From Morganella morganii (GTDB lineage: Bacteria > Pseudomonadota > Gammaproteobacteria > Enterobacterales > Enterobacteriaceae), in assembly GCF_019402645.1 (NCBI RefSeq), contig NZ_VKKS01000001.1, positions 1,550,970 to 1,614,969 on the forward strand: a stretch of 64,000 bases of DNA, given 5' to 3'. The notes beneath the pieces are model-generated. The model made no database searches, was not told the origin of the DNA, and was given only the letters and a program-made list of their open reading frames with translations. Shown here one piece after another: positions 1 through 64,000 of this stretch. The translations under genes and the position numbers were made by a program. Within the stretch, counting starts at the first letter, position 1, and each line of letters starts with the position of its first letter.

Positions 1-233
1 GGTGCATTCTCAATAAACGGCACCGGCAATTGCGGCTGATTAAATCCCAGTATCACTTTGCCGCAACCAGTTTTCAATGCGGCGCATCCGGCCAGAATAA
101 TCGCACCGCTCATTCCCGGCGCACCGCCGGTAATGCCGAGTGTGCCAAATGTTCCTTTATGGCTGTCCTGCGGACCCGGCATTTTTAACATCGGGTAATC
201 ACGGGTTATGGCATTGATATCGACAATATTCAT
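1..233 (-). CDS. NAD(P)H-hydrate dehydratase, N-terminal part (runs off the window)
   Basis: Only the first 77 codons are inside the window; the gene continues to the left. The reading begins MNIVDINAITRDYPMLKMP and contains a glycine-rich stretch (GTFGTLGITGGAPGMSGA, about residues 28-45) followed by ILAGCAALKTGCGKV. This is typical of the ribokinase-like YjeF C-terminal domain, which removes water from damaged NADHX/NADPHX in an ADP- or ATP-dependent reaction. There is no YjeF N-terminal epimerase domain in front, so this looks like a stand-alone dehydratase. The start ATG is at 231-233. Family membership is recognised by eye; the C-terminal half was not seen. Confidence 0.75.
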   Translation of the reverse strand, partial: MNIVDINAITRDYPMLKMPGPQDSHKGTFGTLGITGGAPGMSGAIILAGCAALKTGCGKVILGFNQPQLPVPFIENA

Positions 234-387
234 CTGATTATTTTGCCTTTTTCAGCGGATAATGAATACACCCTGTTTATCAGCATAGCGGGAAAATAAA
301 AAAGAAGGTAGAGCAGCAGCGGGCAGATCTGGTATTCTTTGCCGCTGATATATCCGGGACTGATAAATATAACGGTTGAGGTTAACC

Positions 388-609
388 ATGAATAACGCAT
401 TTAAAACTGAAAACGATACTGAAACACTCACAGCGGAAGTGACCTGTTTAAAAGCACTGGTGACATATTTACTGAAGGCGGTGGGTCAGGCAGATGCAGG
501 CCGCATTATCGTCAATATGGAACGCCAGATCAGCGAAATTGATGATGAGCATCTGGCCGGTACATTCAAAAATACCATTGCCCAGATTAAAACAGAGTAC
601 CGGAAATAA
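388..609 (+). CDS. yecF: DUF2594 family protein YecF
   Basis: A 73-residue soluble protein matching E. coli YecF (DUF2594): EVTCLKALVTYLLKAVGQADAGRIIVNMERQ is the diagnostic core. Function is unknown in the family. I chose the ATG at 388, preceded by TTGAGG; the frame is open to a TTG at 376, which is a less likely start. It stands alone, and a strong hairpin terminator lies 120 bases downstream. Confidence 0.8.
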   Translation: MNNAFKTENDTETLTAEVTCLKALVTYLLKAVGQADAGRIIVNMERQISEIDDEHLAGTFKNTIAQIKTEYRK

Positions 610-768
610 TTTCCGGCCTGGCAATTAATGCTGTCCGGGGATAATGCAACGAATCGCTAAAGAGAGGGTGGGCTGTTCTTGTTAGGATAATGTTCCTGTA
701 CTAAATACCCTTTCTTTTTTATTTTCGTTTCTGTCCGCACGCTGTTATACAACGTGCGGACTTTTTTT
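610..768 (+). ncRNA. Intergenic stretch ending in a strong terminator; possible small RNA or yecF 3' UTR
   Basis: Between yecF and the DUF3999 gene there are about 170 bases without an ORF that I trust. They end in a textbook terminator at 733-768. GATAAT-like hexamers at 640-645 and 689-694 could be -10 elements for a roughly 75-120 nt transcript, but I see no convincing -35. A short stretch AACGAATCGCT at 648-658 recalls part of RprA, which is weak evidence. It may equally be a long 3' UTR of yecF. Confidence 0.2.
733..768 (+). terminator. Rho-independent terminator after yecF
   Basis: Perfect 9-bp stem GTCCGCACG / CGTGCGGAC with an 11-nt loop, followed by seven T residues. Confidence 0.85.
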
Positions 769-779
769 ATGCTGTACTG

Positions 780-2231
780 TTATTCCTGTTCCGGTTTCAC
801 TTCTTTCAGCAAACGAACAGCAAAAAACCCGAGCACTGCCACCCCTGCCACCAGCACCCCCCATAACAGCCAGGTTTTCCAGGCAAACGGCGGCGCGGCT
901 TCCGGTGCAGGTAATAACTTCGCTTCACCTCCCAGCGTGACCACTTTTTCTGACACATCCGCCTGCGGAATAGCATCCTGATTATTCAGATTATTGTCAG
1001 GCAGGAGCTGTGCCAGCGGTAAAAACACCGCATTCACATCATGAGCTCCCCACACCAGCAGATACGGAGCGGCCCCCTGGGCGTTAAAGGTCAGATATTG
1101 TGCATATTTAACCCCGGTGACCTTCGGCGGGATATCGCGCCAGCTGCTGTTAATCGCAGTCAGCCTGACCTGGCGGACCGGCAGATCATTAAGCCGGATG
1201 CTGCTGTTGCGGTTTTCCTCATCATCCTGCACGCGTGAATAAAGCACTTTATTATCCAGCAGAAGCCAGTTTCCCTCCGTACCGCTCCGGTACTCTATCC
1301 GTACCGGCAGAACCATGTTTTCCTGATCAATATGAAAATCCAGGCGGCTGAGATTCTGTGTATTCGGCAGGCTGTAAATCATACTGCCGTCAGTATCTGC
1401 GGCGGGAGTAAAGCCAAAACGATTGACCTCCCGGCGCTCCACTGTCCGTGAACCTATCCCTTCTGCTGTTATGATCTGCGGTGGTGCCTGATTGTTATCC
1501 CCGGTAACGGAAAGCAGCCAGTACTTCGCCCAGCTTTCATTACCACTGATATAGTCCGGGATCTTTATCTGCTGTGCCAGCAGTGTGTCATCACCGGATT
1601 TCAGATCCATCAGCGGTACATCACGGATCACCGGAGACCAGTTTTGTTTGTCATCACTGCTGAACAGTGACGCTTTGGCCTGCATATTGCCGTTCTGCTG
1701 CGGCCAGTTCAGCGTGACTTCCCGCAACGGCAGCGGGAGTTGCTGTTTATTATCCGGCACCAGCAGATACGTTACGGTCGCCGGACGCACGAGGCGGTCC
1801 GCATTATCATTGTAAATGGTCAGTTCTGTGCCGTTATCGGCTTTCAGGCGGATTTTGCGGTTTCCGTCCTGTTCTTCCGCATGACGTTGTGACAGCGGAT
1901 AAATAACGAAGCGGACACGTGCACTTTCATCTTTTATCTGTTTTGCCGCGGTCAGTGACATCGGCACCGGTGTACCTGTACTGTCAAAGATACGGATATC
2001 CCGCAGATCAGGCCATGCACTGTTCAGCCAGACATTATCCGGCACTGTCAGCCGGTAAAACGGTGCATTCTCCGCCCGGAGCTGTAATTCCGCCCCCTGG
2101 TTAAAATCATTCAGAGTCTCAGCCGGGGTTTCCGCCCGTGAAAAGGGGGTCACCGATGCCAGTACTGCTGCCAGGAGCACTGCTCCGGTACGCCATTTGC
2201 GGCACAGCACCATCTTTTTACCTGTGATCAT
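780..2231 (-). CDS. DUF3999 family exported protein with C-terminal membrane anchor
   Basis: A 483-residue protein with an N-terminal signal sequence (hydrophobic GAVLLAAVLASVTPF after basic residues, likely cleavage near SRA-ET). It has a large beta-rich periplasmic region and one C-terminal membrane segment (WLLWGVLVAGVAVLGFFAVRL, about residues 455-475). This layout is that of DUF3999 proteins, whose function is unknown. Its start codon overlaps the stop of the upstream DUF2339 gene (ATGA at 2228-2231), so the two are translationally coupled. DUF3999 and DUF2339 genes are usual partners, which suggests a shared envelope role, by inference. Confidence 0.8.
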   Translation of the reverse strand: MITGKKMVLCRKWRTGAVLLAAVLASVTPFSRAETPAETLNDFNQGAELQLRAENAPFYRLTVPDNVWLNSAWPDLRDIRIFDSTGTPVPMSLTAAKQIKDESARVRFVIYPLSQRHAEEQDGNRKIRLKADNGTELTIYNDNADRLVRPATVTYLLVPDNKQQLPLPLREVTLNWPQQNGNMQAKASLFSSDDKQNWSPVIRDVPLMDLKSGDDTLLAQQIKIPDYISGNESWAKYWLLSVTGDNNQAPPQIITAEGIGSRTVERREVNRFGFTPAADTDGSMIYSLPNTQNLSRLDFHIDQENMVLPVRIEYRSGTEGNWLLLDNKVLYSRVQDDEENRNSSIRLNDLPVRQVRLTAINSSWRDIPPKVTGVKYAQYLTFNAQGAAPYLLVWGAHDVNAVFLPLAQLLPDNNLNNQDAIPQADVSEKVVTLGGEAKLLPAPEAAPPFAWKTWLLWGVLVAGVAVLGFFAVRLLKEVKPEQE

Positions 2232-4903
2232 CAGCTATTTTCCTTATTATTCTGTATGTCAGTGCCCGTCTTAGGCGGTAACGGCGAGAAATATCCCACA
2301 ATCAGAATCAGCAGCGCCACCCCGATAAATGCACCTGCTCTGGCAAGCCCGCTGCTCTGGTTCATATCAACCACAAAGAGTTTAATAATCACCACAGCAA
2401 AGATAACAGCACCGGCCAGCCACAGATGGCGTTTATGCCGGCGGGTTGCGGTTGTCATCAGGATCACGGCAGTCAGTGCCCAGACAATCGCCAGTGTGGT
2501 CTGGATGAGACGGGATTGCAGCAGCGCCGCCGTTGTCCAGGCGGTTCCGTCCGCAAAGGCCAGTGCGCGGATCAGAATACCGTTCGCCCACCAGATACCA
2601 AGCCCGGCGATGACAATGCCAAGCCAGCGCACCACAACAGCCCGGAAGCGCACTTTCGGTGTGGTCAGAATCAATGCATCACGCAGACACCACAATGCGG
2701 CAAGCCCGAATAACCCGGCTTCATCCAGCGGGTTCAGCAGCGGCACATATTGCCAGAGCGACAACTGTCCATCCTGCATATTTCCGGCAAACAGCGCCAG
2801 CCCCAGCAACACAGCCAGCGGATACGCACTCTGCCAGTACAGCGCGGCATGGTTGTCCATCGGCGGCCACCGCAGGCGCTGCATAGCATACAACACGAAA
2901 AATACGCCGCACGCCGCCAGCATGGCAATAAAGTAAGCCCATTCTTCCATGCCCCACGGCAGCTGAGTTTCTGCCCACAGCACTTCCGCCGCCAGCAGGC
3001 CGATCAGTGTCCAGAGTGCCGCACCATGCATCAGATTGCGGATGATACGCGGTGCCTGTTCCGGCAGCAGCCGGATAAAGGTGATCATACTGCCGATAAT
3101 CAGCAGCCAGATAAAGCCGCCATACAACGAGCCTGCCGGATGTATCCCGGTAAGAATATAACTGCACAACATCAGCAGGCTCACTATCCACAGCGCGCTG
3201 ATACAGTAATACAGCTGAGTCCACTGTGCTTTGCGCGCGAGGAAGAACCAGCTCCAGACTGAGATCACAAGCCCGGTCAGCACATATTCCTCCCCGGACA
3301 GTAATTCACCGGCCGGTGATAACCACGGCAGCATCCACAGCCAGGAAAGCCAGGTGATCATTGCCGGGATAATCAGCAGCCCGGAAATCAGCCTGCTGCG
3401 GCTCATCAGACGGAAATGGTGATGAATCGCCCCTGCAACCAGTAGTCCGCCCCACTGGAAGATGTACATCCAGGTGGTCTGTTCTGACCAGTAAATAAAG
3501 TCCATGCTGTAGAGCAGAGAGGCAAACCCGAGCAGCACCAGCCCGGTGGCACTCCAGCCGACAATCCGCTGTTTTTGCAGACAGGCAAACCACAGTATCG
3601 CCAAGCCCTCTATCGTCCAGGCCACTGACGTCCACTGCGGCGACAGCGCCATCGGCACCGCCAGCGAGATAAAGCCGATACTGAGCAGCAGGAAACCGAG
3701 AGACAAGCGCTGCCCGTCAGCCCGGAAGCGGCGCAGACTGATCATCGTCAGCAGCAGATAGAGCAGCCCGAAGGACAGCGATGAGATAGCGGTGCCGAGA
3801 TAAAACGGCTCAGTGATGCCATATTGCAGAGAAAACGCCAGCACCGGCGGCGCGAACAGCAGCACTGAATCCACCATCAGCTGCTTTCGCCCGTCTCCTG
3901 TCAGGATATGATGGCGTGCATACTGCTGCGTCATCAGTCCGTAGATCACCAGGTTCAGAATAATAAAGATCTGGCAGCTCAGATAATATTCCGGCCGGTA
4001 GTTTTCCATCCCCCAGAGTACCCCCACCACGAAGGTAAAGGCGAAACCGGTAATATTCAGCACCCGCCACCCCTGCCAGTAATTCATAACCAGAATGGAG
4101 GCGGAAAGCATCAGGTAATAGGAGAACAGCGCGATATAGTTTCCGCTGCCGGTGGAGAGCAGTACCGGTGCCGCATAACCGCCGATCACGGCCAGAACCG
4201 CCAGACTGACAGCGTTTTGTATCACCGCGAAAAATACGGATGCCAGACAGATAACCACCATCAGCGCCAGTGCGAAGGTCAGCGGCAGAAACTGGTAGAG
4301 CTTATAGGCGGCAAATATCGTGATATAAAACGCACCGAGACTACCGCCCTGAACAATCAGACTGTACAGCCGGTTTTTATGGCGGACACACCAGCCGACA
4401 ACAAAGAGCGTCACAGACAAGACTGCCGAACCGATCAGACGGACTTCCGGTGTCAGGATATTATTTTCGATACTGAATTTCAGCAGATATGAAAGGCCGA
4501 TAAACAGCAGCAGAATGCCGGTTTTGGCCGGGAGATTACCGTTAAGCAGCCATTCGATAATATTAGCCGCCGGGCTTTTCCGCTCTGCCGCCGCATTGTC
4601 TGACGGGAGCGGTACCGACGCCGCGATAACGGGTTCCGGTTCAGGAGCCGGTTCATATTGCACAACAGATTCCGGTTGCGCGGTGACTTCTTCAGACAAC
4701 GCTACAGCCTGAACGGCGGTTTTCACCACCGGTTGACCTGCGGTCAGTGCATCCAGTTCCCGGCGCAGTGATTCAGTTTCCTCCGTCAGAATACTGACCT
4801 GCATCCTCAGCAGCGTTGTGCGCCGCAGCGCCGCAACAGCAATAAACGGCGTCACAACGATGAGCGCCACTAACACAAAACCCCAGAAGAGTAATGAATC
4901 CAT
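2231..4903 (-). CDS. DUF2339 polytopic inner-membrane protein
   Basis: An 890-residue protein with an N-terminal transmembrane helix, a short heptad-like segment (about residues 36-55, LTEETESLRRELDAL) and a Pro/Glu-rich cytoplasmic linker. Some twenty or more closely spaced hydrophobic helices then run to the C terminus. This is the arrangement of DUF2339 membrane proteins; the function is unknown. It is the first gene of a two-gene operon with the DUF3999 protein and has 735 bases of upstream sequence with no large ORF. Confidence 0.8.
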   Translation of the reverse strand: MDSLLFWGFVLVALIVVTPFIAVAALRRTTLLRMQVSILTEETESLRRELDALTAGQPVVKTAVQAVALSEEVTAQPESVVQYEPAPEPEPVIAASVPLPSDNAAAERKSPAANIIEWLLNGNLPAKTGILLLFIGLSYLLKFSIENNILTPEVRLIGSAVLSVTLFVVGWCVRHKNRLYSLIVQGGSLGAFYITIFAAYKLYQFLPLTFALALMVVICLASVFFAVIQNAVSLAVLAVIGGYAAPVLLSTGSGNYIALFSYYLMLSASILVMNYWQGWRVLNITGFAFTFVVGVLWGMENYRPEYYLSCQIFIILNLVIYGLMTQQYARHHILTGDGRKQLMVDSVLLFAPPVLAFSLQYGITEPFYLGTAISSLSFGLLYLLLTMISLRRFRADGQRLSLGFLLLSIGFISLAVPMALSPQWTSVAWTIEGLAILWFACLQKQRIVGWSATGLVLLGFASLLYSMDFIYWSEQTTWMYIFQWGGLLVAGAIHHHFRLMSRSRLISGLLIIPAMITWLSWLWMLPWLSPAGELLSGEEYVLTGLVISVWSWFFLARKAQWTQLYYCISALWIVSLLMLCSYILTGIHPAGSLYGGFIWLLIIGSMITFIRLLPEQAPRIIRNLMHGAALWTLIGLLAAEVLWAETQLPWGMEEWAYFIAMLAACGVFFVLYAMQRLRWPPMDNHAALYWQSAYPLAVLLGLALFAGNMQDGQLSLWQYVPLLNPLDEAGLFGLAALWCLRDALILTTPKVRFRAVVVRWLGIVIAGLGIWWANGILIRALAFADGTAWTTAALLQSRLIQTTLAIVWALTAVILMTTATRRHKRHLWLAGAVIFAVVIIKLFVVDMNQSSGLARAGAFIGVALLILIVGYFSPLPPKTGTDIQNNKENS

Positions 4904-5201
4904 GTTTATCCTGTTTTTCAGTCTTTAACTTAGAGTGCAGACAATTTTTAATTTCAATTATCTCACATACTGCCTGTTATGCGGCTAAAAATCAGGCGAA
5001 TAAATCCGGTTATTTAGCAAATACCATAAAATGCTGCTTTATCCCGTTAATCCGTTGTTAAAACACCGGTAATACCAGCAGGCACAACGGTTTCACACAT
5101 GTTTTAACTGAAAATCATTTTTCCGGATTTTAAATATTGACTGTTATCACAAAAAGAGGCAATTTCGGGATACAGATCACAACAATATAAGGACACTCAT
5201 T

Positions 5202-5288
5202 ATGCGATTTTTAGCCCGCTTTTTAAAAGAGTTAGACAACGTCACCGCGTCCTTCTGTGTGGTCGCATTTTACCGGAACCGTCTCTGA
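5202..5288 (+). CDS. Candidate 28-residue small protein
   Basis: ATG at 5202-5204 preceded by AAGGA at an 8-base spacing; TGA at 5286-5288. The peptide begins MRFLARFLKELDNVTASF and ends VAFYRNRL. It is basic at both ends with a hydrophobic middle, so it could associate with the membrane. I recognise no family. It shares a loose motif ([LF]-[DN]-x-[VI]-[TA]) with the small ORFs at 5439 and 7863. The rest of the 4904-5638 gap holds a second tiny ORF and a terminator. Existence as a gene is inferred from the ribosome binding site and codon pattern only. Confidence 0.45.
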   Translation: MRFLARFLKELDNVTASFCVVAFYRNRL

Positions 5289-5438
5289 ATAGCAGATTAA
5301 GCACTTTTTAGCTGTATCTATTCAAATCAAATTCAGTTTAAATGTTAAATTAAATTTGTGAGAAAGATTGATACTCATCAACAAAGTGCTAAAGTTATGT
5401 CATCGAATTGTGAGAACGCAATAAACAAGAACGTAATT

Positions 5439-5510
5439 ATGTTACCTGCAATAAAAAATATCAGACGTTTTATCTCAGAGCTGAATAAAATCGCCCGTAT
5501 TATATTCTGA
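5439..5510 (+). CDS. Candidate 23-residue small protein
   Basis: ATG at 5439-5441, TGA at 5508-5510, encoding a basic amphipathic peptide that starts MLPAIKNIRRFISELNKIAR and ends IIF. The upstream purine stretch AAGAA is a weak ribosome binding site. A strong terminator follows 22 bases after the stop, so the ORF sits at the 3' end of a short transcript. No known family. It could also be chance coding in a non-coding RNA. Confidence 0.3.
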   Translation: MLPAIKNIRRFISELNKIARIIF

Positions 5511-5531
5511 AGATAAACGCACATCGTTTTC

Positions 5532-5560
5532 AGGCTCCCTTTGCGGAGCCTTATTTTTTT
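5532..5560 (+). terminator. Rho-independent terminator upstream of hemB
   Basis: Stem AGGCTCC / GGAGCCT with a 6-nt loop, then TATTTTTTT. No large gene precedes it, so it must end a transcript from the small-ORF region 5200-5510. Confidence 0.75.
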
Positions 5561-5638
5561 CTGCGCTGTACCCCATCCTGCTCCGAAAGGTTTATACTGA
5601 CCGCATTATTTTTTATGAAATAAGGAGCAACTGTCGTT

Positions 5639-6613
5639 ATGCAACATGACATCCAGCGTCTCAGAAGAATTCGTCAGACCCCGCAGATACGTGATCTGTT
5701 CCGGGAAACCTCATTAAGCCTCAATGATCTCGCGTTACCGATTTTTGTCGAAGAAGGCGCCGATGACTATAAAGCCATCGACAGCATGCCGGGCGTTATG
5801 CGCATTCCGGAAAAACGGCTGGCTTATGAAATCGAACGGATCGCCAAAGCCGGTATCAAATCCGTCATGACGTTCGGTGTCTCACATCATTTGGATGCGA
5901 CCGGCAGCGATGCCCGGGCGGCAGATGGTCTGGTTGCCCGGATGTCCCGTATCTGCAAAGAGACAGTACCTGAAATGGTGGTAATGTCCGATACCTGCTT
6001 CTGTGAATACACCAGCCACGGACACTGCGGCGTGGTACATGACGGTGTGGTGGATAACGACGAAACGCTGCATAACCTCGGGTTGCAGGCTGTGGTGGCT
6101 GCACAGGCGGGCGCTGACTTTATCGCCCCTTCTGCCGCCCAGGACGGCCAGGTGCGGGCTATCCGTCTGGCGCTGGATGCCGCAGGGTTCCATCAGACCG
6201 GGATTGTTTCCTACTCCACCAAATTCGCGTCTGCCCTTTACGGCCCGTTCCGTGATGCAGCCGGTTCCTGCCTGAAAGGCGACCGCAAAACCTATCAGAT
6301 GGATCCGATGAACCGCCGTGAGGCTATCCGTGAATCCCTGATCGATGAGCAGGAAGGTGCGGATATGCTGATGGTAAAACCAGCCGGGGCTTATCTGGAT
6401 ATTCTGCGTGATGTGCGTGAACGCTCAAACCTGCCGCTGGCAGCCTATCAGGTGAGCGGTGAATACGCGATGATCAAACTGGCCGCACAGGCCGGTGCCA
6501 TTGATGAAACCCGTGTGATACTGGAAACCCTCGGCTCCATCAAACGTGCCGGGGCAGATTTAATCTTCAGTTATTTCGCCCTGAGTCTGGCAGAGAATAA
6601 GATTCTGAGCTGA
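5639..6613 (+). CDS. hemB: Porphobilinogen synthase (delta-aminolevulinate dehydratase)
   Basis: A cytoplasmic enzyme that condenses two 5-aminolevulinate molecules to porphobilinogen in haem synthesis. At 324 residues it has the full family length. The zinc site is intact (Cys120, Cys122 and Cys130 in [14 protein letters not shown]), and the two active-site lysines are present at Lys195 (SYSTKFAS) and Lys247 (MLMVKPAG). AAGGAG lies upstream of the ATG at 5639. It is monocistronic with its own terminator. Confidence 0.97.
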
Positions 6614-6640
6614 TCTCCTGAACCACCACCTTTGCTGAAA

Positions 6641-6666
6641 AATCCCGGTTAGCCGGGATTTTTTGC
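6641..6666 (+). terminator. hemB terminator
   Basis: AATCCCGG-TTAG-CCGGGATT stem-loop followed by a T tract directly after hemB. An A tract before it suggests it may work in both directions. Confidence 0.85.
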
Positions 6667-6751
6667 CCGGGTCGCATCATCCCCCGCGCTTACGTTTTTC
6701 GTTCCCCTGTCTGCCAGACATCTGTGCGTCAATCAGGCCGCAGACATGTCA

Positions 6752-7102
6752 TCAGGATAGTTTTTCTTCCAGAAATGCCTTCAGCACTTTCGCCTGGTTA
6801 TGCTCTTTATCTTTTGCCGCAAACAGCAGCGTCAGGTTACCCTGCACAGCTCTGACCACCAGCGGCTGCCAGCTTTGCGGCCTGCTCTCCAGTTCTTCAC
6901 GATAACGCCGTTCAAACTCAGCAAACTGATCGCTGTTGGCGTGAAACCACTTGCGGAGTTCTGTATCCGGCGCAACATCTTTATTCCATTCATCATAGTT
7001 CAGATCAGTTTTTTTAATGCCGCGCGGCCACAGCCGGTCAACCAGCACCCGGTAACCGTCACTTTCCGCGACCTTATCATAAACCCGTTTGCAGAAAATC
7101 AT
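6752..7102 (-). CDS. yeaO: DUF488 family protein YeaO
   Basis: A 116-residue protein with the DUF488 signature YRVLVDRLWPRGIKK (about residues 17-31) and the downstream EWNKDVAPDTELRKWF. The biochemical function is unknown. Its ATG overlaps the ogt stop codon (7099-7102), so it is the second gene of an ogt-yeaO unit. Confidence 0.85.
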   Translation of the reverse strand: MIFCKRVYDKVAESDGYRVLVDRLWPRGIKKTDLNYDEWNKDVAPDTELRKWFHANSDQFAEFERRYREELESRPQSWQPLVVRAVQGNLTLLFAAKDKEHNQAKVLKAFLEEKLS

Positions 7103-7617
7103 ATTGCTGCTCCTTTAACCTGTTTTTCATGAGCCAGTAACCAGGCTTTACGGTCAGTCCCTCCTGCATAGCCTGTCAGTTCGCCGTTTTTGCCGGTAAC
7201 GCGGTGGCACGGCACCAATACTGAAACCGGGTTCATCCCGTTTGCCCGCCCTACTGCCCGGACAGCACGCGGGGAGGATAAGGATTCAGCCAGCATACTG
7301 TAAGTGACAGTGCTGCCAAACGGCACGGACAGTAACGTATTCCAGACTTTTTGCTGAAAAGGCGTTCCCGGCAGCACCAGCGGAACCGTAAACTGCATCA
7401 GCTTACCGGCAAAATAGTTCTGCAATTGTGTATTCAGCATTACCAGATGGGGATGATTTCCGTCTGTCACCGGCATTTTCAGCCGGACAGAAACCCGCTG
7501 TAAGGTATCTTCACGGCGGCTGTCCTCAAAAAATTCCAGAAAACAGACCCCCTGATCCGTTGCCGCTGCCGACATATCACCCAGTACTGTGCTGATTTGT
7601 GTACGAAATATCATCAA
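7099..7617 (-). CDS. ogt: Methylated-DNA--[protein]-cysteine S-methyltransferase
   Basis: A DNA repair protein that moves the alkyl group from O6-alkylguanine or O4-alkylthymine to its own cysteine. The acceptor is Cys137 in VLVPCHRV, with the upstream RAVGRANGMNP motif forming the DNA-recognition region. At 172 residues it fits Ogt rather than Ada. Translation may start at either of two adjacent ATGs (7617 or 7614). It lies immediately upstream of and overlaps yeaO. Confidence 0.9.
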   Translation of the reverse strand: MMIFRTQISTVLGDMSAAATDQGVCFLEFFEDSRREDTLQRVSVRLKMPVTDGNHPHLVMLNTQLQNYFAGKLMQFTVPLVLPGTPFQQKVWNTLLSVPFGSTVTYSMLAESLSSPRAVRAVGRANGMNPVSVLVPCHRVTGKNGELTGYAGGTDRKAWLLAHEKQVKGAAI

Positions 7618-7768
7618 AGTTCCTTTATTTCCGGTGAGTCATTGTCAGGTGTACCGTTTTTTTTACGAAATAGTCTGTTTTTTGAGTTAAAATTGATTTT
7701 ATTATGCTCAACTTCTTTTGAGTGAAAACTTGATTGAACTCACACTAATGAGTAAAGTACATCCCAAC

Positions 7769-7790
7769 GATACAGCACATTGACTGTATC
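7769..7790. promoter_or_regulatory. Inverted repeat, candidate operator
   Basis: GATACAG at 7769-7775 and CTGTATC at 7784-7790, an 8-base spacer apart, between divergent ogt and the 28-residue ORF at 7863. Spacing and symmetry suit a dimeric regulator; the binding protein is not known. Confidence 0.3.
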
Positions 7791-7862
7791 ATTTTAGATT
7801 AACAGATAAACACGTTCACCTGAGTATTGAACATTATTTTCAGAAATAATGGAGGAATTGTT

Positions 7863-7949
7863 ATGGCTAAATTAATTAAATCCACAAAAACAACTTTTGA
7901 TCGTATTACCACTGCAGTTATGACAATTTCTGTACCGCGTTTCTTTTAA
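7863..7949 (+). CDS. Candidate 28-residue small protein
   Basis: ATG at 7863-7865 with a near-consensus GGAGG six bases upstream; TAA at 7947-7949; a strong terminator follows 50 bases later. The peptide begins MAKLIKSTKTTFDRITTAV and ends TISVPRFF: a basic, Thr-rich N terminus and a hydrophobic C terminus. No family recognised. Ribosome binding site, isolation and terminator together make it the best-supported tiny gene in the window. It shares a D-x-[IV]-T pattern with the ORF at 5202. Confidence 0.6.
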   Translation: MAKLIKSTKTTFDRITTAVMTISVPRFF

Positions 7950-8000
7950 TTAATACGCGACAAATTGCCGGTGCCGCTACTGTTTATGCGGCACAAAAAA

Positions 8001-8030
8001 ATCGACAGCCTGAATGCTGTCGATTTTTTT
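8001..8030. terminator. Bidirectional terminator between the small ORF and prc
   Basis: Stem ATCGACAGC / GCTGTCGAT flanked by an A tract on the left and a T tract on the right. It can therefore stop both the plus-strand small ORF and the minus-strand prc transcript. Confidence 0.85.
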
Positions 8031-8057
8031 ATTGGTTTTATTCCGTAAAATAACCGG

Positions 8058-10103
8058 TTATTGCGCGCTCTTTGCAATATCCGGCACTTTTGCCAAATCC
8101 GCCGCAATCTTAACAGTTTCATCAAGATACGCATCCGGCCCTTCATAATCTTTCGGCAGCGCTTCCAGATTCACCAGCGGTTTCCTGCCTTCACGGGCAT
8201 AACGTTCATTAATCCGTTTCAGCTTAATCCCTTCCAGTTCTTTATCTTCCTTGTCACGCTTCGCGTAATTCAGGGAAATAATATACTGTGTCGGTTTATT
8301 TGCTTTAAACCGTGCCAGGTCTTCATAAATATAGGCAAATTCCGGATCGGTTTTTGAACGTTCCTGATATTTCTGTGCCAGTTCAGGTATCGCTTTACGG
8401 ATAATATCGGTCTGTGAATACTGCGCCGGGGCAATGCTGTCCCATGGCAGTGCATTATCCTCAAAACTTTCACCGATATCGTCGTTATCAAAGCCGGTCG
8501 GCATAATGATATCCGGCGTTACCCCTTTGCGCTGGGTACTGCCGCCGTTAATACGGTAGAATTTCTGGATAGTATATTGCACAGAGCCCAGATCCGGCCA
8601 TTCCGGACGCAGCATCTGATCATAAATCCGGCTGACCGGACGGTGCTGCTGAACAGTACCTTTACCGAAGGTCGGCTCACCGACAATCAGTGCGCGGCCG
8701 TAATCCTGCATCGCCGCTGCGAAAATCTCAGACGCGGACGCACTCAGGCGATCAACCATCACCACCAGCGGGCCTTTGTAGTAGATAACATCATCGCTGT
8801 CCGCATCTTCACGGACACGTCCGTTGTTATCCCGCACCTGCACCACCGGACCACTGGTGATAAACAGGCCGGACAGATCCACAGCTTCTGTCAGTGCGCC
8901 GCCGCCGTTGCCGCGCAGATCAATAATCACCGCATCCACTTTCTCTTTCGACAGTTTCTGAAGCTGAGTTTTAGTGTCATTGGTCAGACCCACATAGAAG
9001 CCCGGAATATTGAGCACAGCGACTTTCTGGTCGCCGGCCTGTTTTATGGTCATTTTCACCGCCCGATCTTCCAGGCGGATCTGCTCACGGGTCAGGGTCA
9101 CAATGCGCGGTTTGGCACCTTTGGTATCGCCCAGCACTTCCAGGCGGACTTTACTGCCTTTGGCACCTTTGATTTGGGATACCACATCATCCAGACGCCA
9201 GCCGACCACATCCACCATCGGCTTTCCGGCCTGGCCGACGGCCAGAATTTTATCCCCGACCGCCAGTTCCTTGCTCTTCAGTGCAGGACCACCAGCGACC
9301 AGTGAATTAATCACCGTATAATCATCATCCATCCGCAGCACGGCCCCGATGCCTTCCAGAGACAGGCTCATTTCGGAGTTAAACTGCTCGGTATTGCGCG
9401 GGGAGAGATAACTGGTATGCGGATCGATCTCGCGGGCAAACGCGGTCATGATCAGCTGGAAAACATCCTCACTTTTTGTCTGAGTCAGACGTTTGAGTGC
9501 ATAGGTGTAGCGCTTGGTGAGGGTTTCTTTGATTTCATTGTCATTTTTGCCGGACAGTTTCAGGGTCAGCCAGTCATATTTGACTTTGGCGTCCCACAGT
9601 TTATCCAGCTCGGCTTCTGTCTGCGGCCACGGCGCTTTGCTGCGGTCCACATCAATGACATCGTCGCCGTCAAAATTCATCGGCTGTTTCAGGCGGTTCA
9701 GAGCATACTGAAAGCGCTCAAAACGGCGTTTTTGTGACAGGTTAAACAGATCGTATAACGGCTGTAACTCCCCTTTGCGAAGATAGTTACCGACATCTGC
9801 CTTATTTTTGCTGAATTTGGCCACATCAGATGCCAAAAAGACGTTATGACTGTAATCCAGCAGATTCAGATAACGTTCCAGAATTTTCGCTGAAAATTCT
9901 GAGTCCAGCTGAAACTGACGGTAATGAGAATGCAGAAACCGGGAGGTCACACGTTCACTTACCGTAGAGTGCTCCGGCGCCTGCTGAGTATCCGGCAGCT
10001 GGCTGATTTTGACATCCGGCAGCGCAGTGGTACCGGTTTTTGCCATCGTATTGCCGGTTAAACTGAATCCGATGAGCAACGCCAGGGGTAAAAATTTGTT
10101 CAT
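8058..10103 (-). CDS. prc: Carboxy-terminal processing protease (tail-specific protease)
   Basis: A periplasmic serine protease of the S41 family that degrades proteins with non-polar C termini and processes envelope substrates. At 681 residues it has the family length. There is a signal peptide at residues 1-21 (LALLIGFSLTGNTMA), a PDZ domain near residues 240-320, and the Ser-Lys catalytic pair in RLSASASEIF and TFGKGTVQQH. The neighbours proQ and msrC (yebR) lie in the E. coli order, 18 bases separating prc from proQ, so cotranscription is likely. Confidence 0.97.
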   Translation of the reverse strand: MNKFLPLALLIGFSLTGNTMAKTGTTALPDVKISQLPDTQQAPEHSTVSERVTSRFLHSHYRQFQLDSEFSAKILERYLNLLDYSHNVFLASDVAKFSKNKADVGNYLRKGELQPLYDLFNLSQKRRFERFQYALNRLKQPMNFDGDDVIDVDRSKAPWPQTEAELDKLWDAKVKYDWLTLKLSGKNDNEIKETLTKRYTYALKRLTQTKSEDVFQLIMTAFAREIDPHTSYLSPRNTEQFNSEMSLSLEGIGAVLRMDDDYTVINSLVAGGPALKSKELAVGDKILAVGQAGKPMVDVVGWRLDDVVSQIKGAKGSKVRLEVLGDTKGAKPRIVTLTREQIRLEDRAVKMTIKQAGDQKVAVLNIPGFYVGLTNDTKTQLQKLSKEKVDAVIIDLRGNGGGALTEAVDLSGLFITSGPVVQVRDNNGRVREDADSDDVIYYKGPLVVMVDRLSASASEIFAAAMQDYGRALIVGEPTFGKGTVQQHRPVSRIYDQMLRPEWPDLGSVQYTIQKFYRINGGSTQRKGVTPDIIMPTGFDNDDIGESFEDNALPWDSIAPAQYSQTDIIRKAIPELAQKYQERSKTDPEFAYIYEDLARFKANKPTQYIISLNYAKRDKEDKELEGIKLKRINERYAREGRKPLVNLEALPKDYEGPDAYLDETVKIAADLAKVPDIAKSAQ

Positions 10104-10121
10104 GCCTCGGTTGACTCCGTA

Positions 10122-10814
10122 TCAGAATTTTAAGTGTTCCGCACGCACGATCATTGCCAACCCTGAAGGCAGCTGAACACGTACACCGTCTTTGGTGATC
10201 TCAAGAACCTGCGCATCCATAACGCCGGAACCGACAGTCACCTTCAGCTGCTGCCCCACCTTCAGTGCCTGAATATCAGTGATTGGTGTCAGTTCAGACT
10301 GAGATTCCGGACGGGCTGCCCGTGGTTTACGTGGTGCATCAGCGGATTTTGGCGACTGAGCTTTGCCGGTACGCGGTGCTTTGGGCTTATCCGTGCGGCT
10401 GCGGCGGGAGTCAGCGGCGGCTTTGTCTGCCTGACGCGGTTTTTTCTCACCTTCCTGCTCACGTTTCTGCGCGCGCTGCGCCTGGACTCTGGCTTTAGCT
10501 TCCGTTAACTGGGTACGGGCATGTTCAACATGTTCCGCTTCCAGATCGCCGCAATCGTTACCATCAAGATCAACACGTTTGGCTCCTTCTTTGACGCCAT
10601 ACAGGTAGCGCCAGCTGGAGGTGTACATCCGCAGTGCGGTACGTAACTGTGTTTTACTGATACCATCTTCTTCAGTGATACGACTGACGATATCGCGGAA
10701 GATGCCGATTTTCAGCGGACGGGCTTCGCCTTCTGCCACAAAGCATTGCGGGAAGCGCTGAGCCAAAAATGAAATAATTTCTTTACTGCTATTCAACTTG
10801 GGTTGATTTTCCAT
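10122..10814 (-). CDS. proQ: RNA chaperone ProQ
   Basis: An RNA-binding protein that stabilises many small RNAs and mRNA 3' ends. It has an N-terminal FinO-like domain (about residues 5-115, including FPQCF and [21 protein letters not shown]) and a Lys/Arg/Ala-rich linker. A C-terminal Tudor-like domain follows (about residues 175-230, [20 protein letters not shown]). Length 230 matches the family. It sits directly upstream of prc, as in E. coli. Confidence 0.95.
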
Positions 10815-10909
10815 GAATTTTCCTGATTACAACGGTGCTTTGCCAACCAACAGGCATGAACAGGCGTCATTATAATAGTGTTGCAGACAAATGCTATGCT
10901 CCCGGAGGC

Positions 10910-11407
10910 CTAACTTGCGATCATTTCACGATATTTCGGCATAAAGCACGTTGCCAGATGTGCGCAGAGCGCGTCATTCAAGGCTTTGAGACCAATTTCA
11001 TCATTATTATCAAAACGATTAAAAATCGGGCTGTCGATATCCAGTACGCCGATAATCTGACCATTTACGACAAGCGGCAACACGATTTCTGAGTTACTGG
11101 CCGAATCACAGGCAATATGTCCGGCAAAATCATGCACATCGTCCACACGGATCACCCGCGCCTGTGCAACCGCCGTTCCGCAGACACCACGCCCCGCCGG
11201 AATGCGGACACAAGCCACTTTTCCCTGGAACGGCCCCAGTACAAGGGTATCTTCCTGAAGGAGATAAAATCCGGCCCAGTTTATCTGTTCCAGCTCATCA
11301 AAAAGGACGGCACTGACATTGGACAGTGTCGCGATGACATCTTTCTCATCACTGATAAGCGATGTTAAGCGGCGGGTTAGATCCTGATAAAACGCGAGTT
11401 TATTCAT
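10910..11407 (-). CDS. msrC: Free methionine-(R)-sulfoxide reductase (GAF domain)
   Basis: A 165-residue single GAF-domain enzyme (YebR family) that reduces free methionine-R-sulfoxide. The three cysteines of the catalytic and resolving set are seen in VACVRIPAGRGVCGTAVA and HIACDSASN. Its position next to proQ-prc matches E. coli. A 95-base gap separates it from proQ. Confidence 0.9.
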   Translation of the reverse strand: MNKLAFYQDLTRRLTSLISDEKDVIATLSNVSAVLFDELEQINWAGFYLLQEDTLVLGPFQGKVACVRIPAGRGVCGTAVAQARVIRVDDVHDFAGHIACDSASNSEIVLPLVVNGQIIGVLDIDSPIFNRFDNNDEIGLKALNDALCAHLATCFMPKYREMIAS

Positions 11408-11544
11408 GTGTCACACTACAGTTACGGGTTAATCATCCGGTTAAAGTAATGTTTAATTTATATCAAATAACGGGGATGCCCTATAGGATTATTACAAATC
11501 CTTGCGCATTTTTCGTAAAAAAGGAAGATGAAGAACAGCAGGAA

Positions 11545-11643
11545 TAAAAAAGAGACCGGATAAAGTCCTCTATCCGGTCCAGGGAAAAGGCTCATAGCGA
11601 GCCGTGCGCTAAAATTGCCATTGAAAATATCGTACAACCTACA
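11545..11643 (-). ncRNA. sdsR: Small regulatory RNA SdsR (RyeB)
   Basis: The minus strand here carries the conserved SdsR body: TTTTAGCGCACGGCTC, then TTTTCCCTGGACCG, ending in a terminator hairpin (11554-11579) and TCTCTTTTTT. The location between msrC and yebY corresponds to that of E. coli sdsR. Upstream, CTAATCTTAA at 11656-11647 fits a sigma-S type -10, putting the start near 11643 and the length near 99 nt. SdsR is a Hfq-dependent stationary-phase sRNA. The opposite strand could encode the antisense SraC (RyeA). The remainder of the 11408-11785 gap is AT-rich with no ORF. Confidence 0.85.
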
Positions 11644-11785
11644 TGATTAAGATTAGTCGGTTTGATTACATATGCAAAATATTTATTTATCAAATTATTA
11701 ACATATATCTGATTTAAATAGCTTATATTTCAGATGGTTAATTAATAACCAAATATTAATCGTTAAATTTCATAATTAATATGTG

Positions 11786-12124
11786 TTATTTATCACCACA
11801 CAGCGCACCGGCAGCCTCAATAACCGGGGTGAGATCCATGCCTTTTTCCGGGTCTCCGGGTTGCTTTAATGTGATAACTGAGAGGTCAGTCACCTTTATT
11901 TTCTGCTCTTTTGCCTGTTGTGCCGCCACATCGTTCAGCGGATACGACATCAGTGTGGACGGATTAATCACCCACAGCGCATTGCCGTCCCGGCAGTTGA
12001 TCATCACTTCCTCACGGGTAAACGGCCATTTTTCACCAAACTGGAATTTGCTGATGGTTTTCAGCGGCGCAGCCTGTGCCGCCCCCGCCAGTAAAAGAGG
12101 AATTAATGCCAGAGCTTTCATCAT
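11786..12124 (-). CDS. yebY: DUF2511 family exported protein YebY
   Basis: A 112-residue periplasmic protein with a signal peptide (MKALALIPLLLAGAAQA). It has the YebY-type core FGEKWPFTREEVMINCRDGNALWVINP and a C-terminal cysteine (GALCGDK) likely paired with the one in the core. The family is linked by gene order to copD (yebZ) and copC (yobA), as here. Its exact role is unknown; copper handling is inferred from context. Confidence 0.88.
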   Translation of the reverse strand: MMKALALIPLLLAGAAQAAPLKTISKFQFGEKWPFTREEVMINCRDGNALWVINPSTLMSYPLNDVAAQQAKEQKIKVTDLSVITLKQPGDPEKGMDLTPVIEAAGALCGDK

Positions 12125-12155
12125 CGTATGTCCCGGTTGTCAGCCCGCCGGATAT

Positions 12156-13055
12156 TTATACAGGCTGATAAGTTGCAAAAATCGCCACCATTAAAATGGC
12201 CAGTGTGCCGAGAATTATCTCAACCCAGCTGTTAATCATCAACAGGCGGAAGCGGCCTGATTGTGCGATTTTCGGTACCACTGCATAACGGTTTATCACT
12301 GCCAGCAGCACCATCGTCAGCACCAGTCCGGTTTTCAGCCACAACAGTGCCTGATAATCACTGCCGCTCCACTGCGGCCAGTCCGGCAGCAACAGCATGG
12401 TGCTGATAAGGCCGGTTGCCAGTACCAGAAAAACGGCGGCGTGTCCCAGGTTTGAAAAACGGATCAGGATCGCCACTACTTCCTTCGGCAATCCCTGTGC
12501 CAGCTTGTCACGCCGCAGCAAAATCAGCAGACAGATCAGGAACGGCCACAAACCGCCGAACCAGTAAGCAGCACTGAGCAAATGAACAATCTGATTAAGC
12601 TGATACAGCCGCCCGGTCCAGCCGTTGTACAGCATGCCATGGCCGGTAAAGGCGTGCAGAACCAGTATTGCCGCCGCACATGCCAGAAACAGGCCGCTCT
12701 GCACCCGGCCGGCCGGCAGCAGCAATCCGCTGCAAAGAATAACGGCAAGCAGCAGTTGCCAGCGCCAGATCTCCCCGAAAGATGTGGAGAGTACCGCAGA
12801 GATAATATCCGGATCCCGCATATCCGCCCAGCCGTCCCCCATCAGTGCCGCCTGTAACAGCAGCCAGAGAAAGGTTGTCAGAACGGTAAATACCGCCGCA
12901 CTGCGGGCAGTGTAACGAAGCCGCGCCCGCAGCAGCAGTGCCACGCGGTCACCGGACAGCAGAACAGTAAACAGGCCGCAGCCCGCAAGGAGCATTACGG
13001 CCGTAAAGTGAATGAAGCGGCAGATAATCAGCAGCGCTTCCGGTGTCAGTTCCAT
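12156..13055 (-). CDS. copD: Copper homeostasis membrane protein CopD (YebZ)
   Basis: A 299-residue inner-membrane protein with about eight predicted membrane helices and histidines in the early helices (ICRFIHFTAVML) and mid-protein (HAFTGHGMLYN, QIVHLLSAAYWFGGLW), as in the CopD family. It is thought to move copper across the inner membrane together with periplasmic CopC. It lies 7 bases downstream of the copC stop and 31 bases upstream of yebY, so the three form an operon. Confidence 0.9.
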   Translation of the reverse strand: MELTPEALLIICRFIHFTAVMLLAGCGLFTVLLSGDRVALLLRARLRYTARSAAVFTVLTTFLWLLLQAALMGDGWADMRDPDIISAVLSTSFGEIWRWQLLLAVILCSGLLLPAGRVQSGLFLACAAAILVLHAFTGHGMLYNGWTGRLYQLNQIVHLLSAAYWFGGLWPFLICLLILLRRDKLAQGLPKEVVAILIRFSNLGHAAVFLVLATGLISTMLLLPDWPQWSGSDYQALLWLKTGLVLTMVLLAVINRYAVVPKIAQSGRFRLLMINSWVEIILGTLAILMVAIFATYQPV

Positions 13056-13062
13056 AACCGGT

Positions 13063-13446
13063 TTATTTTACCGTGAACTGATAGTCACCGTTGGTTTTGT
13101 GTCCGTCAACAGAAACGACTTTCCATTCAACGTGATAAACACCTGCGGACAGGGTTTCAGTCAGCGGGAGGATCAGGCGGGTATCATTTCCTTCCGCCAG
13201 TTCCGGTTTTCCGGCAGCGACACTTTTATTCTGTGCATCTTTCACACTGATTTTACTGAATTTCAGTTCAATACCTTCCGAAAAATCCAGAGAGATATGC
13301 TCCGGTGAACCGATCACCGCCGTATCTGCCGCCGGGACCAGGGTTTTGACATGAGCGTGTGCGAACGCCTGCTGGCCGGATAAACCGGCAAATAAAACAA
13401 CAACAGCAGATAATTTGCGCCAGTGCGCCGTCAGGTTGGTTAACAT
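13063..13446 (-). CDS. copC: Periplasmic copper-binding protein CopC (YobA)
   Basis: A 127-residue protein with a signal peptide (SAVVVLFAGLSGQQAFA) and the copper-binding N terminus HAHVKTLVPAAD of the mature chain. The CopC/Ig-like fold region DFSEGIELKFSKISV follows, and then HVEWKVVSVDGHKTNGDYQF. I start it at 13446 because GAGG lies 9 bases upstream there; the frame is open further to 13572. First gene of the copC-copD-yebY operon. Confidence 0.9.
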   Translation of the reverse strand: MLTNLTAHWRKLSAVVVLFAGLSGQQAFAHAHVKTLVPAADTAVIGSPEHISLDFSEGIELKFSKISVKDAQNKSVAAGKPELAEGNDTRLILPLTETLSAGVYHVEWKVVSVDGHKTNGDYQFTVK

Positions 13447-13560
13447 AATGGTATGCCTCATTTTTGCAGGTGATGTAATTATGCGGGACATACTAGCGCA
13501 ACCGGGGACATTGCGGAAACCTTCACAGGCCGGAGAGTATTTTTTGTGATCGGTAACACA

Positions 13561-13604
13561 AATAAAAACCACACAAATATCAGTATATTATGATATTTGT
13601 GTGG
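13561..13604 (-). terminator. ftnA terminator
   Basis: A 14-bp perfect stem (CCACACAAATATCA / TGATATTTGTGTGG, 13569-13604) followed on the minus strand by TTTTTATTT, placed 34 bases after the ftnA stop. Confidence 0.8.
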
Positions 13605-13637
13605 TTATATTATAAATAATAATGCTGTTAAAAATAA

Positions 13638-14144
13638 TCAGCTTGCTGATGGTTCGCTGGCCATACGGCCCAGATCTTTATCCAGCAGGAACAGTGATTT
13701 GCCGCTGTCACCCACCATCGCGAATTTATCCAGTACAGATTTGAACAGTTTTTCTTCTTCGTGCTGTTCAGCCACATACCATTGCAGGAAGTTAAAGGTC
13801 GAGTAATCCTGTGAGGTCAGTGCAGCATGTACCAGTTTATTAATTTCATCAGTAATTAATTTTTCGTGTTCCAGCGTCAGGGTGAAAATATCACTCACTG
13901 AACCGAATTCTGACGGCGGCGCATCAATGGCCCCCAGCAGCGGCATTGCGCCGGTATCGCTGAGATAATTAAACAGACGCTGCATATGTTCCATTTCTTC
14001 CGCAGCATGCGCTTTCAAAAATGCGGCAGCACCTTCGTAGCCTTTATCAGCACACCATGCGCTCATCTGCAAATATAAATTTGAGGAATAAAATTCAAGA
14101 TTCAGTTGGGCATTAAGCTGTTTGATCATATCCGGCTTTAACAT
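13638..14144 (-). CDS. ftnA: Non-haem ferritin
   Basis: An iron-storage protein of 168 residues assembling as a 24-mer. The ferroxidase residues are in place: Glu17 in LNLEFYSS, the Glu-x2-His pair in AAEEMEHMQ, and Gln/Glu in [15 protein letters not shown] precedes the ATG. Monocistronic, with its own terminator; divergent from holE. Confidence 0.96.
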
Positions 14145-14381
14145 ATACAGGCTCCTGTGCAGTCATTTATTTCATCATCTGCGGCCATTATGCACACTCC
14201 TGCCGGGAAGAGAAGTACTATTTAATAAATTCACAACATATTGAAAACAAAATGATTTTGTAAAGATAATCAGAATTAATCGCATTCTCTTTATGGCGGG
14301 ACTGATAACGACCCAATCCGGACTTGCAGTCCGGCGGCTGCTCAGTTAAGTTAAGGCCGTCAGCCGTTACAGGAGCATATC

Positions 14382-14615
14382 GTGGGTTATAATCTTGCCG
14401 AACTCAGTCAGGAAGAGATGGATAAAATCAATGCGGACTTAGCCGCATCCGGTGTCGCATTTAAAGAGCGTTATAATATGCCGGTGATTGCCGAGCAGGT
14501 ACAGCAGACACTGCCGGAATCTCTGCGTGCTTATTTTACCGAACGTCTGGTGTTTTACCGTCAGCTCAGTGCCGGCCTCTCCCGCCTGCCGTATGAGCCG
14601 AACGCCAAACGCTGA
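14382..14615 (+). CDS. holE: DNA polymerase III subunit theta
   Basis: A 77-residue match to HolE: the N-terminal [19 protein letters not shown], then [15 protein letters not shown], and the C-terminal [12 protein letters not shown]. Theta binds the epsilon proofreading subunit of the polymerase III core. The start is a GTG at 14382 with AGGAG six bases upstream. Its location next to the copC region agrees with E. coli. Confidence 0.93.
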
Positions 14616-14622
14616 ATACAAT

Positions 14623-14648
14623 AAAGGCGTGCCTGTGCACGCCTTTTT
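14623..14648. terminator. Terminator between holE and yebF
   Basis: AAAGGCGTGC-CTGT-GCACGCCTTT stem-loop followed by TTTT; placed between convergent holE and yebF. Confidence 0.85.
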
Positions 14649-14669
14649 ACTGATTAACAGTCAGTGTCA

Positions 14670-15053
14670 TTACTGCGGCAGACTGTATGTCATGGTCTTC
14701 GCCGCACAATTAATATCAACGGTGTAGCTTACCTGCTTTTTCGAACCACGCACAATCAGCGGCACACTGTAATTTCCGTCTTTCTCAGTCACTTCCGCCA
14801 CATTAACCCAGGCAACCGGCTTGCTGCCCAGCAGCACTTTGTCATCCTGCCAGCGCGGGTAACGGCTCTGCACGAAGTCATATTTCACCTGTGCCGCTAT
14901 CTGATCTTTGTTCAGTGATTCACACGACGGGAACGTCACCATACGCTCATTTCTGACTTCCGCTGAGGCCGGAGCCTGTGCGCTGACAGTGAATGCCAGC
15001 AGAATACCTGCACCTGTCAGTCCGGTACGGGTGAACAGATTCATTGCCTTCAT
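14670..15053 (-). CDS. yebF: Exported protein YebF
   Basis: A 127-residue protein with a signal peptide (about residues 10-31) and two cysteines (FPSCESLN and VDINCAAK) at the positions that form the YebF disulfide. It also has the core WQDDKVLLGSKPVAWVNVAEV. E. coli YebF is exported to the medium, probably through porins, and resembles colicin M immunity protein. AGGAGG sits four bases before the ATG. Confidence 0.85.
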   Translation of the reverse strand: MKAMNLFTRTGLTGAGILLAFTVSAQAPASAEVRNERMVTFPSCESLNKDQIAAQVKYDFVQSRYPRWQDDKVLLGSKPVAWVNVAEVTEKDGNYSVPLIVRGSKKQVSYTVDINCAAKTMTYSLPQ

Positions 15054-15196
15054 AAAACCTCCTGTTTTAATCCCGAAAGAGACTAAATGTCATTTTTATA
15101 CAATAGCGCTTAATTAAATTTTACTTAATGCTTATTGCTGCAAACTAACATATTTATTATCAGGAAATTGTGACACTTGTTAAATATTTGTTTCTG

Positions 15197-15388
15197 TTAT
15201 TCGCTGTCGTCATCTTCCTCATCAAACAACGCACGGATCTGCTCCCCCCCGTGATGCCGTTCGCGTAACTCTGCCGCGACCAGTCCGATAGCCTCACCAC
15301 TGCTCATTCCTTCCTGCATCAGGGTGTGGATCCGCTCGACAGCGGCCTGCTGTTCTTCATGACTTAACGCTGGCATTCCGGTAAACAT
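15197..15388 (-). CDS. yoaH: UPF0181 family protein YoaH
   Basis: A 63-residue acidic protein whose core [20 protein letters not shown] followed by [12 protein letters not shown] is the YoaH family motif. Function unknown. I start at the ATG at 15388 (AAGG five bases upstream), not the GTG at 15394. It is divergent from pabB, as in E. coli. Confidence 0.88.
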
Positions 15389-15512
15389 AATCACCTTCTA
15401 TAACATTTCAGTAAAAAACACATTATACTCATAAAGATGGCGGTACGCATCCGCCTGTTTTCCGATAAGATAACCGGCAGTTTCCGGACACAGATTACTG
15501 ACAGATTTAATT

Positions 15513-16892
15513 ATGACATCACATTCCGTACCTGTACTGACACCGCTTGAATATCATCCCGGTCTTGCCCTGACCCTGTTTGCCCCGTTGTCACATCAGC
15601 CGTGGGCAATGCTGCTGCACTCAGGCAGCGCTCATCATCAGCATAACCGCTTTGATATTCTGACCGCCGATCCCCTGATGACACTGACCACCCGGGGTGA
15701 TGAAACCTTAACTGAAGATAGCCGGGGGCGGCGCGTCCGTCAAAATGACGACCCGTTTCAGTTACTGGATGCTGCACTGGAGCAGTGCGGGCTGAATCCG
15801 CTGCCGCACAACGATTATCCGTTTGCAGGCGGCGCGATGGGATTATGGGGATATGATCTCGGGCGGCGCACCGAGTCCCTGCCGTCGCTGGCACGTAATG
15901 AGCTGTCTGTGCCGGATATGGCTGCCGGTATTTACGACTGGGCGGTGATTGTTGACCACCAGCGCCGCTGTGCCACATTAATCACGTATACCGATCCCGC
16001 CGCACGCCTGCACTGGCTGGAGAATCAGAAAGCGCCGGATAGCGCACCTTTCGCCCTGACCGGCCACTGGCAGTCCGATATGACCGAAGAGGAATATCAC
16101 GCCGGTATTGCCCGTATTCATGAATACTTACAGGCCGGTGACTGTTATCAGGTCAATTTGTCACAGGGATTTTCCGTTCCGTATGAGGGGGATGAATGGC
16201 AGGCGTTTCTGCGGCTGAATGATGAGAACAAAGCGCCGTTTTCGGCATTTCTTCGTCTGCCGGATGCCGCCATTCTGTCTGTTTCACCGGAGCGTTTTCT
16301 GTGGCTGAAAGACGGTACCGCAGAAACCCGGCCAATCAAAGGCACGCGTCCGCGTCATTCGGATGACCCGCAGGCCGACGAGGCAGAAAAACAGGCGCTG
16401 GCCGCGTCAGAGAAAGATCGCTCGGAAAACCTGATGATTGTGGATCTGATGCGCAATGATATCGGCCGTGTGGCACTTCCGGGTTCGGTCAGTGTGCCGT
16501 CCCTGTTTGCTGTTGAGCCGTTTCCGGCCGTCTGGCATATGGTCAGCACTATCACCGCACAATTACCGGCAGAATGCCGGGCTGCACATTTGCTGCGTGC
16601 CTGTTTTCCCGGCGGCTCCATTACCGGTGCGCCGAAAATCCGGGCAATGGAAATCATTGAGGAACTCGAACCCGTCCGCCGCCACGCCTACTGCGGTGCT
16701 GTCGGTTATATCAGCGCCTGCGGCACCATGGACACCAATATCGCGATCAGAACGCTGATTGCAGAAAACAACCACCTGTATTGCCGGGCGGGCGGCGGGA
16801 TCGTCGCGGACAGCTGTGCCGCAGATGAATATCAGGAAACCTTCGATAAACTGAGCCTGATCCTGACCGTTCTGCCGGAGAAAACAAAATGA
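15513..16892 (+). CDS. pabB: Aminodeoxychorismate synthase component I
   Basis: It makes 4-amino-4-deoxychorismate from chorismate with ammonia from PabA, in folate synthesis. At 459 residues it has the family length. It carries the PabB-specific lysine at residue 276 (RPIKGTRPR), which separates PabB from TrpE (Ala in that place). Chorismate-binding motifs include CFPGGSITGAPKIRAMEII and AGGGIVADSCAADEYQET. Its stop overlaps the nudL start, making a two-gene operon. Confidence 0.95.
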   Translation: MTSHSVPVLTPLEYHPGLALTLFAPLSHQPWAMLLHSGSAHHQHNRFDILTADPLMTLTTRGDETLTEDSRGRRVRQNDDPFQLLDAALEQCGLNPLPHNDYPFAGGAMGLWGYDLGRRTESLPSLARNELSVPDMAAGIYDWAVIVDHQRRCATLITYTDPAARLHWLENQKAPDSAPFALTGHWQSDMTEEEYHAGIARIHEYLQAGDCYQVNLSQGFSVPYEGDEWQAFLRLNDENKAPFSAFLRLPDAAILSVSPERFLWLKDGTAETRPIKGTRPRHSDDPQADEAEKQALAASEKDRSENLMIVDLMRNDIGRVALPGSVSVPSLFAVEPFPAVWHMVSTITAQLPAECRAAHLLRACFPGGSITGAPKIRAMEIIEELEPVRRHAYCGAVGYISACGTMDTNIAIRTLIAENNHLYCRAGGGIVADSCAADEYQETFDKLSLILTVLPEKTK

Positions 16893-17455
16893 ATCCGCTT
16901 GAGCGTTTTATTCCCCGGTTTCAGTTAACCCGCCCCTCCGAAGCGGAAATTGCCGGTGAGCGGGATCTCCGGGCGGCGGTTTTGCTGCCGATCATCAATA
17001 AAGCACGGCCGGGAATTCTGCTGACACAGCGGGCAGCGTCACTGCGCTCTCATCCCGGTCAGATTGCCCTTCCGGGCGGCGCGGCGGATCCTGGCGACAT
17101 TTCACCGATTGCCACTGCGCTGCGTGAGGCACGTGAGGAAGTCGGTATTCCGCCCCGATCCGTACAGGTACTGGGGCAAATGGCGCCTGTGGACAGTGTG
17201 ACGGGTTTCCGGGTCACTCCGGTGGTCGGGATTATTCCGGCGTCACTGCCGCTGTCGGGGAACCCGCAGGAAGTTGCGGATATCTTTGAACTGCCGCTTG
17301 ATGCCGCCCTCGATCTGAGCCGCTATCGTTACATTGATATGACCCGCAATACTGTGGAACGCCGTCTCTATTTTTACCTGTATGAGGGTCGGATGATTTG
17401 GGGGTTAACAGCGGGTATTTTATATCGTCTTGCAATGCAAGTGAAAAATGATTGA
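16889..17455 (+). CDS. nudL: Nudix hydrolase, CoA pyrophosphatase-like
   Basis: A 188-residue protein with the UPF0035 signature LLTQRAASLRSHPGQIALPGG (start and end seen at residues about 50-70) and the Nudix box ending REAREEVGI. NudL-family enzymes cleave coenzyme A or related diphosphates. The start overlaps pabB by 4 bases, the same pairing as in E. coli. Confidence 0.9.
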   Translation: MNPLERFIPRFQLTRPSEAEIAGERDLRAAVLLPIINKARPGILLTQRAASLRSHPGQIALPGGAADPGDISPIATALREAREEVGIPPRSVQVLGQMAPVDSVTGFRVTPVVGIIPASLPLSGNPQEVADIFELPLDAALDLSRYRYIDMTRNTVERRLYFYLYEGRMIWGLTAGILYRLAMQVKND

Positions 17456-17645
17456 TTTGTAACCGGATTCACGCTTCTGCCCTATTTCCCCCTGCTTTTT
17501 TTCATCAGGTATGCCCGGATTTTATCCGAAAGCGCTGTTATGCAGTGAAAAATGCGATAAACTACTTTATCCGTGTGAGCAAATAACAGTAAAGTAACGC
17601 GCTTTACGATAAATCACTATTACATTGTTTTTTAAGGAGTCTGAC

Positions 17646-19010
17646 GTGATTAGCGTTTTTGACATGTTTAAAGTGGGTATTGGTCCTTCCAGTTCCCACA
17701 CCGTAGGGCCGATGAAAGCCGGGAAGCAGTTTGCTGATGAGTTGGTTGAAAAAGGTCTGATTTCCCGTGTGACCCGCGTTTCTGTTGATGTCTACGGATC
17801 ACTCTCCTTAACCGGGAAAGGTCACCATACCGATATCGCCATCATTATGGGTCTGGCCGGGAACTTACCGGCAACCGTGGATATCGATGCCATTGCCGGT
17901 TTTATCCGCAATGTGGAAGAAACGGAACGTCTGTCACTGGCCAATGGTCAGCAGACCGCCGATTTCCCGCGTGAAGGCGGTATGAATTTCCATACCGGTA
18001 ACCTGCCGCTGCACGAAAACGGTATGAGCATCACTGCATTTGCCGGTGATGAAGAGCTGTACACCAAAACCTATTACTCCATCGGTGGCGGGTTTATCGT
18101 CGATGCCGGGCATTTCGGTCAGGATAACGCTAACGAAACACCGGTATCCTACCCGTATGCTTCAGCCGAAGAGCTGCTGAATCACTGTCATCAGACCGGG
18201 CTTTCCGTTTCCTCTCTGATGCTGAAAAATGAGCTGGATATGCACAGCCGTGAAGAGATCGACGCTTATTTCGCCGATGTCTATAAAACCATGACTGACT
18301 GTATCGCTCACGGTCTGGAAACCGAAGGCATTCTGCCGGGGCCGCTGCGTGTACCACGCCGTGCCGCCGCACTGAACCGTCTGATCAACTCCGCCGGAAA
18401 ACTGTCCAAAGACCCGATGAACGTCGTTGACCTGGTCAACATGTTTGCTCTCGCCGTCAACGAAGAAAACGCAGCGGGCGGCCGTGTGGTCACAGCACCG
18501 ACAAACGGCGCCTGCGGGATCGTTCCGGCGGTACTGGCTTATTATGATCACTGCATCGAGAAAGTCACGCCGGAAACCTATCTCCGCTACTTCCTCGCCT
18601 GCGGCGCGGTCGGCATTCTGTACAAAATGAACGCGTCTATCTCCGGTGCGGAAGTCGGCTGCCAGGGCGAAGTCGGCGTGGCCTGCTCTATGGCAGCAGC
18701 CGGTCTGACTGAAATCCTTGGCGGCAGTCCGGAACAGGTCTGTGTCGCGGCAGAAATCGGTATGGAACACAATCTGGGCTTAACCTGTGACCCGGTTGCC
18801 GGTCAGGTTCAGGTACCGTGCATCGAACGTAACGCGATTGCTTCTGTGAAAGCCATCAACGCCGCCCGTATGGCAATGCGCCGTACCAGCGCACCACGCG
18901 TTTCTCTCGATAAAGTCATCGAAACCATGTATGAAACCGGGAAAGACATGAACGCCAAATACCGTGAAACATCACGCGGCGGTCTTGCAATCAAGGTTCA
19001 GTGCGATTGA
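17646..19010 (+). CDS. sdaA: L-serine ammonia-lyase (iron-sulfur dependent)
   Basis: It converts L-serine to pyruvate and ammonia using a 4Fe-4S cluster. At 454 residues it has the family length. The N terminus [20 protein letters not shown] is diagnostic, and the cluster cysteines lie in the C-terminal half ([30 protein letters not shown]). Start is GTG at 17646, preceded by AAGGAG; a TTG at 17625 is upstream in frame but without a ribosome binding site. Confidence 0.95.
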
Positions 19011-19032
19011 TTTTGTGAATTAAATCACAAAA
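19011..19032. promoter_or_regulatory. CRP-like palindrome downstream of sdaA
   Basis: TTTTGTGA-ATTAAA-TCACAAAA has both CRP half-sites (TGTGA-N6-TCACA) in full. It starts at the first base after the sdaA stop and lies about 460 bases before manX. Control of the manXYZ operon, a known CRP target in E. coli, is possible, but the distance is large and a terminator intervenes. Confidence 0.4.
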
Positions 19033-19050
19033 CATAATTCGGCAACATTA

Positions 19051-19082
19051 ATATCCCTGCAACATTGCAGGGATATTTTTTA
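19051..19082 (+). terminator. sdaA terminator
   Basis: ATATCCCTGCAA-CA-TTGCAGGGATAT stem-loop with a following T tract. The rest of the 19083-19492 gap is AT-rich upstream sequence of manX without an ORF. Confidence 0.85.
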
Positions 19083-19492
19083 CCTGAAGCGCATCAGCAT
19101 TGATTGTTTTTCCATCATTTTGTAACCTTTTTAAGTGCTTATGTTAAAAATATGTAAATATATGCGATATATAACACTGCAAAATAATCAAATAATACCC
19201 TGCACCTCTGGAAAATAACTCATTAAACGCAATAATTAACTATAATTAAGTGTTGAATGTTTCTGTTTTGTTGTTTTCTGACGGAAAGCAAGTTTTTTTA
19301 CTTCCATAGAATGTTAGTCTTTCATTTAATTAGTGCCCCGAAATTAATTACCGCTGTTTAAACGTAAATAATTAGCGGTATCACGGGCCTGAGACTATCT
19401 TTACACCGGAGTCTTACGGTTTTTTCCTGACCCATAAAAGATTCTGTGTAATACACAAGAACCATCCTGACTGATGTTAAGGGGGAACAGAG

Positions 19493-20476
19493 GTGAGTAT
19501 AGCCATTATGATTGGCACCCACGGCAAAGCCGCTGAGCAGTTACTGCGCACGGCTGAAATGCTGATCGGTGAACAGGAGAACGTATCCTTCATCGATTTC
19601 GTACCGGGGGAAAATGCCGACACACTATATGCGAAGTACAATGAGAAGCTGCCCGGTTTATCAACCGCTGACGGGGTCTTATTCCTTGTTGATACCTGGG
19701 GCGGCAGCCCGTTCAACGCAGCAAACCGCATCGTGGCTGAGCAGGATCAGACCGCAGGCGGCAACAGCAATTATGAGATAGTCACAGGCGTCAACGTACC
19801 GATGCTGGTCGAAACCTTTATGTGCCGTGATGATAATCCGTCATTGCAGGAACTGGTTGCTGTGGCTCTGGAAACCGGCCGTGAAGGTATCCGTGCCCTG
19901 AAAGCACAGGACGAACCGGCACCGGAAGCAGCTCCGGCACCAAAACCGGCAGCACAGCCGGCGGCACCGGCAGGCCCGGGCGGACATATGACTATTGCTC
20001 TCGCCCGTATCGATGACCGCCTGATCCACGGCCAGGTCGCCACCCGCTGGACCAAGGAAACCAACGTCAAACGTATTATTGTTGTCAGTGACGATGTCGC
20101 CAACGACACTGTCCGCTCAACGCTGCTCAAGCAGGTTGCACCTCCGGGTGTTACCGCGCATGTGGTGGATGTGGCGAAAATGGTACGTGTCTGGAATAAC
20201 CCGAAATACGCCAATGACCGCTGTATGCTCCTGTTCACTAACCCGGCAGACGTTCTGCGTCTGGTTGAAGACGGCGTGGAGATCAAATCGGTCAACATCG
20301 GCGGAATGGCCTTCCACGAAGGTAAAAAACAGGTTAACAACGCGGTTTCCATCGATGAAAAAGATATTGAGGCATTCAAAGCGCTGAACGATCGCAATAT
20401 CGAACTGGAAGTCCGCAAAGTCTCCACTGATTCAAAAATAAAAATGATGGATTTAATCAGCAAAGCTGAAAGTTAA
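19493..20476 (+). CDS. manX: PTS mannose transporter subunit EIIAB
   Basis: The cytoplasmic phosphoryl-transfer subunit of the mannose/glucose/glucosamine PTS. It has an EIIA domain with the phosphorylated His10 (IMIGTHGKAAE) and an Ala/Pro linker at residues about 140-164. The EIIB domain follows with His179 (RIDDRLIHGQVATRW). Compared with E. coli ManX there is a short insertion near residues 85-93 (EQDQTAGGN). The start is GTG at 19493 with a GGGGGA-type ribosome binding site. First gene of manXYZ. Confidence 0.96.
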   Translation: MSIAIMIGTHGKAAEQLLRTAEMLIGEQENVSFIDFVPGENADTLYAKYNEKLPGLSTADGVLFLVDTWGGSPFNAANRIVAEQDQTAGGNSNYEIVTGVNVPMLVETFMCRDDNPSLQELVAVALETGREGIRALKAQDEPAPEAAPAPKPAAQPAAPAGPGGHMTIALARIDDRLIHGQVATRWTKETNVKRIIVVSDDVANDTVRSTLLKQVAPPGVTAHVVDVAKMVRVWNNPKYANDRCMLLFTNPADVLRLVEDGVEIKSVNIGGMAFHEGKKQVNNAVSIDEKDIEAFKALNDRNIELEVRKVSTDSKIKMMDLISKAES

Positions 20477-20539
20477 TTTGACCCATTACTCAATACAAAA
20501 TTTGTTGTTTGCAAAATGACTGGTTAAAGGAGAAACACA

Positions 20540-21337
20540 ATGGAACTTTCCGTTGTACAAATCGTCCTGGTCTTCATCGTTGCCTGTGTTGCAGGTATGG
20601 GGTCAATCCTCGATGAATTCCAGTTCCACCGCCCTCTGGTCGCCTGTACGCTGATGGGGATCGTACTGGGTGATATGAAAACCGGGATCATGATCGGCGG
20701 TACGCTGGAAATGATAGCTCTCGGCTGGATGAACATCGGTGCGGCTGTGGCACCGGATGCGGCGCTGGCATCCATCATTTCCACTATCCTGGTTATTGCC
20801 GGCGGCCAGAACATCGGTGCCGGTATCGCGCTGGCGATCCCACTGGCGGCTGCCGGTCAGGTGCTGACCATTATCGTCCGTACCATCACCGTGGCCTTTC
20901 AGCACATGGGTGACCGCGCTGCTGATAAGGGTAATCTCACCGCGCTGGGGATGATCCATGTCGGAGCCCTGCTGTTACAGGCAATGCGTATTGCTATTCC
21001 GGCTGTCATTGTGGCGGTGTCTGTCGGTACCGATGTTGTCCGTGAAATGCTTGACTCGATTCCTGACTGGGTCACCAACGGCCTGAATATCGCCGGCGGT
21101 ATGATTGTTGTGGTCGGTTACGCGATGGTTATCAACATGATGCGTGCCGGCTATCTGATGCCATTCTTCTATCTGGGTTTCGTTACCGCGGCATTTACTG
21201 ATTTCAACCTGGTTGCACTGGGTGTGATCGGTGCGGTTATGGCTGTGCTGTATATCCAGCTCAGTCCGAAATACAACAAATCGGAAGTCGTTGTCGCTGC
21301 CGGCAGCAAAAACGACCTGGATAACGAGTTAGACTAA
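20540..21337 (+). CDS. manY: PTS mannose transporter subunit EIIC
   Basis: A membrane subunit of the mannose PTS; 265 residues with several hydrophobic helices, beginning MELSVVQIVLVFIVACVAGM and containing ALGWMNIGAAVAPDAALAS typical of ManY. It forms the sugar channel with EIID. AAAGGAG precedes the ATG. Confidence 0.95.
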   Translation: MELSVVQIVLVFIVACVAGMGSILDEFQFHRPLVACTLMGIVLGDMKTGIMIGGTLEMIALGWMNIGAAVAPDAALASIISTILVIAGGQNIGAGIALAIPLAAAGQVLTIIVRTITVAFQHMGDRAADKGNLTALGMIHVGALLLQAMRIAIPAVIVAVSVGTDVVREMLDSIPDWVTNGLNIAGGMIVVVGYAMVINMMRAGYLMPFFYLGFVTAAFTDFNLVALGVIGAVMAVLYIQLSPKYNKSEVVVAAGSKNDLDNELD

Positions 21338-21350
21338 GAAGGTGAGCAAC

Positions 21351-22208
21351 ATGGTTGATACTACAAGCAACGTAACCGGCAGAAAACAGTTAAGAAAGAG
21401 CGACATCCGGGGTGTCTTCATCCGCTCAAACCTGTTTCAGGGTTCATGGAACTTTGAACGTATGCAGGCAATGGGCTACGCCTTCTCTATGGTACCGGTG
21501 ATCCGCCGTCTTTATCCGGAAAATAATGAAGAACGCAGACAGGCTATCAAACGCCATATGGAGTTCTTTAACACCCAACCGTATATGGCTGCACCAATCC
21601 TTGGTGTGACCTGCGCGATGGAAGAACAGCGTGCCAATGGTGCCGCTATCGACGATGGTGCCATCAACGGTATCAAAGTCGGTCTGATGGGACCGCTGGC
21701 CGGTGTCGGTGACCCGATTTTCTGGGGTACCGTGCGTCCGGTCTTTGCCGCTCTCGGTGCGGGGATTGCCATGACGGGCAGCCTGCTCGGGCCGTTACTG
21801 TTCTTCTTCCTGTTTAACCTGGTCCGCCTGGCAACCCGTTACTACGGCGTGGCTTACGGCTATAAAAAAGGGCTGGATATTGTTCAGGATATGGGCGGCG
21901 GCTTCCTGCAGAAACTGACGGAAGGGGCGTCGATCCTCGGCCTGTTTGTGATGGGTGCGCTGGTGAATAAATGGACAAAAGTGAATATCCCGCTGGTGGT
22001 TTCGGAAATTAAAAACCCGACCACCGGCGAAATGGAAATCACCACTGTCCAGACTATCCTCAACCAGCTGATGCCCGGCCTGATGCCGTTGCTGCTGACA
22101 TTCGGCTGTATGTGGCTGCTGCGCCATAAAGTGAATGCCCTGCTTATTATTATCGGCTTCTTTGTGCTGGGTATTCTGGGTTACGTCTTTGGTTTCCTGG
22201 GCCTGTAA
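21351..22208 (+). CDS. manZ: PTS mannose transporter subunit EIID
   Basis: A membrane subunit partnering ManY; 285 residues. The conserved stretch SDIRGVFIRSNLFQGSWNFE and the central GLMGPLAGVGDPIFWGTVRP are EIID hallmarks. I begin at ATG 21351 (MVDTT, as in E. coli) with AAGGTGAG upstream; a GTG at 21342 is in frame. Last gene of the core operon. Confidence 0.95.
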   Translation: MVDTTSNVTGRKQLRKSDIRGVFIRSNLFQGSWNFERMQAMGYAFSMVPVIRRLYPENNEERRQAIKRHMEFFNTQPYMAAPILGVTCAMEEQRANGAAIDDGAINGIKVGLMGPLAGVGDPIFWGTVRPVFAALGAGIAMTGSLLGPLLFFFLFNLVRLATRYYGVAYGYKKGLDIVQDMGGGFLQKLTEGASILGLFVMGALVNKWTKVNIPLVVSEIKNPTTGEMEITTVQTILNQLMPGLMPLLLTFGCMWLLRHKVNALLIIIGFFVLGILGYVFGFLGL

Positions 22209-22263
22209 CCGGTAAAAAACACGTTCTGACGAACGCGTATTTTCAGAAAGAGTATGTTAGTTT

Positions 22264-22292
22264 AAACGGGAGGCTTGCCTCCCGTTTTCTGT
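22264..22292 (+). terminator. manXYZ terminator
   Basis: AAACGGGAGGC-TT-GCCTCCCGTTT hairpin with a T-rich tail between manZ and yobD; yobD may be read through or have its own promoter. Confidence 0.8.
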
Positions 22293-22317
22293 TTCACTTC
22301 AGGGGAAAAGAACCACA

Positions 22318-22776
22318 ATGACTGTAAATGATATTGTTCTGCTGGCTGTGATTGTGCTGATGCTGCTGTTTGCCGTGTATGATGAATTTATTGTTAACAC
22401 ACTGAAAGGCAAAACACAGTTGCGGATAAAACTGCGCCGTAATCACCGCGCTGATGCCGTGATCTTTATCCTTCTTATTGGTATTGTTATTTATAATAAT
22501 ATAACCGAACACGGCAGTCCGTTAACAACCTATTTACTTTCAGGCTGTATTATCATTGCTATTTATCTGGCTTTTATTCGTTCACCGAAGTTATATTTTA
22601 AACAGGACGGATTTTTTTACGCCAATGCATATATTAAATATGACAGAATTAAAACAATGAATTTATCAGAAGACGGCATTCTTCTTGTGGGTTTGGAAAA
22701 TCGTAAAATTTACATGAAGGTTACTCATCTTGATGATTTACAAAAGATTTATAATTTTATGGTTAATAATAAATAA
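22318..22776 (+). CDS. yobD: DUF986 family inner-membrane protein YobD
   Basis: A 152-residue membrane protein with three hydrophobic segments (about residues 5-22, 45-62 and 70-87) and the C-terminal motif IKYDRIKTMNLSEDGILLVG of YobD/DUF986. Function unknown. As in E. coli it follows manXYZ. Confidence 0.9.
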   Translation: MTVNDIVLLAVIVLMLLFAVYDEFIVNTLKGKTQLRIKLRRNHRADAVIFILLIGIVIYNNITEHGSPLTTYLLSGCIIIAIYLAFIRSPKLYFKQDGFFYANAYIKYDRIKTMNLSEDGILLVGLENRKIYMKVTHLDDLQKIYNFMVNNK

Positions 22777-22806
22777 TAACCCCTTCTTTTATCCCCCTAC
22801 AGAAAT

Positions 22807-22840
22807 AAAGACTAATGACAATATTAGTCTTTATTATCTT
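22807..22840. terminator. Terminator after yobD
   Basis: AAAGACTAAT / ATTAGTCTTT inverted repeat with a short loop and an AT-rich tail, 30 bases after the yobD stop. Confidence 0.65.
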
Positions 22841-22855
22841 ATTAAAATCACAGAT

Positions 22856-22874
22856 AATGAAAATAATTCTCATT
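22856..22874. promoter_or_regulatory. Fur-box-like operator upstream of mntP
   Basis: AATGAAAATAATTCTCATT is an almost perfect palindrome around a central A and fits the Fur 7-1-7 consensus TGATAATNATTATCA with two mismatches. It lies about 30 bases upstream of the -35 of mntP, suggesting iron- or Fur/Mn-linked control. Confidence 0.6.
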
Positions 22875-22903
22875 AGCATCTTTTAAAATAAAAATATATA
22901 TTC

Positions 22904-22931
22904 TTGCCTTTTTTATTTTCTGTGATATCTT
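22904..22931 (+). promoter_or_regulatory. Predicted mntP promoter
   Basis: TTGCCT at 22904-22909 and TATCTT at 22926-22931 with a 16-base spacer; transcription would start near 22938, just before the riboswitch. Confidence 0.5.
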
Positions 22932-22939
22932 TCCGGTCA

Positions 22940-23135
22940 CGTCATTGGGGAGTAGCCTGTTCTGTTATTAACCTTCTGGGGAAATAACAGAAAATCCGTG
23001 TCAACATACTTGCATGATATTATATCATGCATGGTGCGGATGCCGTTTCGGTTGGCAAGACCATAGACACGCAGTTCACCGGAGGTCGGGGTTGGATTGT
23101 GTGTATATGGATAAGCTACCCGACCGAGACTGAGT
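22940..23135 (+). promoter_or_regulatory. yybP-ykoY manganese riboswitch (mntP leader)
   Basis: The leader carries the family's conserved pieces: GGGGAGTAGCC at 22947-22957, GTCAACATACTTGC near 23000, GCATGGTGCGGATGCC, GGTTGGCAAGACC, and a 3' arm CCCGACCGAGACTGAG just before the ATG. This is the Mn2+-binding riboswitch found before mntP in E. coli. Binding of Mn2+ is expected to free the ribosome binding site and raise exporter synthesis. Confidence 0.9.
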
Positions 23136-23137
23136 TT

Positions 23138-23707
23138 ATGAGTTTTTACGCCACCCTCGTCCTTGCCCTGGCCCTGTCTATGGATGCCTTCGCCGTTGCA
23201 GTCTGCAAAGGCGCTACTCTGCATAAACCACCTTTACGTGAAGCACTGCGTACCGGATTTATCTTTGGTGTAATTGAAGCCCTGACGCCGCTTATCGGCT
23301 GGGTTATTGGTATTTACGCCAGCCGCTACGTGATGGAATGGGATCACTGGATTGCCTTCTCACTGCTGTTTATTCTCGGTGCACGCATGATCTACAGCAG
23401 TGTCACCGCCGGTGATGACTGCTGCATCCGCCATGAAAAACCACAGCGCCACAGCGCATTACATCTGGCCACCACAGCCGTTGCCACCAGCCTGGATGCC
23501 ATGGCCATTGGTGTCGGCCTTGCGTTCCTGGAAGTCAATATTGTGCATACCGCAATGACTATCGGGCTGATGACCATGATTATGGCCACCACCGGGATGA
23601 TCCTCGGCCGTTATATCGGCCCGATGCTGGGCAAACGGGCTGAAATTATCGGCGGGATTGTGCTGATCCTTATCGGATTTACCATTCTGTATGAACATAT
23701 TGGTTAA
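23138..23707 (+). CDS. mntP: Manganese exporter MntP
   Basis: A 189-residue inner-membrane Mn2+ efflux pump with six hydrophobic helices. The conserved acidic residues are in [17 protein letters not shown] and its repeat [15 protein letters not shown]. The ATG at 23138 directly follows the riboswitch. Expected to be induced by manganese through the leader, with the Fur-like box as an extra input. Confidence 0.95.
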
Positions 23708-23718
23708 CCCGTTCTGAT

Positions 23719-23745
23719 GACCCGCTCACGCGGGTCTTTTTATTT
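23719..23745. terminator. Terminator between mntP and rlmA
   Basis: GACCCGC-TCAC-GCGGGTC followed by TTTTTATTT, between convergent genes. Confidence 0.8.
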
Positions 23746-23756
23746 ATGAATCTGAA

Positions 23757-24572
23757 TTATTTTTCCCGGCGGTATACCCGGATCAGAAAATCGGTTTCAC
23801 AGGAAAAGGCGGTTTCTGCCGCCAGCTGATTTCTGGCAGCGTCCGTCGCTTTCCAGGCAAACGGTGTCATGGAGAGCAGTGCGAGTGCATCTGTGCCGTT
23901 CAGTACCATCGGATAAGCCACCTGCTGCTCTTCCGCCGGATTGAATCCCGGGAAATGTTCTTCTTTCAGCGGATGCAGATGCACTTCATCATAGATAAGT
24001 GATTTCAGCTGATACAGATGACGCGGCCCCGGGGTCACTGTAATGACAATACCGCCCGGTTTTACCACACGGGTTAACTCGTCCGGATTACACGGCGCAT
24101 AGATCCGCAGTACACCATCAAGACTGCTATCCTCAAACGGCAGCCGCTGACTGGATGCCACACAGAAACTGACCTGCGGATAACGTCTGGCCCCGTACCG
24201 GACGGCAACTTTCGCCACATCCAGCCCGTAAACAATAACCTGCCGTGCCACGAGATTTTCCGCCAGTGCGCCGGTGTAATACCCCTCACCGCAGCCGATA
24301 TCCAGCACCTGCTCCGCCTGTGCCGGTAAATACTGTTCAAACGCAGCAATCACCTGATCCCGCATCGGGCGGTAATGATGATTATCCAGAAATACCCGGC
24401 GTGCCTGCATCATCTCTTTACTGTCACCCGGTTCTTTTGAACGTTTAAACTGGACAGGCAGGAGATTGATATACCCCTCTTTCGCGAGATCGAACTGATG
24501 GTGATTTTCGCAGCTGTAACTGCCGGAACGGCGTGTCAGCGGGTGCTGGCAAAGCGGACATTGGTAAGACAT
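23757..24572 (-). CDS. rlmA: 23S rRNA (guanine(745)-N(1))-methyltransferase
   Basis: It methylates G745 in helix 35 of 23S rRNA. It has an N-terminal zinc finger (CPLC near residues 5-8, then Cys and His in YSCENHHQFD) and a Rossmann methyltransferase domain with the SAM motif LDIGCGEGYYTG. The family stretch RLPFEDSSLDGVLRIYAPC is present. I start at the ATG at 24572 (MSYQCPLC); the frame also has an ATG two codons earlier. Confidence 0.95.
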   Translation of the reverse strand: MSYQCPLCQHPLTRRSGSYSCENHHQFDLAKEGYINLLPVQFKRSKEPGDSKEMMQARRVFLDNHHYRPMRDQVIAAFEQYLPAQAEQVLDIGCGEGYYTGALAENLVARQVIVYGLDVAKVAVRYGARRYPQVSFCVASSQRLPFEDSSLDGVLRIYAPCNPDELTRVVKPGGIVITVTPGPRHLYQLKSLIYDEVHLHPLKEEHFPGFNPAEEQQVAYPMVLNGTDALALLSMTPFAWKATDAARNQLAAETAFSCETDFLIRVYRREK

Positions 24573-24654
24573 AATCATTCACTATGAAATAATGTAAGGG
24601 TGCAACCGGCAACAGCCTGTGCCGGTGACGAAAAATATGAGGCGAAACCATACC

Positions 24655-24868
24655 ATGAAAACCTACTGGTGGCAGGATAAAATTGATGATTATCAGCAAT
24701 GGCACACTCCGCAGTGGTGCCGTTACTTCGCCCGTAATTTGCAGGAACGCACTTCCCCGCAGCCGGGCATGGGAAGACGATGTTTCCCGTTATCTGTACC
24801 GGCATCAGGCCCCCCCGTCATCTCGCTGTCATTTTACAGCGGACGGAAAAAGAGGTGTGATCCGCTAA
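24655..24868 (+). pseudogene. Short Trp-rich ORF, apparently frameshifted
   Basis: From ATG 24655 one frame reads MKTYWWQDKIDDYQQWHTPQ and on to about residue 37. The next frame then gives a similarly natural-looking stretch, AWEDDVSRYLYRHQAPP, ending at a TAA at 24866-24868. Joined near 24765 they would make a roughly 71-residue protein. The second part also crosses a run of seven C residues (24810-24816). I recognise no family; it may be a decayed gene, a sequencing error, or chance. Confidence 0.3.
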
Positions 24869-24960
24869 TCAGATAAATCTGCTGTGAATATTTTTTGTTC
24901 ACATCAGAATGCATCATTACCCATCGTGTTACCCCGCCAGAAATAGTATAAGGAATATCT

Positions 24961-25698
24961 ATGTTCAGACTCTCACGCACCTTTATTGCACCACTCCTGC
25001 TGTTATTTTCCGCCTCGCTGTTTGCGGCGGCAGAAATCAAACCGGTGGTACCGGAAAAAACAGTACCGGCTGATCTGGATTTGGTCTTTGTTTTGGATAA
25101 AAGCGGTTCGATGTCCGGTTTTGAACAGGACACAATCGGTGGTTATAACTCCGTTCTTGCGGAAAACCGCAAAAAAGAGGGAAATATTTACGTCACAACA
25201 ATTTTATTCAACCACGAAAACAACACACTGTATAACCGTGAGCCTATCAGTAAAGTCAAAAACCTGACTCCGGATGATTATGTTGCCGGCGGTAATACCG
25301 CATTACTGGACGCTGTCGGTATTACCATTGAAAAAATCCGTGAAAATCGCAAAATTACCAAAAACAATAATGTGTTATTTGTAATTATCACAGACGGAGA
25401 AGAAAACAGCAGCCGCAAATACAGCTGGGATAAGATTAAATCAATGATTAATTCTGCGGAAAAAGAAGATAAGTGGGACTTCATTTTCCTCGGTGCCAAT
25501 ATTGACGCAATCGGGGAAGCCGGTAATATCGGCATTAAGAGTTCCAACGCCACCGGCTATGTCCAGGATAAAGCCGGTTACGACAAAGCGTATGAAGCCG
25601 TAAATAAAGCCGTTGAAGTGAAACAGCAATCAAAACCGATTACCTCAGACTGGAAAGCTGACGTCGAAAAAGATAACAACGAACGCAGTGAAAAATAA
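24961..25698 (+). CDS. Exported von Willebrand factor A domain protein
   Basis: A 245-residue protein with a signal peptide (residues 1-23, FIAPLLLLFSASLFAAA) and a VWA domain. The metal-ion-dependent adhesion site is complete: DKSGSMS near residue 47, the Thr in GGNTALLDAV, and the Asp in IITDGEEN. The C-terminal 50 residues are charged and probably extended. Periplasmic or secreted; ligand unknown. It is monocistronic with a good ribosome binding site (AAGGAAT) and its own terminator. Confidence 0.8.
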   Translation: MFRLSRTFIAPLLLLFSASLFAAAEIKPVVPEKTVPADLDLVFVLDKSGSMSGFEQDTIGGYNSVLAENRKKEGNIYVTTILFNHENNTLYNREPISKVKNLTPDDYVAGGNTALLDAVGITIEKIRENRKITKNNNVLFVIITDGEENSSRKYSWDKIKSMINSAEKEDKWDFIFLGANIDAIGEAGNIGIKSSNATGYVQDKAGYDKAYEAVNKAVEVKQQSKPITSDWKADVEKDNNERSEK

Positions 25699-25722
25699 CA
25701 AAACAATGCTTATTGATTTACC

Positions 25723-25757
25723 AAAACAGTACGGTTTGCCGTACTGTTTTATTTTAT
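25723..25757 (+). terminator. Terminator after the VWA gene
   Basis: AAAACAGTACGG-TTTG-CCGTACTGTTTT stem-loop with an ATTTTA tail. Confidence 0.85.
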
Positions 25758-25862
25758 CATCCCGCCTTTCTTTTTTCCCGCAACTCATCTTACCCGGGGA
25801 TAACAGTGCCTATGCGGACGGTTCGTCAGTACAATATTAATGCTTATCTTCAGGAGCATCCA

Positions 25863-25893
25863 TTGCTATCCGGTAATTAACTCCGGATAGCAA
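25863..25893. repeat. Inverted repeat in the 25699-26530 gap
   Basis: TTGCTATCCGG and CCGGATAGCAA, 11 bp each with a 9-base loop. No T tract on either side, so it is not an ordinary terminator; it may be an operator or RNA structure. Confidence 0.5.
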
Positions 25894-25994
25894 CGGAATT
25901 ATAAAACATAACAACGAAAATACCTTGCCCACATAGAAAAACAGAATTAAACACTTATTTTCAGTTCAGAGCAGACGACTGAAACAGACTGTTT

Positions 25995-26114
25995 TCAAAG
26001 TGCAGAAAATAAAATAACCGAGAGCAAAAACACAATTACAACGACGGCGAGTAATACCCTGAATATACCTTTTACCGTCTGCTCGAGAAATACTAATCCG
26101 TGTTTGTTACCCAT
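25995..26114 (-). CDS. Candidate 39-residue single-pass membrane protein
   Basis: The ORF begins MGNKHGLVFLEQTVKGIFR and continues into one long hydrophobic helix (LLAVVVIVFLLSVILFSAL) at the C terminus. Its ATG overlaps the stop of an 11-codon ORF (MNNAMDFERDG, ATGGGTAA overlap), so coupling is possible; there is no independent ribosome binding site. The composition is that of small membrane proteins common in enterobacteria, but I recognise no family. It is the only ORF I would consider in the 830-base gap. Confidence 0.35.
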   Translation of the reverse strand: MGNKHGLVFLEQTVKGIFRVLLAVVVIVFLLSVILFSAL

Positions 26115-26134
26115 CTCTTTCAAAATCCATAGCG

Positions 26135-26287
26135 TTGTTCATTTTATTTTTGTTATGCGAAATATGTCACATCATGATGATGTTACTTGGTCATTTAGTC
26201 AATAAATATACTGGTATCAAGCTCTTTTTTTGATGACTATCAGTGTCACCTGCCACATAAACAACGCAATTTTGTTCATTTTATTTT
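26135..26287. repeat. Pair of identical 16-bp direct repeats
   Basis: TTGTTCATTTTATTTT occurs at 26135-26150 and again at 26272-26287, 137 bp apart, flanking upstream sequence of the small membrane ORF. The role is unknown. Confidence 0.5.
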
Positions 26288-26480
26288 GGTACATTTTGTA
26301 AGTCCCGGGTCCGAAGCAACCGTATAGTGCTGCTAATCAGTTGATAATTCTTTATCACTGAGAATTCGCCCCTTCGCGGTGATATTGGTTATCACACCAC
26401 TGATTACCGCAATGATGGTTTACAGGTTGGCCTCAGCTATTCATACCATTGGTAACAAATATTTTGGTTGTTTAAAATTA

Positions 26481-26510
26481 TCCGGCAATAATTGTTTATT
26501 GCCGGATTTC
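26481..26510. terminator. Terminator downstream of the MFS gene
   Basis: TCCGGCAATAA-TTGT-TTATTGCCGGA hairpin. T-rich sequence on both sides; it most plausibly ends the minus-strand operon starting at 30819. Confidence 0.6.
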
Positions 26511-26530
26511 TGTTATCTGTATTACCCGTT

Positions 26531-28126
26531 TTATTTCTGCTTTTCCATACCCGCAGAATATGAGAGATAGTGTACAACAGTCTTGCTTCGGATAATTGCA
26601 TTTAACTGACTGTCAATCTGGCGGTCATCCACCGTTGCCCTCTTATGCTGACGGTGATGTTCTGCCGGGGATGACACCATAAATGTCTCCATAAACTCAT
26701 CCTGAGTACCGGGAACAGAAAACAGCCCTCTGAAATATCCTCCATCCCGCAGCCGGATCCGTTTTAATTGTTCCATCAGCACAAAAAATTGCGCCTGATA
26801 TTCCGCATCCACTTTATACTGAATACACACCATGACCGGTTTTTTGTCATCTTCTGAATAAAACGTTAATTCCTCCGGCATTATCAGATGTTCAGAAGGC
26901 GATAAATTAATATTGTCGTGATCAATTTTCACTTTCAGCACACACAGCCAGACAACAATAATACCGGCTGCCGCGGTCAGCAGTGCTGTCGTTATTGATG
27001 TGTGTGATGCAATCTGTCCCCAGATTAACGACCCCAGCGCCATTGACCCTGAAAATACGGTCAGATAAAGCGCCAGCCCTCTTGCTCTGACCCAGTCCGG
27101 CAATGCCGTCTGTGCCGATACCATCAGGGTGGAGAGTGTGATAAGCCAGCTGAACCCGGCAATAATACTGCCGGCGACCGCCAGATATTTTGATGTGGTC
27201 ACGGCAAATATCACCAGCACAATCACGGTACCGGCGGTACCGGAAGTCACTAATACTCCGGTACTGAACCGTGCCCGCAACGCAGATAAACTAAACGCGC
27301 CTGCGACCGCCCCGATACCGATACCGGCGGTTAAAATCCCGTATAATGTTGCATCTCCCTGAAGCGACACTCTGGCAACCAGCGGCAGCATCGCCCAGTA
27401 AGCACTGGCAAAAACAAAGAACGCAGCCGCTCTGATGATAGTTTTAATTAATGCCGGACTGTAACGGGCATAGCGCAGCCCGGAAATCATGGCGGCAACA
27501 ACAGATTCCGCCGGTAAGGTATTTTCTTTGTGTTTTTCCCCTTTCCACCACCACACCGCCACAATAATGGCAATAAAGCTCAGCGCATTAAGCATAAAAG
27601 GAAGATAAAGCCCTGCCTGTGAAATCAGCACACCAGCAAGTGCCGGGCCAATGGCACGGCTGATATTAATCCCCATACTGTTTAATGCGATCCCCGCCTT
27701 TAATTCATGCGGAGCCACAATACCCGGAACAATAGCCTGCCAGGCCGGACCTAAAAAGGCTGCACCGGATCCGAGAATAAAAGTCATTAACAGCAACCAG
27801 CCGATACTGACCACATTGAAATAAACCAGAACGGCCAGTAATGCTGCGGCAAAAAACATTATAATATTGACGAAAATAAGCAGCTTACGTTTATCAAAAA
27901 TATCGGCAATAGCCCCGGCCGGTAAGGCTAATAAAAAGACCGGCAGTGTCGTCATGGCCTGAATGGCGGCAATCATGACAGGGTCAGGACTCAGATTTGT
28001 CATCAGCCATCCGGCACCGACATCATTCATCCATGTTCCGATGTTAGAAAATAATGTCGCCATCCATAACACAAAGAAAATACGGTTACGCAGCGGCGAC
28101 CAGGCTGATGATTGCGGATTAGTCAT
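26531..28126 (-). CDS. MFS transporter with C-terminal monooxygenase-like domain
   Basis: A 531-residue inner-membrane protein. About 400 residues form 11-12 membrane helices of the enterobactin-exporter-like MFS_3 type, with loop motif DIFDKRKLL. These are followed by a soluble C-terminal region of about 120 residues (KPVMVCIQYKVDAEYQAQFF to HRQHKRATVDDRQID), which resembles the ABM-type tail typical of this subgroup. Substrate unknown. It lies downstream of the amidohydrolase and hydrolase genes on the same strand and is probably cotranscribed. Confidence 0.75.
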   Translation of the reverse strand: MTNPQSSAWSPLRNRIFFVLWMATLFSNIGTWMNDVGAGWLMTNLSPDPVMIAAIQAMTTLPVFLLALPAGAIADIFDKRKLLIFVNIIMFFAAALLAVLVYFNVVSIGWLLLMTFILGSGAAFLGPAWQAIVPGIVAPHELKAGIALNSMGINISRAIGPALAGVLISQAGLYLPFMLNALSFIAIIVAVWWWKGEKHKENTLPAESVVAAMISGLRYARYSPALIKTIIRAAAFFVFASAYWAMLPLVARVSLQGDATLYGILTAGIGIGAVAGAFSLSALRARFSTGVLVTSGTAGTVIVLVIFAVTTSKYLAVAGSIIAGFSWLITLSTLMVSAQTALPDWVRARGLALYLTVFSGSMALGSLIWGQIASHTSITTALLTAAAGIIVVWLCVLKVKIDHDNINLSPSEHLIMPEELTFYSEDDKKPVMVCIQYKVDAEYQAQFFVLMEQLKRIRLRDGGYFRGLFSVPGTQDEFMETFMVSSPAEHHRQHKRATVDDRQIDSQLNAIIRSKTVVHYLSYSAGMEKQK

Positions 28127-28198
28127 GTGAATATGATCTCCGGTTTAATATGGCTGGTGTTTCACCACCAGCCACAGTATTAACATGCACGGCAATAA

Positions 28199-30067
28199 TT
28201 AAAATGCAAAACAGGAACAGCCCAGTGCACCCCAGAAGGCATTATCATCCGCGACCGGCACAGACGATTTCCGGGCAATATCGTGCTGGTGACCGTGAAC
28301 ATGGCAGGAACCGCAGCACTGATGTAACTGCCTGAGAATGGCGGCTTTATTTTCCTGCTGTAAATAGGAATAGTGTCCGGGTACTTTAATGACCGGTGAC
28401 CAGTCAGGTAAAACCGGAATCGGCGGCGGTGCCAGCGGCCCGAAAATACCGTTACCATAAACAACCTCACCATTCACCACCGTCAGCAGTGATTCAATGG
28501 CTTTAATTTCCTGTTCCGGAACACGAAAATAATCGTCAGATAATGCAATAAAATCCGCAAACTGCCCTGATTTGATCTGCCCTTTTTTGCCCTGCTCATC
28601 AGAAAACCAGGAACTGCCGATAGTCCATAACTCTAATGCGGTATGTCTGTCTAACCGGTTATTGTCATCGTACATTTTCATGCCGCCGACTGTCCGCCCC
28701 GACACCAGCCAGTAAAGTGCGGTCCACGGGTTATAACTGGCCACCCGCGTTGCGTCCGTTCCCAGACCGACCGGCACCTCAGCGTTCAGCATTTTCGCCA
28801 CCGGCGGCGTATGTTTCACCGCCTCATGACCATATCTGTCCGCAAAGTATTCACCCTGGAATGCCATGCGGTGCTGGATCGCCAGTCCGCCGCCCAGCGC
28901 TTTTACCCGCTCAATATTTCTTTCGCTGATGGTTTCCGCGTGATCAAAAAACCAGTGCAATCCGTCAAACGGGATCTCTTTATTTACTTTTTCAAATACA
29001 TCCAGCATACGACTGATGGATTCATCATAGGTGGCATGAAGGCGGAACGGCCAGCGGTGCTCAGCCAGATGACGGATCACAGCTTCCAGTTCCGCATCCA
29101 TATTGTCCGGCAAATCCGGTCTCGGTTGCAGGAAATCCTCAAAATCAGCCGCAGAAAATACCAGCATTTCCCCCGCACCATTGTGACGGAAAAAATCGGT
29201 TCCCTCCCCCGGCGACACCATGGATGTCCACTCCCGGAAATCCTCCAGCTCCTGTTCCGGGCGCTGGGTAAATAAGTTATAGGCGATACGGATAGTCAGC
29301 TGATTCTGTTTTGCCAGCTCCGCAATCACCTCATAATCTTCCGGATAGTTCTGGAAGCCACCTCCGGCGTCAATCGCACTGGTTACCCCGAGACGGTTAA
29401 GCTCGCGCATAAACTGGCGGGTTGAGTTAACCTGATAATCCGGGGGCAGTTTCGGACCTTTCGCCAGTGCGGAATACAACAGCATGGCATTGGGTTTTGC
29501 AATCAGCATACCGGTCGGGTTACCGTGCTCATCCCGCTGAATCTCCCCGCCCGGCGGGTTTGGTGTCTCTCTGGTATAACCAATCACGCGCAGTGCCGCT
29601 TTGTTCAACAAGGCACTATCATAGAGATGCAGCACAAAGACCGGCGTATCCGGTGAAACCGCATTGATCTCGTCTAATGTCGGCATCCGTCTCTCGGCAA
29701 ACTGGAATTCACTCCAGCCGCCCACAACGCGGACCCACTGCGGTGCCGGTGTCACATCGGCCTGCGCTTTTAACATCGCCAGGGCATCAGATAATGATGG
29801 CACACCTTCCCAGCGTAATTCGAGATTATAGTTCAGTCCGCCGCGGATAAGATGAAGATGGGAGTCATTCAGACCGGGAATAATGACCTGACTTTTAAGA
29901 TCAATAATGTCCGTTTCTTTATTCTGAAACTGCATGACCTCATCATTAGTCCCGACAGCAATAAACTTTCCGTCACGGACAGCGACGGCCTGAGCAACGG
30001 GATTTTCACGATCGAGAGTATGAATATCACCGTTGATAAATATTTTTGATGCGAAGAGTTTATTCAT
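28199..30067 (-). CDS. YtcJ/AepA-like metal-dependent amidohydrolase
   Basis: A 622-residue amidohydrolase-superfamily enzyme. The N-terminal metal motif is IPGLNDSHLHLIRGG. Later motifs are RLHATYDESISR, DGLHWFFDHAE and GLGTDATR, which supply the further metal ligands. The C terminus is Cys/His-rich (CCGSCHVHGHQH and GALGCSCFAF). Substrate unknown; the family includes AepA, once linked to exoenzyme production in Pectobacterium. Start at ATG 30067; an open upstream extension lacks support. It lies 107 bases downstream of the YcaC-like gene. Confidence 0.75.
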   Translation of the reverse strand: MNKLFASKIFINGDIHTLDRENPVAQAVAVRDGKFIAVGTNDEVMQFQNKETDIIDLKSQVIIPGLNDSHLHLIRGGLNYNLELRWEGVPSLSDALAMLKAQADVTPAPQWVRVVGGWSEFQFAERRMPTLDEINAVSPDTPVFVLHLYDSALLNKAALRVIGYTRETPNPPGGEIQRDEHGNPTGMLIAKPNAMLLYSALAKGPKLPPDYQVNSTRQFMRELNRLGVTSAIDAGGGFQNYPEDYEVIAELAKQNQLTIRIAYNLFTQRPEQELEDFREWTSMVSPGEGTDFFRHNGAGEMLVFSAADFEDFLQPRPDLPDNMDAELEAVIRHLAEHRWPFRLHATYDESISRMLDVFEKVNKEIPFDGLHWFFDHAETISERNIERVKALGGGLAIQHRMAFQGEYFADRYGHEAVKHTPPVAKMLNAEVPVGLGTDATRVASYNPWTALYWLVSGRTVGGMKMYDDNNRLDRHTALELWTIGSSWFSDEQGKKGQIKSGQFADFIALSDDYFRVPEQEIKAIESLLTVVNGEVVYGNGIFGPLAPPPIPVLPDWSPVIKVPGHYSYLQQENKAAILRQLHQCCGSCHVHGHQHDIARKSSVPVADDNAFWGALGCSCFAF

Positions 30068-30174
30068 GATGATGTGTTTCCTGTTTAAGAGGAACCCACT
30101 GCTTATCAAATAATTTTGTGGCAAGCGGTATAAGATAGAATAACCGGCAAGTGATCTCACCGGTTGTAACGCTG

Positions 30175-30819
30175 TTATTTGATAACGCGCTGAGGTGCTT
30201 TATGAACCATGGTGTAGGCATAATCGACACCCATACCGTAAGCACCGCTGTGCTCCTGAACCAGCCCCATCACCGCGTCATAGGTTTCTTTACGGGCCCA
30301 GTCACGCTGATACTCCAGTAATACCTGCTGCCAGGTTACAGGGATAGCACCGGCCTGAACCATCCGGTCAATTGAGCGTTCATGTGCATCAACGGAAGTA
30401 CCGCCGGATGCATCCGTCACAATATAGACTTCATAGCCGGCTTCGATAGCCATTAAGGTCGGGAAATTTAAGCAGACTTCTGTCCATAATGCCGCCATCA
30501 CTAACTTTTTGCGGCCGGTGGCTTTAACAGCCTCAACAAATTTCTGGTCTTCCCAGGAATTCATAGAAGTACGTTCGATAGGTTTTGATTCAGGATGGAC
30601 AGCCAGTAATTCAGGCCAGATATACCCGCTGAAACTTTCCGTTTCGACGGAGGTATAAATTGTCGGCACATTGAAAATTTTTGCTGCTTTTGCCAGACCA
30701 ACGGTATTATTTTTCAGCTGCTGGCGGTCAATATTAGCCACACCAAAGGCCATTTGCGGCTGATGATCAATAAAAATAACGGCAGAGTTTTGCGGGCTTA
30801 ACAGTTCTAATTTAGACAT
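30175..30819 (-). CDS. Isochorismatase-family hydrolase, YcaC-like
   Basis: A 214-residue cysteine hydrolase. The catalytic Asp is in VIFIDHQPQMAFG (residue about 18), Lys lies mid-protein (RKKLVMAALWTEVCLNFP), and the nucleophile Cys is in TEVCLNFP. The natural substrate of YcaC-type enzymes is unknown. It leads a probable three-gene minus-strand unit with the amidohydrolase and MFS genes. The 360 bases upstream (30820-31181) hold no convincing ORF. Confidence 0.8.
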   Translation of the reverse strand: MSKLELLSPQNSAVIFIDHQPQMAFGVANIDRQQLKNNTVGLAKAAKIFNVPTIYTSVETESFSGYIWPELLAVHPESKPIERTSMNSWEDQKFVEAVKATGRKKLVMAALWTEVCLNFPTLMAIEAGYEVYIVTDASGGTSVDAHERSIDRMVQAGAIPVTWQQVLLEYQRDWARKETYDAVMGLVQEHSGAYGMGVDYAYTMVHKAPQRVIK

Positions 30820-31151
30820 AATATGTTCCTGTTCAATTAGTTAAATTGATAATATTTAAAATACTCTTTTCACTCACTGACAGGAAATATAATAGGTCAG
30901 CACCCGGAAATGACCAGATGTCAAATTTGACTTTAGAATTCAAAAAAAATGAACAATATTCATTACTTCTTGATTCATTTATCTTTTATATTGATATTTA
31001 CGGAATAAATGGCAGAACCGCCGTGAAACTGTAACAATATATCCATATTATTTTAACCAAACAAAGCATATTAATTTCTCTTTGTTTCATTATTCCCGGA
31101 ATGGAATACTATCCGGATTTTAAAAATAGCTACCAGAAAATAAAAGTAAGC

Positions 31152-31171
31152 GGCACCGGCTTACCAGTGCT
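31152..31171 (-). terminator. Terminator after the distal immunity-like gene
   Basis: On the minus strand GCACTGG-TAAG-CCGGTGC followed by a T-rich tail. It is closely similar to the hairpin at 31698-31717 after the neighbouring paralogue. Confidence 0.6.
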
Positions 31172-31181
31172 TCCAATATTA

Positions 31182-31610
31182 TTACTGTCTTCTTTTTACG
31201 CTGCTTACAGCTTCCATTTTTCCATCGATATCTTTGATAAAAAATGTAACCCCAATCGATCGCCTGTGAGGATTAATTTTTTTTGCCTGCTTTTTCTGTA
31301 AAACTGTTGAGGCCGTATACGCATATTTTCCATTTACCTGATACTGAATATCAGGTGATGGCAAACAATTTTTTTCATCTAACTTAACAGGATTCGCACT
31401 AAAATCCATATCTGCGATAGTTTTTTGTTCTTTAAAATCAAACACATTGATGTATGTAATGTATTCATCATCAGATGCATCTGGGGTTTTAACACATAAC
31501 TTACCCGCACTCATACTGATATCACCGTTGACTATTAATGGCTTTGGATCATTCGCATGCCAGCACCCGCTCAACAGAAATACCAAAGGAATAATTATAA
31601 ATTTGTGCAT
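31182..31610 (-). CDS. Putative T6SS immunity lipoprotein, second copy
   Basis: A 142-residue protein with a lipoprotein signal (MHKFIIIPLVFLLSGCWHAN; lipobox LSGC). It is about 50% identical by eye to the gene at 31725-32153: shared PLIVNGDISM, ICVK/LCVK, DDEY, FKEQK, CLP, YQ, DRR/HRR, EAVSS. It belongs to the kind of periplasmic lipoproteins annotated as T6SS immunity. Start at ATG 31610; the frame is open to 31658. As a tandem duplicate beside a metallopeptidase effector it may protect against the same or a variant toxin. Confidence 0.65.
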   Translation of the reverse strand: MHKFIIIPLVFLLSGCWHANDPKPLIVNGDISMSAGKLCVKTPDASDDEYITYINVFDFKEQKTIADMDFSANPVKLDEKNCLPSPDIQYQVNGKYAYTASTVLQKKQAKKINPHRRSIGVTFFIKDIDGKMEAVSSVKRRQ

Positions 31611-31697
31611 ATTAATCCTACAAAATAGTTTTCGGCAGAGTTGAGCGATACATAACACAGTAGAAATTAAGCGCTATCATAAATATAAAAAGATCAG

Positions 31698-31717
31698 ACA
31701 CCGGTTAAGTCGGTGCC
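31698..31717 (-). terminator. Hairpin between the two immunity-like genes
   Basis: Minus-strand GGCACCGA-CTTAA-CCGGTGT-type hairpin with a CTTTTTATATTT tail; its similarity to 31152-31171 suggests that gene plus terminator were duplicated together. Confidence 0.55.
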
Positions 31718-31724
31718 TGCCATA

Positions 31725-32153
31725 TCATTGCTTTCTTTTTGTACTACTTACTGCTTCTATTTTCCCATTGACATCTTCGATAAGAAATGAAACATCAATA
31801 GCTCTGCGATCCGGTTTAATACCTCTTTTTTGTTTTTCTTTTAAAACAGTAACAGCCGTATAACTGTATCTATTTCCCGCCTGATACTGAAAGTCAGGGA
31901 TCGGCAGACATTTATTGCTTTCTAATTTTATTAAGTTTGATGTGTAATCAACTCTTGCAATTTCTTTTTGTTCTTTAAAACTAAAAATTTCTATAAATTT
32001 AATATATTCATCATCAAAAGATGTCGGTGATTTCACACAAATTTTGTTTGTATCAATACTAACATCCCCATTGACTATTATTGGCCTTGGGTCATTAGTA
32101 TACCAGCACGCACCAAGCATAAAAACCAAAGGGATAATTATAAACTTACGCAT
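31725..32153 (-). CDS. Putative T6SS immunity lipoprotein, first copy
   Basis: A 142-residue protein with a lipoprotein signal (MRKFIIIPLVFMLGACWYTN; lipobox LGAC), predicted to be anchored facing the periplasm. It lies 9 bases downstream of the HELTH metallopeptidase gene, the usual effector-immunity order. AT-rich compared with the flanking chromosome. Immunity role is inferred from location, export signal and resemblance to lipoproteins paired with VgrG2b-type toxins. Confidence 0.7.
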   Translation of the reverse strand: MRKFIIIPLVFMLGACWYTNDPRPIIVNGDVSIDTNKICVKSPTSFDDEYIKFIEIFSFKEQKEIARVDYTSNLIKLESNKCLPIPDFQYQAGNRYSYTAVTVLKEKQKRGIKPDRRAIDVSFLIEDVNGKIEAVSSTKRKQ

Positions 32154-32162
32154 AACCGGCTC

Positions 32163-32720
32163 CTATAAAATAGAACTTGGTAGTACTGACCTATAGATAT
32201 CCTGTATGGTATCAGTGTCTATTTTATTACTTATACGAATATAGCCATCCTGAATACCATAAATAAACCTGTCGACACCATACGTTTTCAGAATAAAATA
32301 ATCAGCGACTATACTGGCTTGTTGCTCCATGCCGTAATCGCTTAATTTTTTCTTTCTATCAAGTGAATAGTTGTAGTCAACAAAGTTACTAAACAGTCCT
32401 CTTGTTCTGACCCACATCCCATTTTGATGCTGCCAGACATGCGTAAGTTCATGAATAAAGATATGTTTGTTAATAATTGATTCTTCCGAAAAATCATGCT
32501 TATACAACGCTGCTCTAAAGTAAATATCCCCATTAGGTGCCATTGCTACATTATCTGACTGCATGCCGAACGGAAGATAACTATCGCAATGAACCCAAAC
32601 ATTATATGACATTGAATTACCAAATATAGTTTTAGCCATTGCCATTTCACCGAGTGTTATCTGTCTCAGCATCGGTTCTTTTATTTCTTTCTTCTTATTT
32701 TCCTGCGTAATAATACCCAT
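32163..32720 (-). CDS. HELTH zinc-metallopeptidase, T6SS effector-like toxin
   Basis: A 185-residue protein without a signal peptide. The zinc motif is HELTH at residues 90-94 (IFIHELTHVWQHQ), with a candidate third ligand Glu132 in SDYGMEQQASIVADY. Upstream features LGEMAMAKTIFGNS and AMAPNGDIYF match the C-terminal metallopeptidase domains of VgrG2b/Rhs-type effectors as I remember them. AAGGAG lies five bases before the ATG. It encodes only the toxin domain, with no VgrG, PAAR or Rhs part, so a separate carrier would be needed. Followed by two immunity-like lipoproteins. Confidence 0.7.
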   Translation of the reverse strand: MGIITQENKKKEIKEPMLRQITLGEMAMAKTIFGNSMSYNVWVHCDSYLPFGMQSDNVAMAPNGDIYFRAALYKHDFSEESIINKHIFIHELTHVWQHQNGMWVRTRGLFSNFVDYNYSLDRKKKLSDYGMEQQASIVADYFILKTYGVDRFIYGIQDGYIRISNKIDTDTIQDIYRSVLPSSIL

Positions 32721-32824
32721 ACAAACTCCTTTTATATGTCATTACTCATATCATCTTTATTTATAGCCTTTTTAATTTATTACTTCCAGCGTTTATTTTT
32801 GACCACAATTAATCCGGGTAACAA

Positions 32825-32855
32825 AAAAGCCACCAGTAACTTACTGATGGCTTTC
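32825..32855 (-). terminator. Terminator next to the attachment site
   Basis: Minus-strand AAAGCCATCAGTA-AGTTA-CTGGTGGCTTT followed by TTTGTT. If the attachment site at 32897 is the guaA 3' end, this would be the chromosomal guaA terminator displaced by the prophage. Confidence 0.7.
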
Positions 32856-32896
32856 GGTTTTCTGATAATTACCGGTAGTTAAAAACTATTGGTATA

Positions 32897-32911
32897 TCAT
32901 TCCCACTCAAT
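32897..32911 (-). other. Prophage attachment site with guaA 3'-end sequence
   Basis: Read on the minus strand, ATTGAGTGGGAATGA encodes Ile-Glu-Trp-Glu-stop, the conserved end of GMP synthase. The phage lysis genes begin about 100 bases to the right and host-like genes lie to the left. The 3' end of guaA is a known integration target. The second copy should lie beyond the right edge, with intact guaA and the integrase. The core length is not determinable from one copy. Confidence 0.6.
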
Positions 32912-33012
32912 TATATTCTATTGCAGCAATACATTGATTTATTGGTATTTATTTACAATACCATGGAAATATACCGTCACTGATACCGTTACACACAAAA
33001 CTGTCTACTTTT

Positions 33013-33507
33013 TCACCGGTAACTTTCGAGCAGTTTTTCCTTCGCTTTCAGGTCAATGATACAGAGATTAAGGAGTCTGGTATTCTCATCAGCCCGCTGA
33101 GCTTCACGCCCATACTTTTCAAGTGTGCTTCGTAGTTGTCGAGAAAGTTCACCGGCTTTGTCTCTCTCAGTTCGGCAGGTATCGGCGTGGATGGGATCTG
33201 TAATTTCTGCTTTCTCGGTACCGGCTGGCTGCTGCATGCGGTCAAAATGATTAAGCACCCGATCAAGCAGAGCCTCTGTACGTATCGTATCACTCTTTTT
33301 TCCATCCTGATATTCCCCGACGCTTACCTGCTGCCGTTCATCTGCATCACGGCGCAGCTCGATATTTGTGGCCACATCTTTCTCATCCTGCTGCTGACCG
33401 GCAATCTGCCCTTTCATTTGCCGGTTATCATGCAGGGTACTGCTGGCCCACCAGCCGGCAGTGAAAGAGACAGCCAGAGCGATCAGAGCAATGGCTATAT
33501 TCTTCAT
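33013..33507 (-). CDS. Phage inner-membrane spanin (Rz-like)
   Basis: A 164-residue protein with one N-terminal membrane anchor (AIALIALAVSFTAGWWASS) and a long helical, charged periplasmic part, ending in a Cys/Leu-rich helix. This is the i-spanin plan. Together with the o-spanin embedded in its sequence it fuses inner and outer membranes at the last step of lysis. Its start overlaps the endolysin stop. Confidence 0.8.
   Translation of the reverse strand: MKNIAIALIALAVSFTAGWWASSTLHDNRQMKGQIAGQQQDEKDVATNIELRRDADERQQVSVGEYQDGKKSDTIRTEALLDRVLNHFDRMQQPAGTEKAEITDPIHADTCRTERDKAGELSRQLRSTLEKYGREAQRADENTRLLNLCIIDLKAKEKLLESYR
33048..33305 (-). CDS. Phage outer-membrane spanin lipoprotein (Rz1-like), nested in Rz
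   Basis: An 85-residue lipoprotein lying wholly inside the Rz gene in another frame. The lipobox is LTACSS after a hydrophobic signal (LCLIGCLIILTAC), and the mature part is Pro-rich (QPVPRKQKLQIPSTPIPAEL), as in Rz1. Nested spanin pairs are well known in podoviruses and lambdoid phages. Confidence 0.8.
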   Translation of the reverse strand: MEKRVIRYVQRLCLIGCLIILTACSSQPVPRKQKLQIPSTPIPAELRETKPVNFLDNYEAHLKSMGVKLSGLMRIPDSLISVSLT

Positions 33508-33851
33508 CAGCGAACCCCGTTGTGTTCAAGGCTAAAATGATTACCGTCCGGGCGTGTTTTAAACCGACCACCCCAGCTACCACCCAGCGATTCCCAATAT
33601 TCACCGAGTTCGGTGAAGTCGCTGGTGGCTGTTAACCATTTGCCGCTGGCGTCGAACAGGTTGAAATCCACAGCCAGGCGCTGAGTGTGCAGGCTGTTAC
33701 TGATCCCTGCTCCGGTCTTGGCATTAAGCTTCGCCTGTTCCGGTGTTCTGTACGCTTCGCCAAACGTCAGCTTATAGCCTTTGCTCTGAGCAAAGACAAT
33801 TAACTTCGCCACCATACCGGTAAAGGCATTTTGTTTATCTACCATAGACAT
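33507..33851 (-). CDS. Phage endolysin, M15 L-alanyl-D-glutamate peptidase
   Basis: A 114-residue murein peptidase. The zinc ligands are visible as His55 and Asp62 in SLHTQRLAVDFNLF and His105 in NHFSLEH; the entry motif GEAYRTPEQA is typical of the family. It cuts the peptide stem of peptidoglycan once the holin opens the membrane. It has no export signal, so it depends on the holin. Confidence 0.88.
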   Translation of the reverse strand: MSMVDKQNAFTGMVAKLIVFAQSKGYKLTFGEAYRTPEQAKLNAKTGAGISNSLHTQRLAVDFNLFDASGKWLTATSDFTELGEYWESLGGSWGGRFKTRPDGNHFSLEHNGVR

Positions 33852-33854
33852 AAA

Positions 33855-34130
33855 TCACCCCGCTTTAAAAAATGACATGACATTGCCGCGATACACCAGC
33901 ACCGCAGCACAGATAAGAAGATTTGAAATCACGCTGGTGATATCAGCGTGATAGACAGGATCAAAGTAGGCCCGTACCGGCACACTCGCGGAATAAGAGA
34001 GAATGAGCCAAGCTATCCATGCCCCTTTTGCGCAGTGCTGCCGGCCGTTTCGTCTGAACGAAAACACCCGGACAAAAATCACTGAGCAGATGACAGCATT
34101 CAGAATGATCAAGACTTTCTCAAACATCAT
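33855..34130 (-). CDS. Holin-like protein with three membrane segments
   Basis: A 91-residue protein with hydrophobic segments at about residues 6-23, 38-52 and 65-81, fitting phage 3TM holins. It lies between the second holin-like protein and the endolysin and overlaps the upstream gene by 11 bases. One of the pair may be the holin and the other an antiholin. Confidence 0.7.
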   Translation of the reverse strand: MMFEKVLIILNAVICSVIFVRVFSFRRNGRQHCAKGAWIAWLILSYSASVPVRAYFDPVYHADITSVISNLLICAAVLVYRGNVMSFFKAG

Positions 34131-34491
34131 TGCCTCCTTGCGGGCTATCCGCTTTTCGGTACGCTTTGATGCTCAGCTTCACCGACAGTAACGCTGATAC
34201 AAAAGCGCCCACGGCGTCGATACTATCGATGCTGTAGGCGTCAGGTGGGATCTCAAATATCTTGGTTACTTTGATGAACATGGCCGCTGCCGGACTGAAA
34301 AACAGCAGACCGGAAATGAAACTGACCAGAGCCAGTACCGACCGGCGCAGCAGTGTGTACTCCGTTGCGGCAGTGATGAAATAGATGGCCCCCATCAGGG
34401 ACCCCATCACCACCTCGGCGGGCAGCCCGGCAAAGTAGCTGAAGAACGCAGCAAGGCTGAGCGTGGTTTTTACAGAGAGGTCTTCATGCAT
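34120..34491 (-). CDS. Putative phage holin
   Basis: A 123-residue protein with several membrane helices (LAAFFSYFAGLPAEVVMGSL, AIYFITAATEY, VLALVSFISGLLFFSPAAAMF) and a charged C terminus. It resembles the putative-holin family of podoviruses. First gene of the lysis cassette; the 268 bases to its right (34492-34759) contain no ORF. Confidence 0.7.
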   Translation of the reverse strand: MHEDLSVKTTLSLAAFFSYFAGLPAEVVMGSLMGAIYFITAATEYTLLRRSVLALVSFISGLLFFSPAAAMFIKVTKIFEIPPDAYSIDSIDAVGAFVSALLSVKLSIKAYRKADSPQGGNDV

Positions 34492-34759
34492 TGCGTAGCA
34501 CCATGATTATTAAATAACCATGATGCTACATGAGAAAAAAGATAAACAAAAATGCACACAAGGATAATTAATGGCAGCAGGTAATCTCTACAAAAATATC
34601 ACTCTTAAATAGCTCATGCCATTCAGAGATAATCCCATCGTTCAAATTCCATCATGGTACTCATAATTTAAATCAAATGGTTTATATCATTCCTTGATAT
34701 TGTCATAATGTGCTTCTGTCGAACCACAACACAAAATGTTCTATAAGAAGGGTAAAGTC

Positions 34760-35503
34760 ATGACGATAGGAAAATATTGCCTCATTTCCGATAAAGCCAC
34801 TATCGGAGAAAATGTCACAATTGGTGATTTTGTGACAATTCATGACAATGTCATTATTGAGGACAATACAATTATCGAATCTTATTGTGAGATAGGTGTA
34901 ACTAATCAGCTCTCTGGTGGAGAAAAATTAACGATTAGTAAGAACTCCCACATTCGTTCTCATAGTATTTTTTATGAGGGTTCCACATTTGGTGAAGGTT
35001 TAGTGACAGGGCATCGTGTTACTGTCCGCGAAAAAACTAAAGCTGGCAAGGGGTTTCAAATAGGGACCTTATCAGACATACAAGGCCACTGTGAAATTGG
35101 TAACTATGTAAGAACACATAGCAATGTACATATCGGACAACATAGTAAAATAGGAAATTATGTCTGGCTATTCCCTTATGTGGTACTAACCAATGACCCC
35201 CACCCACCAAGCAACGTTATGATGGGTGTTACAATTGAAGATTTTTCAGTAATAGCAACAATGTCCGTAATTTTACCAGGAGTTCACATTGCGCAAGGCT
35301 GCCTAATTGGCGCTCATTCCAGCTTATCTGGGAAAACAGAGGCGGACATGATCTATGCAGGAAATCCTGCTCGCTGTGTTGGCCCCACCAGTCGGCTTAA
35401 GTTGCGCGATGGATCCCGCAAGCCTGCCTACCCATGGAGAAGACATTTTTCCCGAGGATACCCTCAAGATGTAGTAGAAGAATGGCTGAAGGAAATTAAT
35501 TAA
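34760..35503 (+). CDS. Hexapeptide-repeat acyltransferase (phage cargo gene)
   Basis: A 247-residue left-handed beta-helix protein: repeated [IV]-G-x4 units such as TIGENVTIGDFVTIHDNVII and CEIGNYVRTHSNVHIG, and a C-terminal NPARCVG coenzyme A-site motif. It is in the family of sugar O-/N-acyltransferases. It runs against the phage late genes, has low GC, and its stop abuts the MaoC gene start, so the two form one unit. I start at ATG 34760 (AAGGGTAA upstream). A role in altering surface polysaccharide is inferred. Confidence 0.75.
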   Translation: MTIGKYCLISDKATIGENVTIGDFVTIHDNVIIEDNTIIESYCEIGVTNQLSGGEKLTISKNSHIRSHSIFYEGSTFGEGLVTGHRVTVREKTKAGKGFQIGTLSDIQGHCEIGNYVRTHSNVHIGQHSKIGNYVWLFPYVVLTNDPHPPSNVMMGVTIEDFSVIATMSVILPGVHIAQGCLIGAHSSLSGKTEADMIYAGNPARCVGPTSRLKLRDGSRKPAYPWRRHFSRGYPQDVVEEWLKEIN

Positions 35504-35908
35504 ATGTACAAAATAGAAGAAATTAAAATTGGCATGTCTGCATCCTATTCACAAACAATAACCGATGCTGACGTTAAGGGGTTCGCTGCGTTGTCAGGAG
35601 ACAGAAACCCAGCGCATATGGATGATGTATATGCTGCATCATCTCGATACAAAAAACGCATAGCTCACGGCATGCTTAGCACAAGCTTTTTTTCTGCCAT
35701 CTTCGGAACCAGATTACCCGGAGAGGGCTGCGTATATGTAGCACAGAATACAAAATTCAGAAAGCCTGTTTACATCGGTGATACCGTTGTCGCCACAGTT
35801 GAAGTTAAGGATGTTGATATAGAAAAACGCCGAGTATACTTTAATACTTATTGCAAGGTTGGTAATTCAAAGGTTATTACCGGTGATGCTGAGATTTATA
35901 TACCATAA
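35504..35908 (+). CDS. MaoC-family (R)-specific enoyl-CoA hydratase-like protein
   Basis: A 134-residue hot-dog-fold protein with the hydratase-2 motif: Asp33 and His38 in LSGDRNPAHMDDVYAAS, and the following RIAHGMLSTSFFSA. Such enzymes make (R)-3-hydroxyacyl-CoA. The ATG follows the acyltransferase stop without a gap. Paired with the acyltransferase it may supply a hydroxyacyl donor, for example 3-hydroxybutyryl-CoA, for a sugar; this is inference. Confidence 0.8.
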   Translation: MYKIEEIKIGMSASYSQTITDADVKGFAALSGDRNPAHMDDVYAASSRYKKRIAHGMLSTSFFSAIFGTRLPGEGCVYVAQNTKFRKPVYIGDTVVATVEVKDVDIEKRRVYFNTYCKVGNSKVITGDAEIYIP

Positions 35909-35934
35909 TAACTTACAATAACTAATTTCAATAT

Positions 35935-35966
35935 AAATGCGCGCCAATGAATAATGCGCGCATTTC
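35935..35966. terminator. Bidirectional terminator between the cargo pair and the tailspike
   Basis: AAATGCGCGC / GCGCGCATTT inverted repeat with an 11-base loop between convergent genes. Confidence 0.7.
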
Positions 35967-35986
35967 ACTGCTATATTATATGAACA

Positions 35987-38317
35987 TCAAGACACTTGCT
36001 GCAATACATTGACTCCTGCATTTATACATTTAAACATAACAGTTCTGTATTGCCCAAGTTGATAATTAATTGAACCTTGAGTTAATACACTATTGGTTTT
36101 ATATTCAAGAATTGTATTTTTACCGTTTGTCGTAACAACAATATTCCTCCCTAATTGAGCGCCATATATATGCCCAATAGTAACGTTATCTTTAGTTACT
36201 CTAATTCCGTACCCTGGTGGGTATTTTGTTAAATCAATATTTCCTGTTTCTGATACATCGATATAACCTCGATCCATTCCATCACACTCAGACACTACTA
36301 CAGTGGAATCAATATAAATATTGATTATTTCATCAACCGGATATTCATTACCACTAGCAAAACATCCTCCATAAAGTAGTGCGCCTCGCTCCCTTTTGCC
36401 ACTAGAGCCACTTGTAAAACCGAATACATTATTTGTAAAAGAACCTCCATTAACATAGCATCCATACAAATTTTTCTCATCAGATGATGCGGATATTCCT
36501 AAAGTGCTCTCTGATATCTTTCCTCTTTTGCTAATATGAATTGATTCTCGTGATGGGGAAAGGCCAATAAACTGACAACCAATAAAATTTATATGATCTA
36601 TATTAAACCAACCAATATTAATGCTCCCCTCTGGTGCTAACCATATATCATTATTAAATGAAAAATAAGTGCCATTCCCGACCATGAAATAAGGAACATC
36701 TTTTCTATCAAGGAGAAGTTGCTTAGCCAGATATTCAACATCAACTGGTATCCATGTATTATTAGTGAACTGAAATCGATATGATGAACCAAAGTCAATG
36801 CAGGCTGATTCATAAGCAAATCTCCCATCATCATTTTCACTACTATCGACAGATCTTGCTACTTCGAAGTGACATTTATCAAAACAAAAATTCCAACATT
36901 TATCAAACTTAATCATGTATGGGGTAAGTTCAAAATGGCAACCTGAAAAGTAAACATAATTTGCATCTATCAGGCACGTTACAGCTGGATTTTGTTTATT
37001 TCCTGATGCAAGAAAAGAGCAATTAGTGAAATAAGTATCTTGGATATATCCTAGCTTCAACGCCTGATTAGGAAAGTACTGGATATTAATTGCATTCACA
37101 ATTCCCATCCAGCCTATATGATCTAATTGCAAGCCAACATCACACTCACCATCAATACCCCATATCGCAAAATCACGTAGCGTTAACCCGAAGCAATATT
37201 TTTCGGGTGAAATTTTTAGTGTAGCACCTGATTTCACACGGGAATGAATAACAGAGCCACGAACCTGAGACGGTGCGTGACTTGAAGATGTATCTCGAAG
37301 ACCCTGGCCGCCTGCACCATGTATTGACGGAGCATAATCAGCAACTATTGTCGAATTTACAACATATCCACCCGCAGGAATGTACACAGACATATTTCCA
37401 TTCTTGGCAGCATTAATTGCCGCCTGAATTCCAGCGTAGTCGATTGATTGAGACAGATCAGTGACGAAAGAATAAACAGAATTAGCTTCTGCCAGTGTAG
37501 TATAACGCTCACTTAGCGGATGCAATTCACCATCGCCTATGGCTCCGAAATCCTTCACGCTGAGGATGTCAGTATTTTTATCGTGCTGTGTGCGTGCAAC
37601 TGCACCAGCAAAAGTTTGTTTTACTGCAACCAGTGAATCTCCGCGCCCAAAATCAGGGTTCCCTAATTCAGCCAGCACATCAGCCGCACTCCCGGATTCC
37701 GGCACAATAACAACCGGATTACCGCCATCATCAAACGACAGCAGTTTATTGGCGCGATTAACAGCATTAGGCAGTACCGGAATATCCTTATCAGCCACAC
37801 GCAGAGAACGTTTATCTTTCGCGCTTATGTGTTCCTTCATTGTGCCAAAATCAACCGCATCACCGTCTTTTACCGGCTTTCCGAGGTTAGATATCTTGTT
37901 GCCTTTAGCATCGTAGTGATCAGAAATAAAACTCGACTTACGCAGGCACAGCGACAGATACCCCAGCGACTTCTGGATCAGCATGGTGAGGTAGTCGAAA
38001 GCATCCTCATGCACCTCGGCAAAGAATTTCCCCTGGTTGCGCAGGTCAGTTTCCTGAACAACTGGCAGGTCACGGGCAATACCGATTTTCCAGCCTGCTG
38101 CCAGCGGCATTTTTAAAATTACCTTTCCACCACGGTATGAGCCTACACCGCGCAGCGTGTAGTCGGTGCCGTTCGTCAGGATACGCTCCGTTCCGTCCGG
38201 GTCGGCTACGGACACAACGAGATGTTTGGCTTCGAAGATACGGAAACGGAAGTCGAAATCAGTGGTAACACCGTTGCCGGTGTACTCTTCATGGCTAAGT
38301 TCGGTCGATACGGTCAT
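35987..38317 (-). CDS. Phage tailspike with beta-helix domain
   Basis: A 776-residue receptor-binding protein. Residues 1-115 resemble the T7-type tail-fibre N terminus (HEEYTGNGVTTDFDFRFRIF), and a connector follows (LGNPDFGRGDSLVAVKQTF). From the motif SVKDFGAIGDG (about residue 253) on, the sequence has the pectate-lyase-like beta-helix pattern with a probable depolymerase function. The C-terminal two thirds is AT-rich relative to the N terminus, a common sign of receptor-domain exchange. Starts at ATG 38317. Confidence 0.85.
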   Translation of the reverse strand: MTVSTELSHEEYTGNGVTTDFDFRFRIFEAKHLVVSVADPDGTERILTNGTDYTLRGVGSYRGGKVILKMPLAAGWKIGIARDLPVVQETDLRNQGKFFAEVHEDAFDYLTMLIQKSLGYLSLCLRKSSFISDHYDAKGNKISNLGKPVKDGDAVDFGTMKEHISAKDKRSLRVADKDIPVLPNAVNRANKLLSFDDGGNPVVIVPESGSAADVLAELGNPDFGRGDSLVAVKQTFAGAVARTQHDKNTDILSVKDFGAIGDGELHPLSERYTTLAEANSVYSFVTDLSQSIDYAGIQAAINAAKNGNMSVYIPAGGYVVNSTIVADYAPSIHGAGGQGLRDTSSSHAPSQVRGSVIHSRVKSGATLKISPEKYCFGLTLRDFAIWGIDGECDVGLQLDHIGWMGIVNAINIQYFPNQALKLGYIQDTYFTNCSFLASGNKQNPAVTCLIDANYVYFSGCHFELTPYMIKFDKCWNFCFDKCHFEVARSVDSSENDDGRFAYESACIDFGSSYRFQFTNNTWIPVDVEYLAKQLLLDRKDVPYFMVGNGTYFSFNNDIWLAPEGSINIGWFNIDHINFIGCQFIGLSPSRESIHISKRGKISESTLGISASSDEKNLYGCYVNGGSFTNNVFGFTSGSSGKRERGALLYGGCFASGNEYPVDEIINIYIDSTVVVSECDGMDRGYIDVSETGNIDLTKYPPGYGIRVTKDNVTIGHIYGAQLGRNIVVTTNGKNTILEYKTNSVLTQGSINYQLGQYRTVMFKCINAGVNVLQQVS

Positions 38318-38474
38318 GGCTTTTTCTCCTAGTCAATACTGACAGGATAGCCAAAATAAACCATATACGGAATAATGGTTTTATTTTTATTGATAATATA
38401 AACGAAATCATGAACAAATTACTTTCATATCGATATGATAACAAAGGCAATAATGCACAATAAAGGAATCGGAA

Positions 38475-38726
38475 ATGAAACAGAAATATGTGTATCAATC
38501 GCCTGAAAACTATGCAGAAAAAGTAAATGACAATGACGGAATTAAGCAGCTTTCTATCACATCGATGCTCGAGGAGTTACTGCGGGAAATGGATCAGGAT
38601 GGTCATGATGTATCAGGGCCGATGACGGAGCTGGTGGCACTGAAAAATTACGTTACACACACGGAGAAGCAGAAGGATACTGTGCGGGTCGGGCTGGAGT
38701 TTGCACTGTCCGCACTGAAAAAGTGA
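38475..38726 (+). CDS. Small phage protein of unknown function
   Basis: An 83-residue hydrophilic protein with AAAGGAAT upstream of the ATG and a terminator 15 bases after the stop. It stands alone on the plus strand between the tailspike and a cargo gene. No family recognised; charged and helical (SMLEELLREMDQDGHDV). Confidence 0.55.
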   Translation: MKQKYVYQSPENYAEKVNDNDGIKQLSITSMLEELLREMDQDGHDVSGPMTELVALKNYVTHTEKQKDTVRVGLEFALSALKK

Positions 38727-38740
38727 TCTGGTATTGATAA

Positions 38741-38768
38741 TTAACACCGGTGAGGCCGGTGTTTTTGG
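38741..38768 (+). terminator. Terminator after the 83-residue gene
   Basis: AACACCGG-TGAG-GCCGGTGTT-type hairpin and TTTTT tail. Confidence 0.75.
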
Positions 38769-38784
38769 TGCAACTTATTGCAAT

Positions 38785-39848
38785 CTATTCACCAAGCATA
38801 GTTATTATTTTTTTTGATATTGCAGTTAATGATTCAGTTAGTCTTATTTTGCATATTGGAGAAAACCCAGCTCTTGACACATAGTCCTTATTAATAGAAT
38901 GTATATTTTCATCCTTTAAATCCATAGGCACACTTCTTAATTTACCCTCCCCTTCAACAACCAAATCAATATACTCTTTCCCTGTTTCTTTTTTATTCGA
39001 CTCTCTCGTTGATACATATACGCTAGAAAAAACCTCATATTTTTCAAATTGGATCTCATCAACCACGCAAACACTAACACCTTTATTAGATAGTGATCAA
39101 CTAAAATCCCAGGATAATAGCAACCACTATAGGTGCTTTTGATTATCACAACATCATATCTATCTTTTTCTTTTTCGTTTATATATTCCGGAGTAAGAGT
39201 GAATTCATCAAAAATAAGCTCAGATAGTTGTATAAGAGATTCATTAACCACACTTCCAGAATAGAATGTCGTTGGCTGTTCAATTAATCCATAATTCATT
39301 AATATACTGTAGTTCATAGAGAAAAACCCAGTTACCTTTTTAACTATGGCGTCCTCAAACGATTCTCTATTTTTATATCCGGATAAGTCATACATTTTTG
39401 ATATATAGTAATACCTCATAAGCTGAATGGATGAAAGAGTCATCTTATTTAAAATATATAGATAGTTTTTCTTATCCGAAACTGAATAATCCTTATCACT
39501 AATACTTATTATAAAATTAGCATAATAATCGACTTTATCATTTTCCATATCTTTCATGACGAAATTCATTAGCATCTCTGCATACTCAGGCCCTAAAGCT
39601 ATGAGCATATTTGGATTATCTTCATGATTTATCCCATAGAAAAACCTCAGAAGACGCTGCATTTCATTATTATCTGAGTATTTATTAAAATCAGAATAAA
39701 GCTGAGTAATCTTATCTCCATATGGAATAAGTGATGTTAAATTTCTTGCCGTGCTTTTTACAAATGAAGATAAATTACTTTTGATATTTTTATTTATTTC
39801 TTTTTCAATATCAGACTCGTTTGTATTGTTGCTCACGACAATCTCCAA
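38785..39848 (-). pseudogene. Frameshifted low-GC cargo gene of unknown function
   Basis: Frame one opens at 39848 (MEIVVSNNTNESDIEKEINK) and reads natural-looking protein to about LVDHYL near 39085. It then continues in a basic, shadow-like sequence to 38937. The adjacent frame takes over at NKGVSVCVVDEIQFEKYEVF and runs to 38785 with natural composition. A single-base shift between about 39070 and 39095 joins them to roughly 350 residues. The N-terminal part is helical and acidic (ALGPEYAEMLMNFVMKDMEN). No family recognised. A phage-exclusion role is only a guess from its moron position. Confidence 0.6.
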
Positions 39849-39955
39849 CAGTTAATATTTTTTAACATGATAATCCATTCCCACCACAAACCCCACCCTT
39901 AAAATCGTTTATCCTCCAATTCCCCTTCCAAAGACATAACCAAATTGGTATCTAT

Positions 39956-40067
39956 ATGTGCGATATGGGCAAAACCATCAACATCATCATTACCCACGCG
40001 CAGTACATCGAACATACTGTCAGTACGTTATAATGTGATCGGGCACCGGTTTAGGCCGGTGCTTTTT
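39956..40067 (+). other. 25-codon ORF directly followed by a terminator
   Basis: ATG at 39956, TAA at 40031-40033, reading MCDMGKTINIIITHAQYIEH and a few more residues. The hairpin GCACCGG / CCGGTGC with TTTTT follows at 40043-40067. No clear ribosome binding site. It could be a small protein, an sRNA, or a remnant. The rest of the 39849-40117 gap shows nothing. Confidence 0.3.
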
Positions 40068-40117
40068 AATATAGGCCGTCATATACTGAAATAAAACACT
40101 GTATATGTGAGAAAGAT

Positions 40118-40537
40118 ATGTTTGGCCTGTTCCGGAAAAAAGAAAAAAACACATTCGACGAAGTTGAAAGAATGGCAAATGATCTCGGTTTCACTGTAAC
40201 CAGCGCCGGAAAAGTGCTGTGCTTTATGAGCCTGAAAAGTGACTATAGCAGCTCCGAGACACTATCAAATCTGTTGGTTATCCATATTGCAAAGCAAATA
40301 AGCGAATTGCCATTAGATGAAATAATCACTGAAAATATGATGTTTTCAGTTAACAATTTTGTTGCATACATTAACGATAGGTATAGTCACCACTATATAA
40401 AAAAAACTTTATATGAAAATGACTTTAAAGCCATCATCACAATGGTAGCGTTAGATAGTAATGGTTTTGCTCTTGCTGATAAAATAGTTGAGCAGAATAA
40501 TCCGGTAAGTCAGTCTACTCTGCTCTCTCCTATTTAG
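40118..40537 (+). CDS. Hypothetical phage cargo protein
   Basis: A 139-residue soluble protein starting MFGLFRKKEKNTFDEVERMA with GAGAAAG upstream. The middle is helical and has no membrane segments. It lies on the plus strand against the late operon and has low GC, like the other cargo genes. No family recognised. Confidence 0.5.
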   Translation: MFGLFRKKEKNTFDEVERMANDLGFTVTSAGKVLCFMSLKSDYSSSETLSNLLVIHIAKQISELPLDEIITENMMFSVNNFVAYINDRYSHHYIKKTLYENDFKAIITMVALDSNGFALADKIVEQNNPVSQSTLLSPI

Positions 40538-40540
40538 GGA

Positions 40541-43500
40541 TTATTTCATCTGTTCTTCAACCTGATTAAGTAATGGTGCCAAATAAAACAGGTTCTGGAA
40601 AGGCAATAACTTACGTACAGATCGCACTTCGTGATCATCAAATTCACCATTCAGCACACCGGCAGTGATGTTTTTGATATCACCGCCAAGGTCGAATGTC
40701 GGCCCCAGTAACGCGCCGATACCGTTACGGCTCTGATAGCGTGATGCTGGTGGACCGCCGAACATGGCACTCATGCCATAGGTGCCACCGCTGAGGTTTT
40801 CCAGTACGTTGTTCGGCTCCCCCAGCCAGCCCATCATGCCTGACCAGTCCAGCCCTTCTTTTACCAGGTTAGCAGGATCGGTGTTTATTTCCCGTCCGGC
40901 CATCATGGATTTCAGCACATAAACCAGCGAACCCAGCCCGACCTGCAATAACGCACCGTAATAAAACGAGGCATCACCGGACTGAATACCGGATACCAGC
41001 GCGCGGTTATGGGTGGCAAAAAAGAAGGTTTTAAACTGCATCACTATTTTACCCAACTCACTACTCATCATCAGCGGGGTATCGCCGATGCCCGGCGTGA
41101 TCACCGTGGTGCGGACGTCTTTAAGTATTGCTGATTGAAACGCCTCACGTACAACGCGGTCATCCCACAAATGACTGTGGCCTGTCAGCAGACCGTCCAG
41201 ATCCTCGCCGTGACGGCTGTACTGGTCTGCAATGCGGTGCAGCATGGATTCATCAATACCGATATGTGCCAGCTTGGTGATCTCTTTTTTGCTGAGTTTT
41301 TTACCACCAGCTACGGCCTTAGCCGCGTTCAGTACTTTGGATTGAGTGATAAGCCCGGACCACATTTTCATGGTGTCGGTGTACTGGTTCATCAGCGTGA
41401 AGTTGCCAAACTTCTGTGATGACCATTCCAGCCCGCGCTCCAGGAATGACCGGCGGCTGTACGGGTCATTCAGGTCTGCAATCACTTTTGACCGACTGGA
41501 CAATGCATATTCCAGCCCGATCCCCATCTCCCGCAGATCCGCTTTGGCAATACGCATCTTACTGATGTCCGTCATCATCTTACCGAGTGGTTTCAGTGCC
41601 GAGCGCAGGCCGTGCTGCATAATAGGACGGGCCATATCCGGCAGTGACGAAATAGTCATGCCGCCCAGCAGCCGCAGGAAGTTAACGTGACGCGCCACGC
41701 GACCGGCACGGACAAAGAAACTGGACGGATCTTTCGGTGCGCCGTAGGTTCCCAGCAGGCGATCGCGCATTGCCCGGATATCCCGTAAATCCGCATCGCG
41801 GCGCTTTTCCAGTTTTGCCCGCTCTTTTGGTGTGGCAGCTTCGGATATCAGGCGATTGTAGTCCTCCGTGATCGCTTTTATCTGGCCGTCCATATCAACG
41901 CGGCCAAACCGTTTTGTCAGTTCGATTTCCGGGGCCACCTGGCGGATGTAGTTTTCCATCACGTAATTCACATCCGATTCCAGGAAATCTTTTATCCGTT
42001 CGTCGGGGATGTTCAGGGTTCGTGCCTTTGTGAAGCCAGCGTGCTTTGTCAGTCCGTCCGGGATCAGTTCTCCTGGAACAATGCCTGCGGGTGCGCCGAT
42101 GATTTTATTGATAATATCGTCAGCCGCCGCCTCAAGCTCTTCACGAGCCATTGGCTCCATACGGCGCATGGCTGCCTGACGGCGGCGGTCAAAGCGGGTC
42201 AGTGAATTGGCATGACGGGACAGACGTGCGTATTCATTGCGGAACTGACGCGGTTTATCCAGGATCTCAAGGTGTCGCTGTAGTTTCGGTAAGGTCTGTT
42301 CTGCGTTGTCAATTGCAGACAACTTTCTTTCCAGTTGCGCCTGGCGCTTTGCCTGTTTCTTTGTCTGCTTTTCCAATCCTCTCAGGGCGCTGAGTTCATC
42401 AGTAACCGCCTGCTTTTCACCGATCAGCCTGACGTTTTTATCGACCTCTGACAGCAGTTCTGTTTTTTTACCGGACCAGCTTTCCGCCTCACGAATTTCA
42501 GCGCCGAGTTTATCGGCTGCCGGCCGGGCGTTTTCCGCGCGTTCAATACCGGCAACCGCTTTATCAAGACTGCCTTGCGCTTTATTGACGGCAACCTGAT
42601 TGGTTTCGCCCAGCCAGTCAGCGATAACCTTTTTAAATTCAGACCGGTCACTGAGTATTTTGTCAAATTTATAAATACGCGGGAAATAGCTCTCTGCTGT
42701 AGTGACTTTTACGCCCTCGCGAAGAATACCCAATTCCACCATGTGATCTTTTGTCTGCTCAACGATAGGGCGAATTGCGCGTGCTGCTTCCGCTACCTGT
42801 GGTATGGCATGCTGATCACCATTACGCATAGCATCACCTACCGCCTCGCTGAACTCGATATGACTCATGCGGGTATCACCGCCGATACGGGCGGCCTGTT
42901 TATACTGTTTGTAATAGTCGCGGGTGGACTCAACCTGTTTATAGATCAGTGCATCAAAGCGGCGTACAGCAGTCTCGACCGCGCCAAACGAGACGATCCC
43001 TTCCTCGTTTTTGGCATAGGTGAAATTATTTTCGGCCAATTGCTGGTTAACCTGCCTGGCGATTTTTGACGGTGACTGTGCAACACGGCCAACCGGGCTG
43101 ACATTCATTGTTCGGTTAACAAAAGATGGTCCCTTTATCGCTTCCTGTTCCAGCGTAGTATCGAACACCTCAGCTGCACCGATGCTTCTGTCTCCGGGAA
43201 TATTATTTGGAATATTTTGTGGTTGAGTTTGTTGTTCGCCAATCACATCATTACGGAATTTAGCAGCCAGCGCGCCACGGTTTTTAACCAGCTGAATTGC
43301 GGATCCCATCACGCCGCCCAGGGTGGCATCAAATGCAACGTTAAGCGCACTCTCTGTCAGCGTCCGTGTTTCCTGTGTTGCACTGAGAGCCGTTTCTGAC
43401 AGCACTCCGGCACCTGCGTTTGATAGCGCCAGTGTACCGGCTGTTCTGGCCACACTTCCGCCGCGTACCGCCAGCCCACCGGGAATAAAAGTCGCTGCTA

Positions 43501-43936
43501 CGTTTATCGGATCAATCACCCCCATAGCCAGACTGCTGGTAAATCCTGCTCCACCAGCCTCCGCCAGTAACGCTCTGTCCTGTATCTGACGATCTATGCG
43601 CTGCTTGATAGCGGACGTTTCCAGCGGCGATTGAGAGTGAATAAACGCATCTGCATAATCTTCATATCCCGCCAGTGTATTATCGTCTTCAAACGGGTTA
43701 TAGCCATCTACCGCCTCAAACTGATTAAACGGTATGGTAGCAATCAGACTGCCGACAGAGTTATCAATCCTGAATGCAGCGTCACGCAGGCGCTTTGTCC
43801 CGTTGCTGTCATCGAGCGGATTCAGTGGCGCATACCAGGATGGTTTTTCGTTATCACCATATACCGGCTCAGGCTGCTGTATGGCGTTTACGTCAGCAGG
43901 CAGGATGCGTTCCGGTTCCATCTCATAGATCGGCAT
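40541..43936 (-). CDS. Large virion ejection/internal protein
   Basis: A 1131-residue protein with long helical and coiled-coil stretches (about residues 480-620) and Gly/Ala-rich hydrophobic patches near residue 125-160 (GGAGFTSSLAMGVIDPINVA). Size, place at the end of the structural operon and composition fit the largest ejection protein of podoviruses of the epsilon15/T7 plan. It would enter the cell envelope with the DNA. Its ATG overlaps the preceding stop by one base. Confidence 0.7.
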   Translation of the reverse strand: MPIYEMEPERILPADVNAIQQPEPVYGDNEKPSWYAPLNPLDDSNGTKRLRDAAFRIDNSVGSLIATIPFNQFEAVDGYNPFEDDNTLAGYEDYADAFIHSQSPLETSAIKQRIDRQIQDRALLAEAGGAGFTSSLAMGVIDPINVAATFIPGGLAVRGGSVARTAGTLALSNAGAGVLSETALSATQETRTLTESALNVAFDATLGGVMGSAIQLVKNRGALAAKFRNDVIGEQQTQPQNIPNNIPGDRSIGAAEVFDTTLEQEAIKGPSFVNRTMNVSPVGRVAQSPSKIARQVNQQLAENNFTYAKNEEGIVSFGAVETAVRRFDALIYKQVESTRDYYKQYKQAARIGGDTRMSHIEFSEAVGDAMRNGDQHAIPQVAEAARAIRPIVEQTKDHMVELGILREGVKVTTAESYFPRIYKFDKILSDRSEFKKVIADWLGETNQVAVNKAQGSLDKAVAGIERAENARPAADKLGAEIREAESWSGKKTELLSEVDKNVRLIGEKQAVTDELSALRGLEKQTKKQAKRQAQLERKLSAIDNAEQTLPKLQRHLEILDKPRQFRNEYARLSRHANSLTRFDRRRQAAMRRMEPMAREELEAAADDIINKIIGAPAGIVPGELIPDGLTKHAGFTKARTLNIPDERIKDFLESDVNYVMENYIRQVAPEIELTKRFGRVDMDGQIKAITEDYNRLISEAATPKERAKLEKRRDADLRDIRAMRDRLLGTYGAPKDPSSFFVRAGRVARHVNFLRLLGGMTISSLPDMARPIMQHGLRSALKPLGKMMTDISKMRIAKADLREMGIGLEYALSSRSKVIADLNDPYSRRSFLERGLEWSSQKFGNFTLMNQYTDTMKMWSGLITQSKVLNAAKAVAGGKKLSKKEITKLAHIGIDESMLHRIADQYSRHGEDLDGLLTGHSHLWDDRVVREAFQSAILKDVRTTVITPGIGDTPLMMSSELGKIVMQFKTFFFATHNRALVSGIQSGDASFYYGALLQVGLGSLVYVLKSMMAGREINTDPANLVKEGLDWSGMMGWLGEPNNVLENLSGGTYGMSAMFGGPPASRYQSRNGIGALLGPTFDLGGDIKNITAGVLNGEFDDHEVRSVRKLLPFQNLFYLAPLLNQVEEQMK

Positions 43937-46692
43937 TATTTATTCCCCCATATAAAATGATTGCCAAGTGGGTTTGTGTATATATCAACGCCACTATCCC
44001 GGATAAGTTCATTATTTTTACGCTTCTCAGCAGCATCCTTAAGGTTTTGTTTGCGCTCTTCCATCACTTCGCGGTACATCGGTGATGTTGCCTGATCTGG
44101 CTTAAAGCGAACCAATTGCCCGTTATCACCATAGTACGGGAGGTAAATTGGTACATCGTCACTACCAGTTTGTTTAACCATTACGCCATAACTAAGATCA
44201 CGTGGAGTAACAGCATCCGGTACCAGAACGATTTCTGCATCTTCCGGCAGCCCGCCAAATACTTTTGATGCCAGCTGTTTTTTATCCTCTTCCCACTGCC
44301 CTTGAATCCAATTACCTGCACCAGATGACGTAATGCCATAAGCAGCTTCCGGCGCGTATTTCATTATTTCTTCTTTGCCGTTTACCGAGGTGACACCCCA
44401 GGTCTTTTTCACCTGTGCATCAGTCATTTTCTGAGCCAGTTTTGCGTCACCACCGGTTTCGGCAAAGTTGGCATCATAAAGCGTCTGGTAATCCCGCAGG
44501 TATTCACGGTTATTGATACCCGGTTTATCCGCGCCCGGGGATGAGAACCCGCCAAGCGTATAGAAGTTATTGATATTTGCCTGTGCCGCTTTATCTCGGC
44601 CTTTCATGTAATCCTTATCACGCACCTGTGCTGCGATCATCTGCTTAGTACGGTCATCCTGCTCATAAGTCATTCGGTACGCTGTTTCGACTGCCTTATC
44701 TTCAGGCATTCCGGCGCGGTTAAGTTCGTACACTTTGGTGTAATAGGCCATGGTTGAGGACGGCATATCAGTTGCTGCTGCCGGGTTATTATCAAAAATC
44801 TGCCCGTACATTTTGGCAATCGGCAGAACCACCTCGGGATCCTTGGATGTTGCGCCGGTATTGAAGATAGTTTTTACCTGAGACGGAATAATGCCGGTGC
44901 GCGAGGAAAGTTCAGCAACGGCATTCAGGCTGTTTTCATCACGCAGACTGAAACCGGATTGTAGGTTTTTCTCGAAATAGTTATCTGCTGTCTCCTGATT
45001 GTTTTTGTCGGTCGGATCCAACGGGAAGTTATTCTGTATGGAAAGCTCCAGGCGGTTTGCGGAAAAGGTTTTCTCCTGTGCCTTAATGTTGCTGTCAACG
45101 AATTTACCGAAACGCTCCCAGCGCTGCATGCTGCTGGCATAATTAGGTTGTGACGGGTCTGGCTTTATCTGCTCCAACAATGAACGTTGAGCCTGTGACG
45201 TCATATCTTTTGCTGCTGAAATAAGCCCGGCATAGCGTTTTGCCTCCTGCATATCAGTCAGCATCCTAGTACCTTTGTCGTAGCCAAATGCCGCCATGAC
45301 TTCACCCGCTGACGGTGCGCCGGGTGCATCCAGTCCGTTCTCCCACGCAGTGTAGGCATCTGCCATTCGGGTGCCGAGTTCTTCCTGTGCTTTTTGCTGG
45401 CGCTGTTTATCCATCTGCTCAGCCTGGCGCAGATATTTCGCCTGGTCTGATTGGTCGAGCGCATCAAATGCCGCTGATCCGGTAAGCCGCTTAGGTGCCT
45501 GCTCTGACTGCGGTAAATCCACCAGCCCCAGCGCAGCCTGAATACCGTTCGAGATATCATCACCAGCGATTTTATTAAACTCACCCTGCCCGTTCTCTTT
45601 AATCATGATCGCCATTGAAAGGCGTGTCAGTGTGTTCAGATCCGTTAAATCAAGGCGGGCGTCACGCGGGACATTGAGATATTCAGAGACAAATTTAATA
45701 TACCCCTCAGTGTCATTATCATCTTCCGGCGGTGCCCAGCGGGTGATTATCTGTTCCGGCGTGACATATCCCTGACGGGCATATGACAGCAGGTTACGCC
45801 CGGTAGCCCGGATGCCGTGCGCCGGTGTAGCGAAGATGACGAAAGCGCCGTCATTACCTGTCTGGCCTACCCATACATCTTTTGATTTACGAATGTTACC
45901 GGGGTTGTTGTTGCGGACGCCCCGGGCGTTGCCGGATCCATCTGACACGGCAGCACCTGACGGCATTTCACCGCTGACACGAACAGCACCACCAAGGCTG
46001 GACGGTTCACCGTTCTGCTGCATGAACTGCACATAGTCCGCACCGATCTGGTTTTCAATGGCTTTGCGGGCAGTGCTGGTTTTAAACTCCTGCTTTTTAG
46101 CCAGGATCTGCTCATCACTCCAGCCGTGGGACAGGCCGAATTCCTCTATCTGCTGAAACACCTGCTTATTGATTGAGACATACGCCTGATTATCACCGTA
46201 CTGCGTGGCGGCTGTTTCCGCATTCAGCGTCAGCGTAGACTGGAACTGATCTGTTTCGTATGACTGAATCTGCCCCATCTCATGCTTATTCGCCTGACTG
46301 CCGAACTGCAAGCGCATTTCCTGCGCCTGCTGCATGAAGTGTCCGCGCGCATTATCATCCGGCAGTGTGGCCGCAATCTCTCCGGCGAAAGAATCAAACT
46401 GATTCTGGTACTCTGCCGCCTTACCTATGGCGTTTTTACCCTGCTGTGCCAGCAGGCCATTCTGCGGATCGGTCATCAGTTCGTTGGCTTTCTGGCGCAG
46501 CTGTAACGCAGCATCCTGTGACAACGCCACATTGGCGCGCTGCTTTGCCTCAGCAAAAGCATTGATATACTGATCACCGGCCTGTGCCAGCCCGGCACCG
46601 AAGTGTTCAGGTGATGACTGTGCGCTGAATCCGTTGGCTGGCAACGGGCTGCTGCTGACCTGTCTTTCGTTATAGGTTGGTACTGTCGGCAT
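43936..46692 (-). CDS. Virion protein with lysozyme-like (P5-type) domain
   Basis: A 918-residue ejection protein. Residues about 258-345 carry the structural-protein-P5/lytic-transglycosylase-like motif (RGVRNNNPGNIR, then FATPAHGIRA, then YVTPEQIITRWAPPEDND). This implies local peptidoglycan cutting during infection. The rest is helical with many Gln. Typical internal virion protein of podoviruses. Confidence 0.75.
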   Translation of the reverse strand: MPTVPTYNERQVSSSPLPANGFSAQSSPEHFGAGLAQAGDQYINAFAEAKQRANVALSQDAALQLRQKANELMTDPQNGLLAQQGKNAIGKAAEYQNQFDSFAGEIAATLPDDNARGHFMQQAQEMRLQFGSQANKHEMGQIQSYETDQFQSTLTLNAETAATQYGDNQAYVSINKQVFQQIEEFGLSHGWSDEQILAKKQEFKTSTARKAIENQIGADYVQFMQQNGEPSSLGGAVRVSGEMPSGAAVSDGSGNARGVRNNNPGNIRKSKDVWVGQTGNDGAFVIFATPAHGIRATGRNLLSYARQGYVTPEQIITRWAPPEDDNDTEGYIKFVSEYLNVPRDARLDLTDLNTLTRLSMAIMIKENGQGEFNKIAGDDISNGIQAALGLVDLPQSEQAPKRLTGSAAFDALDQSDQAKYLRQAEQMDKQRQQKAQEELGTRMADAYTAWENGLDAPGAPSAGEVMAAFGYDKGTRMLTDMQEAKRYAGLISAAKDMTSQAQRSLLEQIKPDPSQPNYASSMQRWERFGKFVDSNIKAQEKTFSANRLELSIQNNFPLDPTDKNNQETADNYFEKNLQSGFSLRDENSLNAVAELSSRTGIIPSQVKTIFNTGATSKDPEVVLPIAKMYGQIFDNNPAAATDMPSSTMAYYTKVYELNRAGMPEDKAVETAYRMTYEQDDRTKQMIAAQVRDKDYMKGRDKAAQANINNFYTLGGFSSPGADKPGINNREYLRDYQTLYDANFAETGGDAKLAQKMTDAQVKKTWGVTSVNGKEEIMKYAPEAAYGITSSGAGNWIQGQWEEDKKQLASKVFGGLPEDAEIVLVPDAVTPRDLSYGVMVKQTGSDDVPIYLPYYGDNGQLVRFKPDQATSPMYREVMEERKQNLKDAAEKRKNNELIRDSGVDIYTNPLGNHFIWGNK

Positions 46693-46703
46693 AGCGCCCT
46701 CCG

Positions 46704-47276
46704 TTAAAAGAATCGTCCGTAATTGCCGGTCTGGCGGGTCACGTCAAACAGGTTTGATCCGGTCCCTGATGCGGCTTTAGTTGCACCGGATCCGAAAATA
46801 CTGCCGGTACCGCCTGCCACTTTGTACGCACCCCACGCATTAAGCGGCGTGGTCAGTATCGTGCCGATTGCACCGATATTGCCCTGACGGCGTGACATCT
46901 TCGCATTGAGCCGGTCATTAGCCGCCTGCAACTTATAGCCGTATGCTTCGCGGGAAGCGTTGTTCATCACGGTGAGAGCATCCAGTTCACCCATGGCCGC
47001 AGTATCGCCGAAGATATCCAGCGCACCACCGGCACCGAGGTCAACACCATTGGCCGACATGGTGGCCGCCTGAGTTCCTGCCAATTGTCGCGCACGGGAA
47101 CGCTGTTTTGCGGCCTCAGCATTACCACGGTTAATGGAATCATCCGCTGCCGCCTCATTCAGTTTGGCATTCTGGTTTGCAACGTCAGCGTTGAATTTAC
47201 CGGACTGATACTGGCTATATGCCTGCATTGCGCCGGTGCCTATTGCGGCGGCCGCCAGCATGGTTGGTTCGCACAT
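46704..47276 (-). CDS. Internal virion protein (T7 gp14-like)
   Basis: A 190-residue Ala/Gly/Asn-rich protein. It begins with a hydrophobic MLAAAAIGTGAMQAYSQYQS, has a helical middle (NRGNAEAAKQRSRARQLAG) and a Gly-rich C terminus. The size and position before the two large ejection proteins fit the smallest ejection protein. Overlaps the upstream gene by one base. Confidence 0.65.
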   Translation of the reverse strand: MCEPTMLAAAAIGTGAMQAYSQYQSGKFNADVANQNAKLNEAAADDSINRGNAEAAKQRSRARQLAGTQAATMSANGVDLGAGGALDIFGDTAAMGELDALTVMNNASREAYGYKLQAANDRLNAKMSRRQGNIGAIGTILTTPLNAWGAYKVAGGTGSIFGSGATKAASGTGSNLFDVTRQTGNYGRFF

Positions 47277-47740
47277 TATTTCGCCCTCATGGTGAAGTGA
47301 TGGAAAGGCAGTTTCATTAAGCCAATAGGTTCCGCCGGTTCCAGACGGAAACCCAGCCAGTGAAGCCAGGCTTTTGCAACGTGGTTACGCGCATCCACAT
47401 AGTTTTCCAGCACCGGATAGATCGACAGCATGGCTTTCAGTACCGGTTTGCAGCGGCGCAGGAATATCTTCTGATGTGTTTCAAGGTGAGATGAACTCAC
47501 CAGCCACGGGATCCCCACGCCGCTCAGGATAGACCCCGGAGCCACACCGAATATTGTAACGACCTGACCATCAATCAGACCAGACCACGCCTTTGTCGAA
47601 CAGGTAACACCACGGGTAAGAACCTGCTCTGCCGTCTGACCGGAGAATGCCGCAAACTCATCGTGATCAGCCTGACGGACATAAGGCAGAAACTGCTGAA
47701 TATGCTCAACAGTTGCCGGGATAATCTGTACGTGTGCCAT
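47276..47740 (-). CDS. Phage Gp13-like protein (DUF2833, acetyltransferase fold)
   Basis: A 154-residue protein with GNAT-like features (IIPATVEHIQQFLPYVRQAD at the start and AWLHWLGFRLEP near the end), matching the T7 gp13/DUF2833 family. The role is virion assembly or unknown. Located between tail and ejection genes. Confidence 0.7.
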   Translation of the reverse strand: MAHVQIIPATVEHIQQFLPYVRQADHDEFAAFSGQTAEQVLTRGVTCSTKAWSGLIDGQVVTIFGVAPGSILSGVGIPWLVSSSHLETHQKIFLRRCKPVLKAMLSIYPVLENYVDARNHVAKAWLHWLGFRLEPAEPIGLMKLPFHHFTMRAK

Positions 47741-47743
47741 CGG

Positions 47744-50206
47744 TTAAAACCCTCCGACATCAAGACGCGGGATAACCGCAAGGATGGACAGCGGCAGCGG
47801 ATCCTCCTGCCGGATAAAGACGCGCCCGTTTTTGCTCCAGTTGGAGTCCAGATTGATTTCCACAATGCCGGTCGCGTCATCAACAGGATTGTCGTAATAC
47901 TCAAACTCACGCTGTGGATATTCATACAGATGGTCTTTGTCGGTACCGGCCCACACGCCACGGCTGGAATTAACGATAAGACTTGCGACTTTCACCAGTT
48001 TCTTTTTATCCAGCAGCGTTTCCTGTCCGTTAATGTGGATGTCCAACGTTTCCAGTTCGCTGGTTACCGGCAGACCGATATGCACCACCACAGACGGCGT
48101 GTCGATTTCCACCCGCTCACCGGAGACAACAACCGGCGGCGCAACATTGGCATCAGCCAGCACATTCACGTTTTTTCCTTCCAGGTGCCCGATACCGGTA
48201 AAGAATTTACGGGCAAAGCCCCATGCCTCAATCATCGTGCTGCGTAGCGCTGGTGGCACATTACGGTTAGGTGACACTGTAACTTCTTTGCTATTAATGA
48301 CTTCAACAATGCGGCATTTCAGTATTTTATGCTCATCATCCTCGGTGTAATCGATGTGGATCTCATTACCGATGTCGCTCTCTTTGAACACGTTGTCAGC
48401 CAGCACAGACAGGCGGTACTCTTCCTGATACGGCCAGTCACCATCACCGCCGGTAATAACAACCGTTTTATCCGGATCCGCATTACGCCCGTCATAACTC
48501 AGGCCGGAGTCCACAAAGAACGCATCTTCCGTCCGGGTGAATAACCTGCTCGCCAGGCGCTCGACATAACGGACCGTCTTTTTACCGACCCTGCGCTTCA
48601 CCACAAAGTACACCGCGTCTTCCGTGCCCTCGCTGATGGTACAGACAGATTCAAATTCACCGTCAGTATGCTGAGGCGCCCAGGCAAAAACCTGTTGTTC
48701 GCGCAGATAGGTTAACGCCAGCAGTTCGCCATCGTCCCGGACACACCAGGCAACGGAGTAAGGAACAGTCGAGAAAGCCCAGTCAACAATCTGGTGCTTC
48801 TGGAACAGATGGTTGGCGAGAATGGTTAAGTCTGTGCCCTGATACCCGTCCACATCGAATGAATACGCCAGGTCACGGACAGCACTGCCTTTTTCCTGCA
48901 CGTACAGCGCAATGTTCGCCACGGCAATCGGCGGCAGATTGCCGGATCCGTTGGCACCCTGTGACGACATAGCGAAACTGGCCGGGGTGAGTACCTTATT
49001 CTGATCACCGGTAACCTGATACTCTCCGCCGGAGGTCAGCGCCACCAGCGAACCAACGTCAATCAGGTGACGGATTTCATTCACCTGCCGCCCGGCATAG
49101 GTGTAGATAATGCGGTCATCATCCTGAATCGGGTTGCTGCGCCCAAAGTCTTTATAATCGCCGCTGCGGCTGGCCCATATGGTTTGTGGTTGTGAACGGG
49201 ATCCGGCAAAGAACAGGCGTTGCTGGTAATAGGTTACGGTGCCCGGATAACCCAGCTCTTTATTCCAGGCTGCCCGCGCCCATTTGTGGCTGGCATTGGC
49301 CTGTGTGACAGCGTTGGACGGCAGATAAGAAATGACTTTCCCGGTAGCGGTTTTACCGTCACTGCCGACAGACTCAATTTTGACAATACCGAACCCGCTG
49401 TGAAGATATTCCCACTGGATACCGGTGTCGCCACCCCATCCGTCCCAGCTCATTCCCTCGGTATGAGACGGGCGCAGCGATCCGGTTTTACCCGCGGTAT
49501 TGGCACGGTAATAATGACTGCCGGCGCGGCGCTGATCGTTAACTGCGGTGTCTTTATCTGTCTCCCATACCGGCACCTCATCAACCGCGCGCTGTTCCAG
49601 GTAAAACTGTTTACCCACCTGTTCACTGCCGAAGATATTATGTGTCGCTGTCAGCGTTACTGTGCCGGTACTGGTGCTGGCGTACACTTTGATAGCCTTA
49701 TCGGTGTTAATATCTTCAAACGGGCCGTTCTTTGTCTCCACTTCCACCAGCCGCCAGTCATCGTGATCGTAGCGCTGTAATTCCATCGGCGGGTGATCGG
49801 TGTGAACGATGGTCATTACGTCTGCAGACTGCGTGAATTTCAGCTTAAACAGTTCAGATTCTGTATACGGTGTCGCCAGTTCAAACACTTCACCTTTGTG
49901 CTCACCATCGGCATACAGCACCTGCCCGCCGTCTTTGAACACGCGGATATACCGATCACCGAACTCCAGCGCATAGGTTTGCACCGTGCTGAACTGGAAC
50001 GGGATCAGGCGGCATTTCTTGTCACCGTATTTAGCCGCGGCAATGAAACGGGTCCCCGGGCGGTTTTCTGCCCCGCCGTACTGCCGGACAATGAAATTAC
50101 GGCACTTACGCAATGCTGTAGCGTACTTCGCCATGTCGACGCGCCCGTATAAGCTCGGGGCGATTTCGCCGCCGGAGAATGACGGCTGAATAATACTGTA
50201 GGCCAT
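47744..50206 (-). CDS. Tail tubular protein B-like (tail nozzle)
   Basis: An 820-residue beta-rich protein with the typical N terminus (SIIQPSFSGGEIAPSLYGRV and CRNFIVRQYGGAENRPGT). This family forms the distal tail tube in short-tailed phages. Its ATG overlaps the stop of tail tubular protein A by one base. Confidence 0.8.
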   Translation of the reverse strand: MAYSIIQPSFSGGEIAPSLYGRVDMAKYATALRKCRNFIVRQYGGAENRPGTRFIAAAKYGDKKCRLIPFQFSTVQTYALEFGDRYIRVFKDGGQVLYADGEHKGEVFELATPYTESELFKLKFTQSADVMTIVHTDHPPMELQRYDHDDWRLVEVETKNGPFEDINTDKAIKVYASTSTGTVTLTATHNIFGSEQVGKQFYLEQRAVDEVPVWETDKDTAVNDQRRAGSHYYRANTAGKTGSLRPSHTEGMSWDGWGGDTGIQWEYLHSGFGIVKIESVGSDGKTATGKVISYLPSNAVTQANASHKWARAAWNKELGYPGTVTYYQQRLFFAGSRSQPQTIWASRSGDYKDFGRSNPIQDDDRIIYTYAGRQVNEIRHLIDVGSLVALTSGGEYQVTGDQNKVLTPASFAMSSQGANGSGNLPPIAVANIALYVQEKGSAVRDLAYSFDVDGYQGTDLTILANHLFQKHQIVDWAFSTVPYSVAWCVRDDGELLALTYLREQQVFAWAPQHTDGEFESVCTISEGTEDAVYFVVKRRVGKKTVRYVERLASRLFTRTEDAFFVDSGLSYDGRNADPDKTVVITGGDGDWPYQEEYRLSVLADNVFKESDIGNEIHIDYTEDDEHKILKCRIVEVINSKEVTVSPNRNVPPALRSTMIEAWGFARKFFTGIGHLEGKNVNVLADANVAPPVVVSGERVEIDTPSVVVHIGLPVTSELETLDIHINGQETLLDKKKLVKVASLIVNSSRGVWAGTDKDHLYEYPQREFEYYDNPVDDATGIVEINLDSNWSKNGRVFIRQEDPLPLSILAVIPRLDVGGF

Positions 50207-50811
50207 TACGATAACCTCGCTGCGGTAAACTCATCCATGTAATCGACCGGCTCTGATGATTCCCCCAGGGAGTGAGCCGCCGCACCGGCGATCGTCATCT
50301 GGTAAAGTTGCAGAGCCTCATTACCGATACCGGCATTCGATGCCAGAGGCCGCGCCAGTTCAGCAGCCAGACGCCACGCCAGCGCATCTTTAAACAGCGC
50401 GTCATACATGTTGACGTCTGTCACGCGGGCTGTGTATTGCAGCCACGCCTCAGGCTGATCGGTATAAATCAGTTTCCCGGTTCCGTCCTCATCAGCACCG
50501 ACCTGAAAATGAATCGCGGTATCAGGACGGTGATATTTTTCACCGGGACGGATAATCGTAATAGCTTTCATACAGTCCGTCGGGTAGCGGTAGGCATATT
50601 TCCATTCCGGCGGCGGATTACCGGTATCGGCCAGCGCCACGCGCTTCACAGCAAAGTTCCATGGGAAGTCTGACAGCACCGCGTCACGGCACTGCTCATA
50701 GTGCAGGCTGCACTGATTGGCCTCTTTACTGGCCTCAGTCATACTGTTGATAGATCGGCTGTTACCGATGCGACTGAGCGCGATATTGCAGATTTCGATT
50801 TCTGATGCCAC
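50206..50811 (-). CDS. Tail tubular protein A-like adaptor
   Basis: A 201-residue protein opening EIEICNIALSRIGNSRSINS, with EQCRDAVLSDFPWNFA and Tyr-rich RYPTDC motifs that mark the T7 gp11-type connector between portal and nozzle. It is followed directly by tail tubular protein B. Confidence 0.8.
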   Translation of the reverse strand: MASEIEICNIALSRIGNSRSINSMTEASKEANQCSLHYEQCRDAVLSDFPWNFAVKRVALADTGNPPPEWKYAYRYPTDCMKAITIIRPGEKYHRPDTAIHFQVGADEDGTGKLIYTDQPEAWLQYTARVTDVNMYDALFKDALAWRLAAELARPLASNAGIGNEALQLYQMTIAGAAAHSLGESSEPVDYMDEFTAARLS

Positions 50812-50877
50812 TGTGATTTCTCCCCGTATCTGTACAGAAAAAGAAAAAGGGGCTTTCGCCCCCTTTTGAATCGGGGG

Positions 50878-51216
50878 TTAAACCCCAAGCTCTTTGCGTT
50901 TCGCATCGATATCGGCGCTGAGTTTTTCGGCACCGGCATTGTGATGCGGTTTCTTACCAAATAACTGCTGGTACTGATCCTGCAACGCGGTTAATTCATT
51001 ATCCGCCCCGCCATCGCCGCCGGAGGTTTCGGTACCACCACCGTCACCACTGTGATTATCGTCACCGGTATTGGCATCTTCATTCACCGTTCCACGCTCA
51101 CCTGTTTCAATCAGTTGCAGGTTACTTCCAGCCATACCGGTGAACTCAACTTCCTCACCGGGATAAAGCAGGCGGCCATTGATAAAGGATTTCTTCTTAA
51201 CTATGTATCGTGACAT
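50878..51216 (-). CDS. Small structural protein, possible capsid staple
   Basis: A 112-residue protein. The basic N-terminal part (SRYIVKKKSFINGRLLYPGE) precedes a Gly/Asp/Thr-rich flexible linker (about residues 50-75) and a helical C terminus. Size and place just after the cement protein recall epsilon15 gp10, the capsid staple. That is positional inference. A CGTGACATGTCAC palindrome covers its start. Confidence 0.55.
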   Translation of the reverse strand: MSRYIVKKKSFINGRLLYPGEEVEFTGMAGSNLQLIETGERGTVNEDANTGDDNHSGDGGGTETSGGDGGADNELTALQDQYQQLFGKKPHHNAGAEKLSADIDAKRKELGV

Positions 51217-51224
51217 GTCACACC

Positions 51225-51656
51225 TTAATTGCTGACAGCTTCATAGACCGGATGAGCATCCACATTCAGGATAATGCCTGCTGTGAACTTACCCGCTGTT
51301 AACGGGCCATCACCCACGATGTACTGGAGGCGCAGAAACTTAAGGCTGCCCTGCGGCACTTTAGTAACAATGCGCTTACCGGCATTCAGTGATGCAATCG
51401 GCATAGCCTCAGACAGAAAAATAGCCTTAGCATCGGAGAATGCCTTATCAGATGCAGTTTCAAGTTTGATCTGCACCGTGGCATCACCGGCGGCTTTGGC
51501 CTGCTCTGTCACCTGTGCGAACAGTTCCAGCGGCTCACCGATACCGATATCACGGAAATCATTACGCAGCGGGCCGAGGTCGATAATGCCGGTACCGGCT
51601 GCTGATGCAGTAACCGCCTGATCGACGGAGAACATCGTTTCTTTATCTAAAATCAT
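51225..51656 (-). CDS. Capsid cement protein (Bbp16-like)
   Basis: A 143-residue beta-rich protein, MILDKETMFSVDQAVTAS onwards, with TIIDLGPLRNDFRDIGIG-type motif; it resembles Bbp16 of Bordetella phage BPP-1, which stabilises the shell. I start at ATG 51656 (AGGGGTAA upstream) rather than 51704. Confidence 0.75.
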   Translation of the reverse strand: MILDKETMFSVDQAVTASAAGTGIIDLGPLRNDFRDIGIGEPLELFAQVTEQAKAAGDATVQIKLETASDKAFSDAKAIFLSEAMPIASLNAGKRIVTKVPQGSLKFLRLQYIVGDGPLTAGKFTAGIILNVDAHPVYEAVSN

Positions 51657-51710
51657 TGTGTTACCCCTGTTAAAAGGTTGCCGGAGGCTGATGCCGTCCG
51701 GCATACGCGG

Positions 51711-52691
51711 TTACTGAACCTGACTTTCGGTAGTCAGAATGGAATCGACGCGGCGCACCGGGATCTCATCGAACGACACGACTTTCTTCCCTGCCACTTC
51801 CTGCATGGAGATATTGACGTTCTTGGAGTTTTTAATCTGACGGCGCATCCAGCTGCGGATAGCCTGGTTGCAGTAGATTGCCGGGCGACCCATTGCGAGG
51901 TTAGGGATCTTCTCAATCGCCTGAATCAGCAGATCAGGCAGGTCGAGCGAATCAGCGGCTTCCGGGTCTTTCTTCAGTTTGCTGATGTCGATATTGGCAA
52001 CGCGGACCACATAGCGCCAGTCACGGACAGTCAGGCCGTTTTTCCACTGGAAGTGGGTGCGATAACCTTCATACTTCCCGCCGTTCTCATCTTCCAGCGT
52101 CACCTGGCCTTTGTGCTCCTGCTGCAAACCAGCTTTAGAGCCTTTCGGGAACAGGCCGTGTACAGTATTTTCACCCCATACCACCAACCAGATAGAGGTC
52201 AGATTGCTGCCGGTACCACCGGCATCAATGATGTTTACCCCGTTCTTAGCGTCCAGACTGTTAAAACGGGCAGACAGCCCCGTAAAACGCTGCGGGTGTA
52301 CCGTGGTATCACCGTAGATAAGTGTTTCTGCCATTTCCTGGTTCATCGACTCCAGAAACGCCAGTGACTCAGAGAGTAAGAACTCAGCAGTCTGTCCGTT
52401 CAGATCAGCCAGGTCTTTATCCACTTCGGAATACGTTTCCAGCATCCCGACCGTATCAGTAACCTGTGCGGTGGTTGATTTACTTGGCGGCACACCATAG
52501 TTCAGCATGCGCCACGTTGCTGACGGCAGGCCGGTACGCACTGTAGTGCGATGACCGGTTGCCTGATTCGCTTCGACAAAAAGCATATCGTCGAGGATCT
52601 CGTTGGTCTGATTCAGCAGTTCGACAATTTTTGCCTGTTTGCTGTCAGGGCCTTGTCGTTTAGCCCAGTCAAGTAGCGTAAGTGCTGGCAT
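51711..52691 (-). CDS. Major capsid protein
   Basis: A 326-residue HK97-fold candidate of the epsilon15/BPP-1 type, beginning MPALTLLDWAKRQGPDSKQA. It has the E-loop-like region TTVRTGLPSATWRMLNYGVP and a beta-rich C terminus. It is flanked by scaffold and cement genes as expected. Confidence 0.85.
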   Translation of the reverse strand: MPALTLLDWAKRQGPDSKQAKIVELLNQTNEILDDMLFVEANQATGHRTTVRTGLPSATWRMLNYGVPPSKSTTAQVTDTVGMLETYSEVDKDLADLNGQTAEFLLSESLAFLESMNQEMAETLIYGDTTVHPQRFTGLSARFNSLDAKNGVNIIDAGGTGSNLTSIWLVVWGENTVHGLFPKGSKAGLQQEHKGQVTLEDENGGKYEGYRTHFQWKNGLTVRDWRYVVRVANIDISKLKKDPEAADSLDLPDLLIQAIEKIPNLAMGRPAIYCNQAIRSWMRRQIKNSKNVNISMQEVAGKKVVSFDEIPVRRVDSILTTESQVQ

Positions 52692-52704
52692 GGTTTCCCC
52701 TTAA

Positions 52705-53367
52705 TTATCCGAATAACACATCAGCGGCACTCTTCGCACCGCCGCTATTGCCAGTGACAAGACCGTCCTCTGACATGGCTTTGCCGATATTGGCAAAAAT
52801 ACGCACCAGCTCCGGGTGATTTCCGAGGCCGGTTTCAGTTAAATACTGTTTCAGCTCAGGTGAACCGAACTTATCCATGGCCTTTTGCGCTGCACCAATG
52901 GAAGCATCAGAGCCAAGATCTTTATCTGCCCTGACCTGCTCTGCCCATTGTTCAGACTGACGGCTCCACTGCTCATCAATCTGTTTCATGACATGAGGCA
53001 TAATCTTGCTGCCGTACACATCCACCAGCTTTTGCGCCTGCTCGTTGCTCAGGTTCAGCTCTTTGGCGATCGGCTCAAAGGATTTTACTGCTTCGGCATC
53101 CAGCTCCTGACCCTCTGCGACCTTAAATTCATACTTTTCCGGTGCCGCTACAGCGGGTTTACCGGGATCTGCTTTCGGGTCTTTGGCCGGTTGCTCAGTA
53201 CCTTTATCCTGCTCATTACCCGCAGGAGTACCGCCGTTATTCGCTGGTGGTGCATCTGTACCAGCCGGTGTGCCTGTTGTACCCGGAGCCGCTCCGCCAT
53301 TGTCACCACCCTCCGCGCTCTGCTCTTCACACAAGCGACGCATCATTAAGCGCTGCCATAAGTTCAT
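52705..53367 (-). CDS. Scaffolding-like protein
   Basis: A 220-residue acidic protein with a low-complexity Gly/Pro/Ala/Asn N-terminal third and a helical C-terminal part (KELNLSNEQAQKLVDVYGSK). Position immediately before the capsid gene and composition fit a scaffolding protein. The start overlaps the upstream stop (ATGA). Confidence 0.75.
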   Translation of the reverse strand: MNLWQRLMMRRLCEEQSAEGGDNGGAAPGTTGTPAGTDAPPANNGGTPAGNEQDKGTEQPAKDPKADPGKPAVAAPEKYEFKVAEGQELDAEAVKSFEPIAKELNLSNEQAQKLVDVYGSKIMPHVMKQIDEQWSRQSEQWAEQVRADKDLGSDASIGAAQKAMDKFGSPELKQYLTETGLGNHPELVRIFANIGKAMSEDGLVTGNSGGAKSAADVLFG

Positions 53368-53687
53368 GATTGTTTCTCCTGTTGTTTCGCGGCTTCATCA
53401 GCCATCAGTGCATAGAGTTCAGGGCAGACACGATGAAGCCCTTCAAACATCTGTAAACCAAAGTTACGGCAGCCCTCTTTAAAGGCTGTCAGATACGGAT
53501 CTGCTGAGAAAGATGAGCCAAACACATTGCTTTCACCCAGTAACCGCCACATAAACCGGCGGCCTTCCTCTGTTGACATAATCGATTTCAGGTCAGCATT
53601 AGCGCGCTTCTCCTGCTCACGATGCGCAATATCGCGTCCAGCCTGTTCCTGCGGAGTGAGCAGATAGGTTTCCTGTTCGTCTGTCAC
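53364..53687 (-). CDS. Bbp19-like phage protein
   Basis: A 107-residue helical protein whose core EEGRRFMWRLLGESNVFGSS followed by FEGLHRVCPELYALM is shared with the Bbp19-type domain of BPP-1-like phages. Its function is unknown. It lies between portal and scaffold genes with ATGA overlaps on both sides. Confidence 0.7.
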   Translation of the reverse strand: MTDEQETYLLTPQEQAGRDIAHREQEKRANADLKSIMSTEEGRRFMWRLLGESNVFGSSFSADPYLTAFKEGCRNFGLQMFEGLHRVCPELYALMADEAAKQQEKQS

Positions 53688-55345
53688 TGACCACCTCCGG
53701 TCAGCGCAGCCAGTGCGCTGTTATCATCCATCGGCGTATTACCCAGCGCCTGAGCGCCACCGACAGCAGCCTGCGCCATCTGCATCTGCTGTGCCATAGC
53801 CTGCTGCTGCGCACGCTGTTCACGGATCTGCGCCACCTGCTCATTGGTTGCCACCACAGACGGAGGAACACCGATTGATGCAGCGTAGGCGTCGATAGTT
53901 TCGTCCACGTTGATTTTGTCCAGGGCATCCGGTTTGAACTGACCAATGCCACTGGTGAAGCCGATAAAGCGTTCAATACTGCTGACGCCGATCGCTTTCT
54001 GTGCCTGCGCCATCACTGAGATGTATTCGACTTTCAGCTGCATGCCCTGCATTTCGTCCGGCGGCACCGGCAGCAGGTTGTTCTCTGCCATCACACTGAA
54101 CGTACGGTTAATCAGCTTATCCAGCAGTTCAGAATCCAGGCGCTGCAATACCGGTCCCAGCATCAGCAGTTTTTCCTCCCGCATTTCCGCCACCGCCTCA
54201 ACCGGCATTGAACGGGTATTCACGGTCTGCATCATGCGGAACAGGTCAACGAAATAAGCGTGGTCGATAATCTGGCGGGTGTCCTGGATATCTTCCAGCA
54301 GGCCGTTGGTACCATTGGCCGGTATCTGGAACAGCGGTTTGATCTGGTTGTTCACGTCCGCCATCGGCAGATAGTTAATCCCGCCGGGGATAGTCGAGAT
54401 GCGCTGACTTTTGATTGAGGCCGGAGCCTGTAACGGCGGGTTGGTGATTTTGTCGATCATCTGCGCTTTGCGGCGTTGCAGCAGTTGCAGGGCTTTCACG
54501 CTGCCGAGTGCCACCATTCCCGGACAGGATGAGCCGTAAACGTCCTCGCCGTTCACTTCCCAGCGTGGCGCCATGATCGGGAATTCGTCGTAACCGGATT
54601 CGCGCAACAGCTTGTCGTCAGTGCTGTTCGCCTCGTAATAAACGGACTTGTACGCTTTGTGTTTCGCTTCCAGTTTGCCGGTCTGGCGGTCAAGATTCGG
54701 ATAGACCGCATGAACCACATTCACCCACTGGCCGTACTGGCCGCTGTTCCACTGTGATTTCACTGTATCGCTGACAGCATCAGTACCGAACTCAGTGATC
54801 ACCTGACGCACCGTCATGCTGAATTCACGGACGGCAGTATCGACACTCAGATCCGCGCCGTTGGCAATGTAAAAGCTGCCGGTCGGGAACGGTACGGTAC
54901 GGATTACCCGCTGCGGATCGGCGACAACGGCCATTGCACCGGTGGCGAACGTACCTAAATCCTCGTACATCAGCGGCAATGACTGGTAGAGATTGGAGCG
55001 GTTAAACACTTCGTTCATCCGCTGCTCGACGGTTTCCAGCCAGAGTTTCACCGGGCCGTAGTCCATCAGATCGCGATCAGGTGTTGCCAGGCGGAACCAC
55101 GGACGCGCCGGGCTGGTAATGCCGGACATCATGCCGCTGGATAAGGTACGCGCCGCCATGACGGCAGCAGGGTCAATAATCTTACTGTTACGACGATCAC
55201 CACGGTTAACTTCCGAGGCGGTAAAGCGGGTACTGCGCGGACGGGTGAAATCAGACAGCTCACGCCAGTGCGGCTCAAAAGAGAGACGCTCGGCTTTCAG
55301 CTGAGAGAGTTGCTTATTTAACTGCTGTTTCAGGCTATCTGACAT
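53684..55345 (-). CDS. Portal (head-tail connector) protein
   Basis: A 553-residue portal of the podovirus head-tail connector family: FEPHWRELSDFTRPRSTRF near residue 19, GMMSGITSPARPWFRL, and a Gln/Ala/Met-rich C terminus (AQQQAMAQQMQMAQAA). It forms the dodecameric DNA gate. Downstream of the terminase genes. Confidence 0.88.
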   Translation of the reverse strand: MSDSLKQQLNKQLSQLKAERLSFEPHWRELSDFTRPRSTRFTASEVNRGDRRNSKIIDPAAVMAARTLSSGMMSGITSPARPWFRLATPDRDLMDYGPVKLWLETVEQRMNEVFNRSNLYQSLPLMYEDLGTFATGAMAVVADPQRVIRTVPFPTGSFYIANGADLSVDTAVREFSMTVRQVITEFGTDAVSDTVKSQWNSGQYGQWVNVVHAVYPNLDRQTGKLEAKHKAYKSVYYEANSTDDKLLRESGYDEFPIMAPRWEVNGEDVYGSSCPGMVALGSVKALQLLQRRKAQMIDKITNPPLQAPASIKSQRISTIPGGINYLPMADVNNQIKPLFQIPANGTNGLLEDIQDTRQIIDHAYFVDLFRMMQTVNTRSMPVEAVAEMREEKLLMLGPVLQRLDSELLDKLINRTFSVMAENNLLPVPPDEMQGMQLKVEYISVMAQAQKAIGVSSIERFIGFTSGIGQFKPDALDKINVDETIDAYAASIGVPPSVVATNEQVAQIREQRAQQQAMAQQMQMAQAAVGGAQALGNTPMDDNSALAALTGGGQ

Positions 55346-55360
55346 TATCCGCCCCTGTAA

Positions 55361-55573
55361 TTACTGGCCTAACAGCGTTTTGCCGCTGGTGGACGCGGCA
55401 CCGGTGGCACCCTGCGAACCGGTCAGCATGGTTGATTTACGGCCTGATGCTGCACGGCGGCGGCGCATTTCTTCATCACGGCTGCTGGTGACAGCTTCGT
55501 CCTGCTCCTGTGGTGCTGCCTGAACCGGTGGCGGCGTACTGATTTTCGGCTTACTGAATCCACACATATCCAC
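55361..55573 (-). CDS. Small phage protein between terminase and portal
   Basis: A 70-residue Pro/Gln/Ser-rich, probably disordered protein with a basic middle (EEMRRRRAASGRKSTMLTG). Similar short genes lie beside the portal in related podoviruses. Function unknown. Confidence 0.55.
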   Translation of the reverse strand: MDMCGFSKPKISTPPPVQAAPQEQDEAVTSSRDEEMRRRRAASGRKSTMLTGSQGATGAASTSGKTLLGQ

Positions 55574-55719
55574 ACCTCAATAAGATAAACTAAATTACTT
55601 TATATGGATTGTATATCATGTTAATTGACATTTGAAATAAACATGACTAACATTTTGTTTATCACTCAGCCGTGATTCTCTTTACCCTCCATAACAGGTG
55701 TTGCCAGTGCTACAGCTTT

Positions 55720-55746
55720 TGCCCTCTTCGTGAGGGCATTTTTTTA
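55720..55746 (+). terminator. UUCG-loop terminator before the gp49-like gene
   Basis: GCCCTC-TTCGT-GAGGGC hairpin with a seven-T tail, 20 bases upstream of the ATG at 55766; it ends some plus-strand transcript starting after 55573. Confidence 0.75.
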
Positions 55747-55765
55747 ACAATAGACAGGTGAAATT

Positions 55766-56131
55766 ATGAACAAACCAGATATTGAAACAGAGATTCAGAT
55801 GAAAGGTAAAACTGCTCCGCGAGTTACTCCGGCGCACATTGAAAGCCTGATTACCAGCGAGCACTACTTTACCGCTGCTGATGGCATTGCTGGGTTGTAT
55901 TCCGCAAAAGCACAGCGCTATCCTGATGATGCATCGGTACCACCAGCGCTTAATTTACTGACATTTTGTGTTCTTGTTCTGAAAAACGGTTTTACGGTAA
56001 CCGGGGAATCAGCCTGTGCCAGTCCTGAAAACTTCGATGCAGAGATCGGTCAGAAGATTGCCAGACAGAATGCCGTAAATAAAATCTGGCTGCTGGAAGG
56101 TTATCTGCTAAAACAGAAATTAAGTGAATAA
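55766..56131 (+). CDS. Gp49-family phage protein
   Basis: A 121-residue protein with the family core RVTPAHIESLITSEHYFTAA followed by DGI and, later, LNLLTFCVLVLKNGFTVTGESACASPENF. Found in many tailed phages; function unknown. It is encoded opposite to the late operon, between terminase and portal regions, and has its own terminator. Confidence 0.8.
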   Translation: MNKPDIETEIQMKGKTAPRVTPAHIESLITSEHYFTAADGIAGLYSAKAQRYPDDASVPPALNLLTFCVLVLKNGFTVTGESACASPENFDAEIGQKIARQNAVNKIWLLEGYLLKQKLSE

Positions 56132-56138
56132 TGTCGCG

Positions 56139-56150
56139 GTGACATGTCAC
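56139..56150. repeat. GTGACATGTCAC palindrome
   Basis: A perfect 12-bp palindrome, two CGTGACA-type half-sites facing each other, between the gp49-like gene and its terminator. The same element occurs at 51210 and 59915. Confidence 0.6.
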
Positions 56151-56153
56151 AGT

Positions 56154-56179
56154 AAGCCCGCCGGTGTGCGGGCTTTTTT
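56154..56179. terminator. Terminator between gp49-like gene and terminase
   Basis: AAGCCCGC / GCGGGCTT hairpin and a TTTTT tail. Confidence 0.8.
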
Positions 56180-57662
56180 ATGCGTAGGGATCGTAATCAT
56201 TGTCGGCCACAACTGAGCCGTGAGAAATGTTCTGTTTGAATTGCGGGTCTTTTTTGGTGACCGGATAGGCAAATGTCAGCGCCAGCGCATCACCTTTACC
56301 CGGAGAGCGGCCTATACGTTTTTTTATATCGTCTTTGGCTTCCAGCTGTATTTTACCGTCCAGGCGGACTTTGTATTCAGCAGTAGATAAATCGTCAGCG
56401 GTTTCCTGATCGTCCAGCGCCCCGCCAATCTTGAGCCACGTTTTAACGCTGTTATACATCTCACCGCGCTTGTTAGCCATCTGTGGGTCAGTCGATGAGC
56501 CGTTGAACTGCACCAACTGCCAGTCGCGCCCCCAGTTCATGCCAACGGAACAAATCCCGGTACCGTAGCCGAAATCGATATGCACAGCGTCCGCCTGGAG
56601 GCTGTCTTCAAAATCAGCAATGCGTTTTGCCATGATCACATCATCGGTGGTTTTGGCGCCAGACCATAAAAACTTACAGTGCAGCCCCTGCCGCATGTAG
56701 ATCACCGCATCATCAGCGCCGGAATAGGCAGGATCAACACCGATGATTACCGGAGCATGAGCCACCTCTGCGGCTGTTACCGTGCGTTTCATGGCGGCAT
56801 CGGTAAGGCCGGTCGGGATAAACTGCGTTTCAGATGCTGACGGGAAGATACCGCGCACACGGATTTTGAAGAAGTCACTGTCTTCCCCCATATCTTCTTC
56901 CCACTTTTTTATCTGCTCTTTGTTGGTTCCCTCCACAGTCCGGCTGTCTATCTGCTTTGTGCGCCAGCGGTGTTTAAACTTGCGGAAGCACTCCCGGAAG
57001 CGCCCGGTGTTACGGGTCGGGTTACCAAACGCAATCCAGATAATTTCCGTGTTCTCATCCGTCAGCGCCCCCTCTGCTACTTCCCACACCAGATCGGCAA
57101 TGTTGGATGCCTTATCGAATACCAGAATGATGCGCTTGCCCTGGTTGTGCAGCCCAGCGAATGCCTCGGTGTTGTTCTCTGACCACGGCACAGCATCTGC
57201 CCGCCATGCGTTGGTGTGGTTAGGATCGTTGGAATAGATAGCAGTTTTGGTGCAGGTGAACCAGTCGCGGGTGATGGATAGCCGCTGCCACTTGGCAATT
57301 TCCGGCCATGTTTTAGTTCGCAGCTGGTTTTCAGTGTTGGCGGTGACCACGACTTTACAGTCTTCGCAGGTGTCCATACCCCACTTAATCACCATGGAAA
57401 TGAAAGCCGATTTCCCGATTCCGTGCCCGGATGCACGAGCCAGCAGAAGCGGCTGATGCCTGGTGTCCGGATTTCGCAGATGTTGGCCGATTTCATTCAG
57501 CGCCTCTGACTGCCACTGACGCGGACCGCTGGCCGTTTCCAGTTCGGTTCCCGCCTCGCCCCACGGAAATGCATACAGCGCATAACTGAGCGGGTCATGC
57601 GTGAACATGGCAATATCGTCAATCAGCTGCTCTTCCGGTGATGCAATGGCGCTATCGGTCAT
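56178..57662 (-). CDS. Terminase large subunit
   Basis: A 494-residue packaging ATPase and nuclease. The Walker A is ASGHGIGKSAF (about residues 80-90), and the C-terminal nuclease region has acidic residues in IIGVDPAYSG and VHIDFGYG. The expected Walker B position reads LVFDKAS (codon at 57111-57113 AAG) where relatives usually have Asp-Glu, so the catalytic glutamate may be replaced by lysine. Start overlaps the small-subunit stop by one base. Confidence 0.9.
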   Translation of the reverse strand: MTDSAIASPEEQLIDDIAMFTHDPLSYALYAFPWGEAGTELETASGPRQWQSEALNEIGQHLRNPDTRHQPLLLARASGHGIGKSAFISMVIKWGMDTCEDCKVVVTANTENQLRTKTWPEIAKWQRLSITRDWFTCTKTAIYSNDPNHTNAWRADAVPWSENNTEAFAGLHNQGKRIILVFDKASNIADLVWEVAEGALTDENTEIIWIAFGNPTRNTGRFRECFRKFKHRWRTKQIDSRTVEGTNKEQIKKWEEDMGEDSDFFKIRVRGIFPSASETQFIPTGLTDAAMKRTVTAAEVAHAPVIIGVDPAYSGADDAVIYMRQGLHCKFLWSGAKTTDDVIMAKRIADFEDSLQADAVHIDFGYGTGICSVGMNWGRDWQLVQFNGSSTDPQMANKRGEMYNSVKTWLKIGGALDDQETADDLSTAEYKVRLDGKIQLEAKDDIKKRIGRSPGKGDALALTFAYPVTKKDPQFKQNISHGSVVADNDYDPYA

Positions 57663-58222
57663 TACTCAATGCCCTCTGCTGCCCGCTTACGTGCCGCAGC
57701 CAGTTTATCGGCCAGTGAGATATTAACGTCCACCTGTACGCGGTCGCGGAAAGCATTGATATCGACATGCTTGCCGATGAGTTCCAGCACCTTGAGTTTG
57801 TCCAGGAGCTTCACTTTTTTCAGGCGGGTATCACCGTCAATATCGATGATATCGAATGCGGCCACAGATTTACGCCAGACAGGCGACCATTCACTGATGG
57901 GTTTGATATCACCCTTCTCAGTGAGAATGTCCGCGATATCTGCGTCCAGCATATCCACCAGCCGTTTAAGCACGGTGTCAGCGCTCATCTTGGTGCGCTT
58001 GTTCCGCTGCTGCATAAGCTTGGCGATACGTTCCTGAATACGGGAGTCTGCCATCAGTACCGATGCGCGTTTACAGGCACTGCCGGGAGCATACCCGGCA
58101 GCAATGGCGGCATCAGTCTGATTATCAGGCGCTTTGAGATATTCCTGACAGAAACGCTCCATCTGAGCGTTCAGCGGTGTGGGCTTTCGTGCTGGTGGTT
58201 TGCGTGGTCTTTTGATGGTCAT
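57662..58222 (-). CDS. Terminase small subunit
   Basis: A 186-residue DNA-recognition subunit of the terminase_2 type: LNAQMERFCQEYLKAPDNQTDAAIAAGY holds the HTH-like N-terminal domain (seen at about residues 13-40), and LIGKHVDINAFRDRV lies near the C terminus. I start at 58222 (GAGG upstream) instead of 58252. Confidence 0.85.
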   Translation of the reverse strand: MTIKRPRKPPARKPTPLNAQMERFCQEYLKAPDNQTDAAIAAGYAPGSACKRASVLMADSRIQERIAKLMQQRNKRTKMSADTVLKRLVDMLDADIADILTEKGDIKPISEWSPVWRKSVAAFDIIDIDGDTRLKKVKLLDKLKVLELIGKHVDINAFRDRVQVDVNISLADKLAAARKRAAEGIE

Positions 58223-58413
58223 AATGATTACCTCTTTGTTTATTATGACCAACTAAAAGATAACATTCAAACCCGTAACGTGTTTTGAACTACTGCAAAT
58301 TTTGCAGCAGTTGAATTTTTCGCTATGGGAACCCACATAACGGAACAATATCAGGTAGTTAGTCAGTGTTACCCTCACGTATGAGGGAATCAAATAGGTG
58401 TAATTACACCAGA

Positions 58414-58458
58414 TTAAACCCATTCGAATTCGTCAAAACCTTCAAACTCATCAAGCAT
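58414..58458 (-). CDS. Candidate 14-residue acidic peptide
   Basis: ATG at 58458 with GAGG at a five-base spacing; stop at 58414-58416. The peptide MLDEFEGFDEFEWV holds a repeated DEFE unit. It lies in the 300-base gap upstream of the terminase genes. The strong ribosome binding site is the only support; the rest of the gap holds nothing recognisable. Confidence 0.35.
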   Translation of the reverse strand: MLDEFEGFDEFEWV

Positions 58459-58527
58459 GATAACCTCATAAAATAATTAAATATCAGTTTGTTATAAATA
58501 GTGTCAACCAAATTTCAGCTTTACCTG

Positions 58528-58875
58528 TTATTTGTCAACCACCCCGAGTTTAAGTTCATGCCACCCTCTGGTGTTCCAGCATTCTGCATCACCAGACAGG
58601 CAGCACTCAGTGACCGGCAATGCCTCCCCGCACTTACCACAGCAGCGTTTTGACAGCTCCGCAATCTCACGTTTAAGTCGCGCATCATCGTTGCGTATCA
58701 GCATTTGAATATACTCAGCTTCGTCGTATGGATCACGACCGGGACGGCGCAGCGCACAGTTGCGCTTGATCATCTCATGCTCTTCGGCTTCAATCTGCCA
58801 CTGAGGGATTACCATACCGGCACTACGCTGGCGTTTACGCTGTGCTGCTTTGCGTTCTGCGGATGATTTAGCCAT
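58528..58875 (-). CDS. Phage protein with C-terminal zinc-ribbon-like cysteines
   Basis: A 115-residue protein with a basic N terminus (KSSAERKAAQRKRQRSAG) and a helical middle. The C-terminal cluster CCGKCGEALPVTECCLSG could bind zinc. No function known. I start at 58875 (MAKSSAER), overlapping the gene upstream by 8 bases. Confidence 0.6.
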   Translation of the reverse strand: MAKSSAERKAAQRKRQRSAGMVIPQWQIEAEEHEMIKRNCALRRPGRDPYDEAEYIQMLIRNDDARLKREIAELSKRCCGKCGEALPVTECCLSGDAECWNTRGWHELKLGVVDK

Positions 58876-59050
58876 TGTTCCGCTCCTCATCAATCACCTT
58901 TTGGCATATTGCCTGCGCCCTGTCGCCAGCTATCAGCTCGCGTGTTTTTGCATACAGAGCAAGGCGGCGCGGAAAGTATTCAGACCCATACCACGCGCAT
59001 GCTGCAAGGGCACGACTGGCGATAAGAGCAATGCGCTGCGTTTCTGTCAT
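58868..59050 (-). CDS. Small phage protein
   Basis: A 60-residue helical, basic protein (TETQRIALIASRALAACAWY). It overlaps genes on both sides, as is common in phage accessory regions. No family recognised. Confidence 0.5.
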   Translation of the reverse strand: MTETQRIALIASRALAACAWYGSEYFPRRLALYAKTRELIAGDRAQAICQKVIDEERNNG

Positions 59051-59478
59051 TCCAGCACCCCCTCCGGAATCTCCACCGTGTCGCCAAGTTTTGACATTCC
59101 AACCACCGCACGGCAGATTGCAATTTTCGCGTTATCTCCGGTGAAATATTCACCCATCAACAATGGCGATGTTGCACTCCACGGCTCATGCTCTTCATCG
59201 TTACAGAACGAAACATCAATCATGTAGTGTTCCAGAAGCCTGCCGCACTCAGCCCAATCGCCTGAATATCTACTTATGAAAAAATTAATAGGTAGCTTCC
59301 CTTTCGGCGGGAAGGTATACCCATGGGATAGTAAATTCAGTGGTGCCAATACCACGCCTTCGTTTTTTCCGTCAGCATCAGGCGGAACCTGTATTAACTC
59401 ATACCCGCCAACTGCCAGCGCCACCGCATAATCCAGCACCCGGCCTGAAAGATCACTCGTTTTTACGGTTTTCATCAC
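59047..59478 (-). CDS. NinX-like protein (DUF2591)
   Basis: A 143-residue protein of the DUF2591/NinX type: LSGRVLDYAVALAVGGYE near the start, FFISRYSGDWAECGRLLEHY mid-protein, and PLLMGEYFTGDNAKIAICRA near the end. A common lambdoid accessory protein of unknown role. Stop and start overlap the neighbours. Confidence 0.8.
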   Translation of the reverse strand: MMKTVKTSDLSGRVLDYAVALAVGGYELIQVPPDADGKNEGVVLAPLNLLSHGYTFPPKGKLPINFFISRYSGDWAECGRLLEHYMIDVSFCNDEEHEPWSATSPLLMGEYFTGDNAKIAICRAVVGMSKLGDTVEIPEGVLE

Positions 59479-59684
59479 TCCTCCGGTGGCTGTGGCAGTG
59501 CCGGGATACTTGACCAGTACAGAAAGTTATTAGGCCACTGGCGGATAACCCAATCCTGAACGATTGTTTTCTTCGGTTCACCGTCGTAATTCCCGCCGAC
59601 ATATTTTTTCCTGCACAATGCGATAACCTGATAATTATGCTCTTTAGTTTCAGGGAGCTGATCGCTCGTCTTAATCCAGTTCAT
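59475..59684 (-). CDS. DUF551 protein
   Basis: A 69-residue protein with the DUF551 pattern WIKTSDQLPETKEHNYQVIA and closing WSSIPALPQPPEE. Function unknown; usual in enterobacterial prophages. Overlaps neighbours by 4 and 14 bases. Confidence 0.75.
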   Translation of the reverse strand: MNWIKTSDQLPETKEHNYQVIALCRKKYVGGNYDGEPKKTIVQDWVIRQWPNNFLYWSSIPALPQPPEE

Positions 59685-59880
59685 TGGTAGTTAACTCCCT
59701 GCCAAAAACACGTTTAAAATCCAGTCGCAAAAGGCGAAACATAACCCGCTCGCACCGGTATGGCTTATACAACTTCCGGTTATAGTCTTTGCAATTCCTG
59801 ATATATTTCAGTTTTCTCGCCATACGCTCTTCGTTATACGCCCACATCAGCGCTTTAAAATCTGTTCCCTTACCATTCAT
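59671..59880 (-). CDS. Small basic phage protein
   Basis: A 69-residue Lys/Arg/Tyr-rich protein (YIRNCKDYNRKLYKPYRCER). Its coding start at 59880 lies just below the TCGTGACATGTCACGA palindrome. No family recognised. Confidence 0.5.
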   Translation of the reverse strand: MNGKGTDFKALMWAYNEERMARKLKYIRNCKDYNRKLYKPYRCERVMFRLLRLDFKRVFGRELTTNELD

Positions 59881-59914
59881 TACTCCTCCAATGGTTAATT
59901 TTTTAATTAATTTT

Positions 59915-59932
59915 ATCGTGACATGTCACGAT
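59915..59932. repeat. ATCGTGACATGTCACGAT palindrome
   Basis: A perfect 18-bp palindrome, the longest of three related elements in the phage, 35 bases upstream of the gene ending at 59671. Half-sites equal the CGTGACA iteron of the replication gene. The rest of 59881-60082 is AT-rich and empty. Confidence 0.65.
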
Positions 59933-60082
59933 TGTTTATTTATCTGAATAGACCAAGATACCTCAGAAAAATCGACACATAACAGCATGATTTTTAACTC
60001 ATAACTTATTACCGATATCATTCACCAATAAAATAACCCGCTCACAAACTTACCCGATGGTAATAAGTTCACAATTCCGCCG

Positions 60083-60445
60083 TTATTCCGGTAACCTTAC
60101 CGTTATCTTCCCGGTCTCACCCCACACCTTGGAAACCGCCACATTCCAGACCTTGCAATCATCATCAAACAGCGCATCCATCAGGGCTTTAAGCAGGTTA
60201 TCGACATCCGGCTTCTGCTGATGCGGCTGCCCGGCCATGTTCCGCTTCTTAACCCCGGACCAGCTTTTCGGCATCGGCATCTGAAAAACGATTTCAGCAC
60301 CTGATTCCGGCAGCGTTATGCGGCGCAGCCGTGCTTCGTCACAGAATGCCCTGTAACGCATAACCGCCGGTCGTTTCTGCCACTTATCCCGCTGTGTCAT
60401 GCGCGGCTTTGGTACCGGCGTGATATCGAACTCGTTAACCCGCAT
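60083..60445 (-). CDS. rusA: RusA-family Holliday junction resolvase
   Basis: A 120-residue endonuclease cutting four-way DNA junctions. The acidic active site is in KPDVDNLLKALMDALFDDD, after basic PVPKPRMTQRDKWQKRP. Typical of lambdoid late-early regions. Overlaps the upstream gene by 11 bases. Confidence 0.9.
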   Translation of the reverse strand: MRVNEFDITPVPKPRMTQRDKWQKRPAVMRYRAFCDEARLRRITLPESGAEIVFQMPMPKSWSGVKKRNMAGQPHQQKPDVDNLLKALMDALFDDDCKVWNVAVSKVWGETGKITVRLPE

Positions 60446-60857
60446 TGTTCCTGGCCTTTTTCAGTAGTGAATCAAACAGTTTCTGCATCCGTGCCGGTTC
60501 GCCATACTGCTCAATCGGCTGGCGCACTCTCGGCTTTCGCTCTGTCACCCGGGGTTTCGCTGCCGTCTCCTCGCTGCGCTCATGGCTGCGCCTGAGAGCT
60601 TTAGCTATATTCTCGCGCCTGGTCTGAGCCTGATTCTCAAGCCCTTCCCGGTGGTCATACCGAAGCCAGTGGACGAAGTTGTAGGAGTTTCTTTTGCGCC
60701 CTATCACATTCCAGCGATACAGCTGGTCGAGCGCATACCGCACCGCAGATATTCCGACCTTCCGTTTGTGGTCGTTCCTGATAGCGACCACCAGCTGCAT
60801 GGCAGTGAGATCCGGCTTATCCGCAAGAACCCTAACGATGTAGTCCTGAACCCGCAT
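60435..60857 (-). CDS. Phage protein with winged-helix-like N terminus
   Basis: A 140-residue protein. Residues 1-60 (RVQDYIVRVLADKPDLTAMQ, then SAVRYALDQLYRWNVIGRKR) look like a winged helix; the C-terminal half is very basic (RRENIAKALRRSHERSEETA). It could be a regulator or recombination accessory. A TTACC-TTACA-GGTAA inverted repeat lies 17 bases upstream. Confidence 0.5.
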   Translation of the reverse strand: MRVQDYIVRVLADKPDLTAMQLVVAIRNDHKRKVGISAVRYALDQLYRWNVIGRKRNSYNFVHWLRYDHREGLENQAQTRRENIAKALRRSHERSEETAAKPRVTERKPRVRQPIEQYGEPARMQKLFDSLLKKARNNAG

Positions 60858-60873
60858 ATAGCCCCCATGGTAA

Positions 60874-60888
60874 TTACCTTACAGGTAA
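60874..60888. promoter_or_regulatory. Inverted repeat upstream of the winged-helix gene
   Basis: TTACC-TTACA-GGTAA overlapping GGTAATTACC; it could be an operator for the adjacent regulator-like protein or a short RNA hairpin. Nothing else is seen in 60858-61063. Confidence 0.3.
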
Positions 60889-61063
60889 ATATAACCATAT
60901 TGTTTATCTTTTCAAGAATAAAAATACCAATATGCCGCATGAGGTTAAAACGCCCTGTATCGAATTCTGAGATACCTTTAAAACCACATCATGAAAACGT
61001 ACTGACCACATAGTTAAAACCTCGCTCCGTTGCGCTGGCTTACGATTTTGATGATTCATACAC

Positions 61064-61717
61064 TCAGGCAGATCGTTGTTTCTTTCTTTCGAGCATTTCC
61101 ATCCATGCCGGAGGCGGACGGGTTTTATCTTCCATGCGCAGAACCGGACGGGGTATCGGCTCGCCTTTGGCTACACGGTCAGCCCACTGCCGGATCATCT
61201 TCGCCAGGCGCTTTTCAACCTCAGACTCAGTCAGCCGCAGGTCATGCACCTTGTTTCTCAGTTCCGTGAAGATCCAGTACTGCACCGGGTGCCGGAATGG
61301 GTACATCTCAGCACTGCGGTAATAACCCCGCTCCGCCATGTATTTATTAAAATCACGCAGCATGTCGTCGAACGGGATCCCGAATGCGTTTGAGTCCACC
61401 AGCTTATCCGACAACATCACAATCACGTCAGACAGTTCAGGCGGCCACGGATTGCCATTCATGCAGCGATCCAGGCTGAATGTGAATATCATCTCAAACT
61501 GATCGTCACTCAATCCGGCGGTCGCTCGCTTCCACATCGATGACGGCTCCTCGTTGTTCTTCCTGGTCCATTTGTCCCCGTACAGCTCGATCATTTTCCA
61601 CCAGAGCTGCAACAGCCTCTGGTCCGTGGTTGTCGTGGACGCTTTGCAGGAATTTCTGCATGGCTCTGGATTTTCCGGCAAAAGGACTGCCGGTCTGGTT
61701 GTGTTTATTTGTCCCAT
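61064..61717 (-). CDS. Lambda P-like replication protein (helicase loader)
   Basis: A 217-residue protein with the replication P signature in its second half: [40 protein letters not shown] and [13 protein letters not shown]-type proteins bring the host DnaB helicase to the phage origin. The ATG at 61717 has GGGGGA five bases upstream, even though it lies 212 bases inside the end of the initiator gene. Confidence 0.85.
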
Positions 61718-62522
61718 TGTTTCCCCCGTTGGTTTTCATGCGCTGCTGATGAATACTTTTGGCAAATGCCATTTCCCACTGTGCATGGTGTTTGGCTTTT
61801 CCTTCCGCCTGCCAGTACGTGATGAACTCGGCCAGTTCTTCAGGCCGGTACGGCTCATTCAGTATCACGCCCCACTGTGCCGCCTTACGGCTGAAATCCG
61901 GATCCGGCTGCCAGTGTCCGGTCATCACGAATTTACCCGGATAATCTGACCAGTTTCCTGCCGGTGGATCTTCTGCATCAGGAACAGGAATGAAATTTTC
62001 TGCGCGCGCGTCAGAGAGAGAGTTGTTTTTAAGATCTTTATATTCTCTTATCTTATCTGGTCGTGACATTTCGTGACATGTCGTGACACCATCGTGACAC
62101 TGTTCATTTGCTTCCTGTTCTTCTCGTTGTTTTCTTTCTCTTTCCCGCTGCTCTCTTTTTCTCTGAGCCGCTGATTTTGCTCCTGTTTCTTCGTTTCCGA
62201 CATCTTCCTTTTTTGGTTGCCGCCTTTCCCAACCGGTAATTTTTGAACCTTCCAGAACACGCCCCTGCATAGCATTCAGGACGGCTGAAATCTGCTCATT
62301 TTCAACGTCCAGGGCGCTCGCTAAATCTTCTGTCGTGACAGTCACGTGACCACGCTGTGACACATCGTGACATGTCGTGACATTTTGTGACGCATCCACC
62401 AGCAGGTGGATATAAACTGCCTGGACGAGAGATATCGGTTGCTTTGAAATACGTGAAATTGTCCGCCACTTCGGGTCATTCGGCATGTCATGCCAGAGCC
62501 TGAGCCATTTGAATGTAGCCAT
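61506..62522 (-). CDS. Phage replication initiator with DnaT-like domain (lambda O analogue)
   Basis: A 338-residue protein. The N-terminal domain (residues 1-95, [20 protein letters not shown]) is typical of phage replication initiators. A very charged linker follows ([18 protein letters not shown]), then a DnaT-like domain at about 198-263 ([20 protein letters not shown] to [10 protein letters not shown]). The gene contains two iteron arrays and an AT-rich tract, so it probably houses its own origin. It precedes the P-like gene as in lambda. Confidence 0.8.
62024..62060. other. AT-rich tract beside iteron array B, candidate unwinding element
   Basis: A T/A-dense stretch (TTTTTAAGATCTTTATATTC and on) next to four CGTGACA repeats within the initiator gene; lambda has the same neighbourhood of iterons and an AT-rich region. 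Confidence 0.45.
62062..62099. repeat. Iteron array B: four CGTGACA repeats
   Basis: CGTGACA at 62062, 62072, 62082 and 62093, spaced 10, 10 and 11 bases, one per helical turn. Lies within the initiator gene. Confidence 0.8.
62334..62392. repeat. Iteron array A: six [CT]GTGAC[ACG] repeats
   Basis: Copies at 62334, 62345 (CGTGACC), 62356 (TGTGACA), 62366, 62376 and 62386 (TGTGACG), spaced 11, 11, 10, 10 and 10 bases. Same orientation as array B. Helical phasing suggests side-by-side protein binding, most likely by the initiator. Confidence 0.8.
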
Positions 62523-62531
62523 ACCGAATCC

Positions 62532-62717
62532 CTACTCTTCGTCGCAGTCGCTTATCCCTGCGATCACCAACGATGCTATCCCCTTACTGCCAGTAAGCTC
62601 CGAATAAGGGGTGTCGTATGAACAATTAAATTTATGCCACAACAGCAACAGGGACCTTTCTTCTGGCGTTTCCGGCTCAACAGTCATTGTTGCAACATCA
62701 TTAAAATAGACCTTCAT
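62532..62717 (-). CDS. Small phage protein upstream of the initiator
   Basis: A 61-residue acidic protein (EPETPEERSLLLLWHKFNCS). Its stop is 9 bases before the initiator start, and its ATG overlaps the preceding gene's stop. No family recognised. Confidence 0.5.
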   Translation of the reverse strand: MKVYFNDVATMTVEPETPEERSLLLLWHKFNCSYDTPYSELTGSKGIASLVIAGISDCDEE

Positions 62718-62917
62718 CGTGCTACCTCCTGTGCTCTTGCAAGTTTCAATAATCTGCTGACCTCTTTCCGGTATACAGCTGAGTTAATCGCTATGCATTC
62801 GACACAAGCACCATTGCTCGTAAACCTCTCTGCGTCATGCCCATGACGGCATGGCTTACCGGTGTAAAAACGTCTCGCTCCCTGCGCGATTGCCTCTCTC
62901 CTGGTTAGAATTTTCAT
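62714..62917 (-). CDS. Small zinc-binding phage protein
   Basis: A 67-residue protein with a Cys/His set KPCRHGHDAERFTSNGACVEC, a ribbon often seen at the start of HNH-type phage proteins; no HNH part follows here. Function unknown. Confidence 0.65.
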   Translation of the reverse strand: MKILTRREAIAQGARRFYTGKPCRHGHDAERFTSNGACVECIAINSAVYRKEVSRLLKLARAQEVAR

Positions 62918-63000
62918 TTTTCAACCTCAGTCTATGGATTATTAGCAATTAGATTATCGATATTGTAAAAATAGATCAACCACAAATGATTAAATGTTTA

Positions 63001-63015
63001 TCTGGTATGACCAGA
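63001..63015. promoter_or_regulatory. TCTGG-TATGA-CCAGA inverted repeat
   Basis: A 5-bp stem with a 5-base loop, downstream of cro on the early transcript. Geometry matches a boxB-type hairpin but the loop is not GNRA-like; it also contains GGTCAT on the minus strand, as do the operator repeats at 63311-63340. Confidence 0.3.
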
Positions 63016-63042
63016 AAATAAAAAGGCCGCGCAAGGCGGCCT
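63012..63042 (-). terminator. Terminator after the Cro-like gene (tR1-like)
   Basis: Minus-strand AGGCCGC / GCGGCCT hairpin followed by TTTTATTTT, 10 bases after the cro stop. The replication genes lie beyond it, so early transcription may need antitermination. Confidence 0.75.
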
Positions 63043-63052
63043 CATATGTTCA

Positions 63053-63271
63053 TCACTCGAAAAACTGTATCAGCTCTTCCATTGTCACCGCTGCACCGTG
63101 TTCAGTACATGCTTGGTGTAATCGCCTGATAGTTTTCAGTCCCGGCTGTCTGCGGGCGTAGCTCAGGTGCGTCCTGATATAACCGACGGTTACCCCGGCT
63201 TTCTCTGCGAACGCAACACGATCCTCTTTATTAAGACCATTCCAGAATGCATGAAAATTGAAATCTTCCAT
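63053..63271 (-). CDS. Cro-like repressor
   Basis: A 72-residue protein with a helix-turn-helix: RVAFAEKAGVTVGYIRTHLS (about residues 18-37), followed by KTIRRLHQACTEHG. Divergent from the CI-like gene across a 131-base operator region, the lambda arrangement. It resembles YdaS/Cro types. Confidence 0.75.
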   Translation of the reverse strand: MEDFNFHAFWNGLNKEDRVAFAEKAGVTVGYIRTHLSYARRQPGLKTIRRLHQACTEHGAAVTMEELIQFFE

Positions 63272-63310
63272 ATTTTTCCTGTTCTATCGTTAAACATTCT
63301 GAGAATAATA

Positions 63311-63340
63311 ACCAACACGGTCATTTACCAACAAGGTCAT
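63311..63340. promoter_or_regulatory. Tandem operator repeats between cro and cI
   Basis: ACCAACACGGTCAT at 63311-63324 and ACCAACAAGGTCAT at 63327-63340: 13 of 14 bases equal, 16-bp period, same orientation. Placed in the control region shared by the two divergent regulators. Confidence 0.6.
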
Positions 63341-63402
63341 GATTCTGTTTAATGGCAGAATCAGATAAACATTTTAGAATACATTTTAATCAGGCAACCC
63401 AT

Positions 63403-63993
63403 ATGAAAAACATCAATGAGATAAGGAGAGATAACCTCATCTTCATTCTGGAGAAGTATTACGACGGCAGACAGAAAGCGCTGGCCGATGCGCTGGGGTT
63501 CGCCCCTAACATCATTTCCCGCTACCTTTCCTCATCCGATTTGAAGAGCCACCGTAATATCAGTGACGCGGTTGCCAGGAAGATAGAGCATGTCACGCGG
63601 GTGCAAAAATACTGGATGGATACAGACCATTACAACCGGCCGGCAGAAAGCACTGACGATATCTATTCCCCGACCGAGATCGGCGCCATACTAGCAGATA
63701 ACATCAGTACCTTCATGCTGACTGACGGCGTGAAGTCACAAACTCAACTGTCTGTTAAAAGCGGGCTGGGCCAGTCAACGATTAACCGTATCGTGAAGAA
63801 TGAAACCAGCGCCACCGTGGACAGCGTGGATTCCATTGCCAAAGCGCTGGGCCGTAAAGCCTATGAGCTGCTGATCCCGTCCAACGATACCGACGTTATT
63901 AAGTATGACCAGAAACGGTATGCTGCACTGTCACCGGCAGAGAAAGAACAGATTCAGGACTTTATCGAGTTCATCATAAATAAAAACCGGTAA
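63403..63993 (+). CDS. CI-like phage repressor without a peptidase domain
   Basis: A 196-residue DNA-binding protein. An N-terminal helix-turn-helix module (YYDGRQKALADALGFAPNII, about residues 17-36) is followed by a second one in the C-terminal half (VKSQTQLSVKSGLGQSTINR, about residues 114-133). No LexA/S24 Ser-Lys peptidase motif is visible, so self-cleavage after RecA activation is not expected. Start at ATG 63403; an earlier in-frame ATG at 63352 is less likely. Divergent from the Cro-like gene. Confidence 0.75.
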   Translation: MKNINEIRRDNLIFILEKYYDGRQKALADALGFAPNIISRYLSSSDLKSHRNISDAVARKIEHVTRVQKYWMDTDHYNRPAESTDDIYSPTEIGAILADNISTFMLTDGVKSQTQLSVKSGLGQSTINRIVKNETSATVDSVDSIAKALGRKAYELLIPSNDTDVIKYDQKRYAALSPAEKEQIQDFIEFIINKNR

Positions 63994-64000
63994 TAAACTC

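Follow-up and report, generated by a model that had tools for sequence, protein, structure and literature searches.

The window, the whole 64,000-nucleotide stretch of Morganella morganii DNA analysed here, carries a prophage of the epsilon15/phiV10-like podovirus type. By its 1131-aa virion protein the nearest named phages are the Klebsiella phages Kp4865-1 and ST512-KPC3phi13.3 (56%), and the C-terminal 600 aa of its tailspike match the tailspike of Salmonella phage FSL SP-076 (48%). Two genes occupy an accessory slot that lies by the tailspike and is not part of the conserved phage core; the features of this region are as follows.

34760..35503, plus strand: QdtC-family nucleotide-amino-sugar N-acyltransferase, left-handed beta-helix (alternative start at 34736)
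35504..35908, plus strand: MaoC-family (R)-specific enoyl-CoA hydratase-like enzyme, the proposed acyl-donor enzyme
35987..38317, minus strand: tailspike (receptor-binding protein) bordering the slot (PHROG tail/tail spike families, 5.7e-105)
34120..34491, minus strand: holin bordering the slot (Pfam Phage_holin_8, 7.6e-11)
33855..34130, minus strand: second holin (Pfam Phage_holin_3_7, 5e-20)
33507..33851, minus strand: endolysin (Peptidase_M15_4, Pfam 2.8e-10; 85-90% identity in the related loci L207 and L211)
33013..33507, minus strand: Rz-like spanin, from its position and 65% identity to the counterpart in L207 and L211
34681..34709, plus strand: promoter-like site, TTTATA-17-CATAAT with an extended -10 (single consensus match)
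35935..35965, strand undefined: perfect 10-bp inverted repeat, lying where maoC and the tailspike gene converge

The acyltransferase gene ends in TAA at 35501-35503 and the maoC ATG begins at 35504, leaving zero intergenic bases. The start at 34760 is favoured over that at 34736 because it is preceded by a AAGAAGGG ribosome-binding site and homologues start at the same point; an earlier note on this DNA had placed the start there too. The GC content of the pair is 41.2%, whereas the late genes stand at 52.7% and the lysis genes at 51.3%; the adjoining tailspike is also low, at 41.6%. The pair runs antisense to late transcription, since the tailspike, holin, endolysin and Rz genes all lie on the minus strand. 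Coordinates, GC content and strands all agree with the picture first drawn of a low-GC, gapless pair lying antisense between the tailspike and the lysis genes.

The promoter-like site is well positioned but weak, being no better than chance in this region, and is a possible candidate for a lysogenic promoter. The inverted repeat downstream folds as RNA at -14.2 kcal/mol, with 0 of 200 shuffles equally stable and no clear T-run, and may act as a bidirectional terminator. The chance-level promoter match and the antisense orientation would suit genes that were recently captured and are carried unexpressed in the prophage as silent passengers. However, both open reading frames are intact with ribosome-binding sites, and comparison with homologues gave pN of about 0.2 against pS of 0.7-0.9 (synonymous sites saturated), which argues that both are maintained as proteins by purifying selection; the antisense placement, moreover, is common to the corresponding genes of the two closest slot relatives described below. 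We regard a silent passenger as improbable.

The first protein is a hexapeptide-repeat acyltransferase (Pfam Hexapep, 4e-25), as expected from its initial assignment to the beta-helix acyltransferases, and more specifically a QdtC-family nucleotide-sugar N-acyltransferase. Its match to QdtC (PDB 3fs8) had a phmmer E value of 5.2e-58, compared with 1.4e-07 for the runner-up PDB match, and the homology is full-length (residues 11-254 of 255, with 45% identity over 244 residues). Asn159 and Asp160 of QdtC, which we take to be its active-site residues, are both conserved in the alignment. His123 of QdtC was considered as a marker of acyl size and rejected as uninformative, the position being Gly in nearly all proteobacterial members whatever their partner. 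The Thermoanaerobacterium enzyme QdtC is an N-acetyltransferase for dTDP-3-amino-3,6-dideoxyglucose (dTDP-D-Qui3N), and that it uses acetyl-CoA counts against transfer of a 3-hydroxyacyl group by the phage enzyme. The latter differs from QdtC in having a MaoC partner and a phage location, and the partner suggests that it uses a donor other than acetyl-CoA, supplied by MaoC. Because the enzyme belongs specifically to the QdtC family, it would be expected to act in the cytoplasm on the amino group of a nucleotide sugar, and not on a finished O-antigen sugar as was at first supposed.

The second protein belongs to the MaoC family (Pfam MaoC_dehydratas, 1.3e-24), and its PDB matches are (R)-specific enoyl-CoA hydratases (5cpg, 2e-29; PhaJ, 1iq6, 1.5e-25). 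It retains the hydratase-2 motif GDRNPAH, with Asp33 and His38 aligned to Asp31 and His36 of PhaJ, which bears out the (R)-specific hydratase-like protein with an Asp/His pair read from the sequence initially. The MaoC fold is common in fatty-acid metabolism, and relatives at 36-47% identity are metabolic or of unknown setting, as would fit a general metabolic or storage-lipid gain in which an enoyl-CoA hydratase for beta-oxidation or polyhydroxyalkanoate sits beside an unrelated acetyltransferase. In the MaoC tree, however, ten MaoCs from surface-polysaccharide clusters and prophages form one clade (98/98) apart from the metabolic ones; the closest relatives (56-74% identity) fall within this clade, and all ten members have a sugar N-acyltransferase as neighbour, whether they lie in an O-antigen cluster or in a prophage. 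Given also that QdtC is a dedicated nucleotide-sugar enzyme, we consider a metabolic role very unlikely.

The slot itself was compared among relatives defined by a homologous tailspike N-terminus and holins. The tailspike-holin interval holds AT3 genes in four of them (loci L207, L211, L160 and L161): an antisense AT3-SGNH gene in G474, whose virion protein is 77% identical, two antisense AT3 genes in G644, an AT3-SGNH gene annotated as 'O-antigen acetylase' in Uetakevirus PAS61, and an AT3 gene in TL-2011b. The interval of G696 (locus L210) is empty, with no gene between tailspike and holin, and the antisense orientation is common to the two closest relatives, G474 and G644. Phage phiV10 has an oac homologue whose O-acetylation of the O157 antigen brings about conversion (PMC9558356), and the AT3 genes of the relatives together with this conversion identify the interval as an O-antigen conversion slot. 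The AT3 proteins of phiV10, PAS61 and TL-2011b thus come from the same epsilon15-like podovirus group and are linked to lysogenic O-antigen modification (by annotation for PAS61, from PMC9558356 for phiV10), and the genes of PAS61 and TL-2011b were seen directly to share the slot with the present pair. They are membrane O-acetyltransferases, whereas the pair encodes two soluble enzymes predicted to act on a nucleotide sugar. PADLOC returned no match that would assign the pair a role in phage defence.

Several other features of the prophage were recorded. Its very low GC end (34%; 31182-32720 in the window) holds a tandem pair of related lipoprotein-like genes (DUF7480); it also encodes an eCIS_core/metallopeptidase-like protein that has a HELTH motif and falls below the family cut-off. 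Low-GC accessory genes at 38937-39848 and 40118-40537, between the tailspike and virion genes, match only PHROGs of unknown function and gave no meaningful Pfam or PADLOC match. The tRNA-Ser(gct) called by ARAGORN at 43004-43098, antisense within the gene for the 1131-aa virion protein, is probably a false positive.

Homologues were taken from viral contigs, E. coli genomes and species genomes; most loci with the pair were found through the MaoC sequence or the pair, and the Methylococcales locus through the acyltransferase. QdtC-like and MaoC genes stand together next to fdtA and fdtB, or between the two, in E. coli X14-3, in G237 and G069 and in a Methylococcales metagenome-assembled genome, and the phage acyltransferase is 46-74% identical at the amino acid level to homologues in fdtA/fdtB clusters. 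The earlier note would have given up its reading had the pair turned up only in unrelated metabolic clusters; it was found in O-antigen clusters beside fdtA/fdtB. Other QdtC-like loci with fdtA/fdtB lack MaoC and hold a different acyl-donor enzyme in its place, a 3-hydroxyacyl-CoA dehydrogenase (G127) or an AMP-ligase and SDR (G083, G076), and a 3-hydroxyacyl-CoA dehydrogenase gene also lies by a QdtC-like gene in Pseudomonas putida GM4FR and P. paralactis. 3-Hydroxyacyl-CoA dehydrogenases are typically S-specific. MaoCs of the same clade also accompany VioB-type acyltransferases next to 4-aminotransferase/WbpM-type genes (G054, G388). In P. putida GM4FR the dehydrogenase and QdtC-like genes (L052, 6164-8756) are flanked by an S24/HTH repressor with tail-fibre genes, in a tailocin-like arrangement, and by mutS, and may guard the producer against its own tailocin through a change of O-antigen.

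Two E. coli islands, in X14-3 and LCP22S3_I2, share 98.9% identity over rfbA-fdtA and 94.5% over fdtB-wzx; between these flanks the acylation step is encoded by QdtC-like and MaoC genes in one island and by an FdhC-like GNAT in the other. Because the islands are otherwise nearly identical, the two modules are alternatives at one step.

The Morganella host bears the GNAT-type module. Its O-antigen locus (G000:C1:3385290) lies between cpxA and trmL, the position described for Morganella (PMC8649690), and runs rfbA-fdtA-GNAT-fdtB-wzx-wzy-like-glycosyltransferases. The ketoisomerase has FdtA as its best match, and the aminotransferase belongs to the FdtB/QdtB type. For the GNAT the match is FdhC (E = 8e-48), and its identity is 65% to the GNAT of LCP22S3_I2, 53% to FdhC of Acinetobacter nosocomialis and 51% to FdhC of E. 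coli O103. From these assignments the host sugar would be a dTDP-3-amino-3,6-dideoxyhexose, most likely dTDP-Fuc3N, and with this locus the host would make the substrate expected of the phage enzyme, which would bring the alternative type of module. FdhC, the dTDP-Fuc3N 3-hydroxybutyryltransferase of A. nosocomialis and E. coli O103, would act at the step proposed for the pair and is represented at the same place in the E. coli islands by its GNAT relative; it has a GNAT fold non-homologous to QdtC, and so is unlike the hexapeptide phage protein, and the O103 cluster has no MaoC partner. Since the host has its own N-acyltransferase for this sugar, the effect would be a swap of acyl groups, not the new decoration that had been envisaged.

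The host enzyme also raises the possibility that both modules make the same product. FdhC of O103 is reported to give Fuc3N(R3Hb) (PMC4869667); because the characterised FdhC members add (R)-3-hydroxybutyryl, an R-specific phage pair could yield an unchanged antigen, serving to boost or safeguard acylation or to complement hosts that lack the step. The alternation of modules in near-identical E. coli islands suggests selection for different products, however, and the slot otherwise holds acyltransferases that modify the antigen, so that we judge an identical product unlikely, though deserving more weight than the other alternatives. The pair might instead modify a surface glycan other than O-antigen, for example enterobacterial common antigen (ECA) through its TDP-Fuc4NAc, as a TDP-4-amino sugar is available from the ECA locus of the host. 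Against this, QdtC-like enzymes accompany 3-aminotransferases (FdtB) and not 4-aminotransferases, and tailspikes do not usually take ECA as their receptor; we give this alternative very little credence.

Stereochemistry bears on what an acyl swap could achieve. The E. coli O123 antigen carries (S)-3-hydroxybutanoyl (PMC10609480), and a GNAT is encoded together with a MaoC of the same clade as the phage protein in an E. coli cluster whose flippase is of the O123/O186 family. This combination is at odds with an R-hydratase. The (S)-acyl group of O123, together with the pairing of related QdtC-like genes with 3-hydroxyacyl-CoA dehydrogenases, leaves room for a difference between R and S products.

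The earlier note also knew of no phage counterpart, but acyltransferase and MaoC genes occur together in no fewer than three further phage groups, as well as in many O-antigen clusters. Searched against phage records, the acyltransferase gave zero tblastn matches at 1e-5 and MaoC only distant ones; the counterparts lie in prophages and viral contigs. A Mu-like E. coli prophage carries a VioB-type acyltransferase and MaoC just after its tail-fibre assembly genes, and a siphovirus prophage (L048) carries an acyltransferase and MaoC beside lysis genes and integrase. In two viral contigs (L002, 5376-6372; L003, 5391-6372) a MaoC gene overlaps the gene for an LpxA-like hexapeptide acyltransferase, making up a virus-borne pair for 3-hydroxyacyl transfer; genes resembling those for glycosyltransferases or sugar epimerases lie close by. 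The Mu-like pair, for which no published description was found in the papers searched, has the logic of N-acyltransferase plus MaoC in common with the present pair, and its MaoC is homologous (69%); its acyltransferase, however, is of the 4-amino-sugar type and its phage belongs to another family.

The Mu-like pair is present in 6 of 5,426 complete E. coli genomes (F8704-2, S3, F1267, F637, D9 and D4), at no fewer than two insertion sites (prfC/osmY and paoD). All six carriers have vioA O-antigens, vioA-like sequence being found in 171 of the 5,426 genomes, and five have the OgN31 cluster, which occurs in only 8; the naive probabilities of this co-occurrence are 9e-15 and 9e-10, values that ignore kinship among carriers that may be related. 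The OgN31 cluster reads rfbB-rfbA-wzx-vioA (loci L212, L214, L215 and L217), and neither its annotation nor tblastn with the probes used revealed an acyltransferase in it; the other three OgN31 genomes (S21, H14 and ET565) are without a close copy of the pair. The sixth carrier, the O39:NM strain F8704-2, has an O39 cluster in which vioA is annotated as frameshifted (L216, 5001-6112), and OgN31 strains serotype as O39 (PMC4873512). In OgN31 strains that carry it, the Mu-like prophage pair may finish the antigen, and a phage enzyme that completes the pathway there would suit the view that such pairs back up host acylation or complement hosts without the step. In both the present and the Mu-like prophage, the predicted class of the phage acyltransferase fits the amino sugar of the host.

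The AT3 genes in the slot, the fdtA/fdtB context of the homologues, the host pathway and the pairs in other phages lead us to read the genes as an O-antigen module, and we think it probable that they form a cassette for lysogenic conversion, by which the 3-amino-3,6-dideoxyhexose of the host O-antigen receives a different N-acyl group. Slot synteny, the homologues in O-antigen clusters and the host amino-sugar pathway thereby favour the core of the original proposal, that a lysogenic module puts a hydroxyacyl group onto O-antigen. In the mechanism we infer, host RfbA/RfbB, FdtA and FdtB would make the dTDP-3-amino-3,6-dideoxyhexose, which the FdhC-like GNAT would normally acylate. In the lysogen, phage MaoC would provide a 3-hydroxyacyl thioester, probably 3-hydroxybutyryl-CoA from crotonyl-CoA, and the QdtC-like enzyme would move the acyl group to the 3-amino group of the sugar, ahead of its incorporation into the O-unit. 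Competing with the host GNAT, this acylation would give new O-antigen a different N-acyl group, and the changed antigen would cease to fit the tailspike carried by this phage family, with loss of the receptor. A broader proposal, which we hold only tentatively and think somewhat more likely wrong than right, is that unrelated temperate phages have repeatedly captured the amino-sugar N-acylation step of O-antigen synthesis as acyltransferase plus MaoC, exchanging one acyl group for another while the sugar is still linked to its nucleotide (R- against S-3-hydroxybutyryl being one possibility), and that some lineages, such as E. coli OgN31, lost or never had the step and rely on a prophage for it.

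Lysogenic conversion of O-antigen is itself known, and the N-acyl swap by an acyltransferase with MaoC is probably a new chemical variant of it; we found no description of the pair (MaoC with O-antigen, or N-acyl lysogenic conversion) among open-access papers. The phage O-antigen conversions known to us O-acetylate, glucosylate or relink the polymer. If our reading is true, conversion here would act earlier, on the nucleotide sugar and with a dedicated acyl-donor enzyme, so that every repeat unit would be altered from inside. As genes that decide the N-acyl group can sit on a prophage, O-typing by the O-antigen locus alone could misname the structure, with E. coli OgN31/O39 as a ready case. 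The general rule pointed to is that the acyl module of a phage matches the amino-sugar class of its host.
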